A stretch of DNA of 64,000 nt. It comes from Actinomycetota bacterium. Its GTDB lineage: Bacteria > Actinomycetota > Actinomycetes > Nanopelagicales > Nanopelagicaceae. How positions within the stretch are numbered: position 1 is the stretch's first letter; the number at the start of each line of letters is the position of its first letter. Location: positions 1 through 64,000 of the forward strand of contig CANFVU010000004.1 in assembly GCA_947450545.1 (NCBI GenBank). The letters are read 5' to 3'. The notes below the pieces were generated by a model, which saw nothing but the letters and a program-made list of their open reading frames with translations, was not told the DNA's origin and made no database searches. Below, in pieces: positions 1 to 64,000 of the stretch. Position numbers and translations under genes: made by a program.

Positions 1-2
1 AT

Positions 3-644
<642 letters not shown>

Positions 645-651
645 AACCGCA

Positions 652-657
652 TAGGCT
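652..657 (+). promoter_or_regulatory. -10 element of ogt, leaderless type
   Basis: TAGGCT fits TANNNT and lies 6 bases before the ATG at 664, so transcription would begin at or next to the start codon. No Shine-Dalgarno sequence precedes that ATG. Inference from spacing; the same arrangement recurs at about a dozen genes here. Confidence 0.5.
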
Positions 658-663
658 TTACGG

Positions 664-1158
664 ATGCTTCTGCAGACTTCTCATAAGACGCCTGTCGGTG
701 AGCTCTATTTAATGAGTGACGAGCACATCCTCTTAGGAGCTGGGTTTCGCAGTTTCGGCGACTTAACTTCGCGTATGGATGAAGCTGATTCCTCTCGCGA
801 GATAAAGTCTGTGCGCAATATTCCTATCATTAGCGATCTAGTAAAAGATTATTTTGATGGTGATCTCAACGCGATGAATGGCATTAAGGTCCGACAACCA
901 GGTGGAGAATTCTTTCAATCAGTCTGGAAAGTGATGAGAAAGATTCCAGCTGGTAAAACGATGTCATATGCCGAACTTGCAGAACGCGCTGGATCTGAAA
1001 ATGCAGTACGAGCAGCTGGAAGTGCTTGCGCACGAAATTTGATTGCGCCAATCATTCCTTGTCACCGCATCGTGAAAAGCGGTGGAGCGCTGGGAAATTA
1101 TGGTTATGGCTTAGGCGTTAAAGAAACGCTATTACGCTTTGAAGGCGCGCTGAAGTAA
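664..1158 (+). CDS. ogt: Methylated-DNA--[protein]-cysteine S-methyltransferase
   Basis: Suicide repair protein that moves the alkyl group from O6-alkylguanine to its own cysteine. The 164-residue protein has the PCHR active-site motif at residues 132-135 (Cys133 acceptor), the preceding GKTMSYAELAERAG helix-turn-helix region and NAVRAAGSACARN. Length matches Ogt-type single-domain proteins without an Ada regulatory half. It follows DAHP synthase by 19 bases but appears to have its own leaderless promoter. Its 3' end overlaps the convergent threonine aldolase gene by 27 bp. Confidence 0.93.
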   Translation: MLLQTSHKTPVGELYLMSDEHILLGAGFRSFGDLTSRMDEADSSREIKSVRNIPIISDLVKDYFDGDLNAMNGIKVRQPGGEFFQSVWKVMRKIPAGKTMSYAELAERAGSENAVRAAGSACARNLIAPIIPCHRIVKSGGALGNYGYGLGVKETLLRFEGALK

Positions 1159-2175
1159 CTTAGCCAATTCTTCAGAAGCTGTAGCAATATCGCCATCACT
1201 CAAGTCGCGATGAGTAACCAGACGTAAAGTCTTAGGTCCTAATGCGCTTGCGAGGATATTCACTTTCTTTAGTTCAGCGTTGAGTTCAGGTGCCGTTAAA
1301 GAAGATCCTTCTAAGTTGAGCACGACGATATTGGTATGAGCAAAATCTAGATCAACTGAAGTGGGCGCAACGCTCGCAACAGCATCCGCAAGCACTCGAG
1401 CTCGACGATGATCATCTGCAAGCGCCGGAATATTGTTATCGAGTGCAAAATTAACTGCTGCTGCCAAAATACCGACTTGTCGCATACCTGCGCCGTAACG
1501 CTTTCTCCAGATGCGCGCTTCAGCGACGCGTTCCTTCGTCGAAAGAAGCATGGATCCGATCGGTGCACCGAGACCTTTTGAGAAACAGACACTCACTGTG
1601 TCAAAGTTTTCAGCGTAGTCAGCAAAAGGAATTCCAGTAGCAACGTGCGCATTCCAAATTCGAGCGCCATCTAAGTGAGTCGCAATTCCAACTTTTTTCG
1701 TTAACTCACGGAGTTTGCGAATTTCAGAGATGGGTTGAACTGTTCCGCCGCCAAAATTATGGGTATTTTCAACTGCAATTGCAGTGGTGGAGACTAAATA
1801 TGGACCCGAATCAGGTCTGGCGATTGCCATCGCATCATCTGCAACTAAGAGTCCGTGATCACCTTCCCACGTACGTGTTGTGATGCCGCTAAATGCAGCC
1901 CCCGCTCCAAGTTCAGCGCGAACGATGTGAGCAAAAGTTTCAGTTAATAGTTCTTCACCAGGTTTAACCAAGGTGCGGATTCCGAGCTGATTGGAAAGCG
2001 AACCAGTCGGAGTGAAGACGCCAGCTTCTTTTCCGAAAAGCGCAGCTACACGTTCTTCAAGAGTATTGACTGTGGGATCGTCGGCGTAAACATCATCGCC
2101 AACGGGAGCAGCAGCAATCGCTGCGCGCATCTCATCCGATGGTTTTGTGACCGTGTCAGAACGCAGATCAATCAT
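1132..2175 (-). CDS. Low-specificity L-threonine aldolase (PLP-dependent)
   Basis: Cleaves L-threonine or allo-threonine to glycine and acetaldehyde. The 347-residue protein begins with the family signature MIDLRSDTVTKP and GDDVYADDPTVN, has HLDGAR at about 168-172 for cofactor contact, and a Schiff-base lysine candidate at 200 in CFSKGLGAPIGSML. Length is normal for the beta-eliminating lyase family. Its ATG overlaps the stop codon of the upstream DMT transporter gene (ATGA, 2172-2175), so the two are co-transcribed. Exact stereospecificity cannot be read from sequence. Confidence 0.9.
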   Translation of the reverse strand: MIDLRSDTVTKPSDEMRAAIAAAPVGDDVYADDPTVNTLEERVAALFGKEAGVFTPTGSLSNQLGIRTLVKPGEELLTETFAHIVRAELGAGAAFSGITTRTWEGDHGLLVADDAMAIARPDSGPYLVSTTAIAVENTHNFGGGTVQPISEIRKLRELTKKVGIATHLDGARIWNAHVATGIPFADYAENFDTVSVCFSKGLGAPIGSMLLSTKERVAEARIWRKRYGAGMRQVGILAAAVNFALDNNIPALADDHRRARVLADAVASVAPTSVDLDFAHTNIVVLNLEGSSLTAPELNAELKKVNILASALGPKTLRLVTHRDLSDGDIATASEELAKLLQRAFKA

Positions 2176-3035
2176 GAGGAAATCCTCTCACGTCCTTCAT
2201 CGGAAATGATGATGTACATCGCAGCAATAACGAGAGTGCCGCCGATGATCACGCGCGGGGTGAGGGATTCATGGCCGAACCAGACTCCGAATAGAGCAGC
2301 AAAGATATATTCCATTGTCAGAATAATTCCTACACTTGTGGCTGACATGAAAGATTGAACCCATGTTTGAACGATGAAAGCAAAAGCGCTTGCAAAGATT
2401 GCTGTATAAATAATTGCTTTCCAGACTCCACTGTCAGGAGGCATATGGAATCCACTCTTTAGCGATGCGATGAAGCAGATAATTCCAACGGTTCCCAGCT
2501 GGAGAACGGTCAGGGCATATGTGTTTGCACCTGCGCTCCATTCGCTTAATCCAACGATGTGACCTGCATAGAAAGCTGCGCTAATAACAACAAGAAATTC
2601 TCCGAGCCCCATGGAGAAACCATTCATGGAGAGAAAAGCCAAACCCAGCGCTGCCAAACCAACAGAGATCCATTGGATCTTTGAGATCTGCTTCTTCAAG
2701 AGACCTGCTGCAATCAATGGTGTGAAGACTGCGTACAAGCCCGTGATGAATCCAGTTTTTGCAACGGTGGTGAGAGTCAAACCAAAGGTTTGAAAAATAT
2801 AGCCGCATCCCAGAAGAGTTCCGAGAATGACTCCACGAAAGAGAAATTTCTTATCAAAATGCGCGAAAGCTTTAGGTCTTACGATGCCCATAATGAGAGC
2901 AGCCAAAATAAAGCGGCACGCAAGGAATGAATTCACATCCTGGCGATGCAAAGTATCTTTCATCACGACGAAAGCGCTGCCCCAGATGATTGCAACAGTC
3001 AAAAGGATGCCCGTGAGGGCGTATTTATTTCTCAT
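2172..3035 (-). CDS. EamA/DMT-superfamily permease
   Basis: Ten-segment membrane protein of the drug/metabolite transporter superfamily, 287 residues, containing two EamA-type repeats (roughly 10-135 and 150-280). The N-terminal GILLTVAIIWGSAFVVMK and the glycine/alanine-rich helices are typical of putative amino-acid or metabolite exporters. The ATG follows directly after the stop codon of nfo (TAA-ATG) and its stop overlaps the threonine aldolase start. Substrate unknown; the aldolase neighbour only weakly hints at an amino acid. Confidence 0.85.
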   Translation of the reverse strand: MRNKYALTGILLTVAIIWGSAFVVMKDTLHRQDVNSFLACRFILAALIMGIVRPKAFAHFDKKFLFRGVILGTLLGCGYIFQTFGLTLTTVAKTGFITGLYAVFTPLIAAGLLKKQISKIQWISVGLAALGLAFLSMNGFSMGLGEFLVVISAAFYAGHIVGLSEWSAGANTYALTVLQLGTVGIICFIASLKSGFHMPPDSGVWKAIIYTAIFASAFAFIVQTWVQSFMSATSVGIILTMEYIFAALFGVWFGHESLTPRVIIGGTLVIAAMYIIISDEGRERISS

Positions 3036-3923
3036 TTACTTGCTTACCTTGGCACGCATCTTCTTAAGCATGGCAACTTCTGGTCCATGTTCGGGCTCCA
3101 TACCTGGAGTTTCTAGAATAAGTGGTGCGTTTCGCACAGCAGGGTGAGCCAAGAGTTCTTCAAAAGGTTTGGCTCCAATTTCTCCTTGGCCGATGTTCTG
3201 ATGGCGATCTTTAAGTGCGCCGCAGACATCCATCGAATCGTTTGCGTGAATCAATTGAATGCGTTCGATACCCACAATGCTGACAAGAAGATCAAGCGTT
3301 TCAGTCATTCCACCTTTTGTTTTAATGTCATGGCCAGCTGCAAAAACGTGACACGTATCGAGACATACGCCAACTTTTGGATGCCACTCAAGAGCATCAA
3401 AGTATTTAGTGAGGTCATCGAGTTTCTTTACTAAAGATTGTCCTTGACCGGCAGTGGGTTCTAGTAGTAACCATGGATCTTCATCAGTCAGCTTCTTTAG
3501 AACCGGCATCATGCCTGTGTTAATTTGCTTCCACGCGTTATCCACGTGGTTTTCATCGACGGCCGATCCTGTATGAATCACAACTCCATGTGCTCCAATT
3601 TCGCGGCCGCGCTTTAAAGAGTACGCAGTTGATGCGAGTGAGTTCTCATATGTCGATGGAGTAGGGGAGCCCAAGTTGATCAGAAATGGTGCATGTACGT
3701 ATACCTCAAGGTCATGTTCGGCAGTCTTCGCTTTGAAAGCGTTATCTGCATCATGATTTGTTTCGGGCATCGCCCAACCACGTGGGTTACTTGCAAAGAC
3801 TTGAATCGCTTCAGATTCTGTTGCAAGGGCATACTCGATGGATCGCTTCGCCATACCTCCAGAAGTTGGAGTGTGCGCACCGATACGAGGAACGGTTGGT
3901 GAGGATTTTGCTTGAGCTGCCAT
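3036..3923 (-). CDS. nfo: Deoxyribonuclease IV (endonuclease IV, AP endonuclease)
   Basis: Cuts the backbone 5' to abasic sites and clears 3' blocking groups in base-excision repair. The 295-residue TIM-barrel protein keeps the expected trinuclear zinc ligands: His77 (VHAPF), His117 (IHTGS), Glu155 (LLEPTAG), Asp189 and His192 (CLDTCH), His226 (IHANDS), Asp239 and His241 (DRHQNIGQGEIG), and a late Glu in ILETPGME. The ATG is preceded by a TANNNT box, suggesting its own leaderless transcript in addition to possible readthrough from the kinase gene 19 bases upstream. Confidence 0.95.
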   Translation of the reverse strand: MAAQAKSSPTVPRIGAHTPTSGGMAKRSIEYALATESEAIQVFASNPRGWAMPETNHDADNAFKAKTAEHDLEVYVHAPFLINLGSPTPSTYENSLASTAYSLKRGREIGAHGVVIHTGSAVDENHVDNAWKQINTGMMPVLKKLTDEDPWLLLEPTAGQGQSLVKKLDDLTKYFDALEWHPKVGVCLDTCHVFAAGHDIKTKGGMTETLDLLVSIVGIERIQLIHANDSMDVCGALKDRHQNIGQGEIGAKPFEELLAHPAVRNAPLILETPGMEPEHGPEVAMLKKMRAKVSK

Positions 3924-3929
3924 TTGGCG

Positions 3930-3935
3930 AGCCTA
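3930..3935 (-). promoter_or_regulatory. -10 element of nfo, leaderless type
   Basis: On the minus strand TAGGCT is followed by CGCCAA and the ATG of nfo at 3923, a 6-base gap. There is no ribosome binding site. It is the same hexamer as the box before ogt. Inference. Confidence 0.45.
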
Positions 3936-3942
3936 TCAAGAC

Positions 3943-5862
3943 CTAACTCAGAGTTATCACGATAACGGTGCCGCGCTTTACCTTGGTCCCAACTTTCGGC
4001 GAGATACCGGTAACTTTCTTGAGCTTCTTGCTGCCGATTTTCTTCACCGAGACCTTCAATTGCAAACTTTCAAGAGAGGTACGCGCTGCGCTTTCGCTCA
4101 GCGAGAAGAGATTTGGAATGAAGACAAATTGAGTACCACGCGAAATAACGACAGTGACTGTCGATCCCTTTGGTGCGGTCCCAGAGGTGCTTGGATCTTG
4201 AGAGATTACTGCTCCCGCCGGCGTCGTTTCGCTGTAGGCAAAAGCGCTCTTTACAACAAAACCTGCATCCGTCAGTTCATTGGTTGCTTGATCAGAACTC
4301 TTTCCGACATACGATGCAATCGCGATCTGTTCAATTCCCTTTGATACAACCAAGTCGACAACGGAATTGCGGCGAACAGGTGATCCAATTGCTGGGTTTG
4401 TGGAAGCAATGGCATCAGCGGGGATGGTCATATCAAACGCTTGAGAAATGTTGCCAACTTTCAACCCCGCATTGATAAGAGCAGTCGTTGCAGCGTCTTG
4501 GGTTAAACCAGTGACGCTCGGAATAGCGATTCTTTCTTTGCCTTTAGATAAAACTAAGTGAACAATTCCACCTTTAGATAAGTGGCCACCGCCACCTGGA
4601 ATTGATGTCAGAACTAAACCCTTATCGACATCTTCACTGAAATCTTGTGATGAAACATCTGCGAGCAAACCAATCTGAGTGATTTCGCTTTTAGCGTCTG
4701 CGACACTCATCCCCACGACGGATGGAATCGCAATTTGTGAACCAGGTCCGAGGAATTGGTACCAACCACCGGCAGCAAGTGACACAACAACGAGTGAAGC
4801 AATAATTCGATTTCTTTTCACGCGCTTTGATACTCGCCTTCTAATTTCTGCCGTTGAAGATGTTTCAGGGCTCTTAATGGGTTGGGTCATGCTCTTTACG
4901 CGATCAATGACTTGAGTTCCAATTCTGATTTCGCCTTTAGGGGCCTTGCTTCTCTTGTTGGACCGCGCTGGTGGGATTGGAAGGTCAAGCTCAAGGCTGA
5001 GTTGGCGCTTGCGTGGATCGATCGCTTCTTGAATCGAACGCAAGGCGTTGAGCAATTCACGAGCATCCCGATAACGCTGATCCGGATTTGGGGATGTCGC
5101 TTTTGTAATGACAGCATCAATATTCTCTGGAATGTCGGCCTTGATAGTTTTGACGCTCGGCACGCGATCGTTTACATGTTTGTAAGCGATTTGGATAGGT
5201 GTTTCACCTTCATAAGGCTTGCGACCAGTAAGGAGCTCAAAGAGAACGATGCCGAGTGAATAAATATCACTTCGCGAATCAGATATTCCGCGTTGGACTT
5301 GTTCGGGGGATAAATAAGAGACGCTGCCTAGTACAACACTGGATTCAACTGTTTGAGTGGAGCCAAGTTGGGCGCCACGAGCTAAACCAAAATCAGCGAT
5401 CTTTACCCGTCCATCTTTTGAAATTAAAATATTTTCTGGCTTGATATCTCGGTGAATAATTCCGAGTGAGTGAGCTTCAGCTAGTGCACTTACGACGGGA
5501 ATAATAAATCGAAGTACTTCTTCAACCGATAATGATCCGCGCTCAAAGAGATAATCTCGAAGTGTGTTGCCATCGATATATTCCATCACGATAAAAACTG
5601 CGGGGGAGCCGCCTTCATTCCACCCTTGGTCTTGGACAGAAACTACATTGGGGTGGCTCAGTGCCGCAGTAGCTTTTGCTTCTTTGATAAATCGATTTAC
5701 AAACTCTTCATCGTTGGCAAGATGTGGATGCATAATTTTGACTGCAACGAGTCGGTCAAGACGCGTATCCATCGCAGCGTAAATCGAAGCCATGCCGCCA
5801 GCTGCAATGAGTTTCTGCAATTGATAGCGGCCGTCGATGAGTTCGCCGGTAAGATCAGACAC
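3943..5862 (-). CDS. pknL: Transmembrane Ser/Thr protein kinase with four PASTA domains (PknB/PknL type)
   Basis: Eukaryotic-like sensor kinase of 639 residues. The kinase domain (about 8-275) has the glycine loop IAAGGMASIY, VAVK (Lys42), HRDIKPEN (137-144), DFG (157-159) and the SPEQ segment. A basic juxtamembrane stretch (RRRVSKRVKRNR) precedes one membrane segment near 352-372, followed by four extracellular PASTA repeats, each opening with IPS/IPN-like strands. PASTA domains bind peptidoglycan fragments, so the kinase probably couples wall state to growth. The symbol rests on synteny: mycobacterial pknL also neighbours aroG and the GGPP synthase gene. Mycobacterial PknL lacks PASTA domains, so PknB-type is an equal description. 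GTG start. Confidence 0.88.
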   Translation of the reverse strand: MSDLTGELIDGRYQLQKLIAAGGMASIYAAMDTRLDRLVAVKIMHPHLANDEEFVNRFIKEAKATAALSHPNVVSVQDQGWNEGGSPAVFIVMEYIDGNTLRDYLFERGSLSVEEVLRFIIPVVSALAEAHSLGIIHRDIKPENILISKDGRVKIADFGLARGAQLGSTQTVESSVVLGSVSYLSPEQVQRGISDSRSDIYSLGIVLFELLTGRKPYEGETPIQIAYKHVNDRVPSVKTIKADIPENIDAVITKATSPNPDQRYRDARELLNALRSIQEAIDPRKRQLSLELDLPIPPARSNKRSKAPKGEIRIGTQVIDRVKSMTQPIKSPETSSTAEIRRRVSKRVKRNRIIASLVVVSLAAGGWYQFLGPGSQIAIPSVVGMSVADAKSEITQIGLLADVSSQDFSEDVDKGLVLTSIPGGGGHLSKGGIVHLVLSKGKERIAIPSVTGLTQDAATTALINAGLKVGNISQAFDMTIPADAIASTNPAIGSPVRRNSVVDLVVSKGIEQIAIASYVGKSSDQATNELTDAGFVVKSAFAYSETTPAGAVISQDPSTSGTAPKGSTVTVVISRGTQFVFIPNLFSLSESAARTSLESLQLKVSVKKIGSKKLKKVTGISPKVGTKVKRGTVIVITLS

Positions 5863-5868
5863 GCTGGA

Positions 5869-5874
5869 ATTTTA
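5869..5874 (-). promoter_or_regulatory. -10 element of the PASTA kinase gene, leaderless type
   Basis: TAAAAT (minus strand) lies 6 bases before the GTG start at 5862, with no Shine-Dalgarno sequence between. This is a near-consensus -10. It separates the kinase gene from the upstream P-loop kinase, which ends at 5898. Inference from position. Confidence 0.5.
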
Positions 5875-5897
5875 GAGTTCAATCCTCAAAGTAGCGC

Positions 5898-6440
5898 TTA
5901 GGGCGCGCCAGCAATGCAGTAATCCGCAGCACCTTGCGTGTTTTCACGAGTGAAATGGTCTGCTTGATCAATCATCCATTGATTCATAAATGGGCGAATT
6001 TGCTCACCATCTCTCGTGATAACTCTTGCAAGTGCGACATCAGTGTCGCAATCTATCCAAATGGAGAGCGCAGTTTTCTCACGTATGCATCTTTGCCCGC
6101 TACCGACGCCTTCAAGAATTAATATGGTTGGAGCAGTAAATGTGCGAATTTTGCGGTATTTGCCGAGGTGCCAATCGAAAAGTGGATAAGAAATTTCTCC
6201 GCTTTCAAAACCGCTGACGATATCGAGAAGTCTGTTGCTGAGCGTCTCGGTGAGTGCGTCGCCCCAGCCGTTGTAGAGATCATCCATGTGAATTACTACT
6301 ACATTCACATCAAGGTTGAGAAAGTGGTTCAGAATCTCTTCGGCGAGAGTTGTTTTACCGCTTCCCGCCGGCCCATCAATGGTGATGAGAGATTTTTTAT
6401 CCTTTAAGGAGTGAAGGTGCTCAAGCAGCGTGGGATTCAA
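5898..6440 (-). CDS. P-loop nucleoside/uridine kinase-like protein, possible partner of the thiamine transporter
   Basis: Small P-loop phosphotransferase. Walker A is GPAGSGKTT, followed by HMDDLYNGW as in uridine kinases, a putative Walker B in TILILEGVGSG, and a lid-like segment DCDTDVALARVITRDGEQIRPFMNQW. The frame is open back to a TTG at 6494 (198 residues), overlapping the transporter gene by 74 bp; I prefer the TTG at 6440 (180 residues), which has GCGAGG 9 bases upstream and overlaps by 20 bp. The overlap means co-translation with the riboswitch-controlled transporter, so it may phosphorylate the imported vitamin; that role is inferred, not shown. Confidence 0.75.
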   Translation of the reverse strand: MNPTLLEHLHSLKDKKSLITIDGPAGSGKTTLAEEILNHFLNLDVNVVVIHMDDLYNGWGDALTETLSNRLLDIVSGFESGEISYPLFDWHLGKYRKIRTFTAPTILILEGVGSGQRCIREKTALSIWIDCDTDVALARVITRDGEQIRPFMNQWMIDQADHFTRENTQGAADYCIAGAP

Positions 6441-7035
6441 GCTTTTTTGCCTCGCGTAACCAACGAGCCCATCCACCGACTGCAAGCCCAACAAATATCA
6501 GATAGAGCAGAGCGGTGAGATAGAGACCACCATGCCAATATTGGTAGGTGTAGACAGCATCGACAACAAACCACAGCGGCCATGCTTCGTACTTCTGCCG
6601 AACCATGAGCACTTGAGCAACGCAGCTTCCGGCAAATCCAAATGCATCCGTCAGTGATGCTGCTGCGCCAATGTGAGTGAGAAGTGGGTAGAGAGCAAAC
6701 CACACGACAAGGAACCCAACGCCCCAACGAATCTTTTCATTCACTTTCAAGCGTTCAGGCTTAGCTCCTTTAGGACCCCATCCAAACCAACCCCATACGC
6801 CGCCTGCGATAAAGATGAATTGAAGTGCGCCGCTTGCATAATATTTTTGCTCAAAGAAGAGAATGGCGTAAAGAAAACTTGAGATATTCCACCATGGCCA
6901 TGTAGAACGTGGTCCGAATATTCCAAGAGCGACACCTACGACGGATGTTACGAAAGCGATTAATTCCAAGAGCGAGAGATCGTATTTCCACGCTGTGAAA
7001 ATCGTTGTCATTAAGAATGAATTGAGAGAATGCAC
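6421..7035 (-). CDS. pnuT: PnuC-family vitamin transporter, probably PnuT (thiamine)
   Basis: Integral membrane protein of 204 residues with about seven hydrophobic segments and the PnuC-family features WWNISSFLYAILFFEQKYYAS, GVWGWFGWG and WFVVDAVYTYQYW. PnuC proteins carry nicotinamide riboside, PnuT proteins thiamine, by facilitated diffusion followed by intracellular phosphorylation. The TPP riboswitch immediately upstream decides for thiamine. The GTG start at 7035 is chosen because AAAGGGG ends 5 bases before it; an ATG eight codons later has no binding site. It overlaps a kinase gene downstream, suggesting a transport-and-trap pair. Confidence 0.85.
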   Translation of the reverse strand: MHSLNSFLMTTIFTAWKYDLSLLELIAFVTSVVGVALGIFGPRSTWPWWNISSFLYAILFFEQKYYASGALQFIFIAGGVWGWFGWGPKGAKPERLKVNEKIRWGVGFLVVWFALYPLLTHIGAAASLTDAFGFAGSCVAQVLMVRQKYEAWPLWFVVDAVYTYQYWHGGLYLTALLYLIFVGLAVGGWARWLREAKKLESHAA

Positions 7036-7040
7036 AAGTA

Positions 7041-7130
7041 CCCCTTTCCAATTCGCATTACCGAACTGGTCACACGGTCGACCTGGATTTCAGGTCCTCT
7101 CAGCCACTAAATCGGCTCCCGTTAAAGAGG
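7041..7130 (-). promoter_or_regulatory. TPP (THI-box) riboswitch controlling pnuT
   Basis: Read on the minus strand, the region holds the THI-box landmarks in order: CGGGAGCC, GGCTGAGAGG, a variable hairpin (ACCTG/CAGGT), CGACC, then GACCAGTTCGGTAATGCG and AAAGGGG. The order and spacing match actinobacterial TPP aptamers. The 3' element AAAGGGG is also the Shine-Dalgarno sequence of pnuT and can pair with CCTCTTT at 7124-7130, so TPP binding would hide it and block translation. The control mode is inferred. Confidence 0.82.
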
Positions 7131-7170
7131 AGATTAGCACCCAACACGGGGCTAAGTGAGAGAATGAGAC

Positions 7171-7503
7171 GTGATGAAATTGGGATATCTCGCGATGCTC
7201 GCTTTTACAGTCGCTGGCTCCTTCTGGCTTGAAGTGGTCTTAAAGGTGGGAGTACTCAAGCGCACCAAGCGAGTTTTTTTCACGATTGCACCTGTCGCAT
7301 TCCTCTTCTTGATGTGGGACACATATGCAATCCGATCAGGGCACTGGCATTTTGATGAGAAGCAAATTCTTGGAATCTATCTTCCTGGAAATATTCCGCT
7401 CGAGGAGTTCCTCTTCTTTCTCGTCGTGCCACTAGCGGCAATCATGACAATCGAAGCAGTCCGCACTGTGAATTCACATTGGACTGTGGGGGATGAAAAA
7501 TGA
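7171..7503 (+). CDS. crtYc: Lycopene cyclase subunit CrtYc
   Basis: One half of the heterodimeric lycopene cyclase of Gram-positive bacteria, closing ionone rings on lycopene at the membrane. The 110-residue protein has three hydrophobic segments and the family motif PLEEFLFFLVVP near residues 75-86. Its stop region overlaps the next gene crtYd by 4 bp (ATGA), as expected for subunits made in equal amounts. GTG at 7171 or ATG at 7174 may be used; GAGAGAATGAGA lies just upstream. It is divergent from pnuT. Confidence 0.9.
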   Translation: MMKLGYLAMLAFTVAGSFWLEVVLKVGVLKRTKRVFFTIAPVAFLFLMWDTYAIRSGHWHFDEKQILGIYLPGNIPLEEFLFFLVVPLAAIMTIEAVRTVNSHWTVGDEK

Positions 7504-7793
7504 GCTACACCGGGCTCGCGCTTTTCGCTGTACTCGTCGCCGTTCTCGCCGATGTTCAGCTGACGCAATCGAAGATGATTTTTCGCAAATCTTTCTGGAC
7601 GTCATACGCCATCATTTTGCCTTTCCAACTTCTCACCAATTGGTGGCTCACGTCCCGCAACATCGTGATGTATGACAGCAATCAAATTATTGGATGGAGA
7701 ATTGCAAGTGCTCCAATCGAAGATCTGCTCTTCGGGTTCTCACTGGTGCTTGCGATATTGCAACTGTGGAGCTACTGGGGACGCAAACTTTAA
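7500..7793 (+). CDS. crtYd: Lycopene cyclase subunit CrtYd
   Basis: Second half of the heterodimeric lycopene cyclase, 97 residues, about three membrane segments, with the counterpart motif APIEDLLFGF near residues 70-79. Translationally coupled to crtYc. Its 3' end overlaps the convergent phytoene synthase gene by 4 bp. Ring type (beta or epsilon) and whether one or both ends are cyclised cannot be read from sequence. Confidence 0.88.
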   Translation: MSYTGLALFAVLVAVLADVQLTQSKMIFRKSFWTSYAIILPFQLLTNWWLTSRNIVMYDSNQIIGWRIASAPIEDLLFGFSLVLAILQLWSYWGRKL

Positions 7794-8689
7794 CGTGCGC
7801 GCAGCGCCCGCATATAGGCAGGAAGAGCAACTTTTATCCGACGCCATGTTGATGTCTTCGCTCGGAAATTGAATACGTCGTATCCAATCGCTTCTACTTC
7901 ATCCACAATTCCGCAATACAATTCACTTGCAGCTTGAATACACGGACGACTCGACGCTTCAAGCATGTCAATTCCAGGTGCTGCTTCACGTTGCAGAGAT
8001 CGAACTCGTTCAATTTGAAATTTAATGGCTTCAACAATCGCGGGAGTTAATTGACGAGCAAAAAGGTCTTCGCGTGTAACTCCGTAACGTGCGAGATCGT
8101 CAATCGGAATATAAATTCGTCCACGTTCTAAATCTTCACCAATATCGCGAATAAAATTAGCCAATTGAAAAGCGATTCCAAGTTTCTTTGCCGCTTCATA
8201 AGCGTCAGGGGAGAGTGCGCCAAGAATTGGCACCATTTGAAGTCCGATGACAGCAGCGCTGCCGTAGACATATTCCATCAAGTCGTCATATGTCTGATAT
8301 TCATTAACAGTGAGGTCCATCTCCATCGAGTGGAGAAAGGCTTCAAAGTATTCGATAGGGATGTTGAAACGCTTCACGGTATCAACGAGAGCTCGTCCAA
8401 TTGGATCTGAGCTTGCACCATTTTTGATATCAACGATTGCTTGAGAGCCCCATCCTTTCAGCGCTTCAGATTTCTGCTCGTCCGTGAGGGTGGATGCAAG
8501 ATCATCGACAATTTCATCGGCGTAGCGAGCAAAACCGTAGAGAGCGTGAACAAAAGGTCGTTTGGAAGCTGGCAAGAGAAGTGTTGCTAAGTAGTACGTT
8601 TTGCCATGTTGAGAGTTCAATTTCTTGCATTGAGCGTAGGAATCAGCCAAAACAGGATCGGTAATCCCGGCCGCTTTCAATTCACTCAT
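7790..8689 (-). CDS. crtB: Phytoene synthase
   Basis: Condenses two GGPP into 15-cis-phytoene. The trans-isoprenyl diphosphate synthase fold carries both aspartate-rich motifs: YADEIVDD near residues 55-62 and NFIRDIGEDLERGRIYIP near 165-182. The frame continues upstream to a TTG at 8728, but I place the start at the ATG at 8689 (299 residues): a TANNNT box lies 7 bases before it and MSELKAAGI begins the conserved helix. It stands alone, convergent with crtYd and divergent from the purine permease gene. Confidence 0.92.
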   Translation of the reverse strand: MSELKAAGITDPVLADSYAQCKKLNSQHGKTYYLATLLLPASKRPFVHALYGFARYADEIVDDLASTLTDEQKSEALKGWGSQAIVDIKNGASSDPIGRALVDTVKRFNIPIEYFEAFLHSMEMDLTVNEYQTYDDLMEYVYGSAAVIGLQMVPILGALSPDAYEAAKKLGIAFQLANFIRDIGEDLERGRIYIPIDDLARYGVTREDLFARQLTPAIVEAIKFQIERVRSLQREAAPGIDMLEASSRPCIQAASELYCGIVDEVEAIGYDVFNFRAKTSTWRRIKVALPAYMRALRAR

Positions 8690-8696
8690 GCAGGGG

Positions 8697-8702
8697 AGTC
8701 TA
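8697..8702 (-). promoter_or_regulatory. -10 element of crtB, leaderless type
   Basis: TAGACT on the minus strand is followed by seven bases (CCCCTGC) and the ATG at 8689. No ribosome binding site is present between the box and the start, so a leaderless crtB message is likely. Inference. Confidence 0.45.
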
Positions 8703-8735
8703 CTTATATATTCACGCGTAAATCTCAATCTCTGC

Positions 8736-8764
8736 TTGAGGGTTTTATTAAGGTTTTCTACTTT
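8736..8764 (+). promoter_or_regulatory. Promoter of the purine permease gene
   Basis: TTGAGG (8736-8741), a 17-base spacer and TACTTT (8759-8764) make a good housekeeping promoter. Transcription would start near 8771, giving a leader of about 124 bases. That leader can form at least two hairpins (CTGG/CCAG at 8824-8838; CGGGGT/ACCCC at 8851-8868) before the Shine-Dalgarno AGAGAGG at 8882-8888. Known purine-aptamer cores were not recognised. Confidence 0.5.
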
Positions 8765-8894
8765 TTAGCCGTTGTAAGCGCAGCCTTTCTGGAGAGTAAC
8801 CACTAAGTTTTATCCATTCCCTCCTGGCTTGCATCCAGTTTCAAACTGCACGGGGTCGCAATCACCCCCGATACCAAAATCAGAGAGGTATGAC

Positions 8895-10334
8895 ATGCTC
8901 GATAGTTTTTTTAAGATCAGCCAGCGTGGCTCAACTGTAGGTCGTGAAGTTCGCGGTGGCTTGGTCACCTTCTTCACAATGGCTTACATCGTTGCGCTGA
9001 ACCCACTCATTCTCGGTGGCGCTGTCGATGGAAACCACAAGTTCCTCGGTGGATTCTCATCATTCGGCCCTAACTTGCCATTGATTGCTGCAGCTACCGC
9101 ACTTGTTGCAGGTATTCTCACAATCTTGATGGGTGTAGTTGGAAATTTCCCACTCGCACTCGCAACAGGCCTCGGACTCAACACATTCGTTGCTTATGGA
9201 ATTGCTTCACGCATGACATGGGCAGATGCAATGGGTCTTGTTGTTCTTGAAGGTCTCATCATCACTGTTCTTGTTTTGACCGGTTTCCGTACAGCTGTAT
9301 TCAAAGCTGTTCCACAACAACTGAAGTATGCAATCTCAGTTGGTATCGGTCTATTCATTGCTCTTATCGGTCTTGTTGATTCAGGATTCGTTCGTCGCAC
9401 AGGTACTGGCCCAGTTCCAGTACAACTTGGCGATAACGGCAACCTTGTTGGTTGGCCGATTGTTGTATTCCTCGTTGGCTTGATCGTCATCATTACTTTG
9501 ATGGTTCGCAAGACAAAGGGTGCAATCCTGATTGGAATTGTTTCAGCAACAGTTCTAGCAGTCATTCTTGAGAAAGCATTCAAGATTGGCCCAAGCTTCA
9601 TTTCACCTGAAAAGAGCAATCCAAAGGGTTGGGGCCTCAACATCCCATCTCTTCCACACAACATCACAGCAACTCCACACTTCGATCTCCTCGGTCACTT
9701 CAGCTTGCTTGGCTCTTTCAAGCACGTTTCAGTTATCGCTGGAATCTTGTTGATCTTCACCCTTTTGCTCTCTGACTTCTTCGATACTGTCGGAACAGTT
9801 ACAGCAATCGGACACGAGGCAGGACTTATCGAAGCTGATGGCACAGTCCCTAACAATGAGCGCGTTCTCCTTGTTGACTCTATTGCTGCTGCTGCCGGTG
9901 GTGCTGCGGGTATTTCTTCAAATACCTCATACATCGAATCTGCATCAGGTGTTGGCGAAGGTGCACGTACAGGTTTGGCTTCAGTCGTAACCGGTATCTG
10001 CTTCTTGCTCACAACATTCTTAGCACCACTTGTTGCCGTAATCCCTTACGAGGCTGCAACTCCAGCACTTGTAATCGTCGGCTTCTTGATGATGACTCAA
10101 GTAAAAGATATCGATTGGGCAGATCTAGGAATTGCTATTCCTGCATTCTTAACAATCATCTTGATGCCTTTCACATACAGCATCTCAGTAGGTATCGGAG
10201 CTGGTTTCGTTTCACACGTCATCATCCGTTACGTACAGGGTCGCCGCAAGGAAGTTCACCCACTTCTCTTGTTGGTTGCTGGATTGTTCGTCATCTACTT
10301 CTTGTCTTCACCATTGAATGCTTGGATTGGTTAA
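8895..10334 (+). CDS. NCS2/AzgA-type guanine-hypoxanthine permease
   Basis: Proton-coupled nucleobase uptake protein of the AzgA branch, 479 residues from the ATG at 8895, with 12-14 membrane helices. Family signatures are FFTMAYIVALNP, GLGLNTFVAYG, the substrate-site segment LLSDFFDTVGTVTAIG, and SSNTSYIESASGVGEGARTGLASVVTG. The frame opens at a TTG at 8829, but AGAGAGG lies 6 bases before the ATG at 8895 and the protein then begins MLDSFFKIS as homologues do. Codon use is more regular than in its neighbours, which suggests high expression. A structured leader precedes it. Confidence 0.93.
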   Translation: MLDSFFKISQRGSTVGREVRGGLVTFFTMAYIVALNPLILGGAVDGNHKFLGGFSSFGPNLPLIAAATALVAGILTILMGVVGNFPLALATGLGLNTFVAYGIASRMTWADAMGLVVLEGLIITVLVLTGFRTAVFKAVPQQLKYAISVGIGLFIALIGLVDSGFVRRTGTGPVPVQLGDNGNLVGWPIVVFLVGLIVIITLMVRKTKGAILIGIVSATVLAVILEKAFKIGPSFISPEKSNPKGWGLNIPSLPHNITATPHFDLLGHFSLLGSFKHVSVIAGILLIFTLLLSDFFDTVGTVTAIGHEAGLIEADGTVPNNERVLLVDSIAAAAGGAAGISSNTSYIESASGVGEGARTGLASVVTGICFLLTTFLAPLVAVIPYEAATPALVIVGFLMMTQVKDIDWADLGIAIPAFLTIILMPFTYSISVGIGAGFVSHVIIRYVQGRRKEVHPLLLLVAGLFVIYFLSSPLNAWIG

Positions 10335-10355
10335 AACAAAAGTTAGAAAAGTCAG

Positions 10356-10390
10356 AAAAAAAAAGGCGCCGAGCAATCGGCGCCTTTTTT
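10356..10390. terminator. Bidirectional rho-independent terminator between the purine permease gene and crtI
   Basis: Perfect 8-bp stem GGCGCCGA/TCGGCGCC with loop GCAA (10365-10384), an A-tract upstream (10356-10364) and six T downstream (10385-10390). It works in both directions for the two convergent genes. One of the strongest terminators in the window. Confidence 0.92.
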
Positions 10391-10392
10391 AT

Positions 10393-11877
10393 TTACTTAA
10401 CGGGACCAACAATTCTTTCAGCAGCAAGACGTCCTGAAATCAAAACCATAGGAACTCCCACACCAGGTTGAGTTCCAGAACCCGCGAAGACAACATTCTC
10501 AAAACCGGCTGCCATATTTGCTGGACGGAAAGGTCCCGTCTGGAAGAAAGTATGTGCACTAGCAAATGGTGCACCAGCTTCTAAGCCCATCTCTTTCCAT
10601 TCAAGGGGAGTGGTGATGTGTTCGACTTCGATGGAATCACCAAATCCTGAGTACCCGCGAGATTCAAGGGTCTTGATCATCTCTTCGCGATACTTATTCT
10701 TCTCTCTCTTCCAATCAATGTCAGCAGTGAGGTTGGGAGTTGGGAAGAGCACGTAATACGAGCTCTTGCCTGCAGGAGCAAGCGAAGGATCATCATGAGT
10801 AGGAACGGTCACAAGAACGCTGGGATCTGACATCAAGGTCTTCTTCTTGATGAGCTCATCAAAGACACCATCCCATGACTCACCAAAATGGATGTTGTGA
10901 TGGGCAATGTGGTCATAGCTCTTATTCGACCCCACCAACATGGTGACACAGGAAGGAGAGTAATTGAGCTTCTTAACTTTGCGAGGGACGGTTCCGAGCA
11001 ACTCTTTCCACGCCACAGGAAGGTCAGGATTGAGAATGAGAGCATCACATGCGATGCGCTCACCAGTCGAAGTGATAACCGCATTGGCACGCCCACCTGA
11101 ATGTTCGACACTTGTCACAGTCGAGTTGTATTTAAATTCAACGCCATGTTTTGCCGCAGCAGCAGCCATCGCTCGGGGCACAGCATGCATTCCACCCTTA
11201 GGGAAGAAGACTCCATTAACTGAATCCATATATGCGATGACTGCATATATTGCGAGAGCTTGTTGTGGGCTAACGCCTGCATACATTGCTTGGAAAGAGT
11301 AAATCTTTTGCGTGCGGGGATCCTTCATATATTGATTAACTTTAGGAGCAAGCTTTCTAAATCCACCGATTGCAATCAACTTTGCAAGATTTGGGGTGAG
11401 TAAATTGAGAGGGGAGTCGATATTGCGATCGATAAAATCCTTCATCTCATATTTATAAAGCTTGGTTACAAAATCTACATACTTGGCGTACCCAGCTGCT
11501 TCTTCGGCGCCGATGACAGTGCGAATCTCCTCTTGCATGCGTGCAGTATCTGCATGGACATCCATTTGGGATCCATCATGAAAGAAGCCACGATAGAGAG
11601 GAGAAACCGGAATGAGATCGAGCCAATCTTTGAGTTCTTCACCAACACATGCAAATGCATCAGCAATCAAATCTGGCATCGTTAAAACGGTCGGACCAGT
11701 ATCAAAGGAATACCCATCTTTACTGAGCAAACCATTGCGACCACCAGGAACAGATTCACGTTCAACAACGGTGACTTTGCGACCAGCACCGGCAAGGCGA
11801 AGCGCAGCACTCAGCCCAGCTAAGCCCGCGCCGACAATGACTACGTGATCTGTGGGACCCGATACGCGCTTAACCAT
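10393..11877 (-). CDS. crtI: Phytoene desaturase (lycopene-forming type)
   Basis: FAD-dependent desaturase that introduces conjugated double bases into phytoene to give lycopene-type products. The 494-residue protein has the N-terminal dinucleotide fold VVIVGAGLAGLSAALRLAGAG with VVERES, the family segment GYSFDTGPTVLTMPD, and the C-terminal CrtI signature GSGTQPGVGVPMVLISGRLAAERI. The ATG overlaps the stop codon of crtE (TAATG), so crtE and crtI form one operon. It is assigned crtI rather than the second CrtI-like gene because of this pairing; the exact number of desaturation steps is unknown. Confidence 0.9.
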   Translation of the reverse strand: MVKRVSGPTDHVVIVGAGLAGLSAALRLAGAGRKVTVVERESVPGGRNGLLSKDGYSFDTGPTVLTMPDLIADAFACVGEELKDWLDLIPVSPLYRGFFHDGSQMDVHADTARMQEEIRTVIGAEEAAGYAKYVDFVTKLYKYEMKDFIDRNIDSPLNLLTPNLAKLIAIGGFRKLAPKVNQYMKDPRTQKIYSFQAMYAGVSPQQALAIYAVIAYMDSVNGVFFPKGGMHAVPRAMAAAAAKHGVEFKYNSTVTSVEHSGGRANAVITSTGERIACDALILNPDLPVAWKELLGTVPRKVKKLNYSPSCVTMLVGSNKSYDHIAHHNIHFGESWDGVFDELIKKKTLMSDPSVLVTVPTHDDPSLAPAGKSSYYVLFPTPNLTADIDWKREKNKYREEMIKTLESRGYSGFGDSIEVEHITTPLEWKEMGLEAGAPFASAHTFFQTGPFRPANMAAGFENVVFAGSGTQPGVGVPMVLISGRLAAERIVGPVK

Positions 11878-12944
11878 TAATACTTCCTTTTTGTTGCGAC
11901 ATCGGCCATATGGATAAGGAAGGATTTTGCATCAGATGTGATTGTTCCAGTCTCCAGAGCGTGAAGTGACTTATTTGTGAGGTCTGTAATCATCGACTCA
12001 ACAAAGTCAGCTGCTCCGCTAGAAGTGATTGTGGAGCGCAACTCTTCAACTTCATCAAGAGATAAGTCGGGCTTACCGAGAAGTGAGTTGATGCGAGCTT
12101 TGACGTCCGGTGTGGAACGCTCAAGTGTTGCCGCAATCAAGACAGTGCGCTTGCCTTCGCGCAAATCATCGCCTGCAGGTTTCCCGGTCTGTTCCGGATT
12201 CCCAAATACTCCAAGAAGATCATCGCGCAATTGAAAAGCTTCTCCAAGTGGAATTCCATAACCGCTGTAAGCCTCAAGATTCGATCCTGAAGAGAGCGAT
12301 GCACCGAAGTGCAGGGGACGTTCAATGCTGTACTTGCCGGATTTAAATCGAGCAACTTTCAATGAACGTTCGATACTTTCACTTGCTAATGCTTGCTCGT
12401 ATACGTCGAGATACTGTCCAGCCATGAGCTCAACGCGCATCTCGTCATAAAGAGGTAAAGCGCGAAGAAGTGATTGCGCTGCTACGCCAGATTCGTGCAG
12501 AGCTTTGCTTGCCCATACGAGCGCTAAATCTCCAAGAAGAATTGCACTTGCAACACCAAATTGTTGTGCAGATCCTTTGAGTGAACTATCGCCATGAAGT
12601 TTTTCAAATAATTTATGAATCGATGGTGCCCCGCGACGAGTATCTGACCCATCCATTACATCATCATGAATCAGAGCACATACGTGCACGAGCTCAATAG
12701 AGGCAACGGCATTTATCGATGCTTGATCAAGAACTCCGCCACTACCGACAAAACCGGCTGCTGCAAACAGTGGGCGAAAACGTTTTCCAGAATCAATTAA
12801 GAATGACTTCAGCGCATCAGCCACAGGAAAAAGTTCGCTACCAATGGAGCGAAGGTATTTGTTCTCCCTCTCCACAAAGGCAGTCAACGAGTCGTTGATT
12901 GCCTCCCGTAGCGGGTCAACGCCTGATTCGAGCGTGTAATCCAT
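11877..12944 (-). CDS. crtE: Geranylgeranyl diphosphate synthase (polyprenyl synthetase)
   Basis: Makes GGPP for carotenoids. The 355-residue protein has the first aspartate-rich motif in LIHDDVMDGSDTRRG and the second in FQLRDDLLGVFG. The open frame extends to 13154, but that part is antisense to metF; the ATG at 12944 (MDYTLESG) is chosen because TACCTT lies 6 bases before it. Mycobacterial idsA2 occupies the same place next to a metF-like gene, so idsA is an equally good name. Chain length is inferred from the crtI partner in the operon. Confidence 0.9.
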   Translation of the reverse strand: MDYTLESGVDPLREAINDSLTAFVERENKYLRSIGSELFPVADALKSFLIDSGKRFRPLFAAAGFVGSGGVLDQASINAVASIELVHVCALIHDDVMDGSDTRRGAPSIHKLFEKLHGDSSLKGSAQQFGVASAILLGDLALVWASKALHESGVAAQSLLRALPLYDEMRVELMAGQYLDVYEQALASESIERSLKVARFKSGKYSIERPLHFGASLSSGSNLEAYSGYGIPLGEAFQLRDDLLGVFGNPEQTGKPAGDDLREGKRTVLIAATLERSTPDVKARINSLLGKPDLSLDEVEELRSTITSSGAADFVESMITDLTNKSLHALETGTITSDAKSFLIHMADVATKRKY

Positions 12945-12950
12945 GCGGTA

Positions 12951-12960
12951 AAGGTACCCT
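12951..12960. promoter_or_regulatory. Two overlapping divergent -10 elements for crtE and metF
   Basis: The GGTACC centre holds TACCCT on the plus strand (12955-12960, 9 bases before metF ATG) and TACCTT on the minus strand (12951-12956, 6 bases before crtE ATG). Only 25 bases separate the two start codons, with no Shine-Dalgarno sequence on either side. Both genes would be leaderless and the boxes share two base pairs, so the two promoters probably compete. Inference. Confidence 0.45.
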
Positions 12961-12969
12961 GAACCCCCT

Positions 12970-13827
12970 ATGGATATAACACCGGTGCCCTCGATCTCCA
13001 TCGAGCTCTTCCCACCGAAAGATGAAATCGGTGAAGAGAAACTCTGGGCTGCAATCGAAAAGCTCCGAGAAATAAACCCCGATTTTGTTTCTGTGACGTA
13101 CGGCGCAGGAGGAAGTACGCGCGACCGCACTATTCGAATCGCCGAAGAGTTCACCGCCCGAACCGGAATCTCGACAGTCGCACATTTAACGTGTGTTGGC
13201 TCAACGCGCGACGAACTTTCTGCAATCTTAAATCATTACCAATCTGCTGGAATTAAAAGCATCCTCGCTCTTCGAGGTGATCCCACCGGTGGACCTCGTG
13301 CTCCGTGGGTAAGTCACCCTGGCGGATTTGATCATGCTGAACAGCTTGTTGAATTGGCGTCAGAGCGCGGTGGTTTCACAATCGGAGTGGCTGCATTTCC
13401 TGATGGCCATCCTGCCTCAGATGGAAACTTTGCCCAAGATATTGATGTTTTAATTCGCAAAGAAGAAAAAGGCGCAACATTTGCAACCACACAATTTTTC
13501 TTCGAGTACCAACGTTACGAAGCACTTGTCGAAGGGTTGCAAGCCAGAGGTTCACATCTTCCTGTGATCGCGGGTATTTTGCCGATCACTAACCTTAAAC
13601 AACTTGGCCGCATGGCAGAGTTGAGCGGAACCCCAATACCAACCAAACTTTTCGAAGGCTACGAAGAAGATCCTGAGGCAGTTCGGCAAATCGGCATTGA
13701 AATCGCGACAAACCTCTGTAACAAACTGATTGCTGCAGGAGTTCCAGGTCTACATTTTTATACGATGAATACATCGACTGCAACGCTTCAAGTAGTGAAG
13801 AACTTAGGTTTATCTCGTGACGCGTGA
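12970..13827 (+). CDS. metF: 5,10-methylenetetrahydrofolate reductase
   Basis: FAD-dependent reductase giving 5-methyl-THF for methionine synthesis. The 285-residue TIM-barrel protein shows SIELFPPKDEIGEEKL near the N-terminus, SVTYGAGGSTRDRT, HLTCVGSTRDEL, LALRGDPTGG, ATTQFFFEYQRYEAL and a C-terminal GVPGLHFYTMNTS. The start lies only 25 bases from the divergent crtE start. Its 3' end overlaps the next gene by 11 bp. Confidence 0.95.
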   Translation: MDITPVPSISIELFPPKDEIGEEKLWAAIEKLREINPDFVSVTYGAGGSTRDRTIRIAEEFTARTGISTVAHLTCVGSTRDELSAILNHYQSAGIKSILALRGDPTGGPRAPWVSHPGGFDHAEQLVELASERGGFTIGVAAFPDGHPASDGNFAQDIDVLIRKEEKGATFATTQFFFEYQRYEALVEGLQARGSHLPVIAGILPITNLKQLGRMAELSGTPIPTKLFEGYEEDPEAVRQIGIEIATNLCNKLIAAGVPGLHFYTMNTSTATLQVVKNLGLSRDA

Positions 13828-14434
13828 GAAATTCTTCGATAAGTGGTCATCACTGCACGGCAACACTCCTGTTAAAGGAATTGTCCGCGGCTGGCTGACA
13901 ATTTCATACGTTCTCGTGAAGCCTCTTGCTCTCTTAAGAATCTCTCCACATGTACTCACTCTTGCAGGAGTCTTTGCTGCAGTAGGTACATGGCGTGCTG
14001 CTCATTCTTGGCTTGGAATAGTTCTGCTCGTCTTTTCACTTCTATGCGACGGTATTGATGGCTCGCTCGCAATGGTGCGCGAAATGGATAGTCGCTGGGG
14101 TGCAATAACGGACTCAGTCGCCGATCGAGTCTCGGAACTCTTCTGGGCCTTAGCTTTTTACGCTTTAGGAGCCCCAACCATTGTCATTGCTATTGCATGG
14201 GTAGCAGCGGGAACTCAGGAATATGTTCGATCACGCATGGGTGGTCTAGGAGCGAAAGCAATCACGCAAGTGACGATTGCTGAGCGTCCTGTTCGCGCAT
14301 CACTTCTTTTTATTGGAATGGTTTCTATCCATACTCACTTCGATATGCTCAATCGAAGCGCGTGGATGTGGATGATCATGCAAGTAATTAGTTTTGCACT
14401 GGTGCTTAATGATGGTTACGGTCGATTGAAGTAG
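13817..14434 (+). CDS. CDP-alcohol phosphatidyltransferase family membrane protein
   Basis: Member of the family that transfers a phosphoalcohol from a CDP-activated donor, building phospholipid head groups. The 205-residue protein has about five membrane segments. The signature is recognisable as DGSLAM-x8-GAITDSVAD, matching the spacing DGxxAR-x8-GxxxDxxxD, but the arginine is replaced by methionine. It overlaps metF by 11 bp and is therefore co-transcribed with it. Its 3' end overlaps the convergent CrtI-like gene by 29 bp. Substrate unknown; phosphatidylglycerol- or inositol-phosphate synthase types are both possible. Confidence 0.78.
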   Translation: MTREKFFDKWSSLHGNTPVKGIVRGWLTISYVLVKPLALLRISPHVLTLAGVFAAVGTWRAAHSWLGIVLLVFSLLCDGIDGSLAMVREMDSRWGAITDSVADRVSELFWALAFYALGAPTIVIAIAWVAAGTQEYVRSRMGGLGAKAITQVTIAERPVRASLLFIGMVSIHTHFDMLNRSAWMWMIMQVISFALVLNDGYGRLK

Positions 14435-15938
14435 AACCATCTGCTCGACCAATAGCTTCTGCAACAAGTTCAGCGCTCATTCCAACAAGTGGTAATCCGC
14501 CGCCAGGGTGAGCAGACCCACCGACGCAATAGAGATTTTTTAGCGGTGAGCGATTGGATGCTCGCATAAATGCAGCACGTGGGCCATTACTTGATGTTCC
14601 ATAAATGGAGCCACCCGGTGCGCGAACGGTTGCTTCAAGATCTGCAGGTGTTCGAAATTCCATCACATCAAGCCTCTCTGAAACTCGTAATCCAAATGAA
14701 TCTAATTTGGCAATAATCTTCTCCGCATATTCACGGGGGTTTGCATTCCAATCAACTCCATTTTTCGGATCATGTCGAGGAGCGTTGACGAGAACAAACC
14801 ATGCTTCCTTATTTTCACCCTTCACCATTGTGGAATCGTCAGGCGCACAGATATAAATCGTCGGATCTTCGACCACTTCATTCTTTGCAAAAATTGATTC
14901 GAATTCTTGATCGTAATCGCTTGGGAAAAAGACGTTGTGGTGTCTCATGCGAGGCAAATCCCCAGATACTCGTGAATTATCCAAACCGAGAAGTAAGGAG
15001 AAACCTGCAAGAGAGCGATCTGCTTTTGATAACTTCTTGCGCTCACCGCGCACGGACTTCACTGAAGAGGGAATCAAGGAGTTGTAGACGAGATCTGCAT
15101 CTGCATTCGCGACTACTTTTTCAGCATGGATAACTTCTCCCGATTCCAGCGTGACCCCAATAGCGGTTTCGTTTTCGACAAGAATTTGCGAAACGGGTGA
15201 ATTGAGATGGATTTTTACACTGAGGTCTACACATCTCTTTTCGAGAGCTGTAGCAAGTGTGCCTAACCCTCCCGTGAGGTGCCATGCTCCAAAGGTAGAT
15301 TCCACAAAAGCAATGGTCAGAAGAACTGCGGGAGCTTTGCGGGGATCAGAACCGGAATACGTTGCATAGCGATCAACAATTTTTTGGAGGTATGGATTAG
15401 ACGTTGCATCTGCAGTAAATCCACGGAGGGATTTCCATGGTGCAATCGTCCTTAAATCTTTGAGAAAACCTTTTCTCTTAAGCAAGGAAGCAATTGATGG
15501 GAGTTCTGATTCGATAAATGGTCCGCGAGAGGCATCCCACATATGTTCTGCTTTTTGCATGAGGGCATGCCATTCATCAGCAGCTTCTTTGCCAAGAGCT
15601 TTTTCGATGGAGTTACATACTTCAGGAAGTGAGAGATTTGGAAAATCAAAGCTCACACCATCAGCGAAGTGATAGGCAAAAGCTGGATCAACTCCCTTTA
15701 GTCCAACTTCTGTTTCAAACCTTTTCCCAGTGCGGATAAAGAGATCTCGAAAGACCGCAGGAAGAGTAAGAAGTGAAGGTCCGGTGTCGAATGCATAGTC
15801 ACCAATCCACTCAGTGCGGCATTTGCCTCCAATTTGATTGGATGCTTCGTAGATCGAAACTTCGTGTCCATATTTAGCTAAGCGTGCAGCGGAAGCTAAG
15901 CCACCAATACCAGCACCAATGACAACAACGCGGGCCAT
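14406..15938 (-). CDS. Second CrtI-like carotenoid FAD oxidoreductase (CrtD/CrtN/CrtO type)
   Basis: 510-residue FAD enzyme of the phytoene desaturase superfamily: VVVIGAGIGGLASAARLAKYG at the N-terminus, YAFDTGPSLLTLP, and the C-terminal GGSAHPGGGLPLVGMSAELVAEAI. It differs clearly from the crtI product, so it probably acts later in the pathway. It is last in the operon after the CruF-like and glycosyltransferase genes (TAATG overlap with the latter). By that context a 3',4'-desaturase of a hydrated carotenoid end (CrtD-like) is most likely; a ketolase or diapocarotenoid oxidase role cannot be excluded. Confidence 0.8.
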   Translation of the reverse strand: MARVVVIGAGIGGLASAARLAKYGHEVSIYEASNQIGGKCRTEWIGDYAFDTGPSLLTLPAVFRDLFIRTGKRFETEVGLKGVDPAFAYHFADGVSFDFPNLSLPEVCNSIEKALGKEAADEWHALMQKAEHMWDASRGPFIESELPSIASLLKRKGFLKDLRTIAPWKSLRGFTADATSNPYLQKIVDRYATYSGSDPRKAPAVLLTIAFVESTFGAWHLTGGLGTLATALEKRCVDLSVKIHLNSPVSQILVENETAIGVTLESGEVIHAEKVVANADADLVYNSLIPSSVKSVRGERKKLSKADRSLAGFSLLLGLDNSRVSGDLPRMRHHNVFFPSDYDQEFESIFAKNEVVEDPTIYICAPDDSTMVKGENKEAWFVLVNAPRHDPKNGVDWNANPREYAEKIIAKLDSFGLRVSERLDVMEFRTPADLEATVRAPGGSIYGTSSNGPRAAFMRASNRSPLKNLYCVGGSAHPGGGLPLVGMSAELVAEAIGRADGSTSIDRNHH

Positions 15939-17008
15939 TATGAAAGCTGCCTTCCGCGCCAGACAAGTCCACCAACGCTTTTGCGGCGCAGCGATTCAAC
16001 TATCAAAACGATAAGCAAGAGAGCAGCTAGGGGATGGGCGAAGATATTTGCTGGTGAGCTTTTTGTGCGGGCTGATGCGATTGCATGAGAAAGAGCTGTT
16101 AAAAGATAAGCGATCCAACCAGATGCGTAGCCTGCTATACCCAGCGCTATTGGTACTACTTGTGTGAGAGCAATGAGAGCAATGGTGAAGATGGTTCCAA
16201 CAATCCCGCCAAAAGCATTCCACAATGATTTTGTGTAGCCATTGATTAAATCTGGAGCGCTCTCATACATGCGGCATTCTGCAACGCTGCTCGCTTCAGC
16301 GACTCCACCTTTAAAGCCAGCGTCTATCAAAGTCCGTGCTAAACGAAGATCATCGAGCACTTCACCTTTGATCGATGAATGACCTTCAATTGCAAAGTAT
16401 GCCGACCTGCGAATAATCATAAATTGACCGTTAGCAATCGTCATTGAGCTAACTCCAAATCGCTCTGCAATACGAAGTGGCACCGATGCAAGCCACGACC
16501 ATTGCAAGAGAGGCTGAAATAAGCGTTCTAAGAAAGAGATGGCAATTTGGCGTGGATACGGTGAGATGAAATCCCAATGGAGCTCATCCATTATTTGAAT
16601 GCTAGAAACTATTGCTGTCGGATCTATTCGCACGTCAGCATCAAGGAAGACTAAGTATTCGCCTGTTGAAGCTTGTGCCAACTGCCAGCACGCCCAATTT
16701 TTGCCGAGCCATCCTTCCGGGAGAGAAGTCCCATCTAACTTTTGAATGTAGTGCTTCTCGAGAAGAGCTCCCGTGGAGTCCGAACTTGAATCATTGAGCG
16801 CTAAAAAGTTCCAATCTGAAAGTCCTTGTGATTTCTGGACAGAGGTCACAACACCGTCAACATTGCTCTCTTCATTGCGCATAGGAATAAGCACGGAAAC
16901 TGAACTGCTGATACGAGCATCGTTAAGTGGTTTCACCACTCGCATTGTCAGAGAATTGAGGAGGGTGAGGAGAGTTCCAACACCGCAGAGCACAATTAAC
17001 ACGAACAT
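15938..17008 (-). CDS. Family 2 glycosyltransferase, membrane-bound, probably carotenoid glycosyltransferase
   Basis: 356-residue GT2 enzyme with an N-terminal membrane segment, catalytic core from about 35 (SVSVLIPMRNEESNVDGVV), metal-binding DAD in LVFLDADVR, an acidic DD in GEVLDDLRLAR, and C-terminal membrane helices. This is the architecture of carotenoid and hopanoid glycosyltransferases (CruG, CrtQ). It sits between a CruF-like hydratase gene and a CrtI-like gene, overlapping the latter by one base. I infer that it adds a sugar to the hydroxyl made by the CruF-like enzyme; the sugar is unknown. Confidence 0.8.
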   Translation of the reverse strand: MFVLIVLCGVGTLLTLLNSLTMRVVKPLNDARISSSVSVLIPMRNEESNVDGVVTSVQKSQGLSDWNFLALNDSSSDSTGALLEKHYIQKLDGTSLPEGWLGKNWACWQLAQASTGEYLVFLDADVRIDPTAIVSSIQIMDELHWDFISPYPRQIAISFLERLFQPLLQWSWLASVPLRIAERFGVSSMTIANGQFMIIRRSAYFAIEGHSSIKGEVLDDLRLARTLIDAGFKGGVAEASSVAECRMYESAPDLINGYTKSLWNAFGGIVGTIFTIALIALTQVVPIALGIAGYASGWIAYLLTALSHAIASARTKSSPANIFAHPLAALLLIVLIVESLRRKSVGGLVWRGRQLS

Positions 17009-17010
17009 AT

Positions 17011-17823
17011 TCAGAATTGATCTGGTCGACCCAAGTGGGCGCTAAAAAAGTACGGTGCAAGAAGAGCTAAAAATGGAAGACCTGCAACCAAGGCCACACC
17101 TGGAGTTTGGAAAAAGAAAATATTTCCGATAATTCCAGAGAAAGCTGTCCATCCCAAGAAGAGTTCAATAGCAGTCGCAGAAGCTCCAACCTTGCGACGC
17201 TCTTTAGGAAGTGCTTTGTGAAGCAGTGCCATCAGCGCCATTCCGCTCAATAACCATCCAGCGGTATTCGAAAGTGGAATTGCTGGTTGGAGCGGAACAT
17301 GTGGACCCACAACTTTCCAGCTCCATCGCCCTGCAGAAACCATTTGAGGATCTACAAATAAATCCCAGACCATCAACCCAATTCCACCAACCAAAAATGT
17401 CCACTGCGGTGCAATCTTGCGCGCAAGGATAAGAATGGGATGAGCCATCATCAACCAAGCGAAAGGAACAACCAGGGGCACGCCAAAAATTTGAAATCCC
17501 AAAGTAGGCGAGTAGTGGTAATCGCCAAATGGCCAGCCAGAGCGACTACCTATTTGCTCAATCACAAGAGCGAAGAAAAAAGTAATCAGGAAATAGAGAG
17601 AAAAGTATTTGGGTCCATACGAGAAGAGAGCATGCGCCAACATTGTGAAAGATGCCGCGTAGACAATCCCAATCGTTACTGCGCGAAGCAACCCACCATG
17701 AATTAGGGGATAAAGCATTTGCAGCACAACGGTGAGAGCAAAAAGTGAATAGAGAATGAGGGATTGCCGCGAGCTCATTCCACGGCGACGATTGCCACGA
17801 GGTCTGTATTGGCGAATCGACAT
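17011..17823 (-). CDS. cruF: CruF-family carotenoid 1',2'-hydratase (carotenoid biosynthesis membrane protein)
   Basis: Hydrophobic protein of 270 residues with about seven membrane helices. Motifs of the CruF/bisanhydrobacterioruberin hydratase family are visible: ALVIEQIGSRSGWPFGDYHYSPTLG, VPLVVPFAWLMMAHP and MVWDLFVDPQMV. The reaction adds water across the terminal double bond of an acyclic psi end, giving a tertiary hydroxyl. It follows the CrtA-like gene with 4 bases between stop and start and precedes the glycosyltransferase by 2 bases. Family assignment is good; the true substrate is inferred. Confidence 0.82.
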   Translation of the reverse strand: MSIRQYRPRGNRRRGMSSRQSLILYSLFALTVVLQMLYPLIHGGLLRAVTIGIVYAASFTMLAHALFSYGPKYFSLYFLITFFFALVIEQIGSRSGWPFGDYHYSPTLGFQIFGVPLVVPFAWLMMAHPILILARKIAPQWTFLVGGIGLMVWDLFVDPQMVSAGRWSWKVVGPHVPLQPAIPLSNTAGWLLSGMALMALLHKALPKERRKVGASATAIELFLGWTAFSGIIGNIFFFQTPGVALVAGLPFLALLAPYFFSAHLGRPDQF

Positions 17824-17827
17824 GGCT

Positions 17828-18502
17828 TTATTCTGCCGTATCCGCCTTCTCTATAGTTCCGCTCATTTCAAGGAGGCTAAAGCGCGCAAATAGCTCTTCG
17901 GAGTACCACTGGTGCTTCTTTGTAGCGTCGATAACTGCAGCATGAGCTGCCCCTTTATAGGCAAAGGCACGTAACGAAGCTCCATCCTCCCAAATAGAAA
18001 GAGTCCCTTGTAACCCAATGGGAGCTTCACCAATTCCTATCGCTTTGATCAACCCCGGCTGAGACCGCAAAGATTGTGTGACAGGAGGGACAGATCTCCA
18101 GAAAAGAAAATTCAAATTCCACTTAATGCGTGCGCGAGTGATTGCAACGATTCTACCGTCTGTTTTCGTTTCAGCTTTCACAACAAACGGTTCTTTACCT
18201 GCCCATGATCCATGACTGCTGATGGGTTCAAGGAGCAATTTCATTTGAGATGTCGAAATCTTTTGCCACGAACGAATCAGCCGCGAGCTCTCCAATTGAG
18301 AAAGGTCGGATGTAACGGCAATCAGACCCCACACCTCTGGATCAGCATCAGAGGGAGTGAATTTATCACCGGTCCCGGTGCCAATAGATTTAGAAAAGCT
18401 CACTCCAGAAAGACGACTCAAGAGAAATCTGTCGATAGCCATATGTACAAGAGCATGGCCAATAAATCGCCTCTTTATTCGCCAGAGATAAAATACTGTC
18501 AC
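17828..18502 (-). CDS. Spheroidene monooxygenase (CrtA)-like protein
   Basis: 224-residue soluble protein resembling CrtA, the heme-dependent carotenoid 2-ketolase first known from purple bacteria. Matching parts are the N-terminal FYLWRIKRRFIGHALVHMAIDRFLLSRL, then FSKSIGTGTGDKFTPSDADPEVWGLI, HGSWAGKEPF, and ITRARIKWNLNFLFWRSVPPV. The GTG start overlaps the stop of the upstream hydrolase gene (GTGA). Within a carotenoid operon an oxidation at C-2 of a psi end is a fair guess. The exact reaction is not established for actinobacterial members. Confidence 0.72.
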   Translation of the reverse strand: MTVFYLWRIKRRFIGHALVHMAIDRFLLSRLSGVSFSKSIGTGTGDKFTPSDADPEVWGLIAVTSDLSQLESSRLIRSWQKISTSQMKLLLEPISSHGSWAGKEPFVVKAETKTDGRIVAITRARIKWNLNFLFWRSVPPVTQSLRSQPGLIKAIGIGEAPIGLQGTLSIWEDGASLRAFAYKGAAHAAVIDATKKHQWYSEELFARFSLLEMSGTIEKADTAE

Positions 18503-19299
18503 TGTGAAACCCGTGACGTCGTTTCAAGAATTTCATCAACCACATCTCGCGGGTGATCCCACATCGGTGCATGCCCAGCTTGTGTTAATCGAACCCACTT
18601 CGCGTGCGCAGGAGCGAGCGAACGTTCTTGGCTTGTCTTCGCTGGCAAGGTGTTATCAGTATCTCCAAAAATAATTGTGACCGGAACCGTCGGGGAGATC
18701 TTCTTATCAAAGCGAAGTGAGAGAAGTGCATCCCACGCTGGGTAGTACCCACTGGAAGAACCCATCGCTTTCACTGCATCAAGAACAACATGTGTTGGCA
18801 GCTCTTTCCACAACGGACTCACTGCAGCAAATCCAATTCTCCGAGCCCATGTGTATTGCATAAAGTAGGAAGCAATCGGATGGGTCAATTGCGCAAGGGA
18901 ACGAGCATATGCGCCGATAGGAAGGCGACGATTTACAGGCGATAACCACAGCCCAGCAGGCGCAATTCCAATCAGAGAAAGAACGCGATTGGGATGTTCT
19001 GCCGCTAAATCAAGGCCAATCCAGCCACCAAGCGAATTTCCAACAACGTGAAACTTATCGATACCCAGATTATTGAGTTCTTCCAAAACTCTCTCCGCAA
19101 GGGAATGTGGATCCATCTCTTTCGAAGAATCCATCTCACTAAAGCCGTGCCCAGGTAAATCAATATGGATGACTCGGAAATGATTGGAAAGCTCTGGCGT
19201 AATAAGGCTCCATGCGGTGGAAGCAGAACCCATGCCATGGATCATCACAAGAGCCGGAGCGCTCAGAGTTCCATAACTTCTACTCCACAAACGAAGCAT
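18499..19299 (-). CDS. Alpha/beta-hydrolase fold protein
   Basis: 266-residue hydrolase with an oxyanion region VMIHGMGSAS, nucleophile elbow GNSLGG, an acid residue in IIFGDTDNTLP and the catalytic histidine in QAGHAPMWDHP. The open frame reaches 19395, but the ATG at 19299 (MLRLWSRSYG) overlaps the ybaK stop codon (TGATG) and is preferred. It lies inside the carotenoid operon, so an ester of a carotenoid or lipid could be the substrate, but nothing in the sequence shows this. Confidence 0.82.
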   Translation of the reverse strand: MLRLWSRSYGTLSAPALVMIHGMGSASTAWSLITPELSNHFRVIHIDLPGHGFSEMDSSKEMDPHSLAERVLEELNNLGIDKFHVVGNSLGGWIGLDLAAEHPNRVLSLIGIAPAGLWLSPVNRRLPIGAYARSLAQLTHPIASYFMQYTWARRIGFAAVSPLWKELPTHVVLDAVKAMGSSSGYYPAWDALLSLRFDKKISPTVPVTIIFGDTDNTLPAKTSQERSLAPAHAKWVRLTQAGHAPMWDHPRDVVDEILETTSRVSQ

Positions 19300-19778
19300 C
19301 AATCTCCCACGACCATTGGACGAGCATTTGTTGCACTCAATAATTCTGCATAGTTTGTTGGGAAAACTGTATGTGGATGGCCGGCTGCTGCCCACACCAC
19401 CTCGTAATCGTTCAAAGCGAGATCAATAACGATGGTGGCTGGATTTACCCAACCAACGGGGGAGACGCCACCGATGCTGAAGCCTGATGATTCCTTCACG
19501 AAATCCGCATCTGCACGATGAAGTTTCTCAACGCCTAGCTCTTTGGCAACTAATTCTGTGTCAACGCGGTGGCGGCCACTTGTTATGACAAGAAGTGGGG
19601 AGCCATCGGGAAGTTTGAAAACAATCGAGGATGCAACTTGTCCCACAAGGATCCCAAGAGCATCAGCTGCTTCTTGAGCGCTACGTGCAGAATCGGCAAG
19701 GTGCGTTACTTCGCCACCTATGTTGAGCTCTTTGAGTTTGGCGACAACGCGTAGAACGCTTGGATTTTCTTGGGACAT
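19299..19778 (-). CDS. YbaK/EbsC-family aminoacyl-tRNA deacylase
   Basis: 159-residue protein of the trans-editing family that hydrolyses mischarged tRNAs such as Cys-tRNA(Pro). Family features are GQVASSIVFKLPDGSPLLVITSGRHRVD, where the lysine of VFK is the usual essential residue, and FSIGGVSPVGW. First gene of the six-gene leftward operon that leads into carotenoid genes, with a leaderless-type promoter. The link between tRNA editing and carotenoids looks incidental. Confidence 0.88.
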   Translation of the reverse strand: MSQENPSVLRVVAKLKELNIGGEVTHLADSARSAQEAADALGILVGQVASSIVFKLPDGSPLLVITSGRHRVDTELVAKELGVEKLHRADADFVKESSGFSIGGVSPVGWVNPATIVIDLALNDYEVVWAAAGHPHTVFPTNYAELLSATNARPMVVGD

Positions 19779-19784
19779 AAGAGG

Positions 19785-19790
19785 AATTTA
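19785..19790 (-). promoter_or_regulatory. -10 element of the ybaK-carotenoid operon, leaderless type
   Basis: TAAATT on the minus strand, then six bases (CCTCTT) and the ATG at 19778. It would drive the operon running to 14406. No ribosome binding site. Inference. Confidence 0.45.
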
Positions 19791-19795
19791 CCAGC

Positions 19796-20656
19796 CTATG
19801 CCGCGCACTCTGTGGATGGTTGGAAAGTAAATGAGTCATTCCAGGTAATGGTGAGTGGGCGAGTAAAGCTAGAGAGATCACCTTTCATGTCAGAAGGTCC
19901 AAATCCTTCTTTGAATCCATCTGCAGATCTCTTAAAAATGACTTCACTTCGCGATGTCGTACCTTCGGATTCAAAGGTATAAATCCCCATCAAAATCGTT
20001 CCATCAAAAGAACCGGCAAATGTTCCGTGCGAAGAATCTTTGTATGCATTCTTGTAAGCGATGAACGCTTCAACGTTCGTCTTCTTTTGGGTTGCGATAT
20101 TTAAAGTGAAAACGTCTTCTTTAATTTTAGCTACGTAGCAACCGAGAATTGAAGGTGGCACTTTTGGTTCAATGGAACCTTTCTTTGAATTCTGGAGATA
20201 GCTTTTTGCGTTGTAGACGTTGGCATAGAGAGCAGTAACATTTTTGCCATCAGAGCTCTTTGGGTCATACATAGAATCTTGCGGTCCTGCTGCGCTCAAA
20301 ATCATTCCATTGCTTTCAATGACTTTTGTCCCATAGCTAGGTGGCTCATCTGGACGTGAAGCCACTTCAAATGATTGTTTTGGGAAGTAATACACGGCCA
20401 TAAAAATGGACTTGCTTCCCTTTTCTGGAGTGTAATAGACCAGCGCTTGCGCTTGTGATCCATCAGCAGCTGCAAGTTTCGCAAAATCATTGGTAGGTAC
20501 TTCGACTGAAACGTGGGATGCAATGGACTTATCTACGACCCATGAATAAGGAATATCTCCAAGTGATATCTCTACTGTTTTGCTCGCTGACATTGAGCAC
20601 GCAGAGATTGATAGAACGAGAGTCACCAGCGCTACTGCCGACGATATGCGTTTCAT
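19796..20656 (-). CDS. Predicted lipoprotein of unknown function
   Basis: 286 residues. The N-terminus is a lipoprotein signal: basic MKR, a hydrophobic stretch and the lipobox ISAC with acceptor Cys20. The rest is a secreted, mostly beta-type domain ending in a Trp/Phe-rich tail. I do not recognise a family. AAGGTAAGGA lies just before the ATG and TATACT at 20695-20700 is a likely -10. It lies 17 bases downstream of the ybaK start, tail to promoter, so its transcript runs straight into the next operon. Confidence 0.72.
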   Translation of the reverse strand: MKRISSAVALVTLVLSISACSMSASKTVEISLGDIPYSWVVDKSIASHVSVEVPTNDFAKLAAADGSQAQALVYYTPEKGSKSIFMAVYYFPKQSFEVASRPDEPPSYGTKVIESNGMILSAAGPQDSMYDPKSSDGKNVTALYANVYNAKSYLQNSKKGSIEPKVPPSILGCYVAKIKEDVFTLNIATQKKTNVEAFIAYKNAYKDSSHGTFAGSFDGTILMGIYTFESEGTTSRSEVIFKRSADGFKEGFGPSDMKGDLSSFTRPLTITWNDSFTFQPSTECAA

Positions 20657-20694
20657 AGTCCTTACCTTAACGAGAGTTTCTTAAAAATTTGGGC

Positions 20695-20700
20695 AGTATA
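20695..20700 (-). promoter_or_regulatory. -10 element of the lipoprotein gene
   Basis: TATACT on the minus strand directly follows the terminator hairpin of the upstream gene. It would give a leader of roughly 30 bases with AAGG before the ATG at 20656. No clear -35 is seen. Confidence 0.4.
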
Positions 20701-20728
20701 AAAGGCCCCCGATAAATCGGGGGCCTTT
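20701..20728 (-). terminator. Rho-independent terminator of the unknown membrane protein gene
   Basis: Perfect 13-bp inverted repeat AAAGGCCCCCGAT/ATCGGGGGCCTTT with a two-base centre, followed on the minus strand by further T residues. It starts about 20 bases after the stop of the gene ending at 20749. Confidence 0.9.
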
Positions 20729-20748
20729 CCCTCACGGAGAGATGAGGC

Positions 20749-21330
20749 TTAAATCGCCTCTTCTGCGTCTACCTTACGCAAATGGGCGAATCCCATGAGT
20801 GCAAGTATGAGGAAGAGCAATCCACCTGCGAATGCTGCGACCGCTGAATACATTGCAATCTGACCTAATTGCCAGAAGGCATAGGCGTTAAGGAGCATTC
20901 CACGAAGGGATGTTCCCTTAAATACAGTATCCATGGTGGCCGCTGCAGCAGTTGCTGCTGCTTGAGCTGCTGGATCACTTGGGTTTGCTTTGAGAGCTGC
21001 TTGTGCAGCCATGTTCTTTGAAGATGCATCTGCGTACGTTGGCATCATAGAGAGATGGAATCCGAGGTAATGATCGGCATACATCTGTGCTTCTTTACCA
21101 GTGGTGAGAACGTGTCCACCATGTGTTGCAAAGAACTCGGTTACATCTTTACTCTCTTTTGCATTGTGAGTAACAGTTGGGAAATCAATTTTCTGTGCTG
21201 AAAGCTGTTGTGATACGGATGCATTCGCGAAGCTATAACCCCATTGAACGAGGCCACCTGCGACGAATAGAAATACTGCGAGCATCAATCCAAGGATGCT
21301 GGTGATTTTGTCGAACGTTTTTCTGCTCAT
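20749..21330 (-). CDS. Two-span membrane protein of unknown function
   Basis: 193 residues from the ATG at 21330 (MSRKTFDKI); the frame stays open to 21393. One membrane segment near 10-33 and one near 155-178 flank an outside domain of about 120 residues with TEFFATHGGHVLTTGKEAQMYADHYLGFHLSM and an alanine-rich linker, then a short basic tail. The layout resembles a small anchored sensor or channel-accessory protein, but I recognise no family. A 10-bp hairpin lies in its 5' leader. Upstream is a LuxR-type regulator gene. Confidence 0.7.
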   Translation of the reverse strand: MSRKTFDKITSILGLMLAVFLFVAGGLVQWGYSFANASVSQQLSAQKIDFPTVTHNAKESKDVTEFFATHGGHVLTTGKEAQMYADHYLGFHLSMMPTYADASSKNMAAQAALKANPSDPAAQAAATAAAATMDTVFKGTSLRGMLLNAYAFWQLGQIAMYSAVAAFAGGLLFLILALMGFAHLRKVDAEEAI

Positions 21331-21363
21331 GGTTATGAATCTCAATTCTCTCCGAAATATGTA

Positions 21364-21391
21364 GAAGCAAAAGTTGGAGTTCTTTCGCTTC
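21364..21391 (-). repeat. Hairpin in the leader of the unknown membrane protein gene
   Basis: On the minus strand GAAGCGAAAG pairs with CTTTTGCTTC (10 bp, one G-U) around an 8-base loop, 34 bases before the start codon. A second inverted repeat, ACCCCC/GGGGGT at 21444-21467, lies farther upstream without a T-tract. Function unknown; the rest of the 180-base gap 21331-21510 shows nothing else. Confidence 0.45.
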
Positions 21392-21510
21392 AAGTGAAGT
21401 TAACTCCAGAGCGAGAGATCGCGATTGCTTTTCGGTGAGTGCTACCCCCAGGGTGAAACACGGGGGTGCTAGCCCTTAGAGCCAGGTCACATTTGAGAGG
21501 GGATTACGGG

Positions 21511-21825
21511 TTATTCCACGTGAAGATTGCAGTAGGTCTTACCGTCAGAACCAATTTCTAGATGACTGCATGGAACGCCAAGCTTTTCAAAAGATTTATC
21601 GCCAAATTGTGTGCGGTATGCAAGAGCGAGAAGAACGCGGAAATTTACATCTCCATCAGCTTTAATTCCGAATGCTCGCGCCATGCGAGAGATGGTGTTC
21701 TCGATAACTTTTTCAGTATGCGCAGTCTCTCGAGCAATTGCAGCATTGGAAAGTCCGTCGCACATATGTTCAGCGACGAGGTGTTCAAACGGCGTGAGGT
21801 CACGAGTAAGAATTCGTATATCCAT
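21511..21825 (-). CDS. Small LuxR/GerE-type DNA-binding protein
   Basis: 104 residues. Residues about 11-70 form a GerE helix-turn-helix: LTPFEHLVAEHMCDGLSNAAIARETAHTEKVIENTISRMARAFGI, with the usual multimer and recognition helices. There is no receiver or ligand domain upstream. The C-terminal 25 residues contain C-x-H, then C-x2-H, which could hold a metal. GGAGAG lies 5 bases before the ATG. Its target is unknown; the downstream membrane protein gene is the closest candidate. Confidence 0.8.
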   Translation of the reverse strand: MDIRILTRDLTPFEHLVAEHMCDGLSNAAIARETAHTEKVIENTISRMARAFGIKADGDVNFRVLLALAYRTQFGDKSFEKLGVPCSHLEIGSDGKTYCNLHVE

Positions 21826-21891
21826 CAGACTCTCCGATCATCAGGTCCTGCCTTTACTCAATGAATCTTACATTTACATGGCTTTAAAGAG

Positions 21892-21928
21892 AAAGACCCC
21901 GAGAAGCGTCGCGATTCCCGAGGTCTTT
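21892..21928 (-). terminator. Probable terminator of the aquaporin gene
   Basis: AAAGACC (21892-21898) and GGTCTTT (21922-21928) form the base of a hairpin with further CG pairing inside, between the aquaporin stop at 21942 and the LuxR-type gene. The U-tract after the stem is short, so strength is uncertain. Confidence 0.55.
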
Positions 21929-21941
21929 ACGCTCTTATGGA

Positions 21942-22643
21942 TTAGAGAGATGGATCTGAAGCAACTTCTTCAGGAAGTTCTACTTCAACTTTTTCTTCAG
22001 TCAAGAAGGAATGAAGGAGCCAACCAACAGCTGCACCGATGAATTGAGCAGCGACGAATCGAAGCGCGGAGGTTGATGAGATACCTGCTGATGATTGAGT
22101 GAAGATGCGACCAATCGTTGCAGCTGGGTTTGCGAAAGTTGATGATGAAGTGAAGAAGTACGCGCTGAAAATCCAGAGAGGAACGAGAGTTGCAACGGTC
22201 TTTGGATCATCAGAATTGCGAAGAACAATCCAGACGAGAACTGCTGTAGCAAGAACTTCGCTCAGGAGAAGGAATCCACTTTGTTGGAGGTTCTTAGATT
22301 GAGGAAAAATCTGGGTACCAAATGCGTGATACATGGTGTTTGCAAGAACTGCGCCAGCGATTGCGCCAGCGGTTTGAGCAACGAAGTAGAGAAGCGCGGT
22401 TACAGCTTCAATCTTCTTTGAAAGGAACAATCCGAGAGTTACAGCTGGGTTGTAATGAGCTCCGCTGACTGATGCTCCGAGGCGAATGATCACTGCAAGA
22501 ACTGCTGCAGCTGCAAAACCATTTACGACGAGGGACATCATGGCGTCCTGGGTCTTAATAAGAGCCATGAACCCTGCGCCAACGATGGCAGCAACGAGTA
22601 GTGCGGTTCCGATGAATTCCATGACAAGTGCTTTGAGCTTCAT
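21942..22643 (-). CDS. MIP-family channel (aquaporin-like) with non-standard selectivity filter
   Basis: 233-residue channel with six helices and two half-helices. The first NPA is in SGAHYNPAVTLG (65-67) and the second in STFANPAATIGR (172-174). In water and glycerol channels an arginine follows the second NPA; here it is alanine. That pattern is known from bacterial channels often linked to arsenic or other small neutral solutes. CTGGAGAATAA precedes the ATG. A TauE/SafE permease gene lies 41 bases upstream and may share its transcript. Confidence 0.85.
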   Translation of the reverse strand: MKLKALVMEFIGTALLVAAIVGAGFMALIKTQDAMMSLVVNGFAAAAVLAVIIRLGASVSGAHYNPAVTLGLFLSKKIEAVTALLYFVAQTAGAIAGAVLANTMYHAFGTQIFPQSKNLQQSGFLLLSEVLATAVLVWIVLRNSDDPKTVATLVPLWIFSAYFFTSSSTFANPAATIGRIFTQSSAGISSTSALRFVAAQFIGAAVGWLLHSFLTEEKVEVELPEEVASDPSL

Positions 22644-22683
22644 TTATTCTCCAGTTGATTGGGTGCGATCGGGAAGTTTTTGG

Positions 22684-23427
22684 CTATATGCCAAACCATG
22701 TACGGATAAGTGTAAATGCTGCAAGTGCGAATAGGAGGTAAGCGAAGGATTGGCGCATCGTTTTTGCGTTGACACGTGCGCTGTTGTGCGAGGCAATAGC
22801 GGATACAACGACTGCCGAGATTCCGATAGCGATGGGAATATGCCACGAGATTGTTGACCATTGGCTGTGATGAGCGATAAAAGATGTGAGGCAATTGAGT
22901 GTGATGATGAGTAGGGAAGTACCAGCAGCTTTTTTCTGGGGAGTATGAAAGAAAAGTACGAGGACAGGTATTGCAAGAAACCCGCCGCCGATTCCAAAGA
23001 CTCCAGTCATTGCGCCAATAGCAAGTGAGATCGCAATGAGAGTAGGTGGAGGCATTCGCTTCTCGGGTTGATCTCTAACAGGCCCGCGCATCATCGATGT
23101 TCCAGCTAGCAGCATCACGCCAGCAAAACCAGTAGTGATAGTTGTGTCAGACAAGTGTTGTGCGAGAGCAGCGCCACCAACGTTAGAGATAAATCCAATA
23201 GCCCATATAGAGAGAGCTTCTTTATAGAGAACATCCTTTGATCTCATCTTCGGCACCACGCCAGCAAATGCAGCCAGAAAGACGATAGCGAGCGCAGCTG
23301 TTGTGGCTTGGCCAGCCGTGAAATCGAAGAGATAGAGAAGAATGGGAACTGAGAGCATCGCTCCACCAGCCCCAACAAAGCCGAGGACTGCGCCAATAAA
23401 TGCGCCAGATGCAAGAGCCAGGATCAT
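22684..23427 (-). CDS. TauE/SafE-family anion permease
   Basis: 247-residue membrane protein with about eight helices and the two repeated glycine-rich family segments GAFIGAVLGFVGAGGAMLSVPILLY and GAMTGVFGIGGGFLAIPVLV. The family exports sulfite, sulfoacetate and related organic or inorganic sulfur anions. GGGAGGA is 7 bases before the ATG. Followed by the aquaporin-like gene. Substrate cannot be told from sequence. Confidence 0.87.
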   Translation of the reverse strand: MILALASGAFIGAVLGFVGAGGAMLSVPILLYLFDFTAGQATTAALAIVFLAAFAGVVPKMRSKDVLYKEALSIWAIGFISNVGGAALAQHLSDTTITTGFAGVMLLAGTSMMRGPVRDQPEKRMPPPTLIAISLAIGAMTGVFGIGGGFLAIPVLVLFFHTPQKKAAGTSLLIITLNCLTSFIAHHSQWSTISWHIPIAIGISAVVVSAIASHNSARVNAKTMRQSFAYLLFALAAFTLIRTWFGI

Positions 23428-23475
23428 GTATCCATCCTCCCATTTCTCGCGACTAACAACCGGTTAAATGGCGTG

Positions 23476-23507
23476 AAAAAAGCCCCCAAGCTTTCGCTCG
23501 AGGGCTT
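23476..23507 (-). terminator. Rho-independent terminator of the DoxX gene
   Basis: On the minus strand AAGCCC(T)CGAGC, loop GAAA, GCTTGGGGGCTT, then TTTT. It lies 17 bases after the DoxX stop codon and before the TauE/SafE promoter region. Confidence 0.85.
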
Positions 23508-23524
23508 CATTCTTATCGAATGTA

Positions 23525-23944
23525 TTACTTCTTAAATGCAAGCAGATGTGAACCAATGTGTGGTCCGAAATCTGCGCCATTGCGAAGTGCTGCGAAAATG
23601 AAGAGAGCAGCTCCGAGAAGTGCAAGATCCTTGAAGAATCCTGTCATTGCTGTCTGCTTTGCTGTCGCATCCTTTTCAGTCCAGAAATTCTGGAAGAAAT
23701 AGAGAGTTGGAACAAGGAAGATTGCGATGAGAAGTGCGCCGAGGTCAGCGTAGAAGCCAAGAGCGATGTATAGGCCACCAAGAAGAATCATGACGCCTGA
23801 AACAATGACGCCAAGCTTTGCAGCTGGGAGCTTCTTGTATTGGGCGTAACCTGTCATTGCTGCTGTCTTTGTGAGGTGAGCAATGCCTGAGTTGATGAAG
23901 ATGAGGGCGAAGAGGACGCGACCTACGAGGAGAACTGCGTTCAT
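23525..23944 (-). CDS. DoxX-family membrane protein
   Basis: 139 residues, four membrane helices, with the family start VGRVLFALIFINSGIAHL and FLVPTLYFFQNFW. DoxX proteins are associated with redox and thiol stress systems in actinobacteria, but their reaction is unclear. The ATG at 23944 is chosen over one 13 codons upstream because AAGGA lies 6 bases before it. An inverted repeat covers its -35 element, so it is likely to be repressed by a small dimeric regulator. Confidence 0.85.
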   Translation of the reverse strand: MNAVLLVGRVLFALIFINSGIAHLTKTAAMTGYAQYKKLPAAKLGVIVSGVMILLGGLYIALGFYADLGALLIAIFLVPTLYFFQNFWTEKDATAKQTAMTGFFKDLALLGAALFIFAALRNGADFGPHIGSHLLAFKK

Positions 23945-23998
23945 GTATATCCTTAACGTTGAGGGGGTTCTTTTTGAACCCACTGGGTGTACGCCTAA

Positions 23999-24027
23999 AT
24001 TTTAGAGTAGGTCGTTGAACATTCAAC
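23999..24027 (-). promoter_or_regulatory. DoxX promoter with operator-like inverted repeat
   Basis: On the minus strand TTGAAT (24021-24026), 16 bases, TAAAAT (23999-24004). GTTGAA-CA-TTCAAC at 24014-24027 is an inverted repeat over the -35. A GGGTTC/GAACCC hairpin with a five-base loop (23965-23981) follows in the leader. Confidence 0.5.
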
Positions 24028-24074
24028 TAATTTGAGGTGGCGACACGCTTAAATCGGCATGAGGCGCGCAGGGG

Positions 24075-24120
24075 TTGTGCTTGTCAGTGGCTCCGGTTAT
24101 CTTTCGAACATATGTTCGAA
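24075..24120 (+). promoter_or_regulatory. SOS-type promoter: LexA box over transcription start of the dnaE2-dinB operon
   Basis: TTGTGC (24075-24080), 17 bases, TATCTT (24098-24103), then the perfect palindrome TTCGAACATATGTTCGAA (24103-24120). The central CGAACATATGTTCG equals the Gram-positive/actinobacterial SOS box. The ATG of the first gene lies inside the box, so LexA would cover the start point and the message is leaderless. Confidence 0.9.
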
Positions 24121-24450
24121 GAATCGATTTCCCTCCCAGCCTCGCCATCCGTCGCCGAGGCTCGCGTTCTGGCGCCCGAAGGTGAGCCAATTGAGTTCAT
24201 CTATCGGGGCCACCGCTTCCATATCCACAACATCTTGTCGCGTTGGCAAGAATCAGGCGGATGGTGGAACCGCATTAGCGATGGCAATCTTCATAACAGC
24301 GCCCATCTTGAGCAGACGATCTTCAACGATGCAGGCCGCGCAATCTGGCGAGTAGAAGCAGCTCCTGTGGGTGCGCTCGCTACCTTTGAAATCGAACTTG
24401 ATGAACTCACCGGCAGATGGATTATTCGTCCCACTTCACGACCTACATAA
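24112..24450 (+). CDS. DUF6504-family protein, first gene of the SOS mutagenesis operon
   Basis: 112 residues from the ATG inside the LexA box. The conserved part reads FIYRGHRFHIHNILSRWQESGGWW and RAIWRVEAAPVGALATFEIELDELTGRWII, the usual core of this small actinobacterial family, which is often found beside translesion polymerase genes. An earlier in-frame start at 24037 would lie upstream of the promoter and is rejected. It is 13 bases before the dnaE2-like gene. Molecular role unknown; an accessory factor of translesion synthesis is inferred from context. Confidence 0.82.
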   Translation: MFEESISLPASPSVAEARVLAPEGEPIEFIYRGHRFHIHNILSRWQESGGWWNRISDGNLHNSAHLEQTIFNDAGRAIWRVEAAPVGALATFEIELDELTGRWIIRPTSRPT

Positions 24451-24463
24451 ACCTCTCACCTCT

Positions 24464-27400
24464 ATGTTCACTCATCTTCATGTAGCAAGTGGCTACTCCT
24501 TTAAATATGGCACAGCAACCGCTTCGCAATTAGTCGAGCGCGCTTCTCGTTACGAGATGAAAGCTCTTGCTCTCACAGATCGCGATGGAATGGCCGGGGC
24601 GATTCGTTTTGTTCAGGAATGTGAATCCCAAGGCATCACTCCGATTCTTGGAGTCAACATCAGTTTCCTCCAGAAAAAATATCGGATCACCCTTCTTGCA
24701 CAAGCAGGTTCACTTCCTGCTTTATATCGTTTAGTAAGCGCAATCAATCGTGATACGAAAGGGGAGAGAGTTCTTACTTTCGAGACTTTAGAAAAGTATT
24801 CCGAGTATTCCTCCCAAGTACTTGCTCTCCATGGCCCAGATTCATATCTAGCTTCAGCCATTGCATCTCGGCGTGAAGAATCAGCACTCTCCATTATGCA
24901 ATCAACTCACGAGCTCTTCGCTGATCAAGGGCTAGAAATAATTTCTCACCGCGCAAAGGGCGACGGTCCATTCTCCACAACTCATGCTGCCAAGCTTCTG
25001 GGTTTTGCTCGCAAACATGATATGCCTGCAATCCTCACCAATGCAGTGCGAATGCTCGATCGCAGCGATGGCCCTGTTGCTGATGTTTTGGATTCGGCTC
25101 GATTGCTTGTTCCTTTGCACCAACGCCATGTTGAGCGGACCAACTCTGAGGCATATCTCAAGAACACTGCCGAGATGCACCTTCTCGCTGATGAAATTTC
25201 CCGAGCAGCAGGTGAAAGTAATGGCAGAGCTTTACTTCGCACGACATCTCAATGGGCCGAAAGAACATCGCTCTCACCGCGTCGAGATGTAGGAATCGGG
25301 GCTATCCATCTTCCTGAGCCTGAAATGTTTGGGGTTCGGCGCCACGAAGAACTTGCCGATCAATTACGTCGGCGAAGCGAATCAGGGCTACATCGTTATA
25401 GCGGAGCTCTCTCTGTTCAAGCTTCACAGCGTTTAGAAGAAGAGCTCGCAACAGTTCGGACTTTGGGATATGAAGCATATTTTCTTGCTGTTGCAGATAT
25501 TGCAGATATTGCCCGAGCAAAAGGAATTCGCGTCGCCGCTCGAGGTAGCGGTGCAGGTTCGTTGATCTGTTATCTCTTAGGAATTTCAGGCGTCGAACCC
25601 ATAAGCCAAGGGTTATTGATGGAGAGATTTTGCTCTACTCGTCGCAACGAACTTCCCGATATCGATATCGATGTTGAATCAGCACGGCGTTTAGAAATTT
25701 ATGATGCAATCTTTGAGAGATTTGGTCCAGAGCGGACTGCGACCGTTGCGATGGTCGAAACATATCGAGCACGCCATGCAATCCGCGATGTAGGAGCTGC
25801 CCTTGGAATCTCGCCGATGGAGATAGATCTGATTGCAAAGTCTCTTCCTCATATTCGTGCGCGTAATATTGGTAAAGCTCTCGAGAATCTTCCCGAGCTC
25901 AAGAACCTCAAACTCGATACACCGTTAATGAAAACGGCGATTCATCTCGCTGCTCGCCTTGATGGTCTGCCTCGCCACCTCTCGATGCATCCATGCGCTG
26001 TTTTACTATCGGATAAAGGCCTTCTCGATATTGCTCCTACTGAAATCAACGCCAGCGGCTACGAGATGGTTCAATTCGATAAAGATGATGTAGAAGCTGT
26101 GGGGCTTCTTAAACTCGATGTTTTAGGGGTGCGGATGCAATCTGCGATCTCTTATTCCCTCCAAGAGATTGAACGCCTTGAAGGAGAGAAAATTGATATC
26201 GATGCCATCCCGCTTGATGATCCTTTAACTTTCGACCTCATCAAATCCACCAGAACCTTGGGGCTCTTTCAGATCGAAAGCCCTGGTCAGCGCGAACTTG
26301 TCGGCAAGCTTGCTCCACAAACATTTACCGATTTGATTATCGATATCTCACTCTTTCGCCCAGGCCCTGTAAAGAGCGACATGATTACTCCATTCATCAA
26401 TACCCGCCATGGTTTTCGAGCGAAGCCCGTTATCCACCCCGACCTTGATGAGATTTTGCGAGAGACAGAAGGCGTTGTTGTTTTCCACGAACAAGTAATC
26501 CGAGCTATCGCTGTCATGACTGGAATTTCTTTAGCTGAAGCTGATGAGAAACGACGCGAGCTTGGAACATTTGAATCCCAACAAGAGGTCTGTGATTGGT
26601 TTTATCCTGCTGCGATATCGCAAGGATACGAACTCTCTCTAGTCACTCAAGTCTGGGAGATTTTGCGAGCTTTTGCATCCTTTGGTTTCTGCAAAGCACA
26701 TGCTGCAGCGTTTGCTCTTCCGACATATCAATCAGCATGGCTCAAAAGCCATCACACTGCAGCTTTTCTCGCCGGAGTTTTAACGCATGATCCTGGCATG
26801 TATCCGCGCCGAGTTATTATTGATGAAGCGCGTCAATGGGGAATCGATATTGCTCCGATTGATATCAACCGTTCTGAAAAAGGTTATCGAGTCGAAAAAG
26901 TTGGGGTTACAGGAGCACGCGCACCCTACGAAGCGCCTAATACTGCAAGCACAGGGCCCCGCCTTACTTTGCCCGATGCGCGCGGATATGCAATTCGCAT
27001 GGGACTTGCAGATATCCAGGGAGCAAATGAGAAAGAGATTGATTCAATACTTCTCAATCGCCCCTACATAGATCTTGCTGATTTCACACATCGCTCGGGC
27101 GCCTCAGCTCCGACCACAAAAGCGCTCTTACTCGTAGGCGCATTTGATTCTTTATATGAAGGACAAGGGATTAATCGCAGAGATCTTCTTCTTCATTTTC
27201 ATGACCTTGATAAATTCTCACGCAGTAAATCTTCAAGCAAAAAAGGGGGAGGGCAGATGGCTCTCCAACTCGTTCCATCGACTCTTGAAGCAAGCGGCCT
27301 TCCTGATCTGACTGCATCTGAACGCATTCGCCACGAGATTGATTTAACAGGAATGGATATCTCCCACCACATGATGGAGTTCTACGGAGAATTCCTTAAC

Positions 27401-27763
27401 TCCATCGGCGCCATTCGGTCATCTGATCTTATTCACCAGCGTTCAGGTGCAACCGTTCTTGTTGCTGGAGTAAAAGTTGCACTCCAAACTCCGCCTGTTC
27501 GATCTGGCCGCCGGGTAATGTTTTTAACTATCGACGATGGCTATGGCTGCAATGACATTACTTTCTTTGAAGATGCCCAAGGAGATCATGCGCATTTGCT
27601 CTATAACTCTTGGCTTTTTCTTGTTCGTGGAGTTGTGCGCAAAACGGGCTCACGAGGAATTTCCTTGCGCGCTCTCTCCGCGTGGGAGCTAGGGGAGTCG
27701 TATTCCCAGTGGCGTAACCTTTCAGAAGCAAAAACCATAACGAAAATTGAGGAGGGCGCATGA
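24464..27763 (+). CDS. dnaE2: Error-prone DNA polymerase III alpha subunit (DnaE2-like)
   Basis: C-family polymerase of 1099 residues from the ATG at 24464; an upstream in-frame ATG at 24371 overlaps the previous gene. The PHP domain begins THLHVASGYSF and continues ALTDRDGMAGAIRF, with arginine where many PHP domains have histidine, so its metal site may be incomplete. The catalytic aspartates are in PDIDIDVES, followed by a helix-hairpin-helix region and an OB fold (VKVALQTPPVRSGRR). A replicative DnaE is encoded at 54.7 kb, so this is the second, damage-inducible copy. Its stop overlaps the dinB start (ATGA). Confidence 0.88.
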   Translation: MFTHLHVASGYSFKYGTATASQLVERASRYEMKALALTDRDGMAGAIRFVQECESQGITPILGVNISFLQKKYRITLLAQAGSLPALYRLVSAINRDTKGERVLTFETLEKYSEYSSQVLALHGPDSYLASAIASRREESALSIMQSTHELFADQGLEIISHRAKGDGPFSTTHAAKLLGFARKHDMPAILTNAVRMLDRSDGPVADVLDSARLLVPLHQRHVERTNSEAYLKNTAEMHLLADEISRAAGESNGRALLRTTSQWAERTSLSPRRDVGIGAIHLPEPEMFGVRRHEELADQLRRRSESGLHRYSGALSVQASQRLEEELATVRTLGYEAYFLAVADIADIARAKGIRVAARGSGAGSLICYLLGISGVEPISQGLLMERFCSTRRNELPDIDIDVESARRLEIYDAIFERFGPERTATVAMVETYRARHAIRDVGAALGISPMEIDLIAKSLPHIRARNIGKALENLPELKNLKLDTPLMKTAIHLAARLDGLPRHLSMHPCAVLLSDKGLLDIAPTEINASGYEMVQFDKDDVEAVGLLKLDVLGVRMQSAISYSLQEIERLEGEKIDIDAIPLDDPLTFDLIKSTRTLGLFQIESPGQRELVGKLAPQTFTDLIIDISLFRPGPVKSDMITPFINTRHGFRAKPVIHPDLDEILRETEGVVVFHEQVIRAIAVMTGISLAEADEKRRELGTFESQQEVCDWFYPAAISQGYELSLVTQVWEILRAFASFGFCKAHAAAFALPTYQSAWLKSHHTAAFLAGVLTHDPGMYPRRVIIDEARQWGIDIAPIDINRSEKGYRVEKVGVTGARAPYEAPNTASTGPRLTLPDARGYAIRMGLADIQGANEKEIDSILLNRPYIDLADFTHRSGASAPTTKALLLVGAFDSLYEGQGINRRDLLLHFHDLDKFSRSKSSSKKGGGQMALQLVPSTLEASGLPDLTASERIRHEIDLTGMDISHHMMEFYGEFLNSIGAIRSSDLIHQRSGATVLVAGVKVALQTPPVRSGRRVMFLTIDDGYGCNDITFFEDAQGDHAHLLYNSWLFLVRGVVRKTGSRGISLRALSAWELGESYSQWRNLSEAKTITKIEEGA

Positions 27764-28956
27764 GCGAAATAAGCGCATCTCACTCAACGATTCTCCATAT
27801 TGATATGGATGCTTTCTATGCATCAGTCGCTGAACGCGATGACCCAACTCTTCGTGGCAAACAAGTCGTTGTCGGAGCAGGAGCCCGCGGAGTTGTTCTC
27901 TCTGCAAATTATGCAGCTCGTAAATTAGGCATTCGCGCTGCTATGCCAGTGAGTCGTGCCCAGCGAATGGCTCCGCAAGCGATCTTTGTGCATCCAGATC
28001 ATGCACGATATAGCGAAGTCTCATCACACGTCATGGAGATTTTTCATTCCTATACGCCACTTGTTGAGCCACTTTCTTTGGATGAAGCTTTTCTTGATGT
28101 CACGGGATCCCGAAAACTGAAAGGAACAGGTCGCGAAATCGGCGAAAAAATCCGCAAAGAAGTTTCTGCAAGCCAAGGCATTACATGTTCCGTCGGGATA
28201 GCTTCAACAAAATTCATTGCCAAACTTGCATCCCAACATTGCAAACCAAATGGATTATTAGAAATTGCCCCTGATCGAGTTTTAGAATTTCTTCACCCGT
28301 TGCCGGTCGGAGCAATTTGGGGAGTTGGACCAAAAACCAATGAAGAGCTCCAACGTTTGGGTTTGCGTACAGTTTCGGATATTGCCAATACCCCTCGCTC
28401 GACTTTGATTCGTGCGCTCGGTGAAGGCGCAGGCGCTTCCCTTTATGAACTTGCATGGGGGCGCGATTATCGCGATGTCACTCCCGATGAACCCGATAAA
28501 AGTATTAGCGCTGCTGAAACTTTTGCAGAAGACCTTGATAACCCCGATGAAATATTGCGCGAGTTTTTACGTCTCATCGAAAAAGCGACGGGTCGAATGC
28601 GAGCACGCGGATTAGCTGCGCAGACAATCTCCATCAAAGTCAGATTCTCAGATTTCAAAACAATCACGCGTTCCAAAACCGTAGATCTTCCTGTTGCTGG
28701 CGTTCAAGAGAGCTATGAGGTTGTGAAGAAGCTCTACCTCGCCCTCAAACTCGACCGGGCGCGACTTCGATTGGTGGGAGTTGCCTTAGAGAATTTGGTC
28801 GATCAATCCGGCGCCCCTCAGCAATTAACGCTCGGTGAGCGTGAGAAAGGGTGGCGTGAGGCGACCGAAGCGATCGATAAGGCTGCTGCCCGCTTCGGCG
28901 ATGGGAGTGTGCGACCTGCTCGGCTGGTAGACCCCGAGGACCTGTCCTATTCTTAG
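27760..28956 (+). CDS. dinB: DNA polymerase IV (Y-family, DinB)
   Basis: 398-residue translesion polymerase. Catalytic acids are intact: HIDMDAFYASVAE near residue 11-23 and SLDEAFLDV near 106-114, with CSVGIAST and the fingers segment between, a helix-hairpin-helix region (AIWGVGPKTNEELQRLG) and a little-finger domain. QLTLGE near 355 is a likely sliding-clamp motif. So it is an active DinB and not the inactive ImuB type found beside DnaE2 in mycobacteria. Last gene of the SOS operon. Confidence 0.94.
   Translation: MSEISASHSTILHIDMDAFYASVAERDDPTLRGKQVVVGAGARGVVLSANYAARKLGIRAAMPVSRAQRMAPQAIFVHPDHARYSEVSSHVMEIFHSYTPLVEPLSLDEAFLDVTGSRKLKGTGREIGEKIRKEVSASQGITCSVGIASTKFIAKLASQHCKPNGLLEIAPDRVLEFLHPLPVGAIWGVGPKTNEELQRLGLRTVSDIANTPRSTLIRALGEGAGASLYELAWGRDYRDVTPDEPDKSISAAETFAEDLDNPDEILREFLRLIEKATGRMRARGLAAQTISIKVRFSDFKTITRSKTVDLPVAGVQESYEVVKKLYLALKLDRARLRLVGVALENLVDQSGAPQQLTLGEREKGWREATEAIDKAAARFGDGSVRPARLVDPEDLSYS
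28948..28953 (+). promoter_or_regulatory. -10 element of the DUF3040 gene, leaderless type
   Basis: TATTCT followed by TAGCCC and the GTG start at 28960. It overlaps the last codons of dinB, so DUF3040 can be expressed without SOS induction. Inference. Confidence 0.45.
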
Positions 28957-28959
28957 CCC

Positions 28960-29319
28960 GTGCCACTCTCCGATCATGAACGCAAGCTCCTCGCCGAGAT
29001 GGAAGCTGCCCTTGAGCAGGATGACCCACGCCTTGTATCTACTCTGAGTGGAAAAATTCGCACCCCACAAGGTGGGCGCGTTGTTGGCGGAGTTGCTGCT
29101 CTCTTCGGAGGTTTAGCAATTCTCTTGGGCGGACTTATTGCTCAGGTTCCCGTCATCGGAATTTCTGGTTTTGTGATTTCTCTCGTGGGAACATTTCTCA
29201 TCGTTTCAAATTTCTCTGCAACCAAACTCAAGAGCGGATCTGCAGCAAAGAATAACGCTAAAAAAGGTTGGGGCGATCGTTTAGAAGATCGATGGGATCG
29301 TCGTAACTTCGAGAATTAA
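28960..29319 (+). CDS. DUF3040-family membrane protein
   Basis: 119 residues. The N-terminal MPLSDHERKLLAEMEAALEQDDP is diagnostic for DUF3040, followed by two membrane segments (about 42-62 and 67-85) and a basic tail. This actinobacterial family is found close to the mraZ end of the dcw cluster, as here, suggesting a wall- or division-linked role that has not been defined. GTG start with a TANNNT box 6 bases upstream. The next gene is convergent with a 7-base gap. Confidence 0.88.
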   Translation: MPLSDHERKLLAEMEAALEQDDPRLVSTLSGKIRTPQGGRVVGGVAALFGGLAILLGGLIAQVPVIGISGFVISLVGTFLIVSNFSATKLKSGSAAKNNAKKGWGDRLEDRWDRRNFEN

Positions 29320-29326
29320 AAAGTCC

Positions 29327-30157
29327 TTATCGCATAAAGAGCGCAGTTAATCTGCGAGTTGTAAAAAACAAACCTCCAACAATCATCACCACAAAGTAAA
29401 GAATGTGGGGGATGAGTCCTGTAGTAAAGATTCCGAGTGAGACTGATCGAATCAACGCCACTCCGTGCCACAGCGGCAAACATTTCACAAACCCTTGAAG
29501 CCAGCCCGGATAAATCGAGAGAGGATAGAAAGAGCCAGAGAAGAGAAACATCGGAAGTAAGACGATGTTGATGATATTCATCTGCTCGAATGATTTCATG
29601 TAGGTGGTGACTGCCATTCCCACCGCAGCAAAACCAAATGAAATGAGTAGCGCGCAAGGGATAGCAAGGAGAGCCCATGGTGTTGTGATTAATCCTCCGA
29701 CGCCCAAGATGCTCATAAAGGCAATTGCATAGAGAAGTCCGCGCAGAAGTGCCCAGCCAATTTCACCCAGCGCCACATCCAGAGGCCCAAGTGAGGTCGC
29801 AAGCATTCCTTGATACACGCGATCAAATTTCAATTTAAAGAAGACATTCCATGTGGCATCGTAAATAGCGCCATTCATAGCGCTCGTAGCTAGCAAAGCA
29901 GGGGCGATAAAGGCTGCGTACGAAACAGAGTGCCCTGGCGCAATCTCAATGTTTCCAATCAGTTTGCCAACTCCAAAGCCAAATGAGATCAGATAAAGCA
30001 CAGGCTCAAGAAAACCTGTTGCTACTACAATCCATGTGGATGATCGAAAAGCGAGATACGAGCGCTCAAGAATGGTGCGGGCTCGGCCAGAATAAATCGA
30101 TTCACCTGTTTTGCCGATGCGAGCTTCGGCGATTGCGACTGCTGCGGAAGTAATCAT
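29327..30157 (-). CDS. ABC-2 type transporter permease, second subunit
   Basis: 276 residues, six membrane helices, with the ABC-2 segment LLPMFLFSGSFYPLSIYPGWLQGFVKCLPLWHGVALIRS close to the C-terminus. It overlaps the upstream permease gene by 4 bp. With a second related permease and an ATPase it makes an exporter of the DrrAB/NodIJ kind. The two permeases are about equal in length, so a heterodimeric pore is likely. Substrate unknown. Confidence 0.87.
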   Translation of the reverse strand: MITSAAVAIAEARIGKTGESIYSGRARTILERSYLAFRSSTWIVVATGFLEPVLYLISFGFGVGKLIGNIEIAPGHSVSYAAFIAPALLATSAMNGAIYDATWNVFFKLKFDRVYQGMLATSLGPLDVALGEIGWALLRGLLYAIAFMSILGVGGLITTPWALLAIPCALLISFGFAAVGMAVTTYMKSFEQMNIINIVLLPMFLFSGSFYPLSIYPGWLQGFVKCLPLWHGVALIRSVSLGIFTTGLIPHILYFVVMIVGGLFFTTRRLTALFMR

Positions 30158-30996
30158 TTTGTTAACCGATATTCAAAGCGATTGAAAGCCCACAACAGGC
30201 CACCCACGAGAAGTGCGAAGAGGTAAGTGAAGTGAATGACAATCATAAGAGGTGATATCTGGTGGCCGTAACTCACCCATCGACCGAGTTCTGTGGAGTG
30301 CCACAACGGAGAAATCCAACCAATTGTTTGAAGCGGCCATGGCATTGAAGAAAGCGGATAAAAAGTTCCAGAAAAAAGAAAGAGAGGCATGATGAGAAGC
30401 CTTCCCATCAAATTCAGAAAGATGTCGTCATTTTCTGTTGCTGCTGCAGCAGCCATCATGAGCGCAGCAAAACATCCTGCTGCATAAAGCGAAGTGAGCA
30501 TCATCGGCCAAGCACGTCCAAAGTTCACAGCGCCAAAGCCAAGGAGCACAGCAAAATAAAGTACAACAGAACCTATGGTGCGGATTAACGATGCGAAATA
30601 TGTTCCGAGTGCAATCTGGCGTCCGGTCAGCGGAGTGGCATTCATTGCGAAATACGTTTTATCCCATTTAAATCCTTGGAGGACAGGAAAAGTTACTTCG
30701 CTCATAAAGTCTTGGATTGCAACAGCTGCAAGTAGAGCTGGCGCAAGAAAAACTATGTATTTCTCTCCATCAATCCCAGTACTTCCTGCGCGAGCATTGA
30801 CGAAAGTGCCGACTCCGATACCGAGAGACATCAAGTAGAAAAATGGATTGAGAAGTGAGCTCGAAAGTAGGGAGAAAATCCAGCGAAACAGTGTGCGCAC
30901 TCGTGCTTCGGTGACATACCAAGCGCCACGTTTCATTGCTTGTGCTGTATTGACGATGACTAAAGAGCCTTGTCTAGCAATGGTTTTATTCGACAA
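30154..30996 (-). CDS. ABC-2 type transporter permease, first subunit
   Basis: 280 residues, six helices. It shares with the next gene the region MPLFLFSGTFYPLSSMPWPLQTIGWISPLWHSTELGRW, so the pair probably arose by duplication. The N-terminal cytoplasmic part (RVRTLFRWIFSLLSSSLLNPFFYLMSLGIGVG) matches the downstream paralogue as well. It overlaps the ATPase gene by 11 bp. Substrate unknown. Confidence 0.87.
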   Translation of the reverse strand: MSNKTIARQGSLVIVNTAQAMKRGAWYVTEARVRTLFRWIFSLLSSSLLNPFFYLMSLGIGVGTFVNARAGSTGIDGEKYIVFLAPALLAAVAIQDFMSEVTFPVLQGFKWDKTYFAMNATPLTGRQIALGTYFASLIRTIGSVVLYFAVLLGFGAVNFGRAWPMMLTSLYAAGCFAALMMAAAAATENDDIFLNLMGRLLIMPLFLFSGTFYPLSSMPWPLQTIGWISPLWHSTELGRWVSYGHQISPLMIVIHFTYLFALLVGGLLWAFNRFEYRLTK

Positions 30997-31927
30997 GTGA
31001 GCGTCCTGTTAAGCGCAAGAAAACATCTTCGAGAGAACTGCGACGAACTAGGGATGTGACTGGATGCAAACCAGCTTTGCGAATCTCTTCTAGAACGTGT
31101 TCAGCATCATCGGCATACATCAAAATACGATCAGGCAACACTTCGATTCGTTCACACATCTCTTTGAGCTGGTCTGAGACGCCAGCATTTTTCTCTGAAC
31201 CAAATCGGACTTCAAGAACTTCTTTTGTGGAATATTTCTTAATGAGTCCTTGTGGTGAATCCTCAGCCATAATGGCGCCGTTATCCATCACCATCAATCG
31301 ATCGCAGAGTTGCTCAGCTTCATCCATATAGTGGGTGGTGAGCAAAAGAGTTACGCCTTGTTCTTTTAAGCGAAATAACCTGTCCCAAAGAATATGGCGA
31401 GCTTGAGGATCCAGACCTGTCGTAGGTTCATCGAGCATCAAAATTTCTGGTTCACTGATGAGCGCGCGTGCAATAGTAAGACGACGTTTCATTCCACCGC
31501 TCAGCGTTTCAACTTTTACATCGCGCTTCTCTGTTAATTGTGCAAAATCAAGGAGCTCTTCAATTTTCGCTCGAAGAAATTTTTTCGATAGCCCAAAGTA
31601 GCGACCATAGATATAAAGATTGTCGGTAACGCTGAGAGCTTGATCCAGATTATCTTGTTGTGGAACAACTCCGAGGTGCGCTCTGATTTCCGGTCCACGT
31701 TCTGCTGGGTCTTTTCCCAAAATACAAATGTCACCTGATGTGCGAGTGAGAGTCGCAGCGATGATGCGCATCGTGGTGGATTTTCCAGCGCCGTTAGGGC
31801 CGAGGAATCCAAAGGATTCACCTTTGTGGACAGCGAAATCGATGCCAGCGAGGGCCACAAAATCCCCGTAGTGCTTGGTCAGACCTTTGGCCTCGATCAA
31901 CTTCTCGTTCTTAGGGGTATTCAACAC
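30986..31927 (-). CDS. ABC transporter ATP-binding protein (DrrA/NodI type)
   Basis: 313-residue nucleotide-binding subunit: Walker A GPNGAGKST near 42-50, signature LSGGMKRRL, Walker B ILMLDEPTTGLDP, and the H-loop LTTHYMDEAEQL. The long C-terminal extension after about 235 is typical for drug and polysaccharide exporters. First gene of a three-gene leftward operon. Its GTG start is preceded by TACTCT at a 6-base gap. It is divergent from mraZ. Confidence 0.93.
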   Translation of the reverse strand: MLNTPKNEKLIEAKGLTKHYGDFVALAGIDFAVHKGESFGFLGPNGAGKSTTMRIIAATLTRTSGDICILGKDPAERGPEIRAHLGVVPQQDNLDQALSVTDNLYIYGRYFGLSKKFLRAKIEELLDFAQLTEKRDVKVETLSGGMKRRLTIARALISEPEILMLDEPTTGLDPQARHILWDRLFRLKEQGVTLLLTTHYMDEAEQLCDRLMVMDNGAIMAEDSPQGLIKKYSTKEVLEVRFGSEKNAGVSDQLKEMCERIEVLPDRILMYADDAEHVLEEIRKAGLHPVTSLVRRSSLEDVFLRLTGRSLVE

Positions 31928-31933
31928 AGCGTC

Positions 31934-31939
31934 AGAGTA
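31934..31939 (-). promoter_or_regulatory. -10 element of the ABC exporter operon, leaderless type
   Basis: TACTCT on the minus strand, then GACGCT and the GTG at 31927. No ribosome binding site. The remaining gap up to mraZ (31940-32125) holds the MraZ operator. Inference. Confidence 0.45.
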
Positions 31940-32005
31940 ATGGGCAGCGCAGGCTCAGACGGAAAGGGGGCGAGTGGGGGCAAATAGGGCAATTAGGGAA
32001 AATAA

Positions 32006-32050
32006 TGGTGAAAGGTGGTTGATTTTGGGGGAAAGTGGAGTAAAGTGGTG
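32006..32050 (+). promoter_or_regulatory. MraZ operator: five TGGNN repeats at exact 10-base spacing
   Basis: TGGTG (32006), TGGTT (32016), TGGGG (32026), TGGAG (32036) and TGGTG (32046) are each separated by 5 bases; a weaker copy may lie at 31975. MraZ is known to bind tandem TGGGN-like repeats of 10-base period and repress its own operon. The match in sequence, spacing and place is close. Confidence 0.82.
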
Positions 32051-32125
32051 CATGAAGCGAAAATCGGGGGATTTGAACTTCATATTTGAGCGTAAAAGCT
32101 CATAAATCTCAGGGGAGGTGGATAA

Positions 32126-32557
32126 ATGTTTCTCGGCACTCATGAGCCAAAGCTCGATGAAAAAGGGCGCATTATCCTTCCAGCCCGTTTCCGCGACGAA
32201 CTCTCGAATGGCCTTGTGGTTACCAAGGGCCAAGAGCGTTGCCTCTACGTCTTTCCATCTAAAGAGTTCACATCCATCACTGAGCGCTTGCGCCAAGCTC
32301 CCGTCACCGAGAAAGCAGCACGCGATTACATGCGCGTGATGTTTGCAGGCGCTCACGATGAAGTTCCTGACAAGCAAGGTCGCATCACAATCCCTGCAGG
32401 GTTACGTACCTATGCAGCTCTGGAAAAAGATTGCGTTGTCATCGGAGCAAATACTCGTTTAGAAATTTGGGATTCCGCTTCTTGGGATTCATATCTCGCC
32501 GATCGCGAGAAGGGATTCGCAGATGTTTCAACGGAGGTGCTACCCGGACTCTTTTAG
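32126..32557 (+). CDS. mraZ: Transcriptional regulator MraZ
   Basis: 143-residue AbrB-fold protein with two MraZ repeats: [23 protein letters not shown] at the N-terminus and [25 protein letters not shown] in the second half. It forms ring-shaped oligomers on DNA and controls the dcw cluster that it heads. AGGGGAGGTGG lies 5-14 bases before the ATG, a strong ribosome binding site. Five operator repeats lie upstream. Confidence 0.96.
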
Positions 32558-32581
32558 AACTTTCGAGTTCTTTATTTAGGC

Positions 32582-32691
32582 CATCGTCGACTCTCACGCA
32601 AAGCGACGCCACTTCCCCGGCGCCGCTTCCCCCCAAGAGCACTGCAGCAGTCACCTAAGAACGCAGATGCGATCTCCGTCAGTCGACGGTG
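32582..32691 (+). ncRNA. Structured RNA between mraZ and rsmH, candidate mraW RNA motif
   Basis: CATCGTCGACT (32582-32592) pairs with AGTCGACGGTG (32681-32691), 11 bp with one G-U. Inside are AAGCGACGCC/GGCGCCGCTT (32601-32628, 9 of 10 pairs) and CGC/GCG at 32662-32671. ACCTAAG occurs at 32653 and 32692. An actinobacterial mraW RNA motif is known upstream of rsmH (mraW); position and fold agree, but I could not check the consensus. It fills the 214-base gap. Confidence 0.6.
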
Positions 32692-32771
32692 ACCTAAGTA
32701 AAGAAATGCAAGACCAGCTACATAGAAGAAGTTACAAGCCAAGTAAGAAATGAAACGGGGAAGGAGTAGAA

Positions 32772-33734
32772 ATGCAAGAGACACGTCACATACCAGTTGC
32801 GCTCAATCGTTGCATTGACCTTCTCACCCCAGCAATTGAAAAAGCAATCACTTCTCGCGGCCACGCTCTCGTTATTGATGCGACTCTTGGACTCGGTGGG
32901 CATACCCGCGCACTCCTTGAAAAATTTGCAGATCTTCGAGTTATTGGTTTTGACCGCGACACTGCAGCAATTGAGATTGCACGCGAAGCAGTTGCACCAT
33001 ATGGCGATCGCCTCACAATCATTCATGCTGTTTATGATCAGATTTCAAGCACTCTTGAAGAACTCAATATTTCACATATAGATGGCGCACTATTTGATCT
33101 CGGTGTCTCATCTATGCAACTCGATGAAGCAGAACGCGGTTTCGCTTACTCTCAGGATGCGCCTCTCGACATGCGTATGGATCAAAGCCAAGGGCTGACT
33201 GCAAAAGAGATTTTGGATAGCTACGACAAGAGCGCTCTTGTACGCATACTTCGTGCGTATGGCGACGAGAAATTCGCACCACGCATTGCCGATAACATCA
33301 TTGCAGCGCGCGAGAACAACTCACTCAACACAACTCGCGAATTAGCAGACCTTGTAAAAGAGAGTATCCCTGCACCTGCTCGTAGAACAGGTGGCAACCC
33401 TGCCAAGCGCACTTTCCAAGCTTTGCGCATCGAAGTAAATCAAGAATTAGAAGTCTTAGAACGCGCAATTCCAGCAGCAATGGATGCTCTCAATCTTTCT
33501 GGTCGCATCGTTGTCATGTCGTATCAAAGTCTTGAAGATAAAATTGTTAAGAGTTTCTTTACGAAAGCATGCACATCGACTACTCCTCGCAATCTTCCTA
33601 TCGAGCTTCCTAATTCTGCAGCGAAATTTGCATACGTTATTACTGGAAGCGAATCAGCTACAGAAACTGAGATTGCAGAAAATCCTCGCGCACAAAGCAT
33701 GCGCCTTCGTGCGATTGAGAGAGTGGCTGCGTAA
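32772..33734 (+). CDS. rsmH: 16S rRNA (cytosine-1402-N4)-methyltransferase
   Basis: SAM-dependent methyltransferase of 320 residues that modifies C1402 in the ribosomal P site. Motifs: HIPVALNRCIDLL at the start, DATLGLGGHTRALLE for SAM binding, GALFDLGVSSMQLDEAERGFAYSQDAPLDMRMD, and NPAKRTFQALRIEVNQELE. GGGGAAGGAG precedes the ATG. One base of the stop overlaps the next gene. Confidence 0.96.
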   Translation: MQETRHIPVALNRCIDLLTPAIEKAITSRGHALVIDATLGLGGHTRALLEKFADLRVIGFDRDTAAIEIAREAVAPYGDRLTIIHAVYDQISSTLEELNISHIDGALFDLGVSSMQLDEAERGFAYSQDAPLDMRMDQSQGLTAKEILDSYDKSALVRILRAYGDEKFAPRIADNIIAARENNSLNTTRELADLVKESIPAPARRTGGNPAKRTFQALRIEVNQELEVLERAIPAAMDALNLSGRIVVMSYQSLEDKIVKSFFTKACTSTTPRNLPIELPNSAAKFAYVITGSESATETEIAENPRAQSMRLRAIERVAA

Positions 33735-34123
33735 TGGCTACATCAATCTTCGCACCGGCAATCGCGCGTTCTCGCGAAATTGTTATCTCTCGTTCCACAA
33801 AAGCTGTACTGCAATTAGTTCCAGAGCTCAAAAAAGAAGAGGGCGAGCAGATCCATACTCGTGCATTCCTCTTCTTGTTAAGTGGCATCTTCGGTATTGG
33901 TCTTCTCTCACTTCTCCTGATCAATACTTTGCTCACCCAGGATGCCTTCGTTCTTCAACGCTTGAAGCACAATGTGAATATCACCAATGATCAACGCGAT
34001 GCGATTTTGCGTCAAGTGGCGACTGCGTCCTCTCCTGAGAACCTCTCTATCCAAGCAAAAAAGATGGGAATGGTTCCAGCGAGTAACCCACAATTCATCG
34101 ATATTTCGGTGAAAACCAAATGA
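33734..34123 (+). CDS. ftsL: Cell division protein FtsL-like
   Basis: 129 residues with one membrane helix near 55-78 and a short extracellular coiled coil (LKHNVNITNDQRDAILRQVATAS). Identified from topology, length and its place between rsmH and ftsI. It would act in the FtsQLB complex that activates septal wall synthesis. Sequence likeness to other FtsL proteins is weak, as is normal. The overlap with ftsI is 4 bp. Confidence 0.8.
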   Translation: MATSIFAPAIARSREIVISRSTKAVLQLVPELKKEEGEQIHTRAFLFLLSGIFGIGLLSLLLINTLLTQDAFVLQRLKHNVNITNDQRDAILRQVATASSPENLSIQAKKMGMVPASNPQFIDISVKTK

Positions 34124-35913
34124 ATGAAAAAGCTCTTTTTCACAAGCGTATCTACGCTCTTCTTCTCGTTGCAGTTCTAATTTTTTCAATATTCGCAATT
34201 AGATTGCTTGATGTACAAGCTGTTCAAGCAAGTGGTTTTGCAAAGCGCGCAAGCAATGAAATGTGGAATTCTTCAGTGCTCTTGGCTCCACGCGGAACTA
34301 TTACTGATGTCAATGGGTTGGAATTAGCTCGCAGTGTGGCTGCAGTAAACATCGTTGTAGATCAGACGATGATTACCGATCCGCAAACAACTGCTGGAAT
34401 TGCTGCACCAATCCTTGGTATGTCCACCAGTGAAGTTGCGACACTTCTCACCGGCAAGAAGCGTTACCAAATCATTGCCAAACAAGCGAAGCCAATTGTT
34501 TGGCGGAATTTGATGTCGACTCTTGATTCCTACAACACTGGAGTGATGAAAGAGCGCGGGGGAGTCGCTAAAAGAATTGTCGGTTTCTTCTCTGAACGAT
34601 CCTACATTCGCGATTATCCAACTGGTCGATTGGCTGCATCGCTCGTCGGAATTATTAACGATGCCGGTGTTGGAGCTGCTGGTTTGGAATCCAGCATGGA
34701 GCAATCACTTGCTGGCCAAAACGGTCGCTATGACTACGCAAATGGCGCCGGCACGATTATTCCTGGATCCCAACAATTCGTTACTGAAGCTAAACCTGGA
34801 AAAGGTATTCAGCTGACCATTGACCGCGATATTCAATGGGTCGCTCAAAACGCTATTTCTCAAGCCGTGAAATCTGCTCAAGCAGCATCAGGAACTGTTG
34901 TTGTGATGAATCCAAAGACGGGTGAGATTTTGGCTCAAGCTAGTGCGCCGAACTTCGATCCAGCCGATCGCAAAACTCGAACTCTTGCAAGCTTGCGAAA
35001 TCCAGCAGTGCAAGATGTTTACGAACCTGGATCAACTGGAAAAATTATTACGATTGCATCAGCTCTTGAAGAAGGAAAAACAACTCCTGAAACAGTATGG
35101 ACAATCCCGTATTCCATAAAAGCAGGTAGCGGAACTTTCCACGATGCCGAAAAACACAAAACGGAACGTCTTACAACAGCAGGAGTCTTAGCTCAATCAA
35201 GTAACGTCGGAGCAATTCAAATTGGTTCATTGCTTTCACATTCTTCGCTCTACGACTACTTGAGAAAGTTTGGAATTGGCGAATCAACCGGATCTCATCT
35301 GCCAGGAGAGTCTGCTGGAATTCTTCCACGAGTTGATACGTGGTCTGCCACAACAGCTCCAACAATCGCTTTTGGACAAGGTTATTCATTGACTGCTCTA
35401 CAAGCGACAAGTGTTTTTGCAACGATTGCCAATGATGGAGTGCGTGTGACTCCCAATGTTATTGCTGGTTCAATCGATACATCAGGAGGATTCACACCAT
35501 CGAAACCTCAAAAGAGTTTGCGTGTAGTAAGTCCTGAGACTGCACAGAAAATGCGCCTCATCATGGAGAGCGTTGTCTCTGAGGCGGGAACTGCGCCAGC
35601 AGCTGCAATTCCTGGATATCGAATTGCAGGAAAGACTGGAACTGCCCAACGTGTAGATGACTCGTGTCATTGCTATCGCGGTTACACATCTAGCTTTATT
35701 GGATTTGCTCCCGCTGATAAGCCTGCATATGTCGTATCGGTTGTTATCCAAAATCCCCGCGGCCAACACTTCGGTGGCGTCATTGCTGCGCCAGTATTTA
35801 AGACTGTTATGAGCTTCGTTCTCCAAAGCAAACATATTCCACCAACGAATACACTTAAGGTCAGCTTTGCCCTCAAAGAAGCAGATCTATTGAAGAAAGC
35901 GCCACAACCATGA
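34120..35913 (+). CDS. ftsI: Septal peptidoglycan transpeptidase FtsI (PBP2b/PBP3 type)
   Basis: Class B penicillin-binding protein of 597 residues: N-terminal membrane anchor (about 12-30), a dimerisation domain, and a transpeptidase domain with the three active motifs STGK (EPGSTGKIITIASA), SSN (LAQSSNVGAI) and KTG (AGKTGTAQR). Cross-links septal peptidoglycan with FtsW. It overlaps ftsL and murE by 4 bp each. A small Cys pair (SCHCYRGY) after the KTG motif is unusual but inside the folded domain. Confidence 0.95.
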   Translation: MNEKALFHKRIYALLLVAVLIFSIFAIRLLDVQAVQASGFAKRASNEMWNSSVLLAPRGTITDVNGLELARSVAAVNIVVDQTMITDPQTTAGIAAPILGMSTSEVATLLTGKKRYQIIAKQAKPIVWRNLMSTLDSYNTGVMKERGGVAKRIVGFFSERSYIRDYPTGRLAASLVGIINDAGVGAAGLESSMEQSLAGQNGRYDYANGAGTIIPGSQQFVTEAKPGKGIQLTIDRDIQWVAQNAISQAVKSAQAASGTVVVMNPKTGEILAQASAPNFDPADRKTRTLASLRNPAVQDVYEPGSTGKIITIASALEEGKTTPETVWTIPYSIKAGSGTFHDAEKHKTERLTTAGVLAQSSNVGAIQIGSLLSHSSLYDYLRKFGIGESTGSHLPGESAGILPRVDTWSATTAPTIAFGQGYSLTALQATSVFATIANDGVRVTPNVIAGSIDTSGGFTPSKPQKSLRVVSPETAQKMRLIMESVVSEAGTAPAAAIPGYRIAGKTGTAQRVDDSCHCYRGYTSSFIGFAPADKPAYVVSVVIQNPRGQHFGGVIAAPVFKTVMSFVLQSKHIPPTNTLKVSFALKEADLLKKAPQP

Positions 35914-37391
35914 GACCAGTAATGGAAATCTCGCGCACGCTGGCCGAACTCACGCGTTTTCTTGGCATTGATGAATCTTCTATTTCTTTAAATTTCACAG
36001 GAATTACCAGTTCGACTCAGTATGTATCTGAGGGCGATCTTTTTGTTGCACTACCTGGCACAAAGAGCCACGGTGCTGATTTTATTGACCAAGTAGTGGC
36101 ATCTGGTGCAGTTGCAGTGCTGACAGATGAGGCGGGTACTCACAAAGTGGGTGGAGCACTTCCTACAATCGTTCATTCGAATCCACGATTTGTTTTAGGT
36201 GATCTTTCATCGTGGTTTTACAGTGCGCCTTTTCGCTCTCTCCACGCTGTCGGGATTACTGGAACCAATGGGAAAACCACAACTGCGTCCCTGCTTCACC
36301 AAATATGGGAACTCAACAACCGAGAATCTGGATTTATCGGGACAGTTGGAATCTCAATCGGTAAGGATCGTTTTCCTGCCCGTTTCACCACACCTGAAAG
36401 CCCCGAACTTCAAGGAGTTGTGGCAGCCATGGTAGAGCGAGGCGCTCGCCAACTTGTGATGGAAGTCAGCAGTCACGCGCTTTCACAACGACGTGTTGCC
36501 GGTGCTTTTTTCTCCAGCGTCGCATTTACTAACTTGACTCAAGATCATCTGGATTACCACGGTGATATGGAGTCATATTTTGCTGCAAAAGCAAAACTTT
36601 TCACTACTGAATATGCCGATGAGGGATTTGTAAATATTGATGATCTGTACGGGCGTAAACTTTTAGAAATCTCGGAAATTCCACTGCAAACACTCTCTCG
36701 AGATTCGCACGAAGCAACATGGCATTACACCCATCATCAAATATCTGGATTCGGATATGACGTTGCAATTCGAGGCGTCGGTGGAATTCTCATTGAGGGG
36801 CACTTGCCGCTTGTCGGAGGACATAATCTTGATAATGCTTTGATGGCAATTGCTCTTGCTGTACACAGTGGAGTAGATCCTGTGGCGATCGCTATGGATA
36901 TGTATCGCTTAGTTGGCCCAGAAGGCAGACTTGAAAAAGTTGATTGCGGCCAGAAGTTCTTAGCTCTTGTTGATTATGCGCACACTCCTGATGCAGTTCA
37001 ACGCGTTCTCGCCGCTGTTCGTGAAATTACTGCTGGAAAAGTCATCGCTGTCCTCGGCTGTGGTGGCGATCGCGATGCTGTGAAGCGCCCACTCATGGGA
37101 TCAGCTCTGGTTGAAGGTAGCGATATGGCTGTGATGACATCCGATAACCCTCGAAGCGAAAACCCTGAAACAATTTTGGATCAGATGATGACTGGCATTG
37201 AGCTGGGCGACTCTGTTCTTCGCGAAGTTGATCGTCGTGGCGCGATCGCAATCGCTGTTGCTGAAGCTCTTCCTGGCGATACCGTCCTCATTCTCGGCAA
37301 AGGTCACGAAGTGGGACAAGAAGTAGCGGGAGTCAAGCATCCTTTTGATGATCGCATCGAGCTGGCACGAGCAATCGAGCAGCTCGCATGA
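35910..37391 (+). CDS. murE: UDP-MurNAc-L-Ala-D-Glu:meso-diaminopimelate ligase
   Basis: Adds the third stem residue to the peptidoglycan precursor. 493 residues with the ATP loop GITGTNGKTTTASLLHQ near 113-121, EVSSHALSQRRV, and DNPRSENPETI near 410. The DNPR motif is the marker for meso-diaminopimelate specificity, so the organism has meso-DAP (A1gamma-type) peptidoglycan. Overlaps of 4 bp link it to ftsI and murF. Confidence 0.96.
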   Translation: MRPVMEISRTLAELTRFLGIDESSISLNFTGITSSTQYVSEGDLFVALPGTKSHGADFIDQVVASGAVAVLTDEAGTHKVGGALPTIVHSNPRFVLGDLSSWFYSAPFRSLHAVGITGTNGKTTTASLLHQIWELNNRESGFIGTVGISIGKDRFPARFTTPESPELQGVVAAMVERGARQLVMEVSSHALSQRRVAGAFFSSVAFTNLTQDHLDYHGDMESYFAAKAKLFTTEYADEGFVNIDDLYGRKLLEISEIPLQTLSRDSHEATWHYTHHQISGFGYDVAIRGVGGILIEGHLPLVGGHNLDNALMAIALAVHSGVDPVAIAMDMYRLVGPEGRLEKVDCGQKFLALVDYAHTPDAVQRVLAAVREITAGKVIAVLGCGGDRDAVKRPLMGSALVEGSDMAVMTSDNPRSENPETILDQMMTGIELGDSVLREVDRRGAIAIAVAEALPGDTVLILGKGHEVGQEVAGVKHPFDDRIELARAIEQLA

Positions 37392-38797
37392 TTACTTTAA
37401 CTTTCGGAGAAATTGCCGCAGCTGTGGGTGGGACGCTTCACGGGCTGGATTCTTCTGCCACAACAACGGCATCGCCTGTTATCGATTCTCGAAAAGCAGA
37501 GGCCGGTACTTTCTTTGTTGCGCTTCCGGGCGAGCGCGTTGATGGAAATTCTTTTTGTCGGGAAGCAATTAACTCTGGCGCTGACTTTGTTCTATGCACT
37601 GAGTTTCTGGAGCTTCCGTCAATTGTTGTAAAGAATTCTCTCGAAGCGCTAACAAAACTCGCTACATATGCCCGAGCAAAGATGGAGAAAACCACAGTCA
37701 TTGGTCTCACCGGATCTCAAGGCAAAACCACTACAAAAGATTTGTTAGATCACATTCTTGGTTCGCACGGGAAAACAGTTGCGCCAGCGGGGTCATTCAA
37801 CAATGAAATCGGCGTACCTGTCACAATTCTGATGTGTGATGATGACACTCAATATTGTGTTGTAGAAATGGGTGCTCGTCATTCTGGTGATATCAAGTTC
37901 TTGTGTTCTATTGCTCAACCGCACATAGGTGTTGTCCTTGTTGTAGGTTCAGCGCATCTTGGTGAATTTGGTTCGTTGCAGGCGATTGCAGATACCAAAG
38001 CTGAATTGATTGATTCACTTCCAGATTCTGGAATTGCGATTCTTGGAAGTTATGATGCGATAACGCCGACAATGGGCGCTCAGAGAAAATTTCAGAGAAT
38101 CTCTTTTGGCGAGAAGCCATCCAACATTGTTCGAGCAGCAGATGTTGAAGCGCGAGAAGGTCGAGCGCACTTTGATCTTGTAACTCCTGCCGGGCGAGCA
38201 CCTGTGAGCTTGCGTTTACTGGGCTTGCATCAAGTTGCGAATGCTTTAGCTGCAGCTGCAGTTGCAACAGCGTTAAATTTCGATATTGATTCCATTGCCG
38301 CATCGCTTTCCACTGCCGATTCCGGAAGTAAATGGCGAATGGAACTTCATGATGAAGGTGGCATCCTTTTCGTAAATGACGCATATAACGCCAATCCTGA
38401 TAGCGCTTCTGCTGCTCTGCGCACTTTGGCCTTACTCGCGCAAGAACGCGGTGGAGTTTCATGGGCATTCTTGGGCAAGATGCACGAACTCGGCGAGTCA
38501 GAAGTTGAAGATCACCTACGAGTTGGCAGACTCGCCTCTGAACTAGGCATAGATCAACTCGTTTCCATCGGAACAGATCTCTATCTCAACGGGCTAGAGC
38601 TGGATTTTGAAGCAGGAGATGAGATGACCACGCACTATTTCCTCACACAGGAAGAGGCGCTCGGCATGAGCAAATTCTTCTCTGCAGGGGATGTGATCTT
38701 AATCAAAGCGTCTCGAGCCGAGCACTTAGATGAGATTGCCGAAAAATTTATTGTTGGAGCACATGCACGATCGATCGAAGAGGGGAGCGCGAAGTGA
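37388..38797 (+). CDS. murF: UDP-MurNAc-tripeptide:D-Ala-D-Ala ligase
   Basis: Adds D-Ala-D-Ala to complete the UDP-MurNAc pentapeptide. 469 residues with the N-terminal substrate region [23 protein letters not shown], the ATP loop [15 protein letters not shown] (SQGKTTTKD is typical of MurF), [10 protein letters not shown] and [15 protein letters not shown]. Overlaps murE and mraY by 4 bp. Confidence 0.95.
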
Positions 38798-39852
38798 AAG
38801 GCATTCTTGTAGCTGGTTCGGTTGCAACACTTCTGAGTTTCCTTTTTACTCCAGCACTTATTCGCATTCTCGCCAAACGTGGGTATGGCCAGATGATTCG
38901 CGATGATGGCCCACAAAGTCATCACACCAAGCGCGGCACTCCAACTATTGGTGGAGTGGTCTTGATTCTTGCTTCATCGATTGGTTACTTCGCGAGCCAC
39001 ATTCTCGATGGCGTCGGAGTAAGCACATCGGCGCTCTTGGTGATTGGTCTTGTTGTGGGTCTTGGAGTTGTTGGATTTATTGACGACTGGTTGAAAATTG
39101 TTAAACAGCGCTCACTCGGACTTCGTTCGAAGCAGAAACTTTTTGGACAGACAATCGTTGCTGCAGCATTTGGTTACGGTGGAATTCATTTTGCAGATAG
39201 TTACGGGCTTTCTCCGATCTCATTACATCTCTCGACTGTTCGCGATACTTCGCTCAAACTCGGTGCAGCACTTGTCGTTATCTGGGTAATTTTTCTTGTT
39301 CTCGGCACCAGCAATGGAGTTAATCTCACTGACGGCCTCGATGGTCTGGCAAGCGGAACGTCGATTATGACTTTCCTTGCTTTTGTCATGATTGGGGTCT
39401 GGGAGTTTCGTCAGAGTTGTGCATTCGCTCAAGTTGGGCGTTGTTACTCAGTTCGAGATCCCCTTGATTTAGCAGTGCTAGCCGCTGCTTATGCGGGAGC
39501 ATGTGCAGGATTCCTGTGGTGGAACACATCGCCAGCGAAAATATTTATGGGAGACGTTGGATCACTTTCACTGGGTGGCGCCATTGCTGGTTTGGCAATC
39601 ACACTACGAACAGAGATTCTTCTTGTCGCACTCGGCGGACTTTTCGTCATCATCACCATGTCAGTCATTATTCAAACTCTCTACTTCAAAATATCTGGTG
39701 GCAAGCGCGTCTTTAGGATGGCTCCTCTTCATCACCACTTCGAGTTATTGGGTTGGGGCGAAGTCACAATTGTTATTCGATTCTGGATCATTGCTGGATT
39801 AAGCGTTGCTGCAGGTCTGGGACTCTTCTACGCGCAATGGGTCGTATCTTGA
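38794..39852 (+). CDS. mraY: Phospho-N-acetylmuramoyl-pentapeptide transferase
   Basis: Transfers phospho-MurNAc-pentapeptide to undecaprenyl phosphate, making lipid I. 352 residues, ten membrane helices, and the family motifs [40 protein letters not shown] and [13 protein letters not shown]. The murD start follows one base after its stop codon. Confidence 0.96.
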
Positions 39853-39853
39853 G

Positions 39854-41221
39854 ATGTCATTTCTTGAAAGTCTCCATAAGCGCCAGATAGCAATCATTGG
39901 CGGGGGAGTGACGGGCGCTGGAATATTTGAATTCCTTAAAGTCCGTTCGATAAAGGCAACAATTGTTGATGAGAAATCCAGGGTTGTATCTGGCTTTGAA
40001 TCAGTGACAGAGGTGCCTGCAGGGATTGACTTTGCAATCGTGTCACCTGGCTGGAAACTTGATCACCCATTCATTGCGGCTCTTAAATCAAACGGCGCTG
40101 AAATCTTAAGTGAGATTGATTTTGCTTGGCGCGTTAAATCTGAAATTGCTCCTCACCAAAAATGGATTGCCCTCACCGGAACAAATGGAAAAACCACCAC
40201 GATTCAAATGGTGGCAGCCATGATGCAGAAAGGTGGATTGTGGGGAGTGGCATGTGGCAATGTCGGCGACACAGTTATCGAAGCGCTCTCGGGTCATAAA
40301 CCCTATGACGTACTGGCTTTGGAACTCTCCTCTTTTCAAATCGAATGGAGCAAAGAAGCTCGTTTTAGCGCTTGCGCGATATTGAATATTGCGGAAGACC
40401 ATATCGATTGGCATGGCTCATTCGACAGCTATGCAAACTCAAAACTCTCGCTCTTGTCGTATTCAGATTTAGCTGTGTTGAACGCTGAGGATGTAGAAGT
40501 CGCAACCCGATCGGTTGCATGGCAAGGAAAGAAAGTCTTCTACTCTCTTGAGACTCCAGCGCCTGATGAACTTGGCCTTGTTGAAAATCTTCTCGTTGAT
40601 AGAGCATTTATCGATGACCCAGCACATGCGGAAGCTTTCGCTGAATTAGCTGATATCACTCCAACAGTTCCACATAATGTTTCCAACGCGATGGCTGCTG
40701 CAGGGCTGGCACGATCGCTCGGAATCTCGCATGACGATATTAAAGAGGCGCTCAAAAGTTTCTCTATTGATCATCACCGACTAGAAACTGTTCTAGATAA
40801 AGATGGAGTTCGTTGGGTCAACGACTCAAAAGCTACCAATCCTCATGCAGCGATTGCTTCGATTTTGTCCCATGAAAAAGTTATTTGGATTGCGGGAGGA
40901 CTTGCTAAAGGCGCTTCCATGGATCAGCTCGTTCAGCGAGCAGCTCCACGACTTGCTGCGGCGATACTCATTGGCACAGATAAAGACCTTATTCATCGCG
41001 CATTGAAAGCCCATGCGCCCCAGGTGCCGGTCATGATTATTGAGAATCAAGAGACTCCCGAGAGACTCATGGAAGAAATTATTAAGAGTGCATTGAGTAT
41101 GGCTAAGAGCGGGGATGCAGTTCTTCTTGCTCCAGCTTGCGCATCGATGGATCAATTCACTTCGTACTCCCACAGAGGGAACCTATTCTCCGAAACCGTT
41201 AAAAAGATTGTTGGTGCATGA
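39854..41221 (+). CDS. murD: UDP-MurNAc-L-alanine:D-glutamate ligase
   Basis: Adds D-glutamate to UDP-MurNAc-Ala. 455 residues with an N-terminal UDP-binding fold (QIAIIGGGVTGAGIFEFL), ATP loop ALTGTNGKTTTIQM, ELSSFQIEW, and HHRLETVLDKDGVRWVNDSKATNPHAA. The frame is open back to 39806, but the ATG at 39854 directly follows the mraY stop and gives the normal length. Confidence 0.95.
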   Translation: MSFLESLHKRQIAIIGGGVTGAGIFEFLKVRSIKATIVDEKSRVVSGFESVTEVPAGIDFAIVSPGWKLDHPFIAALKSNGAEILSEIDFAWRVKSEIAPHQKWIALTGTNGKTTTIQMVAAMMQKGGLWGVACGNVGDTVIEALSGHKPYDVLALELSSFQIEWSKEARFSACAILNIAEDHIDWHGSFDSYANSKLSLLSYSDLAVLNAEDVEVATRSVAWQGKKVFYSLETPAPDELGLVENLLVDRAFIDDPAHAEAFAELADITPTVPHNVSNAMAAAGLARSLGISHDDIKEALKSFSIDHHRLETVLDKDGVRWVNDSKATNPHAAIASILSHEKVIWIAGGLAKGASMDQLVQRAAPRLAAAILIGTDKDLIHRALKAHAPQVPVMIIENQETPERLMEEIIKSALSMAKSGDAVLLAPACASMDQFTSYSHRGNLFSETVKKIVGA

Positions 41222-42411
41222 TGCGTCGCTACGCCCATTTCTTGGCTCGACCTTCAGCTCCGTATCTCATCATTCTTTCCTCAACAACCCTGCTCTCTGG
41301 GCTTGGCTTAGTGATGGTGTTGTCATCCTCATCGGTGAAGTCATTTGAGCAAACGGGTTCTTCGTACTCCATTTTTCTCAAGCAACTTCTCTTCCTCGGA
41401 ATCGCACTTGGCCTTACATATATTGCTTCGCAGATGAAGATGGAGATCTGGGAGAAACTCGCAAAGATTTCCATCCCGCTGGCTGTCTTTGGATTGATAT
41501 TGCCTCAACTTCCATTTATCGGAAGAGAAATCAATGGAAATAAATCATGGATTGGCCTTGGGCCATTCACACTCCAGCCTGCCGAATTCGCAAAGCTCAG
41601 CTTGATTCTCTTCTGCGCTGCACAGCTAAGAAAATTTGAAGATCGAGTTTCAAAGAACCCTGATAAAGAATTCTCTCCGTGGCAGCTAGTTTCATACATT
41701 GCGCCTGGCGCAATCTTGTTGCTAGCGATGATCATGTTGGGTAAAGATTTGGGTACCGCAATTATCGTGATGTCGATTGCTGGAGCGATGATTTTCTTGA
41801 GCGGCACACCTATGCGCCACTTCTTAATTCTTGCGGGATTAGGTTTGATCGGAGTTGCCGGCTTCATTGTTACTCAACCAAACCGTGTCCATCGGTTTCA
41901 AGCAGTTCTCCATCCATTTGATCCACAGGTTTATAAATTCGCAGGTTGGCAGACTGCTCACTCAGTAATGGGTCTTGCAAGTGGTGGTTTCTTCGGAGTT
42001 GGTTTGGGAGCAAGCCGTCAAAAATGGGGAAATCTTTCTGAAGCAAATACAGATTTCATTTTCTCAGTAATTGGCGAAGAGCTTGGATTAATTGGAACGC
42101 TTGCCGTGCTCATTCTCTTTGCAGCGTTGATATATGGAGTATTTCGAACTGCGCTGCACACCAAAGACCTTTTCCAAAAGTATGCATGTGCTGGCGTTGG
42201 TGCATGGCTGCTCTTTCAGATAACTATCAACGTTGCGTCTGCCATTGGAATTTTTCCGGTTGTGGGAGTTACGTTGCCTTTCATTTCATACGGTGGCTCT
42301 TCGTTGATTGCCAATTTCTTAGGAATAGCTTTCGTTTTGAATGTTTTGCGACGCGATCCAGAAGTCAAAGCATCGATTGCTACACGTAAAGAGGCGAGAA
42401 ATGCCTCTTAA
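41218..42411 (+). CDS. ftsW: Septal peptidoglycan glycosyltransferase FtsW
   Basis: SEDS-family polymerase that builds septal glycan strands with FtsI. 397 residues, ten helices. Motifs include GSSYSIFLKQLLFLGIALG, ITLQ-like FTLQPAEFAKLSLILF, a catalytic-region aspartate in GKDLGTAIIV, NTDFIFSVIGEELG and PVVGVTLPFISYGGSSLIANFLGIAFVLNV. Overlaps murD by 4 bp and murG by 11 bp. Confidence 0.95.
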   Translation: MMRRYAHFLARPSAPYLIILSSTTLLSGLGLVMVLSSSSVKSFEQTGSSYSIFLKQLLFLGIALGLTYIASQMKMEIWEKLAKISIPLAVFGLILPQLPFIGREINGNKSWIGLGPFTLQPAEFAKLSLILFCAAQLRKFEDRVSKNPDKEFSPWQLVSYIAPGAILLLAMIMLGKDLGTAIIVMSIAGAMIFLSGTPMRHFLILAGLGLIGVAGFIVTQPNRVHRFQAVLHPFDPQVYKFAGWQTAHSVMGLASGGFFGVGLGASRQKWGNLSEANTDFIFSVIGEELGLIGTLAVLILFAALIYGVFRTALHTKDLFQKYACAGVGAWLLFQITINVASAIGIFPVVGVTLPFISYGGSSLIANFLGIAFVLNVLRRDPEVKASIATRKEARNAS

Positions 42412-43504
42412 GAAAATTCTTTTAGCGGGTGGAGGAACAGCGGGTCACGTCGAACCCGCACTTGCAGTCGGGACATGGATTCGTTCACACCACCCTGAAG
42501 TCACCTGCGAATTCTTGGGAACCTCCTCTGGACTCGAAAGCTCACTTGTTCCAGCAGCTGGTTTTACTCTGAGGGTTATTACGAAAGCTCCACTTCCTCG
42601 TTCGCTTTCACTCACTTCACTTATATGGCCAGTAAAGATGGTGAAGTCTCTTCGAGAAACGTCGCGAGCACTTAAAAGCGTTGATTTATTGGTGGGATTT
42701 GGTGGCTATGTTTCTTCTTCGGCGTACATCGTCGCCCGTTTTAAAAAGATTCCGATGATTGCCCATGAGGCAAATGCTCTACCTGGTTGGGCAAATAAAC
42801 TTGGAGTTCGATGGGGAGCACGCCCCCTGATTGCTTTTGAAGAAACGCGCACTACCGATGAGACGTGGCGCAACGCAACGCTTGTGGGTATTCCCCTTCG
42901 CGAAGAAGTTGTGAAACTTGCATCGAGCGATGCAGTTACGCGCAACGAGATTCGAACTCGTAAAGCAGCTGAGTGGGGATTTAATCCAGACAAGCCGATT
43001 GTCGTTGTTTTTGGTGGCTCTCAAGGCTCACTTCATATCAATAAGGTGATTGCAGAATCCCGCGAATTGATCACTCGAAGCGGAATTCAAGTTGTTCATG
43101 CCGTTGGTCGAAATAATCCGCTTCCGGAAAGTTCATCAGGCTACAAAGCGGTTCATTATTTCACCGATCTACCTGAAGCGTATGTGGCAGCTGATGTAGT
43201 GATTTGTCGAAGTGGAGCTGTCACCTGTCACGAAATTGGTGCTCTTGGAAGCTACGCTCTGCTTATTCCACTTCCTGTTGGAAATGGCGAACAACGTCTC
43301 AATGCTCAGATGATAATCAATGCGGGACAAGGCTCAGTGATCGCAAATAAGGAGTTCACATCACGTTGGTTGGGCGACCATCTCATAGGACTTATAACTG
43401 CTGGGAAGAAAATGCGCGACCTTTCACACGCGAGTCTGGTTCCATTAGACGGTGCATCACATATTGGAAAGATTGCTGTTGAAGCGCTGGGGGAGGGAAA
43501 GTGA
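42401..43504 (+). CDS. murG: UDP-GlcNAc:lipid I N-acetylglucosaminyltransferase
   Basis: Makes lipid II at the inner membrane face. 367 residues from the ATG at 42401, which lies inside the end of ftsW; the frame upstream to 42341 is antecedent shadow. Visible motifs are LAGGGTAGHVEPALAVG (the usual TGGH is TAGH), PMIAHEANALPGWANKLG, VFGGSQGSLHINKV, and CRSGAVTCHEIGALGSYALLIPLP. The GTGA overlap joins it to murC. Confidence 0.94.
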   Translation: MPLKKILLAGGGTAGHVEPALAVGTWIRSHHPEVTCEFLGTSSGLESSLVPAAGFTLRVITKAPLPRSLSLTSLIWPVKMVKSLRETSRALKSVDLLVGFGGYVSSSAYIVARFKKIPMIAHEANALPGWANKLGVRWGARPLIAFEETRTTDETWRNATLVGIPLREEVVKLASSDAVTRNEIRTRKAAEWGFNPDKPIVVVFGGSQGSLHINKVIAESRELITRSGIQVVHAVGRNNPLPESSSGYKAVHYFTDLPEAYVAADVVICRSGAVTCHEIGALGSYALLIPLPVGNGEQRLNAQMIINAGQGSVIANKEFTSRWLGDHLIGLITAGKKMRDLSHASLVPLDGASHIGKIAVEALGEGK

Positions 43505-44880
43505 GTACTAAACGCTTTCACTTCATCGGGATAGGTGGAGCCGGCATGAGCGGCATTGCTCGCATCATGCTTGCACAAGGCCTTCACGTGTCAGGGTCTG
43601 ATGCAAAAGAGAGTGCAGTTACTGCTCAATTACAGACGTTAGGTGCCGACGTTTATCTTGGCCACAGCGGTGTAAATCAAGATGGTGCTGATGTAGTCGT
43701 GGTGTCCTCTGCCATTTCGCCGAACAACCCGGAATTAGTTGCTGCGCAAGCTCGCGGTGCGGAGATCATGCCTCGCGCGCAAGCGCTCGCATTGGTGATG
43801 GCTGGAAAACGTTCCGTTGCAGTAGCAGGGACACATGGAAAAACTACGACGACTTCGATGTTGACTGTTGCGCTTCAAAGAGCTGGAGTGGATCCCTCTT
43901 TTGCAATCGGCGGCGCTATCAACACATCGGGCACAAATGCCCACTTAGGCAGTGGCGATATTTTTGTTGCAGAAGCTGATGAGTCAGATGGATCGTTCCT
44001 TGCTTACAAACCACTTGGCGCAATTATTACCAATCTCGAGCTCGATCACGTTGATCATTTTGCCTCCCTCGATATATTGACCGAAGCATTTTATGAATTT
44101 GTAGCTTCCATTCAAGAAGGTGGATTCCTTGTTGCATGTGGGGATGATGAGAACGTGCGCACACTCTTGGAGAGAATTGAACGAACTGATTTGCGAATTT
44201 CAACGTATGGTTCCAAGCACCCACTCAACGATTACCAGCTCTCTCGCATTCATTTAGAATCAACATCTGGCATAGCGCGAGTCACCCATAAAGGTAAAGT
44301 GTTGGGCGAATTGGAGCTGAGCATTCCAGGTGAACATAACCTCATGAATGCCACCGCAGCGCTTGCCGCCGCACATGCGCTAGGTGTTCAATCGAAGGAT
44401 GTTTTCACAGGGCTTCAGGAATTTAGTGGAGCACGCCGCCGCTTTGAGCTCAAAGGAAGCGTCAATGGAATACGCGTCATTGATGATTACGGGCACCATC
44501 CCACTGAAGTTCGAGTCACTCTAGAAACTGCACGTCGGTATGCAGAATCCGGCCGAGTATTTGTGGTCTTTCAGCCACATCGATTTACCCGCACCCAGAT
44601 GTTTGCCGATGAATTCGGAGCTGCACTCAACTTGGCAGATCAGGTGTATTTGCTTGAAGTGTATGCGGCTAGCGAGAACCCAATTCCCGGAGTCTCATCC
44701 TTATTGATTGCGCGCAATCAAAGTGCAGATAAGTTTCATTACCAACCATCCATGATTGATGTTATTAATGAAATTTCTCAAAAAGTCGAGCCAGGCGATG
44801 TTGTTCTTACGCTTGGTGCAGGAGATGTTAATTCCTTAGGCCCAGTATTGATGACTTCCTTAGGGGAGCGTTTTGCTTAA
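43501..44880 (+). CDS. murC: UDP-MurNAc:L-alanine ligase
   Basis: First amino-acid ligase of the pathway. 459 residues: RFHFIGIGGAGMSGIARIML at the N-terminus, ATP loop AVAGTHGKTTTTSML near 110-124, VAEADESDGSFL, EHNLMNATAALAAAHALG and DDYGHHPTEVRVTL. GTG start overlapping the murG stop. No murB lies beside it, so the UDP-MurNAc reductase is elsewhere. Confidence 0.96.
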   Translation: MSTKRFHFIGIGGAGMSGIARIMLAQGLHVSGSDAKESAVTAQLQTLGADVYLGHSGVNQDGADVVVVSSAISPNNPELVAAQARGAEIMPRAQALALVMAGKRSVAVAGTHGKTTTTSMLTVALQRAGVDPSFAIGGAINTSGTNAHLGSGDIFVAEADESDGSFLAYKPLGAIITNLELDHVDHFASLDILTEAFYEFVASIQEGGFLVACGDDENVRTLLERIERTDLRISTYGSKHPLNDYQLSRIHLESTSGIARVTHKGKVLGELELSIPGEHNLMNATAALAAAHALGVQSKDVFTGLQEFSGARRRFELKGSVNGIRVIDDYGHHPTEVRVTLETARRYAESGRVFVVFQPHRFTRTQMFADEFGAALNLADQVYLLEVYAASENPIPGVSSLLIARNQSADKFHYQPSMIDVINEISQKVEPGDVVLTLGAGDVNSLGPVLMTSLGERFA

Positions 44881-45607
44881 ATTCAAAAGCCCAAAAAATG
44901 GATTACATCTAAAAATTCGGAAGATTAAACACTTCCCGGGAATCTTTCTCGCAGTCGTTCTGCTTGGGCTGCTCACGTATCTCTTAGGATGGTCAACGCT
45001 TTTAGCTGCTCGGACAGTTGTTGTGGATGGAACAACGCGAAGCGAAGAAATCAATGGACAAATTCTCAATTCAGTTTCAAACTTTCATATTGGTGAGCCA
45101 CTGGCAAGAGTCGATGTGCACTCGCTTACGAGAAGAATCTCGCTCCTTGAGTGGGTAGATAAAGCGAGTGTAAAACGTGATTGGTTGCATGGACGGATTC
45201 ACGTCGTAATTCAGGAACGAAATCCGATAGCTCAATTCGTTGATTCGTCAGGATCGTTCAAACTTATCGATAAGAGTGGAGTTGTTTTTACGGCTAAGGG
45301 AGATGGGAAGTACCCGCACATTTCATTTTCTTCGATCAATCCCGAGTTGATTTCCTCAATGGCCATTTTCGTGCAGGCGCTTCATCCGGATTTGATTGAG
45401 AACCTTGAGTCATTGGCGATCCGGTCGACAGATTTTATTCAAAGCCGTCACACTGGGTTGGGTTCTGGACACCTCATTATTCGATGGGGCGATAATTCTG
45501 AAATGGCTACTAAAGATAAAGTTTTACGGGCTTTATTGACACTTCCGGAAAATGCAAAAGCAAAGTTAATTGATCTCTCTTCACCACTCTCTCCAATCGT
45601 TAAGTAG
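44873..45607 (+). CDS. ftsQ: Cell division protein FtsQ (POTRA domain)
   Basis: Bitopic protein of 244 residues: short basic cytoplasmic N-terminus, membrane helix near 23-43, then a POTRA domain (TVVVDGTTRSEEINGQILNSV, PLARVDVHSLTRRISLLEWVDKASVKRDWLHGRIHVVIQERNPIA) and the beta domain. Scaffold of the FtsQLB complex. The TTG start at 44873 is chosen because AGGGGAG precedes it; it overlaps murC by 8 bp. Confidence 0.9.
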   Translation: MLKFKSPKNGLHLKIRKIKHFPGIFLAVVLLGLLTYLLGWSTLLAARTVVVDGTTRSEEINGQILNSVSNFHIGEPLARVDVHSLTRRISLLEWVDKASVKRDWLHGRIHVVIQERNPIAQFVDSSGSFKLIDKSGVVFTAKGDGKYPHISFSSINPELISSMAIFVQALHPDLIENLESLAIRSTDFIQSRHTGLGSGHLIIRWGDNSEMATKDKVLRALLTLPENAKAKLIDLSSPLSPIVK

Positions 45608-45642
45608 CAATTAAATAGCACGAAGAATTATCGTGTCGGTGT

Positions 45643-45671
45643 TTGCGTGGACTTGTTAGCGGTCTTACTTT
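45643..45671 (+). promoter_or_regulatory. ftsZ promoter
   Basis: TTGCGT (45643-45648), 17 bases, TACTTT (45666-45671). The leader would be about 54 bases with GGTGAGGAG before the GTG at 45732. A CACGA/TCGTG hairpin at 45618-45634 lies upstream, just after ftsQ. It allows ftsZ to be expressed apart from the rest of the cluster. Confidence 0.55.
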
Positions 45672-45731
45672 TACGCAACCGAAAAAGCAGAACTTTAAGT
45701 CTCAACTAAAGGCTTAGGGTGAGGAGAAACC

Positions 45732-46895
45732 GTGGCAACACCGCAAAATTATTTAGCAGTCATCAAAGTCGTCGGCATCGGCGGTGGCGGTGTGAATGCT
45801 GTCAATCGCATGATTGAAGCTGGCCTTAAAGGTGTCGAGTTCATTGCTATTAACACTGATGCACAACAACTCATCATGAGTGATGCAGATGTGAAATTAG
45901 ATATTGGAAGAAAATCAACACGTGGTCTTGGAGCAGGTGCTGCACCTGAAGTTGGTCGTCAAGCAGCTCTTGATCACAGTGAAGAGATTGAAGAAGTTTT
46001 GCGCGGTGCAGATATGGTTTTTGTTACCGCAGGGGAAGGTGGCGGTACCGGAACAGGTGGCGCACCAATCGTTGCAAAAATTGCAAAAGACCTTGGCGCA
46101 CTCACAGTTGGTGTTGTTACAAAGCCATTCTCATTTGAAGCAAAGCACCGCACAGTTCAAGCAGAAGAAGGAATCGATAATCTTCGCGTTGAAGTAGATA
46201 CTCTTATTGTTATTCCAAACGATCGCTTGCTTGCAATTTCAGATCGCTCAATCACTGCTGTTGAAGCTTTCCGCAGTGCAGATCAAGTCTTGCTTTCCGG
46301 TGTTCAAGGAATCACTGATCTCATCACAACTCCTGGACTTATCAACCTTGACTTTGCAGATGTAAAGAGCGTGATGGCTGGCGCTGGCTCTGCGCTTATG
46401 GGAATCGGTTCAGCTCGCGGAGAAGGCCGCGCAACTCGCGCAGCTGAGTTAGCGATCGCAAGCCCTCTCCTGGAAGCCTCTATCGATGGTGCTCGCGGCG
46501 TGCTTCTCTCCATCGCCGGTGGATCAGATTTAGGTCTCTTTGAACTTTCTGAAGCAGCTGAAATGGTTGCCAAAGTCGCTCATCCAGATGCCAATATCAT
46601 TTTTGGAACTGTTATCGATGATGCTCTCGGCGATGAAGTTCGTATCACTGTGATTGCAGCTGGCTTTGAAGGGGGAGCGCCAAAGCGCGTTTCAGTCCCT
46701 GTTATTGATGCAGCATCTCTCTCCGGTGAGGCGGATCCAATAGCAAGCAATGACCCCATTGCTGTAGCACTTGATCTTGGAATTAATGAAGATACAGATT
46801 CCATTCCTACATCGACTGCAAGTTCACGCCGTCGCATCACTTTTGAAGAGCTCGTAGCAGAGGATGAGATAGACGTTCCAGATTTCATGAAGTAG
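45732..46895 (+). CDS. ftsZ: Cell division GTPase FtsZ
   Basis: Tubulin-like GTPase forming the Z ring. 387 residues: [19 protein letters not shown], tubulin signature GGGTGTG at 103-109, NTDAQ and the T7-loop region [12 protein letters not shown] variable linker follows from about 320. The C-terminal peptide [10 protein letters not shown] is the actinobacterial binding site for partners such as SepF and FtsW. GTG start with GGTGAGGAG upstream. Confidence 0.98.
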
Positions 46896-46901
46896 AACTT
46901 C

Positions 46902-47549
46902 ATGGCGGGAATTCTCTTTACCTCGGCCCTCTGGGGCAATTTAGGGTTGCGCCTGGGTGATGGTGAGTCAGATGTTCTTGATCGCCGAGAAAATCTACGA
47001 CAATCCCTCTCATTGCCTGCGCTTGTTTTCATGAATCAAACACATTCCAGCGATGTGGTGCAGGTAAGCAGTTCTGATTCAACAGTTGATGCAGATGCAA
47101 TCTTCACAACTGAAAAAGGATTGGGATTGGCTGTTCTTGTTGGTGATTGCGTTCCCATCTTGTTGAAATCTAAAGATGTTGTTGCTGCGGTTCATGCCGG
47201 TCGTATTGGAATGACAAATGGAATAGTTGAGAAAACAATCTCAGCAATGCGCAATCTAGGTTCATCAGATATTGAAGCTATCTTGGGACCATCAATCTGC
47301 TCTGATTGTTATGAGGTTTCTGCGCAGATGTATCACGAAATCATTGCCGACCACCCAGAGTCTGCAACTAAGGATGTAAAGCGCTCCCTCAATCTTCAGA
47401 TGGGTATCGCTGCGCAACTCACTGACCTCGGAGTTGAAACTTTGAATTTAGGAATTTGCACTCGAGAACATAGCGAATTTTTCTCACACAGGAGATCACA
47501 ATTTGAAGGCAGCCCAGAAGGGCGTCAAGTCGGAGTAATTTCCTTATGA
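46902..47549 (+). CDS. pgeF: Peptidoglycan editing factor PgeF (YfiH/multicopper laccase-domain family)
   Basis: 215-residue protein with the family's metal or nucleoside site residues: NQTHSSDVVQV, AVLVGDCVPILL, AVHAGRIGMTNG and GPSICSDCYEVS. Members remove wrongly inserted L-Ser from UDP-MurNAc precursors or split purine nucleosides. Its place directly after ftsZ (6 bases) is conserved in actinobacteria. It overlaps the next gene by 4 bp. Confidence 0.88.
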   Translation: MAGILFTSALWGNLGLRLGDGESDVLDRRENLRQSLSLPALVFMNQTHSSDVVQVSSSDSTVDADAIFTTEKGLGLAVLVGDCVPILLKSKDVVAAVHAGRIGMTNGIVEKTISAMRNLGSSDIEAILGPSICSDCYEVSAQMYHEIIADHPESATKDVKRSLNLQMGIAAQLTDLGVETLNLGICTREHSEFFSHRRSQFEGSPEGRQVGVISL

Positions 47550-48211
47550 CGATAGACCGAAAGAGCGAACTTGCTGCCAAGCTGCTCGATATAGAGAAGC
47601 GCATATCAAGAGCGGTGAACGAAGCAGGACGTAGCCGAGAAGAGATCACTCTTGTCGTCGTCACTAAGACATTTCCACTCGCCGATGCGCAGCTTCTCTA
47701 TGAACTTGGCATCAGAGATTTCGGTGAAAATCGGGATCAAGAGGGAGCAATGAAAGCGCCGCAGCTTCCAGCCGATGCCCGTTGGCATTTTCAAGGCCAG
47801 ATTCAAAGTAGAAAAATTACCTCTATCTGTGAGTGGGCCGATGTTGTGCACTCTTTGGATTCACTCGACCATGCGGCAAAGATTGCCCAACGACCACATG
47901 CGGGGAATCGAGAATATTTCCTTCAAGTCAATGTAGAAGAGGGTGCAGAACATCGAGGGGGAATCTCACCACGGGATATCCCTGATTTCATTGAAAAATC
48001 TCCATTGACCGTGAGCGGATTGATGGTGGTCGCTCCTCTCAACGAAGATCCACTCCCAACATTTCATCTTCTCGCTGCACTTGGCCGAGAAGTGAATCTT
48101 CCTTATCTCTCCATGGGAATGAGTGGGGATTTTGAAGAGGCGATTTCTGCTGGTGCGACACATATCCGCGTAGGCAGCTCAATCCTAGGTTCGCGCCCTC
48201 CACTCACCTAA
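47546..48211 (+). CDS. YggS-family pyridoxal-phosphate homeostasis protein
   Basis: 221-residue single-domain TIM-barrel protein of the PLP-binding protein family. The cofactor lysine is in LVVVTKTFP near residue 36, with IRDFGENRDQEGAMK, WHFQGQIQSRK and LSMGMSGDFEEAISAGATHIRVGSSILG. It balances free B6 vitamers in the cell. In actinobacteria and Gram-positive bacteria it lies between ftsZ and sepF, as here. Confidence 0.93.
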   Translation: MTIDRKSELAAKLLDIEKRISRAVNEAGRSREEITLVVVTKTFPLADAQLLYELGIRDFGENRDQEGAMKAPQLPADARWHFQGQIQSRKITSICEWADVVHSLDSLDHAAKIAQRPHAGNREYFLQVNVEEGAEHRGGISPRDIPDFIEKSPLTVSGLMVVAPLNEDPLPTFHLLAALGREVNLPYLSMGMSGDFEEAISAGATHIRVGSSILGSRPPLT

Positions 48212-48214
48212 AAT
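48209..48214 (+). promoter_or_regulatory. -10 element of sepF, leaderless type
   Basis: TAAAAT, then TCTCGT and the ATG at 48221. The box overlaps the stop codon of the YggS-family gene. Near-consensus hexamer, 6-base gap, no Shine-Dalgarno sequence. Inference. Confidence 0.5.
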
Positions 48215-48220
48215 TCTCGT

Positions 48221-48724
48221 ATGGCTAATGCATTTAAGCGCGTCGCAAATTATCTCGGTCTCGTTGATGACGAAGATGACCTACAACCAGTAGTGGAAGC
48301 TCAACAACCACTTCGCCCAACACGATCTGTTCGCTCAATCCCAGCAGCGCAAACAGAGACACCAACATGGGCGCCACCAACTGCGAAAGTAACTCCAGCT
48401 CAACCTGCACAACAGATGCACGCTGTACAAACGGAGTTGCCAGTCATCGATCAAATTTTCACCATTCACCCACGTTTCTACAACGAGGCACGTACCGTTG
48501 GCGAAAAGTATCGCCAAGGCCAACCAGTTCTTATGAACTTGAGCGATATGGAAGAGTCAGAGCGCAAGCGCCTCGTTGATTTCGCATCCGGTCTTGTCTT
48601 TGGTCACTTCGGAAGTATTGAACGCGTTACCTCAAAAGTCTTTCTTTTGACTCCGCCAAATGTGCGTGTATCAACAGAAGGAAAAGTTGCAGCAACTGAG
48701 GCAAGTTTCTTTAATCAATCCTGA
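48221..48724 (+). CDS. sepF: Cell division protein SepF
   Basis: Membrane anchor of the Z ring in actinobacteria. 167 residues: N-terminal amphipathic helix (ANAFKRVANYLGLV) for membrane binding, a proline/glutamine-rich linker to about 75, and the SepF core (IHPRFYNEARTVGEKYRQGQPVLMNLSDMEESERKRLVDFASGLVFGHFGSIERVTSKVFLLTPPNV). The stop and the yggT start overlap by one base (TGATG). Confidence 0.95.
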   Translation: MANAFKRVANYLGLVDDEDDLQPVVEAQQPLRPTRSVRSIPAAQTETPTWAPPTAKVTPAQPAQQMHAVQTELPVIDQIFTIHPRFYNEARTVGEKYRQGQPVLMNLSDMEESERKRLVDFASGLVFGHFGSIERVTSKVFLLTPPNVRVSTEGKVAATEASFFNQS

Positions 48725-49011
48725 TGATCAGTATCGGCGGGATACTTAATAGTCTCCTACAGTTTTTCCTTTTAGCGCTCTTCGGGCGATTGATTCTCGA
48801 TTATGTTCGCATGTTCGCTCATAATTGGCGCCCACGTGGAGTGGTTCTCTTTATTGCAGAACTTATATACGGAATCACTGATCCTGTAATGAAAGTTGCT
48901 AGACGGCTAATTCCACCGCTACGTCTTGGTGCAGTATCGATTGATCTCTCTTTTATTATCGTCTTCTTCGCTGTGCAGATACTTTCACAGCTCACCCATT
49001 TAATCCCTTAA
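48724..49011 (+). CDS. YggT-family membrane protein
   Basis: 95 residues with two membrane helices (about 8-26 and 72-92) and the family segment YGITDPVMKVARRLIPPLRLGAVSIDLSFIIVFFAVQIL. YggT/YlmG proteins are always near sepF and take part in division or membrane organisation. In most actinobacteria divIVA follows; here the next gene is ileS on the opposite strand, 14 bases on. Confidence 0.9.
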   Translation: MISIGGILNSLLQFFLLALFGRLILDYVRMFAHNWRPRGVVLFIAELIYGITDPVMKVARRLIPPLRLGAVSIDLSFIIVFFAVQILSQLTHLIP

Positions 49012-49025
49012 TAAATTTTCAAGGT

Positions 49026-52000
49026 TTACCGAGTTAATTTAAGGGCAAGACCAATCTCGCTATCACCGCTTGAAAGCGTTGCATCGTGCTCAATGGACGT
49101 TGCAAGAACCTCATCCGAAATCAGCTGATGTGAAGAACCAATGGCATCTGCAATCTCTTGAGGCCCATTCCACTCCACCTTAATTCTGTCGCTAATATCA
49201 AAACCTGAGTTCTTTCGCTCCTCTTGAATAGCGCGAATAACTTCACGGACCAATCCAGCTTGGATAAGAGCAGGAGAGAGTTCTAAATCCAGAGCGACGC
49301 TTTCGCCAGAGTGGCTTGCTACAGACCAACCTGATTTAGGAGTCTCGGTCACGACTAAATCATCGATGGTGATATCCGCAGTAAGTGAGTTGCCATCCTT
49401 GGTGTAAGCAAGTGAATGGCTTGAATTGGCACGCAAATCTTTCACGAGGGCAGTCGCATCTGTTGCTCCGATAGCTGAAGCAATCGCTTGTACATCTGCA
49501 CCATAACGTGACCCGATAGCTCGGAAATTTGCTTTAATCGAAATATCAACAAGATCGCCACCAGCGGAAGAGAGTTCATCCATATTCAAAACGTTGAGCT
49601 CTTCGGAAATATGAGTGCGAATTTCCTCATCCATCTTCTCCCACCCTTGGGCAGAGACAAGTGCGCGCGCCAATGGTTGGCGAATCTTGATCTTCGATTC
49701 TGCGCGAGCTGCGCGTCCGAGTTCGACCAAGCGACGTGAGAGTGAAACTGATGCTGAAAGTTTTTCGTCAATACGTGATGTATTGGCTGCAGGGAATTGT
49801 GCGAGGTGAACTGATTCCATTTCGCTTGGCTCAGCTACACGAACTAGCTCTTGCCAGACATGTTCAGTGATGAAGGGAACCATCGGTGCCATGAGTTGAG
49901 TCAATACTTTGAGAGATGTGTACAGGGTTGAGAGAGCTGAAAGATCTCCATCCCAGAAGCGCCGACGAGAACGACGTACATACCAATTGGATAAATCGTC
50001 GATGAATTGAGCCAGAATCCGACCAGCTTCTTGAGAATCGAAATCCTCGTAAGCGCTCTCTACTTTTCGAGTTAAATCATTGAGCTCCGAGAGAATCCAA
50101 CGATCCATCGTTGCGCTTGGATCAGCAACCAGTGAATCGACTGTGAAATGTGAAGCTTTCGCATAGAGAGTGAAGAAAGAGACGGTATTCCAATAAGTAA
50201 GGAGAGTCTTGCGAACAACATCGGAAAGCGCGTCGTGCCCAACTCGGCGAGCACTCCACGGTGATCCTGCAGCGAGCATGTACCAACGAACTGCATCGGC
50301 GCCATGTTGATCCATGAGCGAAATAGGTTCAAGAACATTTCCCAAATGCTTGCTCATCTTTCGACCATCTTTATCCAAGATATGGCCGAGGCAGAGGACG
50401 GTCTTGTACGAACTCTCATCGAAGACCAAAGTTCCGATGGTCATCAAGGTATAGAACCAACCACGTGTTTGATCAATCGCTTCGCAAATGAAATCTGCTG
50501 GATATGCAGCAGCAAATTTTTCTGCTGATCCTTCTTTATGAGGGTAGCCCCATTGAGCAAATGGCATTGCACCAGAGTCATACCAACAATCGATGACTTC
50601 AGGCACTCGAACCATTGTTTGCGAGCAACCAGCTTCAGTACATGGGAAAGTTATGTCATCGACAAATGGTCGGTGAGGATCTGTGTTGCGCACATCTTTA
50701 CCAGACAGAGTCGAGAGTTCAGCTAGCGAAGCAATGCAATAGAGATGGTCATCGCTACAACGCCAAATTGGAAGTGGAGTACCCCAGTAACGATTGCGAG
50801 AAAGAGCCCAGTCAATATTGTTATTGAGCCAATCTCCGTAACGTCCCGTCTTGATGGTGCCTGGGTGCCAATCGGTTTTTTCGTTTTCGCGAATGAGCTC
50901 ATCTTTAATAGCTGTCGTGCGGATATACCAAGAAGGTTGTGCGTAATAGAGAAGTGCAGTGTGGCAACGCCAACAATGAGGGTAGGAGTGCTCGTACTGA
51001 AGTTGCTTAAATAGGAGACCGCGAGATTTCATATCTTTAATAAGAGCTTTATCAGCTTCCTTGAAGAAGACGCCTCCAACAAGAGGAACGTTTGGAAGGA
51101 AAGTTCCGTCCGGTGCCACTGGATTTACGACAGGCAATCCGTAGCGGCGACACACTTGTAAATCGTCAGCTCCAAATGCAGGGGATTGGTGAACTAAACC
51201 AGTTCCATCTTCAATGGTGACGTAGTCAGCAAGGACAATGAAATGTGAATCTGGAATCTCAACAAAATCAAAAGGACGCGTGTACGTAATCTTTTCAAGA
51301 TCTTTGCCTTGGAAAGTTGCAACAATGGTGCGCTCTTCTCCGAGGATATGAGCAAGATTTGAAGCGATAACCAGACGTTCGGACTTCTCGTCAGTCACAA
51401 CCTCAACAACTTGATATTCAACTTCTGGATTAACAGCAATAGCGGTGTTGGAAACTAAGGTCCATGGAGTTGTAGTCCAGACTAGGAATGAAGCGCCTAA
51501 ATCTGCAATTGCACCAGATGTTGCAGGAAAGCGAACATAGACTGAAGGATCAACAATCGTTTCATAACCTTGTGCTAATTCGTGATCCGAAAGCCCCGTT
51601 CCACATCGAGGACAGTATGGAGCAACTCGATGATCTTGAACGAGAAGACCTTTCCTCCAAATTTGCTGAAGTGACCACCAAACGCTCTCAACATATTCAG
51701 GAGACATCGTCCAATACGCTTCATCAAAATCCACCCAGAAACCCATTCGACGAGTCATCTTGGTGAATTCATCGACGTGACGTTGTACAGATGTACGACA
51801 TTTATCGTTGAATTCAGCAATACCGAATTTTTCAATATCGCCCTTGCCGCTAAAGCCCAACTCTTTCTCGACTGCAATTTCAACAGGAAGACCGTGACAA
51901 TCCCATCCTGCTTTACGGATAACTTGTTTACCCTTCATTGTTTGGAATCGAGGGAAAGCATCCTTGAAAACGCGCGCTTCAATGTGGTGAGTCCCTGGTA

Positions 52001-52163
52001 CGCCATTAGCTGTTGGGGGACCTTCAAAGAATGTCCAATTATCGGAGCCTTCACCGGCAGCAACGCTCTTATGAAAAATTTCTTGAGTTTCCCAGAAAGA
52101 GAGAATGGAGTGCTCGGTGGCGGGCAGGTCGATCTGCGGGGAGAGCGCCTTAAACTGCGTCAC
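49026..52163 (-). CDS. ileS: Isoleucyl-tRNA synthetase
   Basis: Class I synthetase of 1045 residues. The HIGH-type site is in GPPTANGVPGTHHIEARVFKD near 48-68, WDCHGLPVEIAVEKELG follows, the editing domain comes after about 185, and the second site is GRKMSKHLGN near 600. Length and motifs match the actinobacterial form. GTG start with AGAGGAG upstream. I looked for a T-box leader, which some actinobacterial ileS genes have, and found none. Confidence 0.97.
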   Translation of the reverse strand: MTQFKALSPQIDLPATEHSILSFWETQEIFHKSVAAGEGSDNWTFFEGPPTANGVPGTHHIEARVFKDAFPRFQTMKGKQVIRKAGWDCHGLPVEIAVEKELGFSGKGDIEKFGIAEFNDKCRTSVQRHVDEFTKMTRRMGFWVDFDEAYWTMSPEYVESVWWSLQQIWRKGLLVQDHRVAPYCPRCGTGLSDHELAQGYETIVDPSVYVRFPATSGAIADLGASFLVWTTTPWTLVSNTAIAVNPEVEYQVVEVVTDEKSERLVIASNLAHILGEERTIVATFQGKDLEKITYTRPFDFVEIPDSHFIVLADYVTIEDGTGLVHQSPAFGADDLQVCRRYGLPVVNPVAPDGTFLPNVPLVGGVFFKEADKALIKDMKSRGLLFKQLQYEHSYPHCWRCHTALLYYAQPSWYIRTTAIKDELIRENEKTDWHPGTIKTGRYGDWLNNNIDWALSRNRYWGTPLPIWRCSDDHLYCIASLAELSTLSGKDVRNTDPHRPFVDDITFPCTEAGCSQTMVRVPEVIDCWYDSGAMPFAQWGYPHKEGSAEKFAAAYPADFICEAIDQTRGWFYTLMTIGTLVFDESSYKTVLCLGHILDKDGRKMSKHLGNVLEPISLMDQHGADAVRWYMLAAGSPWSARRVGHDALSDVVRKTLLTYWNTVSFFTLYAKASHFTVDSLVADPSATMDRWILSELNDLTRKVESAYEDFDSQEAGRILAQFIDDLSNWYVRRSRRRFWDGDLSALSTLYTSLKVLTQLMAPMVPFITEHVWQELVRVAEPSEMESVHLAQFPAANTSRIDEKLSASVSLSRRLVELGRAARAESKIKIRQPLARALVSAQGWEKMDEEIRTHISEELNVLNMDELSSAGGDLVDISIKANFRAIGSRYGADVQAIASAIGATDATALVKDLRANSSHSLAYTKDGNSLTADITIDDLVVTETPKSGWSVASHSGESVALDLELSPALIQAGLVREVIRAIQEERKNSGFDISDRIKVEWNGPQEIADAIGSSHQLISDEVLATSIEHDATLSSGDSEIGLALKLTR

Positions 52164-52214
52164 AGATCAACTCCTCTTTATTCAATGTACTCGCCAATGT
52201 GAGCGTAAGCGGCG

Positions 52215-52220
52215 ATTCTA
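52215..52220 (-). promoter_or_regulatory. -10 element of ileS
   Basis: TAGAAT on the minus strand, about 52 bases before the GTG at 52163. Without a clear -35. The 170-base gap 52164-52333 also holds two short GC-rich inverted repeats (GCGGC/GCCGC at 52263-52274, CGGG/CCCG just after) of unknown role. Confidence 0.35.
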
Positions 52221-52333
52221 GCGTGGCTGAGTTGGAGTTTAGACGCGAGAAGTCTTAGCCTTGCGGCTTGCCGCGGGTGAGTCCCGGGTTAATGATTCTG
52301 AGTTAAATATTGAGAGATTTAGAGGAGCCAGCT

Positions 52334-53227
52334 ATGGGTAAGGTCGCCAAAGCGGTACGAGCAGTAAAGAAGGCAGTCTCAAAGTCTGCGCCAAAAAAAG
52401 CTGCACAATCGAAGAAAGCCCCGGTGAAACCCGTTAAAAAAGCTCCTGCAAAAAAGGCACCTGCGAAAAAAGTAGCGAAAGCACCAGCAAAGAAAGCTCC
52501 TGCTAAGAAAGCGCCTGCGAAAAAGGTTGCACCAGCTAAGAAAGCCGTTTCAAAGAAAGCTGCTCCTGCTAAGAAAGCTGCTCCTGCTAAGAAAGCTGCT
52601 CCTGCTAAGAAAGCACCACAAGTTTTAAAGACCCCCAAGGCTCCCGCAAAGCCAATTGCTGCAAAACTTCAAAGCACAACTAAGGGAAATGCAACAACAA
52701 TCAGCGTTGCACCAAAAGAAGTGAATACTGCTGAAGTAGTTGTGGAAGAACGCCGCTTAACAATGCTTCCACCTGTGCGCCCATCGATTGCACTCAAGAA
52801 AGCAGCAGCACTCAAGCCAATTAAAGCTGCTCCAGCTCCACTCGTTGTGAGTGAGAGTGAAGGGGCGTGGACTGCTGCTGAATTAAAGTCAATGCGCGCT
52901 CAACTTCTTAAAGAGCTTGTGCGTTTGCGTCAAGAACTTGCAGATGCTGAGAAGGAGATGGAAGATCTCATTGCTGCAGCCGGAGTTGGCGCCGGTGATG
53001 ATCAAGCTGATGCTGGTACCAAGACTTTCGAACGTGAACACGAAATGTCACTCGTCTACAACGCACGCGACATGGTCACCCAAACCGAACGCGCAGTTGA
53101 GCGAATCGATACAAAGACTTATGGAAAATGTGAAGAGTGCGGAAGCTTTATTGGAAAAGATCGACTTCAGGTTTTCCCTCGCGCAACTTTGTGTATGGCC
53201 TGTAAGCAGAAAGAAGAACGCCGCTGA
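52334..53227 (+). CDS. TraR/DksA-type zinc-finger protein with long Lys/Ala/Pro-rich N-terminal tail
   Basis: 297 residues from the ATG at 52334, with AGAGGAG upstream. Residues 1 to about 105 are a histone H1-like tail of KKAP and AKKA repeats; the middle (about 180-225) is a coiled coil (LKSMRAQLLKELVRLRQELADAEKEMEDLIA); the C-terminus is a C4 zinc finger CEECG-x17-CMACK. DksA/RbpA-like proteins bind RNA polymerase or DNA; the basic tail suggests DNA or nucleoid binding. The role is inferred from the domains. Followed by lspA. Confidence 0.85.
   Translation: MGKVAKAVRAVKKAVSKSAPKKAAQSKKAPVKPVKKAPAKKAPAKKVAKAPAKKAPAKKAPAKKVAPAKKAVSKKAAPAKKAAPAKKAAPAKKAPQVLKTPKAPAKPIAAKLQSTTKGNATTISVAPKEVNTAEVVVEERRLTMLPPVRPSIALKKAAALKPIKAAPAPLVVSESEGAWTAAELKSMRAQLLKELVRLRQELADAEKEMEDLIAAAGVGAGDDQADAGTKTFEREHEMSLVYNARDMVTQTERAVERIDTKTYGKCEECGSFIGKDRLQVFPRATLCMACKQKEERR
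52553..52615 (+). repeat. Tandem 18-base repeats coding for KKAAPA
   Basis: Three almost identical copies of AAGAAAGCTGCTCCTGCT lie head to tail within the DksA-like gene and encode K-K-A-A-P-A. Identical codons point to recent slippage, so copy number probably varies between strains. Confidence 0.8.
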
Positions 53228-53244
53228 TTCAACCGGTCAACACG

Positions 53245-53733
53245 ATGAAAATTCGCAGAATAATTATCTGGGTCACTTTCATCGCCGCTGGCTTGGATAT
53301 CGTTTCAAAGCAAGTTGCACTGAAGAATTTAGGTTCTGAACCTAAACGCCTCATCGGAAGTTTTCTTCAGCTCCATCTCCTGTTTAATTCTGGGGCAGCT
53401 TTTAGCTTCGCCCCTTCAGCAACCTACATTTTTTCAATCATTTCGCTCTCTATCGGGGGAGCAACGGTTTATTTCTCTCGGAAGATTACTTCGCAAGCCT
53501 GGGCTTATGTTGCTGGTTTAATTCTTGGAGGCATCATCGGAAATACCTTAGATCGCCTCTTTCGCCCACCGGGATTTCTTCGTGGAGAAGTGGTGGACTG
53601 GATTCAACTTCCTCACTGGCCAACCTTTAATCTCGCCGATTCCTCAATATTCGTGGCGGCAGCTATCGCCTGTATCCTCACCTATAGAAATATCCATCCC
53701 ACTCAATCGAATAATTCACCCAAGCAGAACTGA
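53245..53733 (+). CDS. lspA: Lipoprotein signal peptidase (signal peptidase II)
   Basis: Aspartic membrane protease that removes lipoprotein signal peptides, such as that of the lipoprotein at 19.8 kb. 162 residues, four helices, catalytic aspartates in GNTLDRLF and FNLADSSIF. The first motif LDIVSKQVAL and the NSGAAFSF motif are also normal. 17 bases after the DksA-like gene, 14 before rluD. Confidence 0.95.
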   Translation: MKIRRIIIWVTFIAAGLDIVSKQVALKNLGSEPKRLIGSFLQLHLLFNSGAAFSFAPSATYIFSIISLSIGGATVYFSRKITSQAWAYVAGLILGGIIGNTLDRLFRPPGFLRGEVVDWIQLPHWPTFNLADSSIFVAAAIACILTYRNIHPTQSNNSPKQN

Positions 53734-53747
53734 CCACACCAAAGTAG

Positions 53748-54707
53748 ATGACACATATGAGTAAATCCGAACGCGAATCAAAGCTGGTCACCATTCCTGA
53801 CGGCTTGCATAACGAACGCGCTGATGCGGCTTTAGCTCGCTTGCTTGGAATATCTCGTTCAACAATTGTTGAGCTGATTGAAGCTGGCGAAGTCACCCGC
53901 AAAGGCAAGCCTCTGAGTAAATCGGACAAAGTAAATGGTGATGAACTTATCGAAGTATTGATGCCCGCTCAGAAAGCTGCACCAGAACTTACGCCTACTC
54001 CGATAGATGGATTGGACGTTGTTTACAACGACGAAAATATTATTGTTATCAATAAGCCGGCAGGTGTTGCAGCTCATCCAAGTCCTGGATGGCACGGTCC
54101 AACTGTAATTGGCGCTGTCATTGCAGCTGGCTACACAGTCACAACAAGTGGCGCAGCAGAACGACAAGGCGTTGTCCATCGTTTAGACGTCGGCACAACA
54201 GGCTTGATGGTTCTTGCAAAAGATGAAACGTCATATAGCAACCTTAAAGATCAATTTAGAGATCGCACTGTTACAAAGGTTTATCACGCGCTAGTCCAAG
54301 GACATATGGATCCATCTGAAGGAACTATCGATGCACCGATTGATCGCCACCCAAAAGAGGATTACCGATTTGCAGTTGTGCTCGATGGCAAACCAAGCGT
54401 GACTCATTACAAAACACTTGAATTCTTTCCTGCAGTTTCCCTTCTTGAAATTGAGTTAGAAACTGGACGCACCCACCAAATACGAGTGCACTTCGCAGCG
54501 CTCCACCACCCACTTGTTGGCGATATGACCTATGGCGCCGACCACACCATCGCTTCTCGACTTGAATTAGCTCGCCCATGGCTCCATGCCAAGGAGCTTC
54601 GTTTCAGCCACCCCATTACCGGCTCGCCGTTGGCATTCACCAGCGATTACCCAGTCGAACTGACACGCACTCTTGCACTTCTCGGGCATGTCCGAGAAGG
54701 GGAGTAG
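53748..54707 (+). CDS. rluD: 23S rRNA pseudouridine synthase, RluD type
   Basis: 319 residues: N-terminal S4 RNA-binding domain (RADAALARLLGISRSTIVELIEAGEVTRKGKPLSKSDKV), catalytic domain with HRLDVGTTGLMV holding the essential aspartate, VYHALVQG and LETGRTHQIRVH. Modifies uridines of helix 69 in 23S rRNA. A start at the ATG three codons later (53757) is also possible. Confidence 0.93.
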   Translation: MTHMSKSERESKLVTIPDGLHNERADAALARLLGISRSTIVELIEAGEVTRKGKPLSKSDKVNGDELIEVLMPAQKAAPELTPTPIDGLDVVYNDENIIVINKPAGVAAHPSPGWHGPTVIGAVIAAGYTVTTSGAAERQGVVHRLDVGTTGLMVLAKDETSYSNLKDQFRDRTVTKVYHALVQGHMDPSEGTIDAPIDRHPKEDYRFAVVLDGKPSVTHYKTLEFFPAVSLLEIELETGRTHQIRVHFAALHHPLVGDMTYGADHTIASRLELARPWLHAKELRFSHPITGSPLAFTSDYPVELTRTLALLGHVREGE

Positions 54708-54716
54708 TTCCGGTAG

Positions 54717-54722
54717 TAATCT
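54717..54722 (+). promoter_or_regulatory. -10 element of dnaE1, leaderless type
   Basis: TAATCT is followed by CCCAACC (7 bases) and a GTG at 54730. This decides the dnaE1 start over the ATG at 54688, which lies inside rluD and lacks a binding site. Inference. Confidence 0.45.
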
Positions 54723-54729
54723 CCCAACC

Positions 54730-57700
54730 GTGTCAGCCTCAGCTCAAAACTCCGAAAACTTTGTGCACCTTCATGTGCATACGGAGTATTCAATGCTCGA
54801 TGGAGCTGCGCGAGTAAAAGAGTTGGTCGCAGAAGTTGCTCGGCAAGAGATGCCAGCCATTGCAATTACAGATCATGGAAATGTCTTTGGAGCGTATGAA
54901 TTTAATAAGCAAGCGCTCAAAGCTGGCGTAAAACCAATCATCGGAATTGAAGCCTATGTTGCTCCCGAAAGTCGTTTTGAAAAGAAGCGAGTCAAGTGGG
55001 CCGAAGGCGGCGAGGACGATGTCTCAGGCGGCGGTGCATATACACACATGACAATGTGGGCCGAAAATAATGAAGGCCTTAGCAATCTCTTTAAATTATC
55101 TTCGCTGGCATCACTGGAAGGCTTCTATTACAAACCCCGCATGGATCGAGAGCTCCTTTCGCAATATTCCAAAGGCATCATTGCGACAACAGGTTGTCCT
55201 GGTGGAGAAATCCAAACTCGCCTACGTATGGGCGCATACAAAGAAGCGATCAAAGCCGCGAGCGATTTACGCGATATTTTCGGCAAAGAGAACTTCTTTT
55301 TAGAAGTGATGGATCACGGAATCGATATCGAAACTCGCGTCCGTAAAGATTTAGTAAAGCTTGGCAAAGAGCTTGGCCTTCCTTTTCTGGCAACAAATGA
55401 TTTGCACTATACGAAACAGGAAGATTTCAGTGCGCATGAAGCGCTTCTCTGCGTTCAATCAGGCTCCACAATCGCTGATCCCAAGCGCTTTAAATTTGAG
55501 AACGATGAGTTCTATGTCAAAACTGCAGCCCAAATGCGCACGCTATTTAAGGATTTTGAGGATGCTTGCGATAACACTCTTTTAATTGCTGAACGCTGCA
55601 ACATAACAATGCGCGAAGGCGATAACTTAATGCCTCAATTCCCAGTACCAGTTGGGGAGAGTGAAGATTCATGGCTGACAAAACTTTCACAAGAAGGCTT
55701 GATCAAGAGAATGAATGGAACAATACCGCCGGAGTATCAAGCCAGACTTGATTACGAAGTTGGCGTGATGATTTCTATGGGGTTCCCTGGATACTTTCTT
55801 GTCGTCGCAGATCTCTGCTCGCACGCACGCGAAGTAGGAATTCGCGTAGGACCTGGTCGTGGTTCTGCTGCTGGTTCATTGGTTTCATGGGCGCTCGGTA
55901 TTACACAATTGGATCCCATCAAACACGGTTTATTGTTTGAGCGATTCCTCAACCCAGAACGTATTTCAATGCCAGATATTGATTTGGATTTCGATGAACG
56001 CAGACGTTCTGAAATGATTCAATACGCAACCGATACCTATGGTGAAGACCGCGTTGCTCAAATCATTACGTACTCAAATATCAAATCAAAACAAGCGCTC
56101 AAAGATGCCACGAGAGTTTTGGGATATCCCTACGCCATCGGAGATAAAGTAACAAAAGCTCTTCCACCAACAGTTATGGGTAAGGACATCACGCTCTCTG
56201 GCGTATTTGACCCTAAAGATGATCGTTATGGCGAAGCTGGAGAATTCAGAAGTATTTACGAGAGCGACCCAGATGCTAAGAAAATTGTTGACACTGCTCG
56301 TGGATTAGAAGGGCTCAAGCGCCAATGGGGAGTGCACGCTGCTGGCGTTATTCTCTCGCGCGACCCACTCCTTGATGTAATTCCTATTCACCGTCGTGAA
56401 AGCGATGGAGCCATCATTACCCAATTTGATATGGGTGCTTGCGAATCAATTGGTCTCCTGAAAATGGACTTCCTTGGGCTTCGAAATCTTTCCGTTATCG
56501 ATATTTGTCTTGAAAACATTAAGAAGAACCAAGGCATCGATGTGGACCTTTCGACGTTGACTTTGGATGATGCTCAAACTTTTGAATTAGTAGGAAAAGG
56601 TGAAACTCTCGGAGTATTCCAGCTTGATGGTGGGCCAATGCGTTCACTCCTCAAGCAGATGGCGCCCGATTCTTTTGAAGATATCTCGGCTGTGTTGGCG
56701 CTCTATCGCCCAGGACCAATGGGTGTAAATGCACATACTGATTATGCAGATCGCAAAAATCGTCGCAAACCTGTTGAACCGATTCACCCAGAGTTGTCTG
56801 AACCACTGGGAGAAATTCTCGATGACACCTATGGCTTGATTGTGTATCAAGAACAAGTGATGGCGATTGCTCAGAAAGTTGCAGGCTTCTCTCTTGGACG
56901 CGCGGATCTCTTGCGCAAAGCAATGGGTAAGAAGAATAAAGATATTCTCGATAAAGAATATGTGAACTTCGAAGCAGGAATGAAAGCCAATAACTTCTCT
57001 GAAAGTGCCATTAAGAAGTTGTGGGATACCTTGATTCCGTTCTCAGATTACGCTTTCAACCGCGCACATAGCGCGGGCTACGGCTTGGTTTCGTATTGGA
57101 CTGCGTATTTGAAAGCCAATTACTCGACTGAATATATGGCAGCTCTGCTTACATCAGTGCGCGATGATAAAGATAAGAGCGCTCAATACCTTAATGAATG
57201 TCGCCGAATGGGAATCAAAGTCCTCGCTCCCGACGTCAATGAATCATTCTCGGATTACGCTGCGCTCGGCAAAGATATTCGCTTTGGATTAAGTGCAATT
57301 CGCAACGTTGGAGAGAACGTCACTGAATCAATCGTTCATACACGTGAGCTAAAAGGTCGTTACCAATCATTTGGCGACTTCCTTGCTAAAGCAGATCAAA
57401 GCGTCTGCAATAAGAAGACGATTGAATCACTGATTAAAGCTGGCGCATTTGATTCACTGGGCCACTCTCGTAAGGGACTCATGATGGTCTATCTCGAGGC
57501 AATCGATGCTGTCAATGAAACAAAGCGTGCCGAAGCAATCGGACAATTTGATCTCTTTGGTTCAGCTCCCGTCGGCGGCTCGCAGATGACCGATGTCGAA
57601 TTAGTGATTCCTCAAGGGGAGTGGGATAAATCTTCACTCCTTGCTTATGAACGCGAGATGCTCGGACTGTATGTATCCGATCACCCGCTCCTAGGTGTCG

Positions 57701-58260
57701 AGCACCTGCTTCGCGCCGCTGTTGATATTCCGATCGGTCAGCTCAATGATGAAGGAATTGGTCATGAACAGATTGTTTCTATCGGCGGACTGATCACTCA
57801 AGTTCAGCGCAAAGTTTCAAAGCAAGGAAACGCATGGGCAATTGTGACCGTTGAAGATCTTGAAGGCGCTCAAGATGTGATGTTCTTTGCAAATGCATAC
57901 ACAACTCATGCGCTCAATCTTGTAGAGGATCGCGTTGTTGTCGTGAGAGGTCGCGTCGATAAGCGTGAAGAGGCTTTGAGATTTACTGCAATTGAAATGT
58001 CGATGCCTGACATTAGCCAAGGCCCTACTGGTCCTCTCCTTATAACTGTTGAATCATCTCGAGTTACTCCGCCATTGGTTGACAGAATGAAAGAGATTTT
58101 GCGTTCTCATCCAGGATCGAGAGAAGTTCATCTTCGTCTCGATGATGGAAAAGGTGGACTTGTGATGAAACTCGATGATGACTTGCGAGTAACATCGTCA
58201 CCAAGCCTTTCAGCAGATTTGAAACAGGTTCTTGGCCCGGATTGTCTGCCTGCCCTCTAG
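54730..58260 (+). CDS. dnaE: DNA polymerase III alpha subunit, replicative
   Basis: Main replicase catalytic subunit, 1176 residues. PHP domain FVHLHVHTEYSMLDGAARV and AITDHGNVFGAYEF keep the metal-binding histidines, unlike the DnaE2-like copy at 24.5 kb. The catalytic aspartates are in PDIDLDFDERRR; VGPGRGSAAGSLVSWALGI and QWGVHAAGVI are also present. A C-terminal OB fold and tau-binding region follow. I prefer the GTG at 54730, giving MSASAQNSENFVHLHVH; the ATG at 54688 would add 14 residues. Confidence 0.95.
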   Translation: MSASAQNSENFVHLHVHTEYSMLDGAARVKELVAEVARQEMPAIAITDHGNVFGAYEFNKQALKAGVKPIIGIEAYVAPESRFEKKRVKWAEGGEDDVSGGGAYTHMTMWAENNEGLSNLFKLSSLASLEGFYYKPRMDRELLSQYSKGIIATTGCPGGEIQTRLRMGAYKEAIKAASDLRDIFGKENFFLEVMDHGIDIETRVRKDLVKLGKELGLPFLATNDLHYTKQEDFSAHEALLCVQSGSTIADPKRFKFENDEFYVKTAAQMRTLFKDFEDACDNTLLIAERCNITMREGDNLMPQFPVPVGESEDSWLTKLSQEGLIKRMNGTIPPEYQARLDYEVGVMISMGFPGYFLVVADLCSHAREVGIRVGPGRGSAAGSLVSWALGITQLDPIKHGLLFERFLNPERISMPDIDLDFDERRRSEMIQYATDTYGEDRVAQIITYSNIKSKQALKDATRVLGYPYAIGDKVTKALPPTVMGKDITLSGVFDPKDDRYGEAGEFRSIYESDPDAKKIVDTARGLEGLKRQWGVHAAGVILSRDPLLDVIPIHRRESDGAIITQFDMGACESIGLLKMDFLGLRNLSVIDICLENIKKNQGIDVDLSTLTLDDAQTFELVGKGETLGVFQLDGGPMRSLLKQMAPDSFEDISAVLALYRPGPMGVNAHTDYADRKNRRKPVEPIHPELSEPLGEILDDTYGLIVYQEQVMAIAQKVAGFSLGRADLLRKAMGKKNKDILDKEYVNFEAGMKANNFSESAIKKLWDTLIPFSDYAFNRAHSAGYGLVSYWTAYLKANYSTEYMAALLTSVRDDKDKSAQYLNECRRMGIKVLAPDVNESFSDYAALGKDIRFGLSAIRNVGENVTESIVHTRELKGRYQSFGDFLAKADQSVCNKKTIESLIKAGAFDSLGHSRKGLMMVYLEAIDAVNETKRAEAIGQFDLFGSAPVGGSQMTDVELVIPQGEWDKSSLLAYEREMLGLYVSDHPLLGVEHLLRAAVDIPIGQLNDEGIGHEQIVSIGGLITQVQRKVSKQGNAWAIVTVEDLEGAQDVMFFANAYTTHALNLVEDRVVVVRGRVDKREEALRFTAIEMSMPDISQGPTGPLLITVESSRVTPPLVDRMKEILRSHPGSREVHLRLDDGKGGLVMKLDDDLRVTSSPSLSADLKQVLGPDCLPAL

Positions 58261-58306
58261 AGCCTTACAAAGGAAGTATTGGGAACGAGGGGCTCTCGCC
58301 TGCACG

Positions 58307-58312
58307 TAGAAT
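58307..58312 (+). promoter_or_regulatory. -10 element of the his operon, leaderless type
   Basis: TAGAAT, six bases (TGGGCA), then the GTG of hisD at 58319. No ribosome binding site. Would drive hisD-C-B-H-priA-F-I. The 58-base gap has no attenuator-like leader peptide. Inference. Confidence 0.5.
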
Positions 58313-58318
58313 TGGGCA

Positions 58319-59623
58319 GTGATTATTCGTCGCCTCGACTTTCGCGGAAAGTCGCTCACAAAGAGCGCTTATAAGCGCGAACTTCCTCGAGCAACCATGG
58401 ATATCGAATCTGCAATGGTCGCAATTGCGCCGGTTCTTGAAGCAGTTAAAAGCGGTAACGAACAGACGCTGATTGAACTAGGTCAAAAATTTGATGGCGT
58501 TACTCCGAAAAATATTCGCGTACCACGTGAGGTTCTTCAAGCGTCCTTGGCACAACTTGATCCTGCGATCCGCTCAGCTCTTGAAGAAGCGATTATCCGC
58601 ATAAAGAAAGTGCATGGCGATCAAGCACGAGTGGATAAGACGAGCGAGGTCGTTGAGGGTGGATCTGTCACGCAACGCTGGATTCCTGTCGATCGAGTAG
58701 GACTCTATGTTCCAGGCGGAAAAGCTGTTTACCCAAGTTCTGTAATGATGAATGTCATTCCTGCACAAATTGCACAGGTACCAAGCATTGCCGTGGCATC
58801 GCCTCCACAAAAAGATTTTGACGGTTTGCCACACCCCACGATTTTGGCGACATGCGAACTTCTTGGAGTTTATGAAGTGTATGCAGTCGGGGGAGCACAA
58901 GCTGTTGCGATGTTTGCATATGGAGTGGATGGGCTGTGTGAAGCTGCGGACATGGTGACTGGGCCTGGAAATATTTATGTCGCGGCTGCAAAGCGCGCAC
59001 TTCGAGGCGTCATTGGAATTGATTCGGAAGCTGGACCAACAGAGATTGCAATCGTTGCAGACGCATCTGCTCGCGCGAAAGATGTCGCAGCTGATCTGAT
59101 CAGCCAAGCCGAGCATGACACGATAGCTGCAGCAATTTTAGTGACTGATTCTGCTAAACTTATTGAAGATGTAGAGAAAGAACTCGAACTCCGAATCAGT
59201 CAGACAAAGCATTCTGAACGCATTCGTACTGCTTTAAGCGGAATCCAAAGCGCGCTTGTCCTTGTTGATAGCGTCGATCAAGCCGTTGATGTTGTGAATG
59301 CGTATGCAGCAGAACACTTAGAAATCATCACAAAAAACGCAGCTGATGTAGCTCGCAAAATTCGCAATGCTGGAGCTGTATTTATCGGCGAATTCTCACC
59401 TGTGTCACTTGGAGATTATTCGGCTGGTTCTAACCACGTGTTGCCTACCGGTGGTTGTGCATGCCACTCAAGCGGACTTTCTGTTCAATCGTTTTTGCGT
59501 GGTGTGAATTTCATTGAGTACGGCGAAAAAGCCTTCAAAGATATTGCCTCTAACGTCATTACATTGGCAAACTCTGAAGACTTGCCAGCACACGGGGAAG
59601 CTATTCAAGCGAGGTTTGAATGA
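58319..59623 (+). CDS. hisD: Histidinol dehydrogenase
   Basis: Zinc enzyme catalysing the last two oxidations of histidine synthesis. 434 residues with [42 protein letters not shown], the [12 protein letters not shown] region, QAEHD and [15 protein letters not shown]. First gene of the his operon; overlaps hisC by 4 bp. GTG start set by the adjacent -10 box. Confidence 0.97.
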
Positions 59624-60717
59624 GTACTTGGCCATCCTGGTTACCTCTCCGTGCTGAACTAACCACACTTTCTCCTTACGGCGCTCCGCAGATTTCAGAT
59701 GTTGTTCAATTGAATACAAATGAGAATCCGTTCACTCTTCCGGTTGAGGTGCAAAGCGCAATCGTCACGGAAATTAAAGAGGTCGCTGCTTCGCTCAACC
59801 GTTATCCCGATCGCGATGCGGTTCGACTTCGATCAAAGCTGGCTCAATACATCGAAGCTAATACTGGAGTTAGAACTTCTGTAGTAAATATTTGGGCAGC
59901 CAATGGAAGCAATGAAATTCTTCAAACAATATTCTTGGCATGTGGGGGATCGGGTCGAAAAGCTCTGGGCTTTACTCCCTCCTATTCCGTTCACCCATTG
60001 ATCGCCAAAATCACGAGCACTACATGGGTTGAGGGAAAACGTACTTCAGATTTCACCATCGACATCGCTGTGGCTATCCAACAAATTCTCGATGAGAAAC
60101 CTTCTCTTATATTCATCACAACACCTAACAACCCATCCGGAACTTGTACTTCTTTGAGCGACGTAGAGAAGATGGCACAAGCAGCAGGTACAGTCGGAGC
60201 ACTTCTCGTTGTCGATGAGGCGTATGCAGAGTTTTCCGATGAGCGCTCAGCAATCGCTCTTATTGCGAAATATCCTCACGTGATCTCCTCCAGAACAATG
60301 AGCAAAGCATTTGCTTTCGCTGGCGTGCGCGTTGGTTATCTCGTAGCAGATCCTGCAGTCATTGATGCAGCACTCGTTACCCGTTTGCCATATCACCTCA
60401 GTGCTTTAACTCAAGCGGCTGCTGAAGTGGCAATTGACCACGCATCTCTGATGCAACGCGGAATCAAGGAGTTGATTTCAGAGAGAGATGTGCTCGTTCG
60501 GGGAATCAAATCCGTTGGATGGAGCTCTCTCGAAAGCTCAGCAAATTTCCTTCTCTTCTCTGGCTTCGCTCGACCAGCGAAAGAGATCTGGCAAGAGTTT
60601 TTGAATAAGGGAATTTTGATTCGCGATGTTGGCCTTGAGGGTTACCTGCGAGTTACAGTTGGGACTCAAGCTGAAAACCAACGCTTCTTAACGGCGCTCC
60701 AAGAAATTGCGCAATAA
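59620..60717 (+). CDS. hisC: Histidinol-phosphate aminotransferase
   Basis: PLP-dependent aminotransferase of 365 residues. [30 protein letters not shown] and the cofactor lysine in [17 protein letters not shown] are visible, with a C-terminal arginine in YLRVTVGT. Converts imidazole acetol phosphate to histidinol phosphate. Confidence 0.96.
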
Positions 60718-60749
60718 TACCTACCTCCTCATGAGAAAGTTGTGATCAT

Positions 60750-61352
60750 ATGACCGCATCTACCCAGGCACGTACTGCACTCGTTGTGCGCGAGACAAAA
60801 GAATCAAAGGTGAGTGTTTCACTTAACCTCGACGGATCTGGCGTCATCGACATCGATACTGGTGTTCCATTCTTTGATCACATGATGTCCCAACTAGGTA
60901 AGCACGCTGGCTTTGATCTCACCATTAAAACAGTCGGGGATGTCGATGTTGATTCGCACCACACCGTTGAAGATACATCCCTTGCATTTGGACAAGCGCT
61001 TCGCGAAGCTCTTGGAGATAAAAGTGGAATTCGCCGATTTGGTGATGCGATAGTTCCCCTCGACGAAGTTCTCGTGCAAGCGGCTGTTGACCTTTCGGGT
61101 CGCCCATATATCGTTCACCGCCAACCAGAAATTGTTGAGCTCATTGGCACATTCGATACGACTCTCGGACGACATATTTGGGAATCGATTGTTGCAGAAG
61201 CTCGAATCGCTCTTCATGTTCGTGTTTTCGAAGGCCGTAACGCCCACCACGTATTTGAGGCTCAATTTAAAGCCGTTGCCCGCGCTCTTCGTGATGCAGT
61301 GACGGTCGATAATCGGGTAGCTGGAATTCCTTCAACTAAGGGCTCTCTTTGA
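60750..61352 (+). CDS. hisB: Imidazoleglycerol-phosphate dehydratase
   Basis: 200-residue monofunctional dehydratase (no phosphatase domain). The two manganese-binding clusters [16 protein letters not shown] and [17 protein letters not shown], with [19 protein letters not shown], are clear. A 32-base gap separates it from hisC. It overlaps hisH by 4 bp. Confidence 0.97.
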
Positions 61353-61939
61353 TAGCAATTCTTGATTATGGTTCAGGAAATCTTCGATCTGCACAACGTG
61401 CTTTCGAATTAACTGGCCATAAAGTTTCACTAACATCTGATGCTCAAGAATTTCTGAGCGCAGATGCACATGTTGTTCCGGGTGTAGGCGCATTCGGTGC
61501 GTGCATGGAACAACTCAATGCAATTAACGGAGCACAGCTTGTCGGGCAAGCGCTTCAAACAGGAAAACCGGTTTTTGGTATTTGCGTCGGAATGCAAATC
61601 TTTTTCTCAGAGGGCGAAGAGAAGGGTTCACACAAAGGACTTGGATTCTTTGAGGGAAGCGTTTCTCACATTGACGCTCCTGTGTTGCCTCATATTGGAT
61701 GGAACTCGGTTGAAACCGATTCAGAGTTATTCTCTGGAGTAGAAGAAGAAATGTTTTACTTTGTTCACTCCTATGCTGCCAAAGCTGCACCTCGCGATTC
61801 ACGCGTCACATGGACAACCTATGGAGAGAGATTTATCGCCGCTGTTGAAAAAGAGAATGTATTTGCAACGCAATTCCACCCAGAGAAGAGTGGAGCAGCA
61901 GGAGCAAAGCTGATTGAGAATTGGGCCAAGAAAATATGA
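61349..61939 (+). CDS. hisH: Imidazole glycerol phosphate synthase, glutaminase subunit
   Basis: 196-residue triad amidotransferase that feeds ammonia to HisF. Nucleophile cysteine in [10 protein letters not shown] near 78-86, oxyanion region [10 protein letters not shown], and His-x-Glu in FHPEKSG. TTG start overlapping the hisB stop (TTGA). Overlaps priA by 4 bp. Confidence 0.95.
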
Positions 61940-62658
61940 AAAAGTTAGAACTCTTACCTGCCATTGATGTGAAAGGTGGACGAGCAGTACGTCTTGTTCA
62001 AGGCGAGTTAGCTCACGAAAGCCAATATGGAGCTCCCATAGAAGTCGCGCAAGAGTTTGTTGCAGCAGGAGCTGAGTGGATTCACTTAGTTGATCTCGAT
62101 GCAGCATTTGGAATCGGCAGCAATGCACAATTGTTAGCAGAAGTGATTGCGTCTGTTGAGATCAAAGTGGAGCTCTCAGGTGGCATTCGCGACGATGAAT
62201 CTCTGCGCAAAGCTTTAGCAACAGGGTGTCAGCGAGTGAATTTAGGAACAGCTGCGCTGGAAGATCCCGAATGGACAGCAAAAGTCATTGGCGAATTCGG
62301 CGATCGCATCGCGGTTGGGCTGGATGTGCGCGGCCACACCCTTGCAGCGCGAGGATGGACTCGCGAAGGTGGCAATCTCTTTGACACTATCGAACGCCTT
62401 GATCGAGATGGTTGCTCACGATATATCGTGACAGATGTAGCAAAAGATGGAACTTTGACAGGGCCAAACCTTGAACTGCTTCGCGAAGTCTGTGCTGCTA
62501 CCAATAAACCTGTCGTCGCAAGTGGTGGAGTATCAACTCTGGCAGATTTGATCGCTATTCGCGCTCTTACGGAAATCGGTGTTGAAGGTTCGATTGTTGG
62601 CAAAGCACTATATGCAGGGGCGTTTACTCTCGAACAGGCGCTTGCGGTAACCCGATGA
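61936..62658 (+). CDS. priA: Bifunctional phosphoribosyl isomerase PriA (HisA/TrpF)
   Basis: 240-residue TIM-barrel isomerase. [69 protein letters not shown] and [18 protein letters not shown] match the actinobacterial PriA form, which serves both histidine (ProFAR) and tryptophan (PRA) synthesis. No separate trpF is in the window. The ATG at 61936 overlaps hisH; an upstream TTG at 61921 is ignored. Confidence 0.92.
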
Positions 62659-63416
62659 CACTCGCAAAACGAATCATTCCGTGTTTGGATGTCGATGGCG
62701 GACGTGTTGTTAAAGGCGTCAACTTCGAAAATCTTGTTGATGCAGGGGATCCAGTTGAATTAGCAAAACTGTACGGTTCTGAAGGCGCAGATGAATTAAC
62801 TTTTTTAGATATTTCAGCAAGCGTAGATGATCGCTCGACAACGTTAGATGCCGTACGACGCACTGCTGAACAAGTATTCATTCCGCTCACTGTAGGCGGG
62901 GGTATTCGTGAAGTGAGCGATGTTGATCAATTGCTCCGTGCCGGTGCAGATAAAGTCTCAATCAATACAGCTGCGCTCAATCGCCCAGAACTCATTAATG
63001 AGATTGCAGATCGTTTTGGAAACCAAGTGCTCGTTCTTTCAATTGATGCACGTCGCGCACAGACAGCTTCAGGATACGAAGTCACGACTCACGGTGGTCG
63101 CAAAAGTGCTGGAGTAGATGCACTTGAGTGGATGAGTAACGCTGTCGCAAGAGGAGTTGGAGAAATCCTTCTAAACTCTATGGATGCCGATGGAACACGA
63201 TCTGGATTCGATATCGAAATGATTCGGGCTGCCAGAGAAGTGGTGACGGTTCCCATCATTGCTAGCGGTGGAGCGGGCGCACTCACGGATTTCTCGGCTG
63301 CTCTTGATGCAGGGGCAGATGCCCTTCTCGCGGCCAGCGTCTTTCATTTTGGAACATTGAGTATTCAGCAGGTGAAGGAACACTTGGCTGCGGGCGGATA
63401 TTCGGTTCGGCTCTAG
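62655..63416 (+). CDS. hisF: Imidazole glycerol phosphate synthase, cyclase subunit
   Basis: 253-residue TIM-barrel cyclase, partner of HisH. Catalytic aspartates are in [19 protein letters not shown] and [31 protein letters not shown] and IIASGGAG form the phosphate sites. ATGA overlap with priA. Confidence 0.97.
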
Positions 63417-63428
63417 TAATCCTTACGG

Positions 63429-63434
63429 CAGAAT
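63429..63434 (+). promoter_or_regulatory. Possible -10 element of hisI-trpE, leaderless type
   Basis: CAGAAT, six bases (AAGCCC), then the GTG of hisI at 63441. The first T of TANNNT is missing. Weaker than the other boxes. Inference. Confidence 0.3.
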
Positions 63435-63440
63435 AAGCCC

Positions 63441-63770
63441 GTGAACTTCCCTGCAGAGATCCAAGAGCGCTTCGACCGCAATGAGCTGGTCGCTGCCATC
63501 GCACAGGATGCCACAACAGGTGAAGTATTGATGTTGGCCTGGATGAATCAAGAAGCTCTCTCTCTTACGCTTGAAACTCAGTCAGTCACTTATTGGAGCA
63601 GAAGTCGCAACTCCCTATGGGTAAAAGGTGAAAGCTCCGGACATCACCAAAAGTTAGTGTCACTTTCCTATGACTGCGATGGTGATGCGCTGCTTCTCAA
63701 AGTTCAACAAACGGGCGCTGCTTGTCATACCGGAGCACAGACGTGTTTTCATCGGGAGCTCTCTTCATGA
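63441..63770 (+). CDS. hisI: Phosphoribosyl-AMP cyclohydrolase
   Basis: 109-residue single-domain HisI, without the HisE pyrophosphohydrolase part. [54 protein letters not shown] and [12 protein letters not shown] hold the Zn/Mg-binding Cys and Asp residues. GTG start. It overlaps trpE by 4 bp, which ties the histidine and tryptophan operons together. Confidence 0.96.
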
Positions 63771-64000
63771 TGACTCTGGAAGAATTTAGAAATTACGCAA
63801 AAAGCTTTAATGTCATTCCGGTTTCGCAAAAGTTTATCGCTGACAGCGAAACGCCACTTGGCCTGTACCGCAAGCTAGCCAACGATCGTCCTGGAACCTT
63901 CCTTTTGGAATCTGCTGAACACGGTGGAGTTTGGTCGCGCTACTCCTTCATTGGAGTAAACAGCGTTGCAACGTTGACAGAAAAAAATGGCGTGGCGCAT
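63767..64000 (+). CDS. trpE: Anthranilate synthase component I, N-terminal part
   Basis: 78 residues visible, cut by the right edge. [37 protein letters not shown] and [20 protein letters not shown] are the standard N-terminal region, including the LLES tryptophan-feedback motif. ATGA overlap with hisI. Position after hisI is conserved in mycobacteria and fits the shared PriA isomerase. Confidence 0.93.

Follow-up and report, generated by a model that had tools for sequence, protein, structure and literature searches.

A Uridine-Kinase-Fold Protein Encoded behind PnuT Probably Traps Thiamine in Freshwater Actinobacterial Auxotrophs

Introduction

Why does a gene for a P-loop kinase overlap a transporter gene that stands directly behind a TPP-type aptamer, and on what would such a kinase act? 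The question is raised by a locus in a 64,000-nucleotide stretch of a Nanopelagicaceae genome (contig CANFVU010000004.1, positions 1 to 64,000), which is the window analysed here. The acI/Nanopelagicales have been described as outnumbering all other bacterial groups in most lakes (PMC5301498). For acI strains, Kang et al. (2017) already proposed thiamine auxotrophy with PnuT and a THI element, and they reported nearly all thiamine salvage enzymes to be missing (PMC5301498). That work deals with the same organism group and the same gene, but the kinase is unmentioned and the RNA is called an ordinary THI element.

We consider it likely that the locus, taken as a whole, is best explained as an operon with which a vitamin B1 auxotroph takes up and traps thiamine. 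PnuT would admit thiamine by facilitated diffusion, and the enzyme of uridine-kinase fold encoded by the overlapping gene would phosphorylate it once, to TMP. PnuT should not export TMP, which would trap the vitamin in the cell; ThiL, encoded elsewhere, would turn TMP into TPP, and the TPP-type aptamer ahead of pnuT would report the thiamine state and repress translation of the operon. By phosphorylating and trapping thiamine, the kinase thus probably fills the missing B1 step in freshwater auxotrophs, a thiamine-kinase activity that we infer from the slot in the operon and the gap in the pathway. The direct basis of this reading is the layout of the operon and its conservation, the occurrence of ThiL without ThiE, TPK or ThiK, the fold of the kinase, and a variant of the aptamer.

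Organization of the Locus

The three elements lie on the minus strand at the positions that a first-pass annotation of the window had given them. The aptamer occupies 7029..7132 and is followed directly, as that annotation had it, by the PnuC-family gene pnuT at 6421..7035 (GTG start at 7035, alternative ATG at 7011). The kinase gene comes next, at 5898..6440, with a longest open reading frame that reaches 6494. Its likely start is the TTG at 6440, because related loci have ATG (L001, L003) or TTG (L002) at exactly the same spot. The overlap with pnuT claimed earlier is real; it shrinks from 74 nt between the longest reading frames to a likely 20 nt.

The transporter matches PF04973 (PnuC/NMN_transporter) with an E-value of 2.9e-37 and 128.7 bits, and its gene stands under a TPP-type aptamer, as a PnuT gene should; we predict that it is the thiamine transporter PnuT. 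An attempt to tell nicotinamide riboside (NR) carriers from thiamine carriers by the PnuC sequence failed, the W..W...D/N motif being variable within families. The genome of the window, G000, has a second PnuC-family gene (G000:C14:10399-10977, L192); no riboswitch was found near it, and its counterpart in genome G139 (L193) carries an FMN aptamer.

Linkage of the Kinase to PnuT across Genomes

A scan of 85,000 species genomes yielded 65 relatives of the kinase, and 64 of them lie directly behind pnuT, with the aptamer motif recognized by pattern in 63 of these loci and by eye in the 64th (L020). Two of the linked loci belong to the complete acI genomes IMCC19121 and IMCC26103. A synteny check showed that these 64 loci, all of family f1, share the order crtI-crtB-(crtYcd)-aptamer-pnuT-kinase-PASTA kinase over whatever part of it their contigs cover. 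This common neighborhood means that they represent one inherited linkage, and counting them as 64 independent events was rejected. As a detail of this neighborhood, the window has crtYc/crtYd (7171-7793) between crtB and the aptamer; in many acI loci, no match to them was found in that interval, and crtB directly precedes the aptamer.

Further occurrences come from a PnuC survey of 148 genomes across the class. It located TPP-type pnuT in f1 and, of the remaining families that were examined, only in those from the order of genome G151. By coordinates, pnuT adjoins the kinase gene in 10/10 cases within f1. Among 20 other PnuC loci that were checked, FMN riboswitches were found in six and a TPP riboswitch in none. 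In f39, a family from the order of G151, the same type of kinase gene comes after each of the 16 pnuT genes, in surroundings unlike those of f1. The f39 unit of aptamer, pnuT and kinase adjoins a tRNA gene on the opposite strand (L140 5388-5460, L198 2356-2428), which is a possible insertion site.

In the sister families f32 and f34, each of 11 TPP-pnuT genes is followed by a non-homologous P-loop kinase, mostly with a 4-nt overlap (ATGA). This other kinase matches PF13521 (AAA_28) with an E-value of 4e-25 and the NadR-like model TIGR01526 with 1e-13. In f34, the gene after the AAA_28 kinase encodes the PASTA serine/threonine kinase also seen in the window; two unrelated kinases have thus come to occupy a single operon slot. 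At one locus, L220 in genome G187, the kinase behind pnuT reads as a product of 121 amino acids, possibly frameshifted or broken. Bacteroides shows a comparable order, TPP-pnuT-tnr3, in which Tnr3 is a thiamine pyrophosphokinase (PMC5613172). We think that this recurrent pairing of pnuT with a kinase gene is the strongest argument for the second gene acting on what PnuT imports. An association of the kinase with pnuT and TPP aptamers across genomes, to which the first-pass annotation had tied its reading beforehand, thus held, in 64/65 relatives and in 16/16 loci of a second family.

The wider PRK06547 family, to which the kinase is closest, is common in Actinomycetes without any linkage to thiamine, and no TPP aptamers were seen near unlinked PRK06547 genes in 20 loci. 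In Streptomyces-sized genomes (L188 in G147, L189 in G077 and similar ones), an FMN-riboswitch PnuC gene lies about 9 kb from an unlinked PRK06547 gene; this proximity may be only synteny with a riboflavin transporter.

Fold and Phylogeny of the Kinase

The earlier description of the second gene as a uridine-kinase-like P-loop protein with a Walker A motif was borne out. The kinase matches PF00485 (PRK/uridine kinase) with an E-value of 1.4e-8 and 35.2 bits, over a cutoff of 22. Its AF2 model has a pLDDT of 95.6, and a Foldseek search with it gave human UCK2 as the best match (E 9e-11, TM 0.73), uridine-cytidine kinases being nearest and phosphoribulokinases next. The Walker A sequence GPAGSGKT is encoded at 6351..6374 (minus strand; G23, G26, G28, K29 and T30 invariant). 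HMDDLYNGW (6264..6290, minus strand), with the putative catalytic Asp, lies where strand 2 ends, which is also its place in uridine kinases. Little or no variation is seen in either motif, or in EGVG and RVxxRDG, among 47 aligned sequences; in HMDDLYNGW, M52, D53, Y56, G58 and W59 are invariant, and H51, D54, L55 and N57 nearly so.

The protein nevertheless stands apart from the named families. The closest curated model is PRK06547 (NF005115), a "hypothetical protein", which it matches with an E-value of 6.5e-28 and 97.3 bits against a cutoff of 173, and with the Udk models it reaches 49.2 of 220.3 bits (TIGR00235) and 49.9 of 180 bits (PRK05480). It shares with PRK06547 and Udk proteins the fold, the Walker A, MDDLYxGW, EG and RDG motifs, but it scores below the cutoffs of both families and the pnuT-linked branch is separate. 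It does not belong to the ThiK family (TIGR02721, APH fold), its fold being another one. In a tree, the pnuT-linked kinases of f1 and f39, together with those of two f29 genomes, are split from 42 other PRK06547 proteins with a support of 97/98 and a branch length of 0.87; one of these f29 genomes, G094, has TPP-controlled ThiBPQ. A comparison of residues found only L67, I108, V140 and M152 to differ in the pnuT-linked kinases, with no clear signature of a substrate site.

In the prototroph G128 (L139 5459-6019), the kinase gene occupies the same position in the neighborhood, but pnuT and the aptamer are missing, and HMDDLYNGW has drifted to HMDEMYEGW. This locus had suggested a resident kinase and a later insertion of pnuT, an order of events that was rejected since the G128 kinase falls within f1 in the tree, inside the pnuT-linked clade; pnuT and aptamer were probably lost in G128. 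The same placement bears on the possibility that the kinase is a bystander, that is, that pnuT and its aptamer landed upstream of an unrelated resident kinase and synteny kept them together. The single neighborhood common to all 64 acI loci would agree with this, as would a wider PRK06547 family unlinked to thiamine. However, the pair also occurs in f39 amid other surroundings, a non-homologous kinase takes the same slot in f32/f34, the position of the G128 kinase speaks for a loss of pnuT there and not for a gain elsewhere, and the f39 prototroph G161 has neither pnuT nor the kinase. Taking these points together, we regard a bystander role as very unlikely.

A Missing Step in Thiamine Metabolism

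The substrate of the kinase can be approached through the thiamine genes that its hosts retain. ThiL is present in all 15 kinase-bearing genomes of a first set, complete ones included (13 over the cutoff and two as fragments), and none of the 15 has ThiE, TPK or a ThiK over the cutoff; no ThiK was found in G000. In 26 further genomes, ThiL is found in all, TPK in none, and ThiE only in G128, G161 and G207, all three of which are without pnuT. All 20 genomes of these 26 that have pnuT and kinase carry ThiL and lack both ThiE and TPK. The known signature salvage enzymes for vitamin B1 are ThiK, ThiM and ThiN (PMC6593275). ThiL without ThiE or a known thiamine kinase leaves no known source of TMP, and this makes the kinase the obvious candidate in the genomes with pnuT and kinase: it would convert thiamine into TMP, and ThiL would convert TMP into TPP. 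The import-and-trap interpretation put forward in the first-pass annotation gains support both from the genomic association and from ThiL being present where ThiE and TPK are absent, with thiamine as the substrate that we infer. To that interpretation we add that the product passed on to ThiL is most likely TMP.

A different role would be that of a thiamine pyrophosphokinase making TPP directly, with ThiL as a leftover. The locus does resemble the Bacteroides pnuT-tnr3 system in having a TPP aptamer, PnuT and a kinase gene immediately downstream, and, behind TPP-pnuT, the kinase stands where Tnr3 does (PMC5613172). Nevertheless, Tnr3 is a TPK, whereas the genome of the window has no TPK, the slot is filled by a protein of uridine-kinase fold, and ThiL would finish the pathway. 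All 41 genomes tested, even streamlined ones of 1.2–1.5 Mb, have kept ThiL although most have lost ThiE, and the closest solved folds, uridine kinases and phosphoribulokinases, transfer one phosphate. Direct synthesis of TPP by the kinase is, in our opinion, quite unlikely. Precursor salvage is often controlled by TPP, which would suit a kinase that acts on HMP or thiazole alcohol, like ThiD or ThiM. Joining the two halves requires ThiE, which is absent from every genome with pnuT and kinase tested, and such a role is hardly conceivable.

The ambiguity of the PnuC sequence, which by itself cannot separate thiamine from NR carriers, leaves room for NR or nucleoside salvage under a TPP-type aptamer, with the kinase making NMN or UMP. 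The slot kinase of f32/f34 is related to the ribosylnicotinamide kinase domain of NadR, and the fold of the window kinase is uridine kinase-like, which would both fit. Against it, a TPP-type aptamer is found at all loci, with the full TPP pocket in f34, the presence of the operon tracks the loss of the thiamine gene ThiE, and acI strains can salvage NAD and, for the most part, also have pathways to make it de novo anyway (PMC5301498); we find salvage of this kind unlikely. The resemblance is rather one of principle: PnuC-NadR uptake of NR combines facilitated diffusion with phosphorylation as a metabolic trap (PMC7221760), and in f32/f34 the likeness extends to a kinase like the NadR ribosylnicotinamide kinase in the slot. 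In the window, by contrast, the TPP-type aptamer and the loss of ThiE point to thiamine and not to NR, and the kinase comes from another P-loop family.

Two auxotrophic relatives, G079 (L232) and G130 (L233), have ThiL but neither ThiE nor TPK, and contain no pnuT and no PRK06547 kinase; a standard TPP aptamer precedes the thiBPQ importer operon in them. As these bacteria live without such a kinase, another source of TMP can exist, be it imported TMP/TPP or another enzyme.

An Aptamer without the Pyrophosphate Pocket

The RNA had been annotated as a TPP riboswitch, and this stands only in part. A full-length match to RF00059 covers 7029-7132 on the minus strand with 38.1 bits and an E-value of 4.4e-6, below the gathering score of 54.3. 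At the gathering score, Rfam gives no match anywhere in the 64-kb window and none in 17 aptamer-bearing relatives, and falling below this cutoff would explain why the variant has been overlooked. With the RF00059 riboswitch the window RNA shares P2, P3, CUGAGA, the P5 loop UAAU and covarying helices. Its J3-2 pyrimidine sensor, CTGAGAGG / CUGAGAGG (7096..7103, minus strand), with the UGAGA, does not vary in any relative in an alignment of 64 sequences. Across these, P2, P3, P3a and P5 are 97.1% paired, with seven pairs changed on both sides, against at most 43% in slid controls; this covariation indicates that the RNA is maintained.

What the RNA lacks is the pyrophosphate pocket, and hence it is no normal TPP aptamer. 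In standard TPP aptamers, G60 of J4-5 and C77/G78 of J5-4 hold the metal-bound pyrophosphate (PMC3764141), and in E. coli thiM switching requires pyrophosphate recognition (PMC4112796). In the pnuT aptamers of acI, both strands of the pocket arm are shorter by about 2 nt and form one helix with at most a small bulge. In the window this is the continuous P4-P5 hairpin CCAGUUCG-GUAAUG-CGAAUUGG (7048..7069, minus strand), from which the J4-5/J5-4 internal loop, with the C77-G78 of J5-4, is missing. CGnAGG, the motif of J5-4, occurs in 37/37 of the other actinomycete TPP aptamers that were checked (true biosynthetic or ABC-linked ones, five further pattern matches having been left out as judged non-aptamers). 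Among pnuT aptamers, it occurs in 3/3 from f34 and 1/7 from f32; no f1 or f39 aptamer that was examined has it, some of the f39 sequences being read by eye. The RF00059 scores follow the presence or absence of the pocket, with 65 bits in f34, 49–58 in f32, 38–41 in f39 and 38 in the window.

A candidate Shine-Dalgarno sequence, AAAGGGG (7041..7047, minus strand), lies 5 nt before the GTG at 7035. According to an evaluation of sequence and structure, it is complementary to the 5' strand CCUCUUU of the aptamer (P1), with which it pairs in the aptamer-like fold of the window leader. In the single-sequence MFE structure, the conserved UGAGAG pairs instead with CUCUCA just inside the gene. The ligand-bound aptamer would repress translation by sequestering AAAGGGG, a direction of control modeled on this one leader.

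The pocketless aptamers of f1 and f39 may sense something other than TPP, for example, thiamine or TMP. If the ligand has indeed changed, nature would here provide a specificity variant within the most widespread class of riboswitches. A broader proposal, that the uridine-kinase-fold family (NadR-like in sister families) serves ThiL-only actinobacterial auxotrophs as their thiamine kinase and that, in addition, the pocketless aptamer senses thiamine or TMP and not TPP, is in our view rather doubtful as a joint claim. Within a partial coverage of the literature, we found no publication on a thiamine kinase of P-loop type, on a kinase of this type linked to pnuT or on a TPP aptamer without the pocket. 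Three points are new compared with the publications found: the assignment of the kinase, the replacement of this kinase in its slot by an unrelated one, and an aptamer that has lost the pocket. The operon would supply the missing thiamine step in acI/Nanopelagicales, and a function would be given to a widespread branch of "hypothetical proteins" (PRK06547-like). One slot would then hold three unrelated enzymes that activate thiamine, namely, TPK in Bacteroides and, as proposed here, AAA_28 and PRK06547-like kinases.

Several pnuT aptamers of f32 (L206, L202, L209, L208, L215) are also without the CG motif of J5-4 and yet are paired with the AAA_28 kinase, so that loss of the pocket is not strictly tied to the type of kinase. 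In the prototroph G128, the thiC-thiM-thiE-thiD operon carries a standard TPP aptamer.
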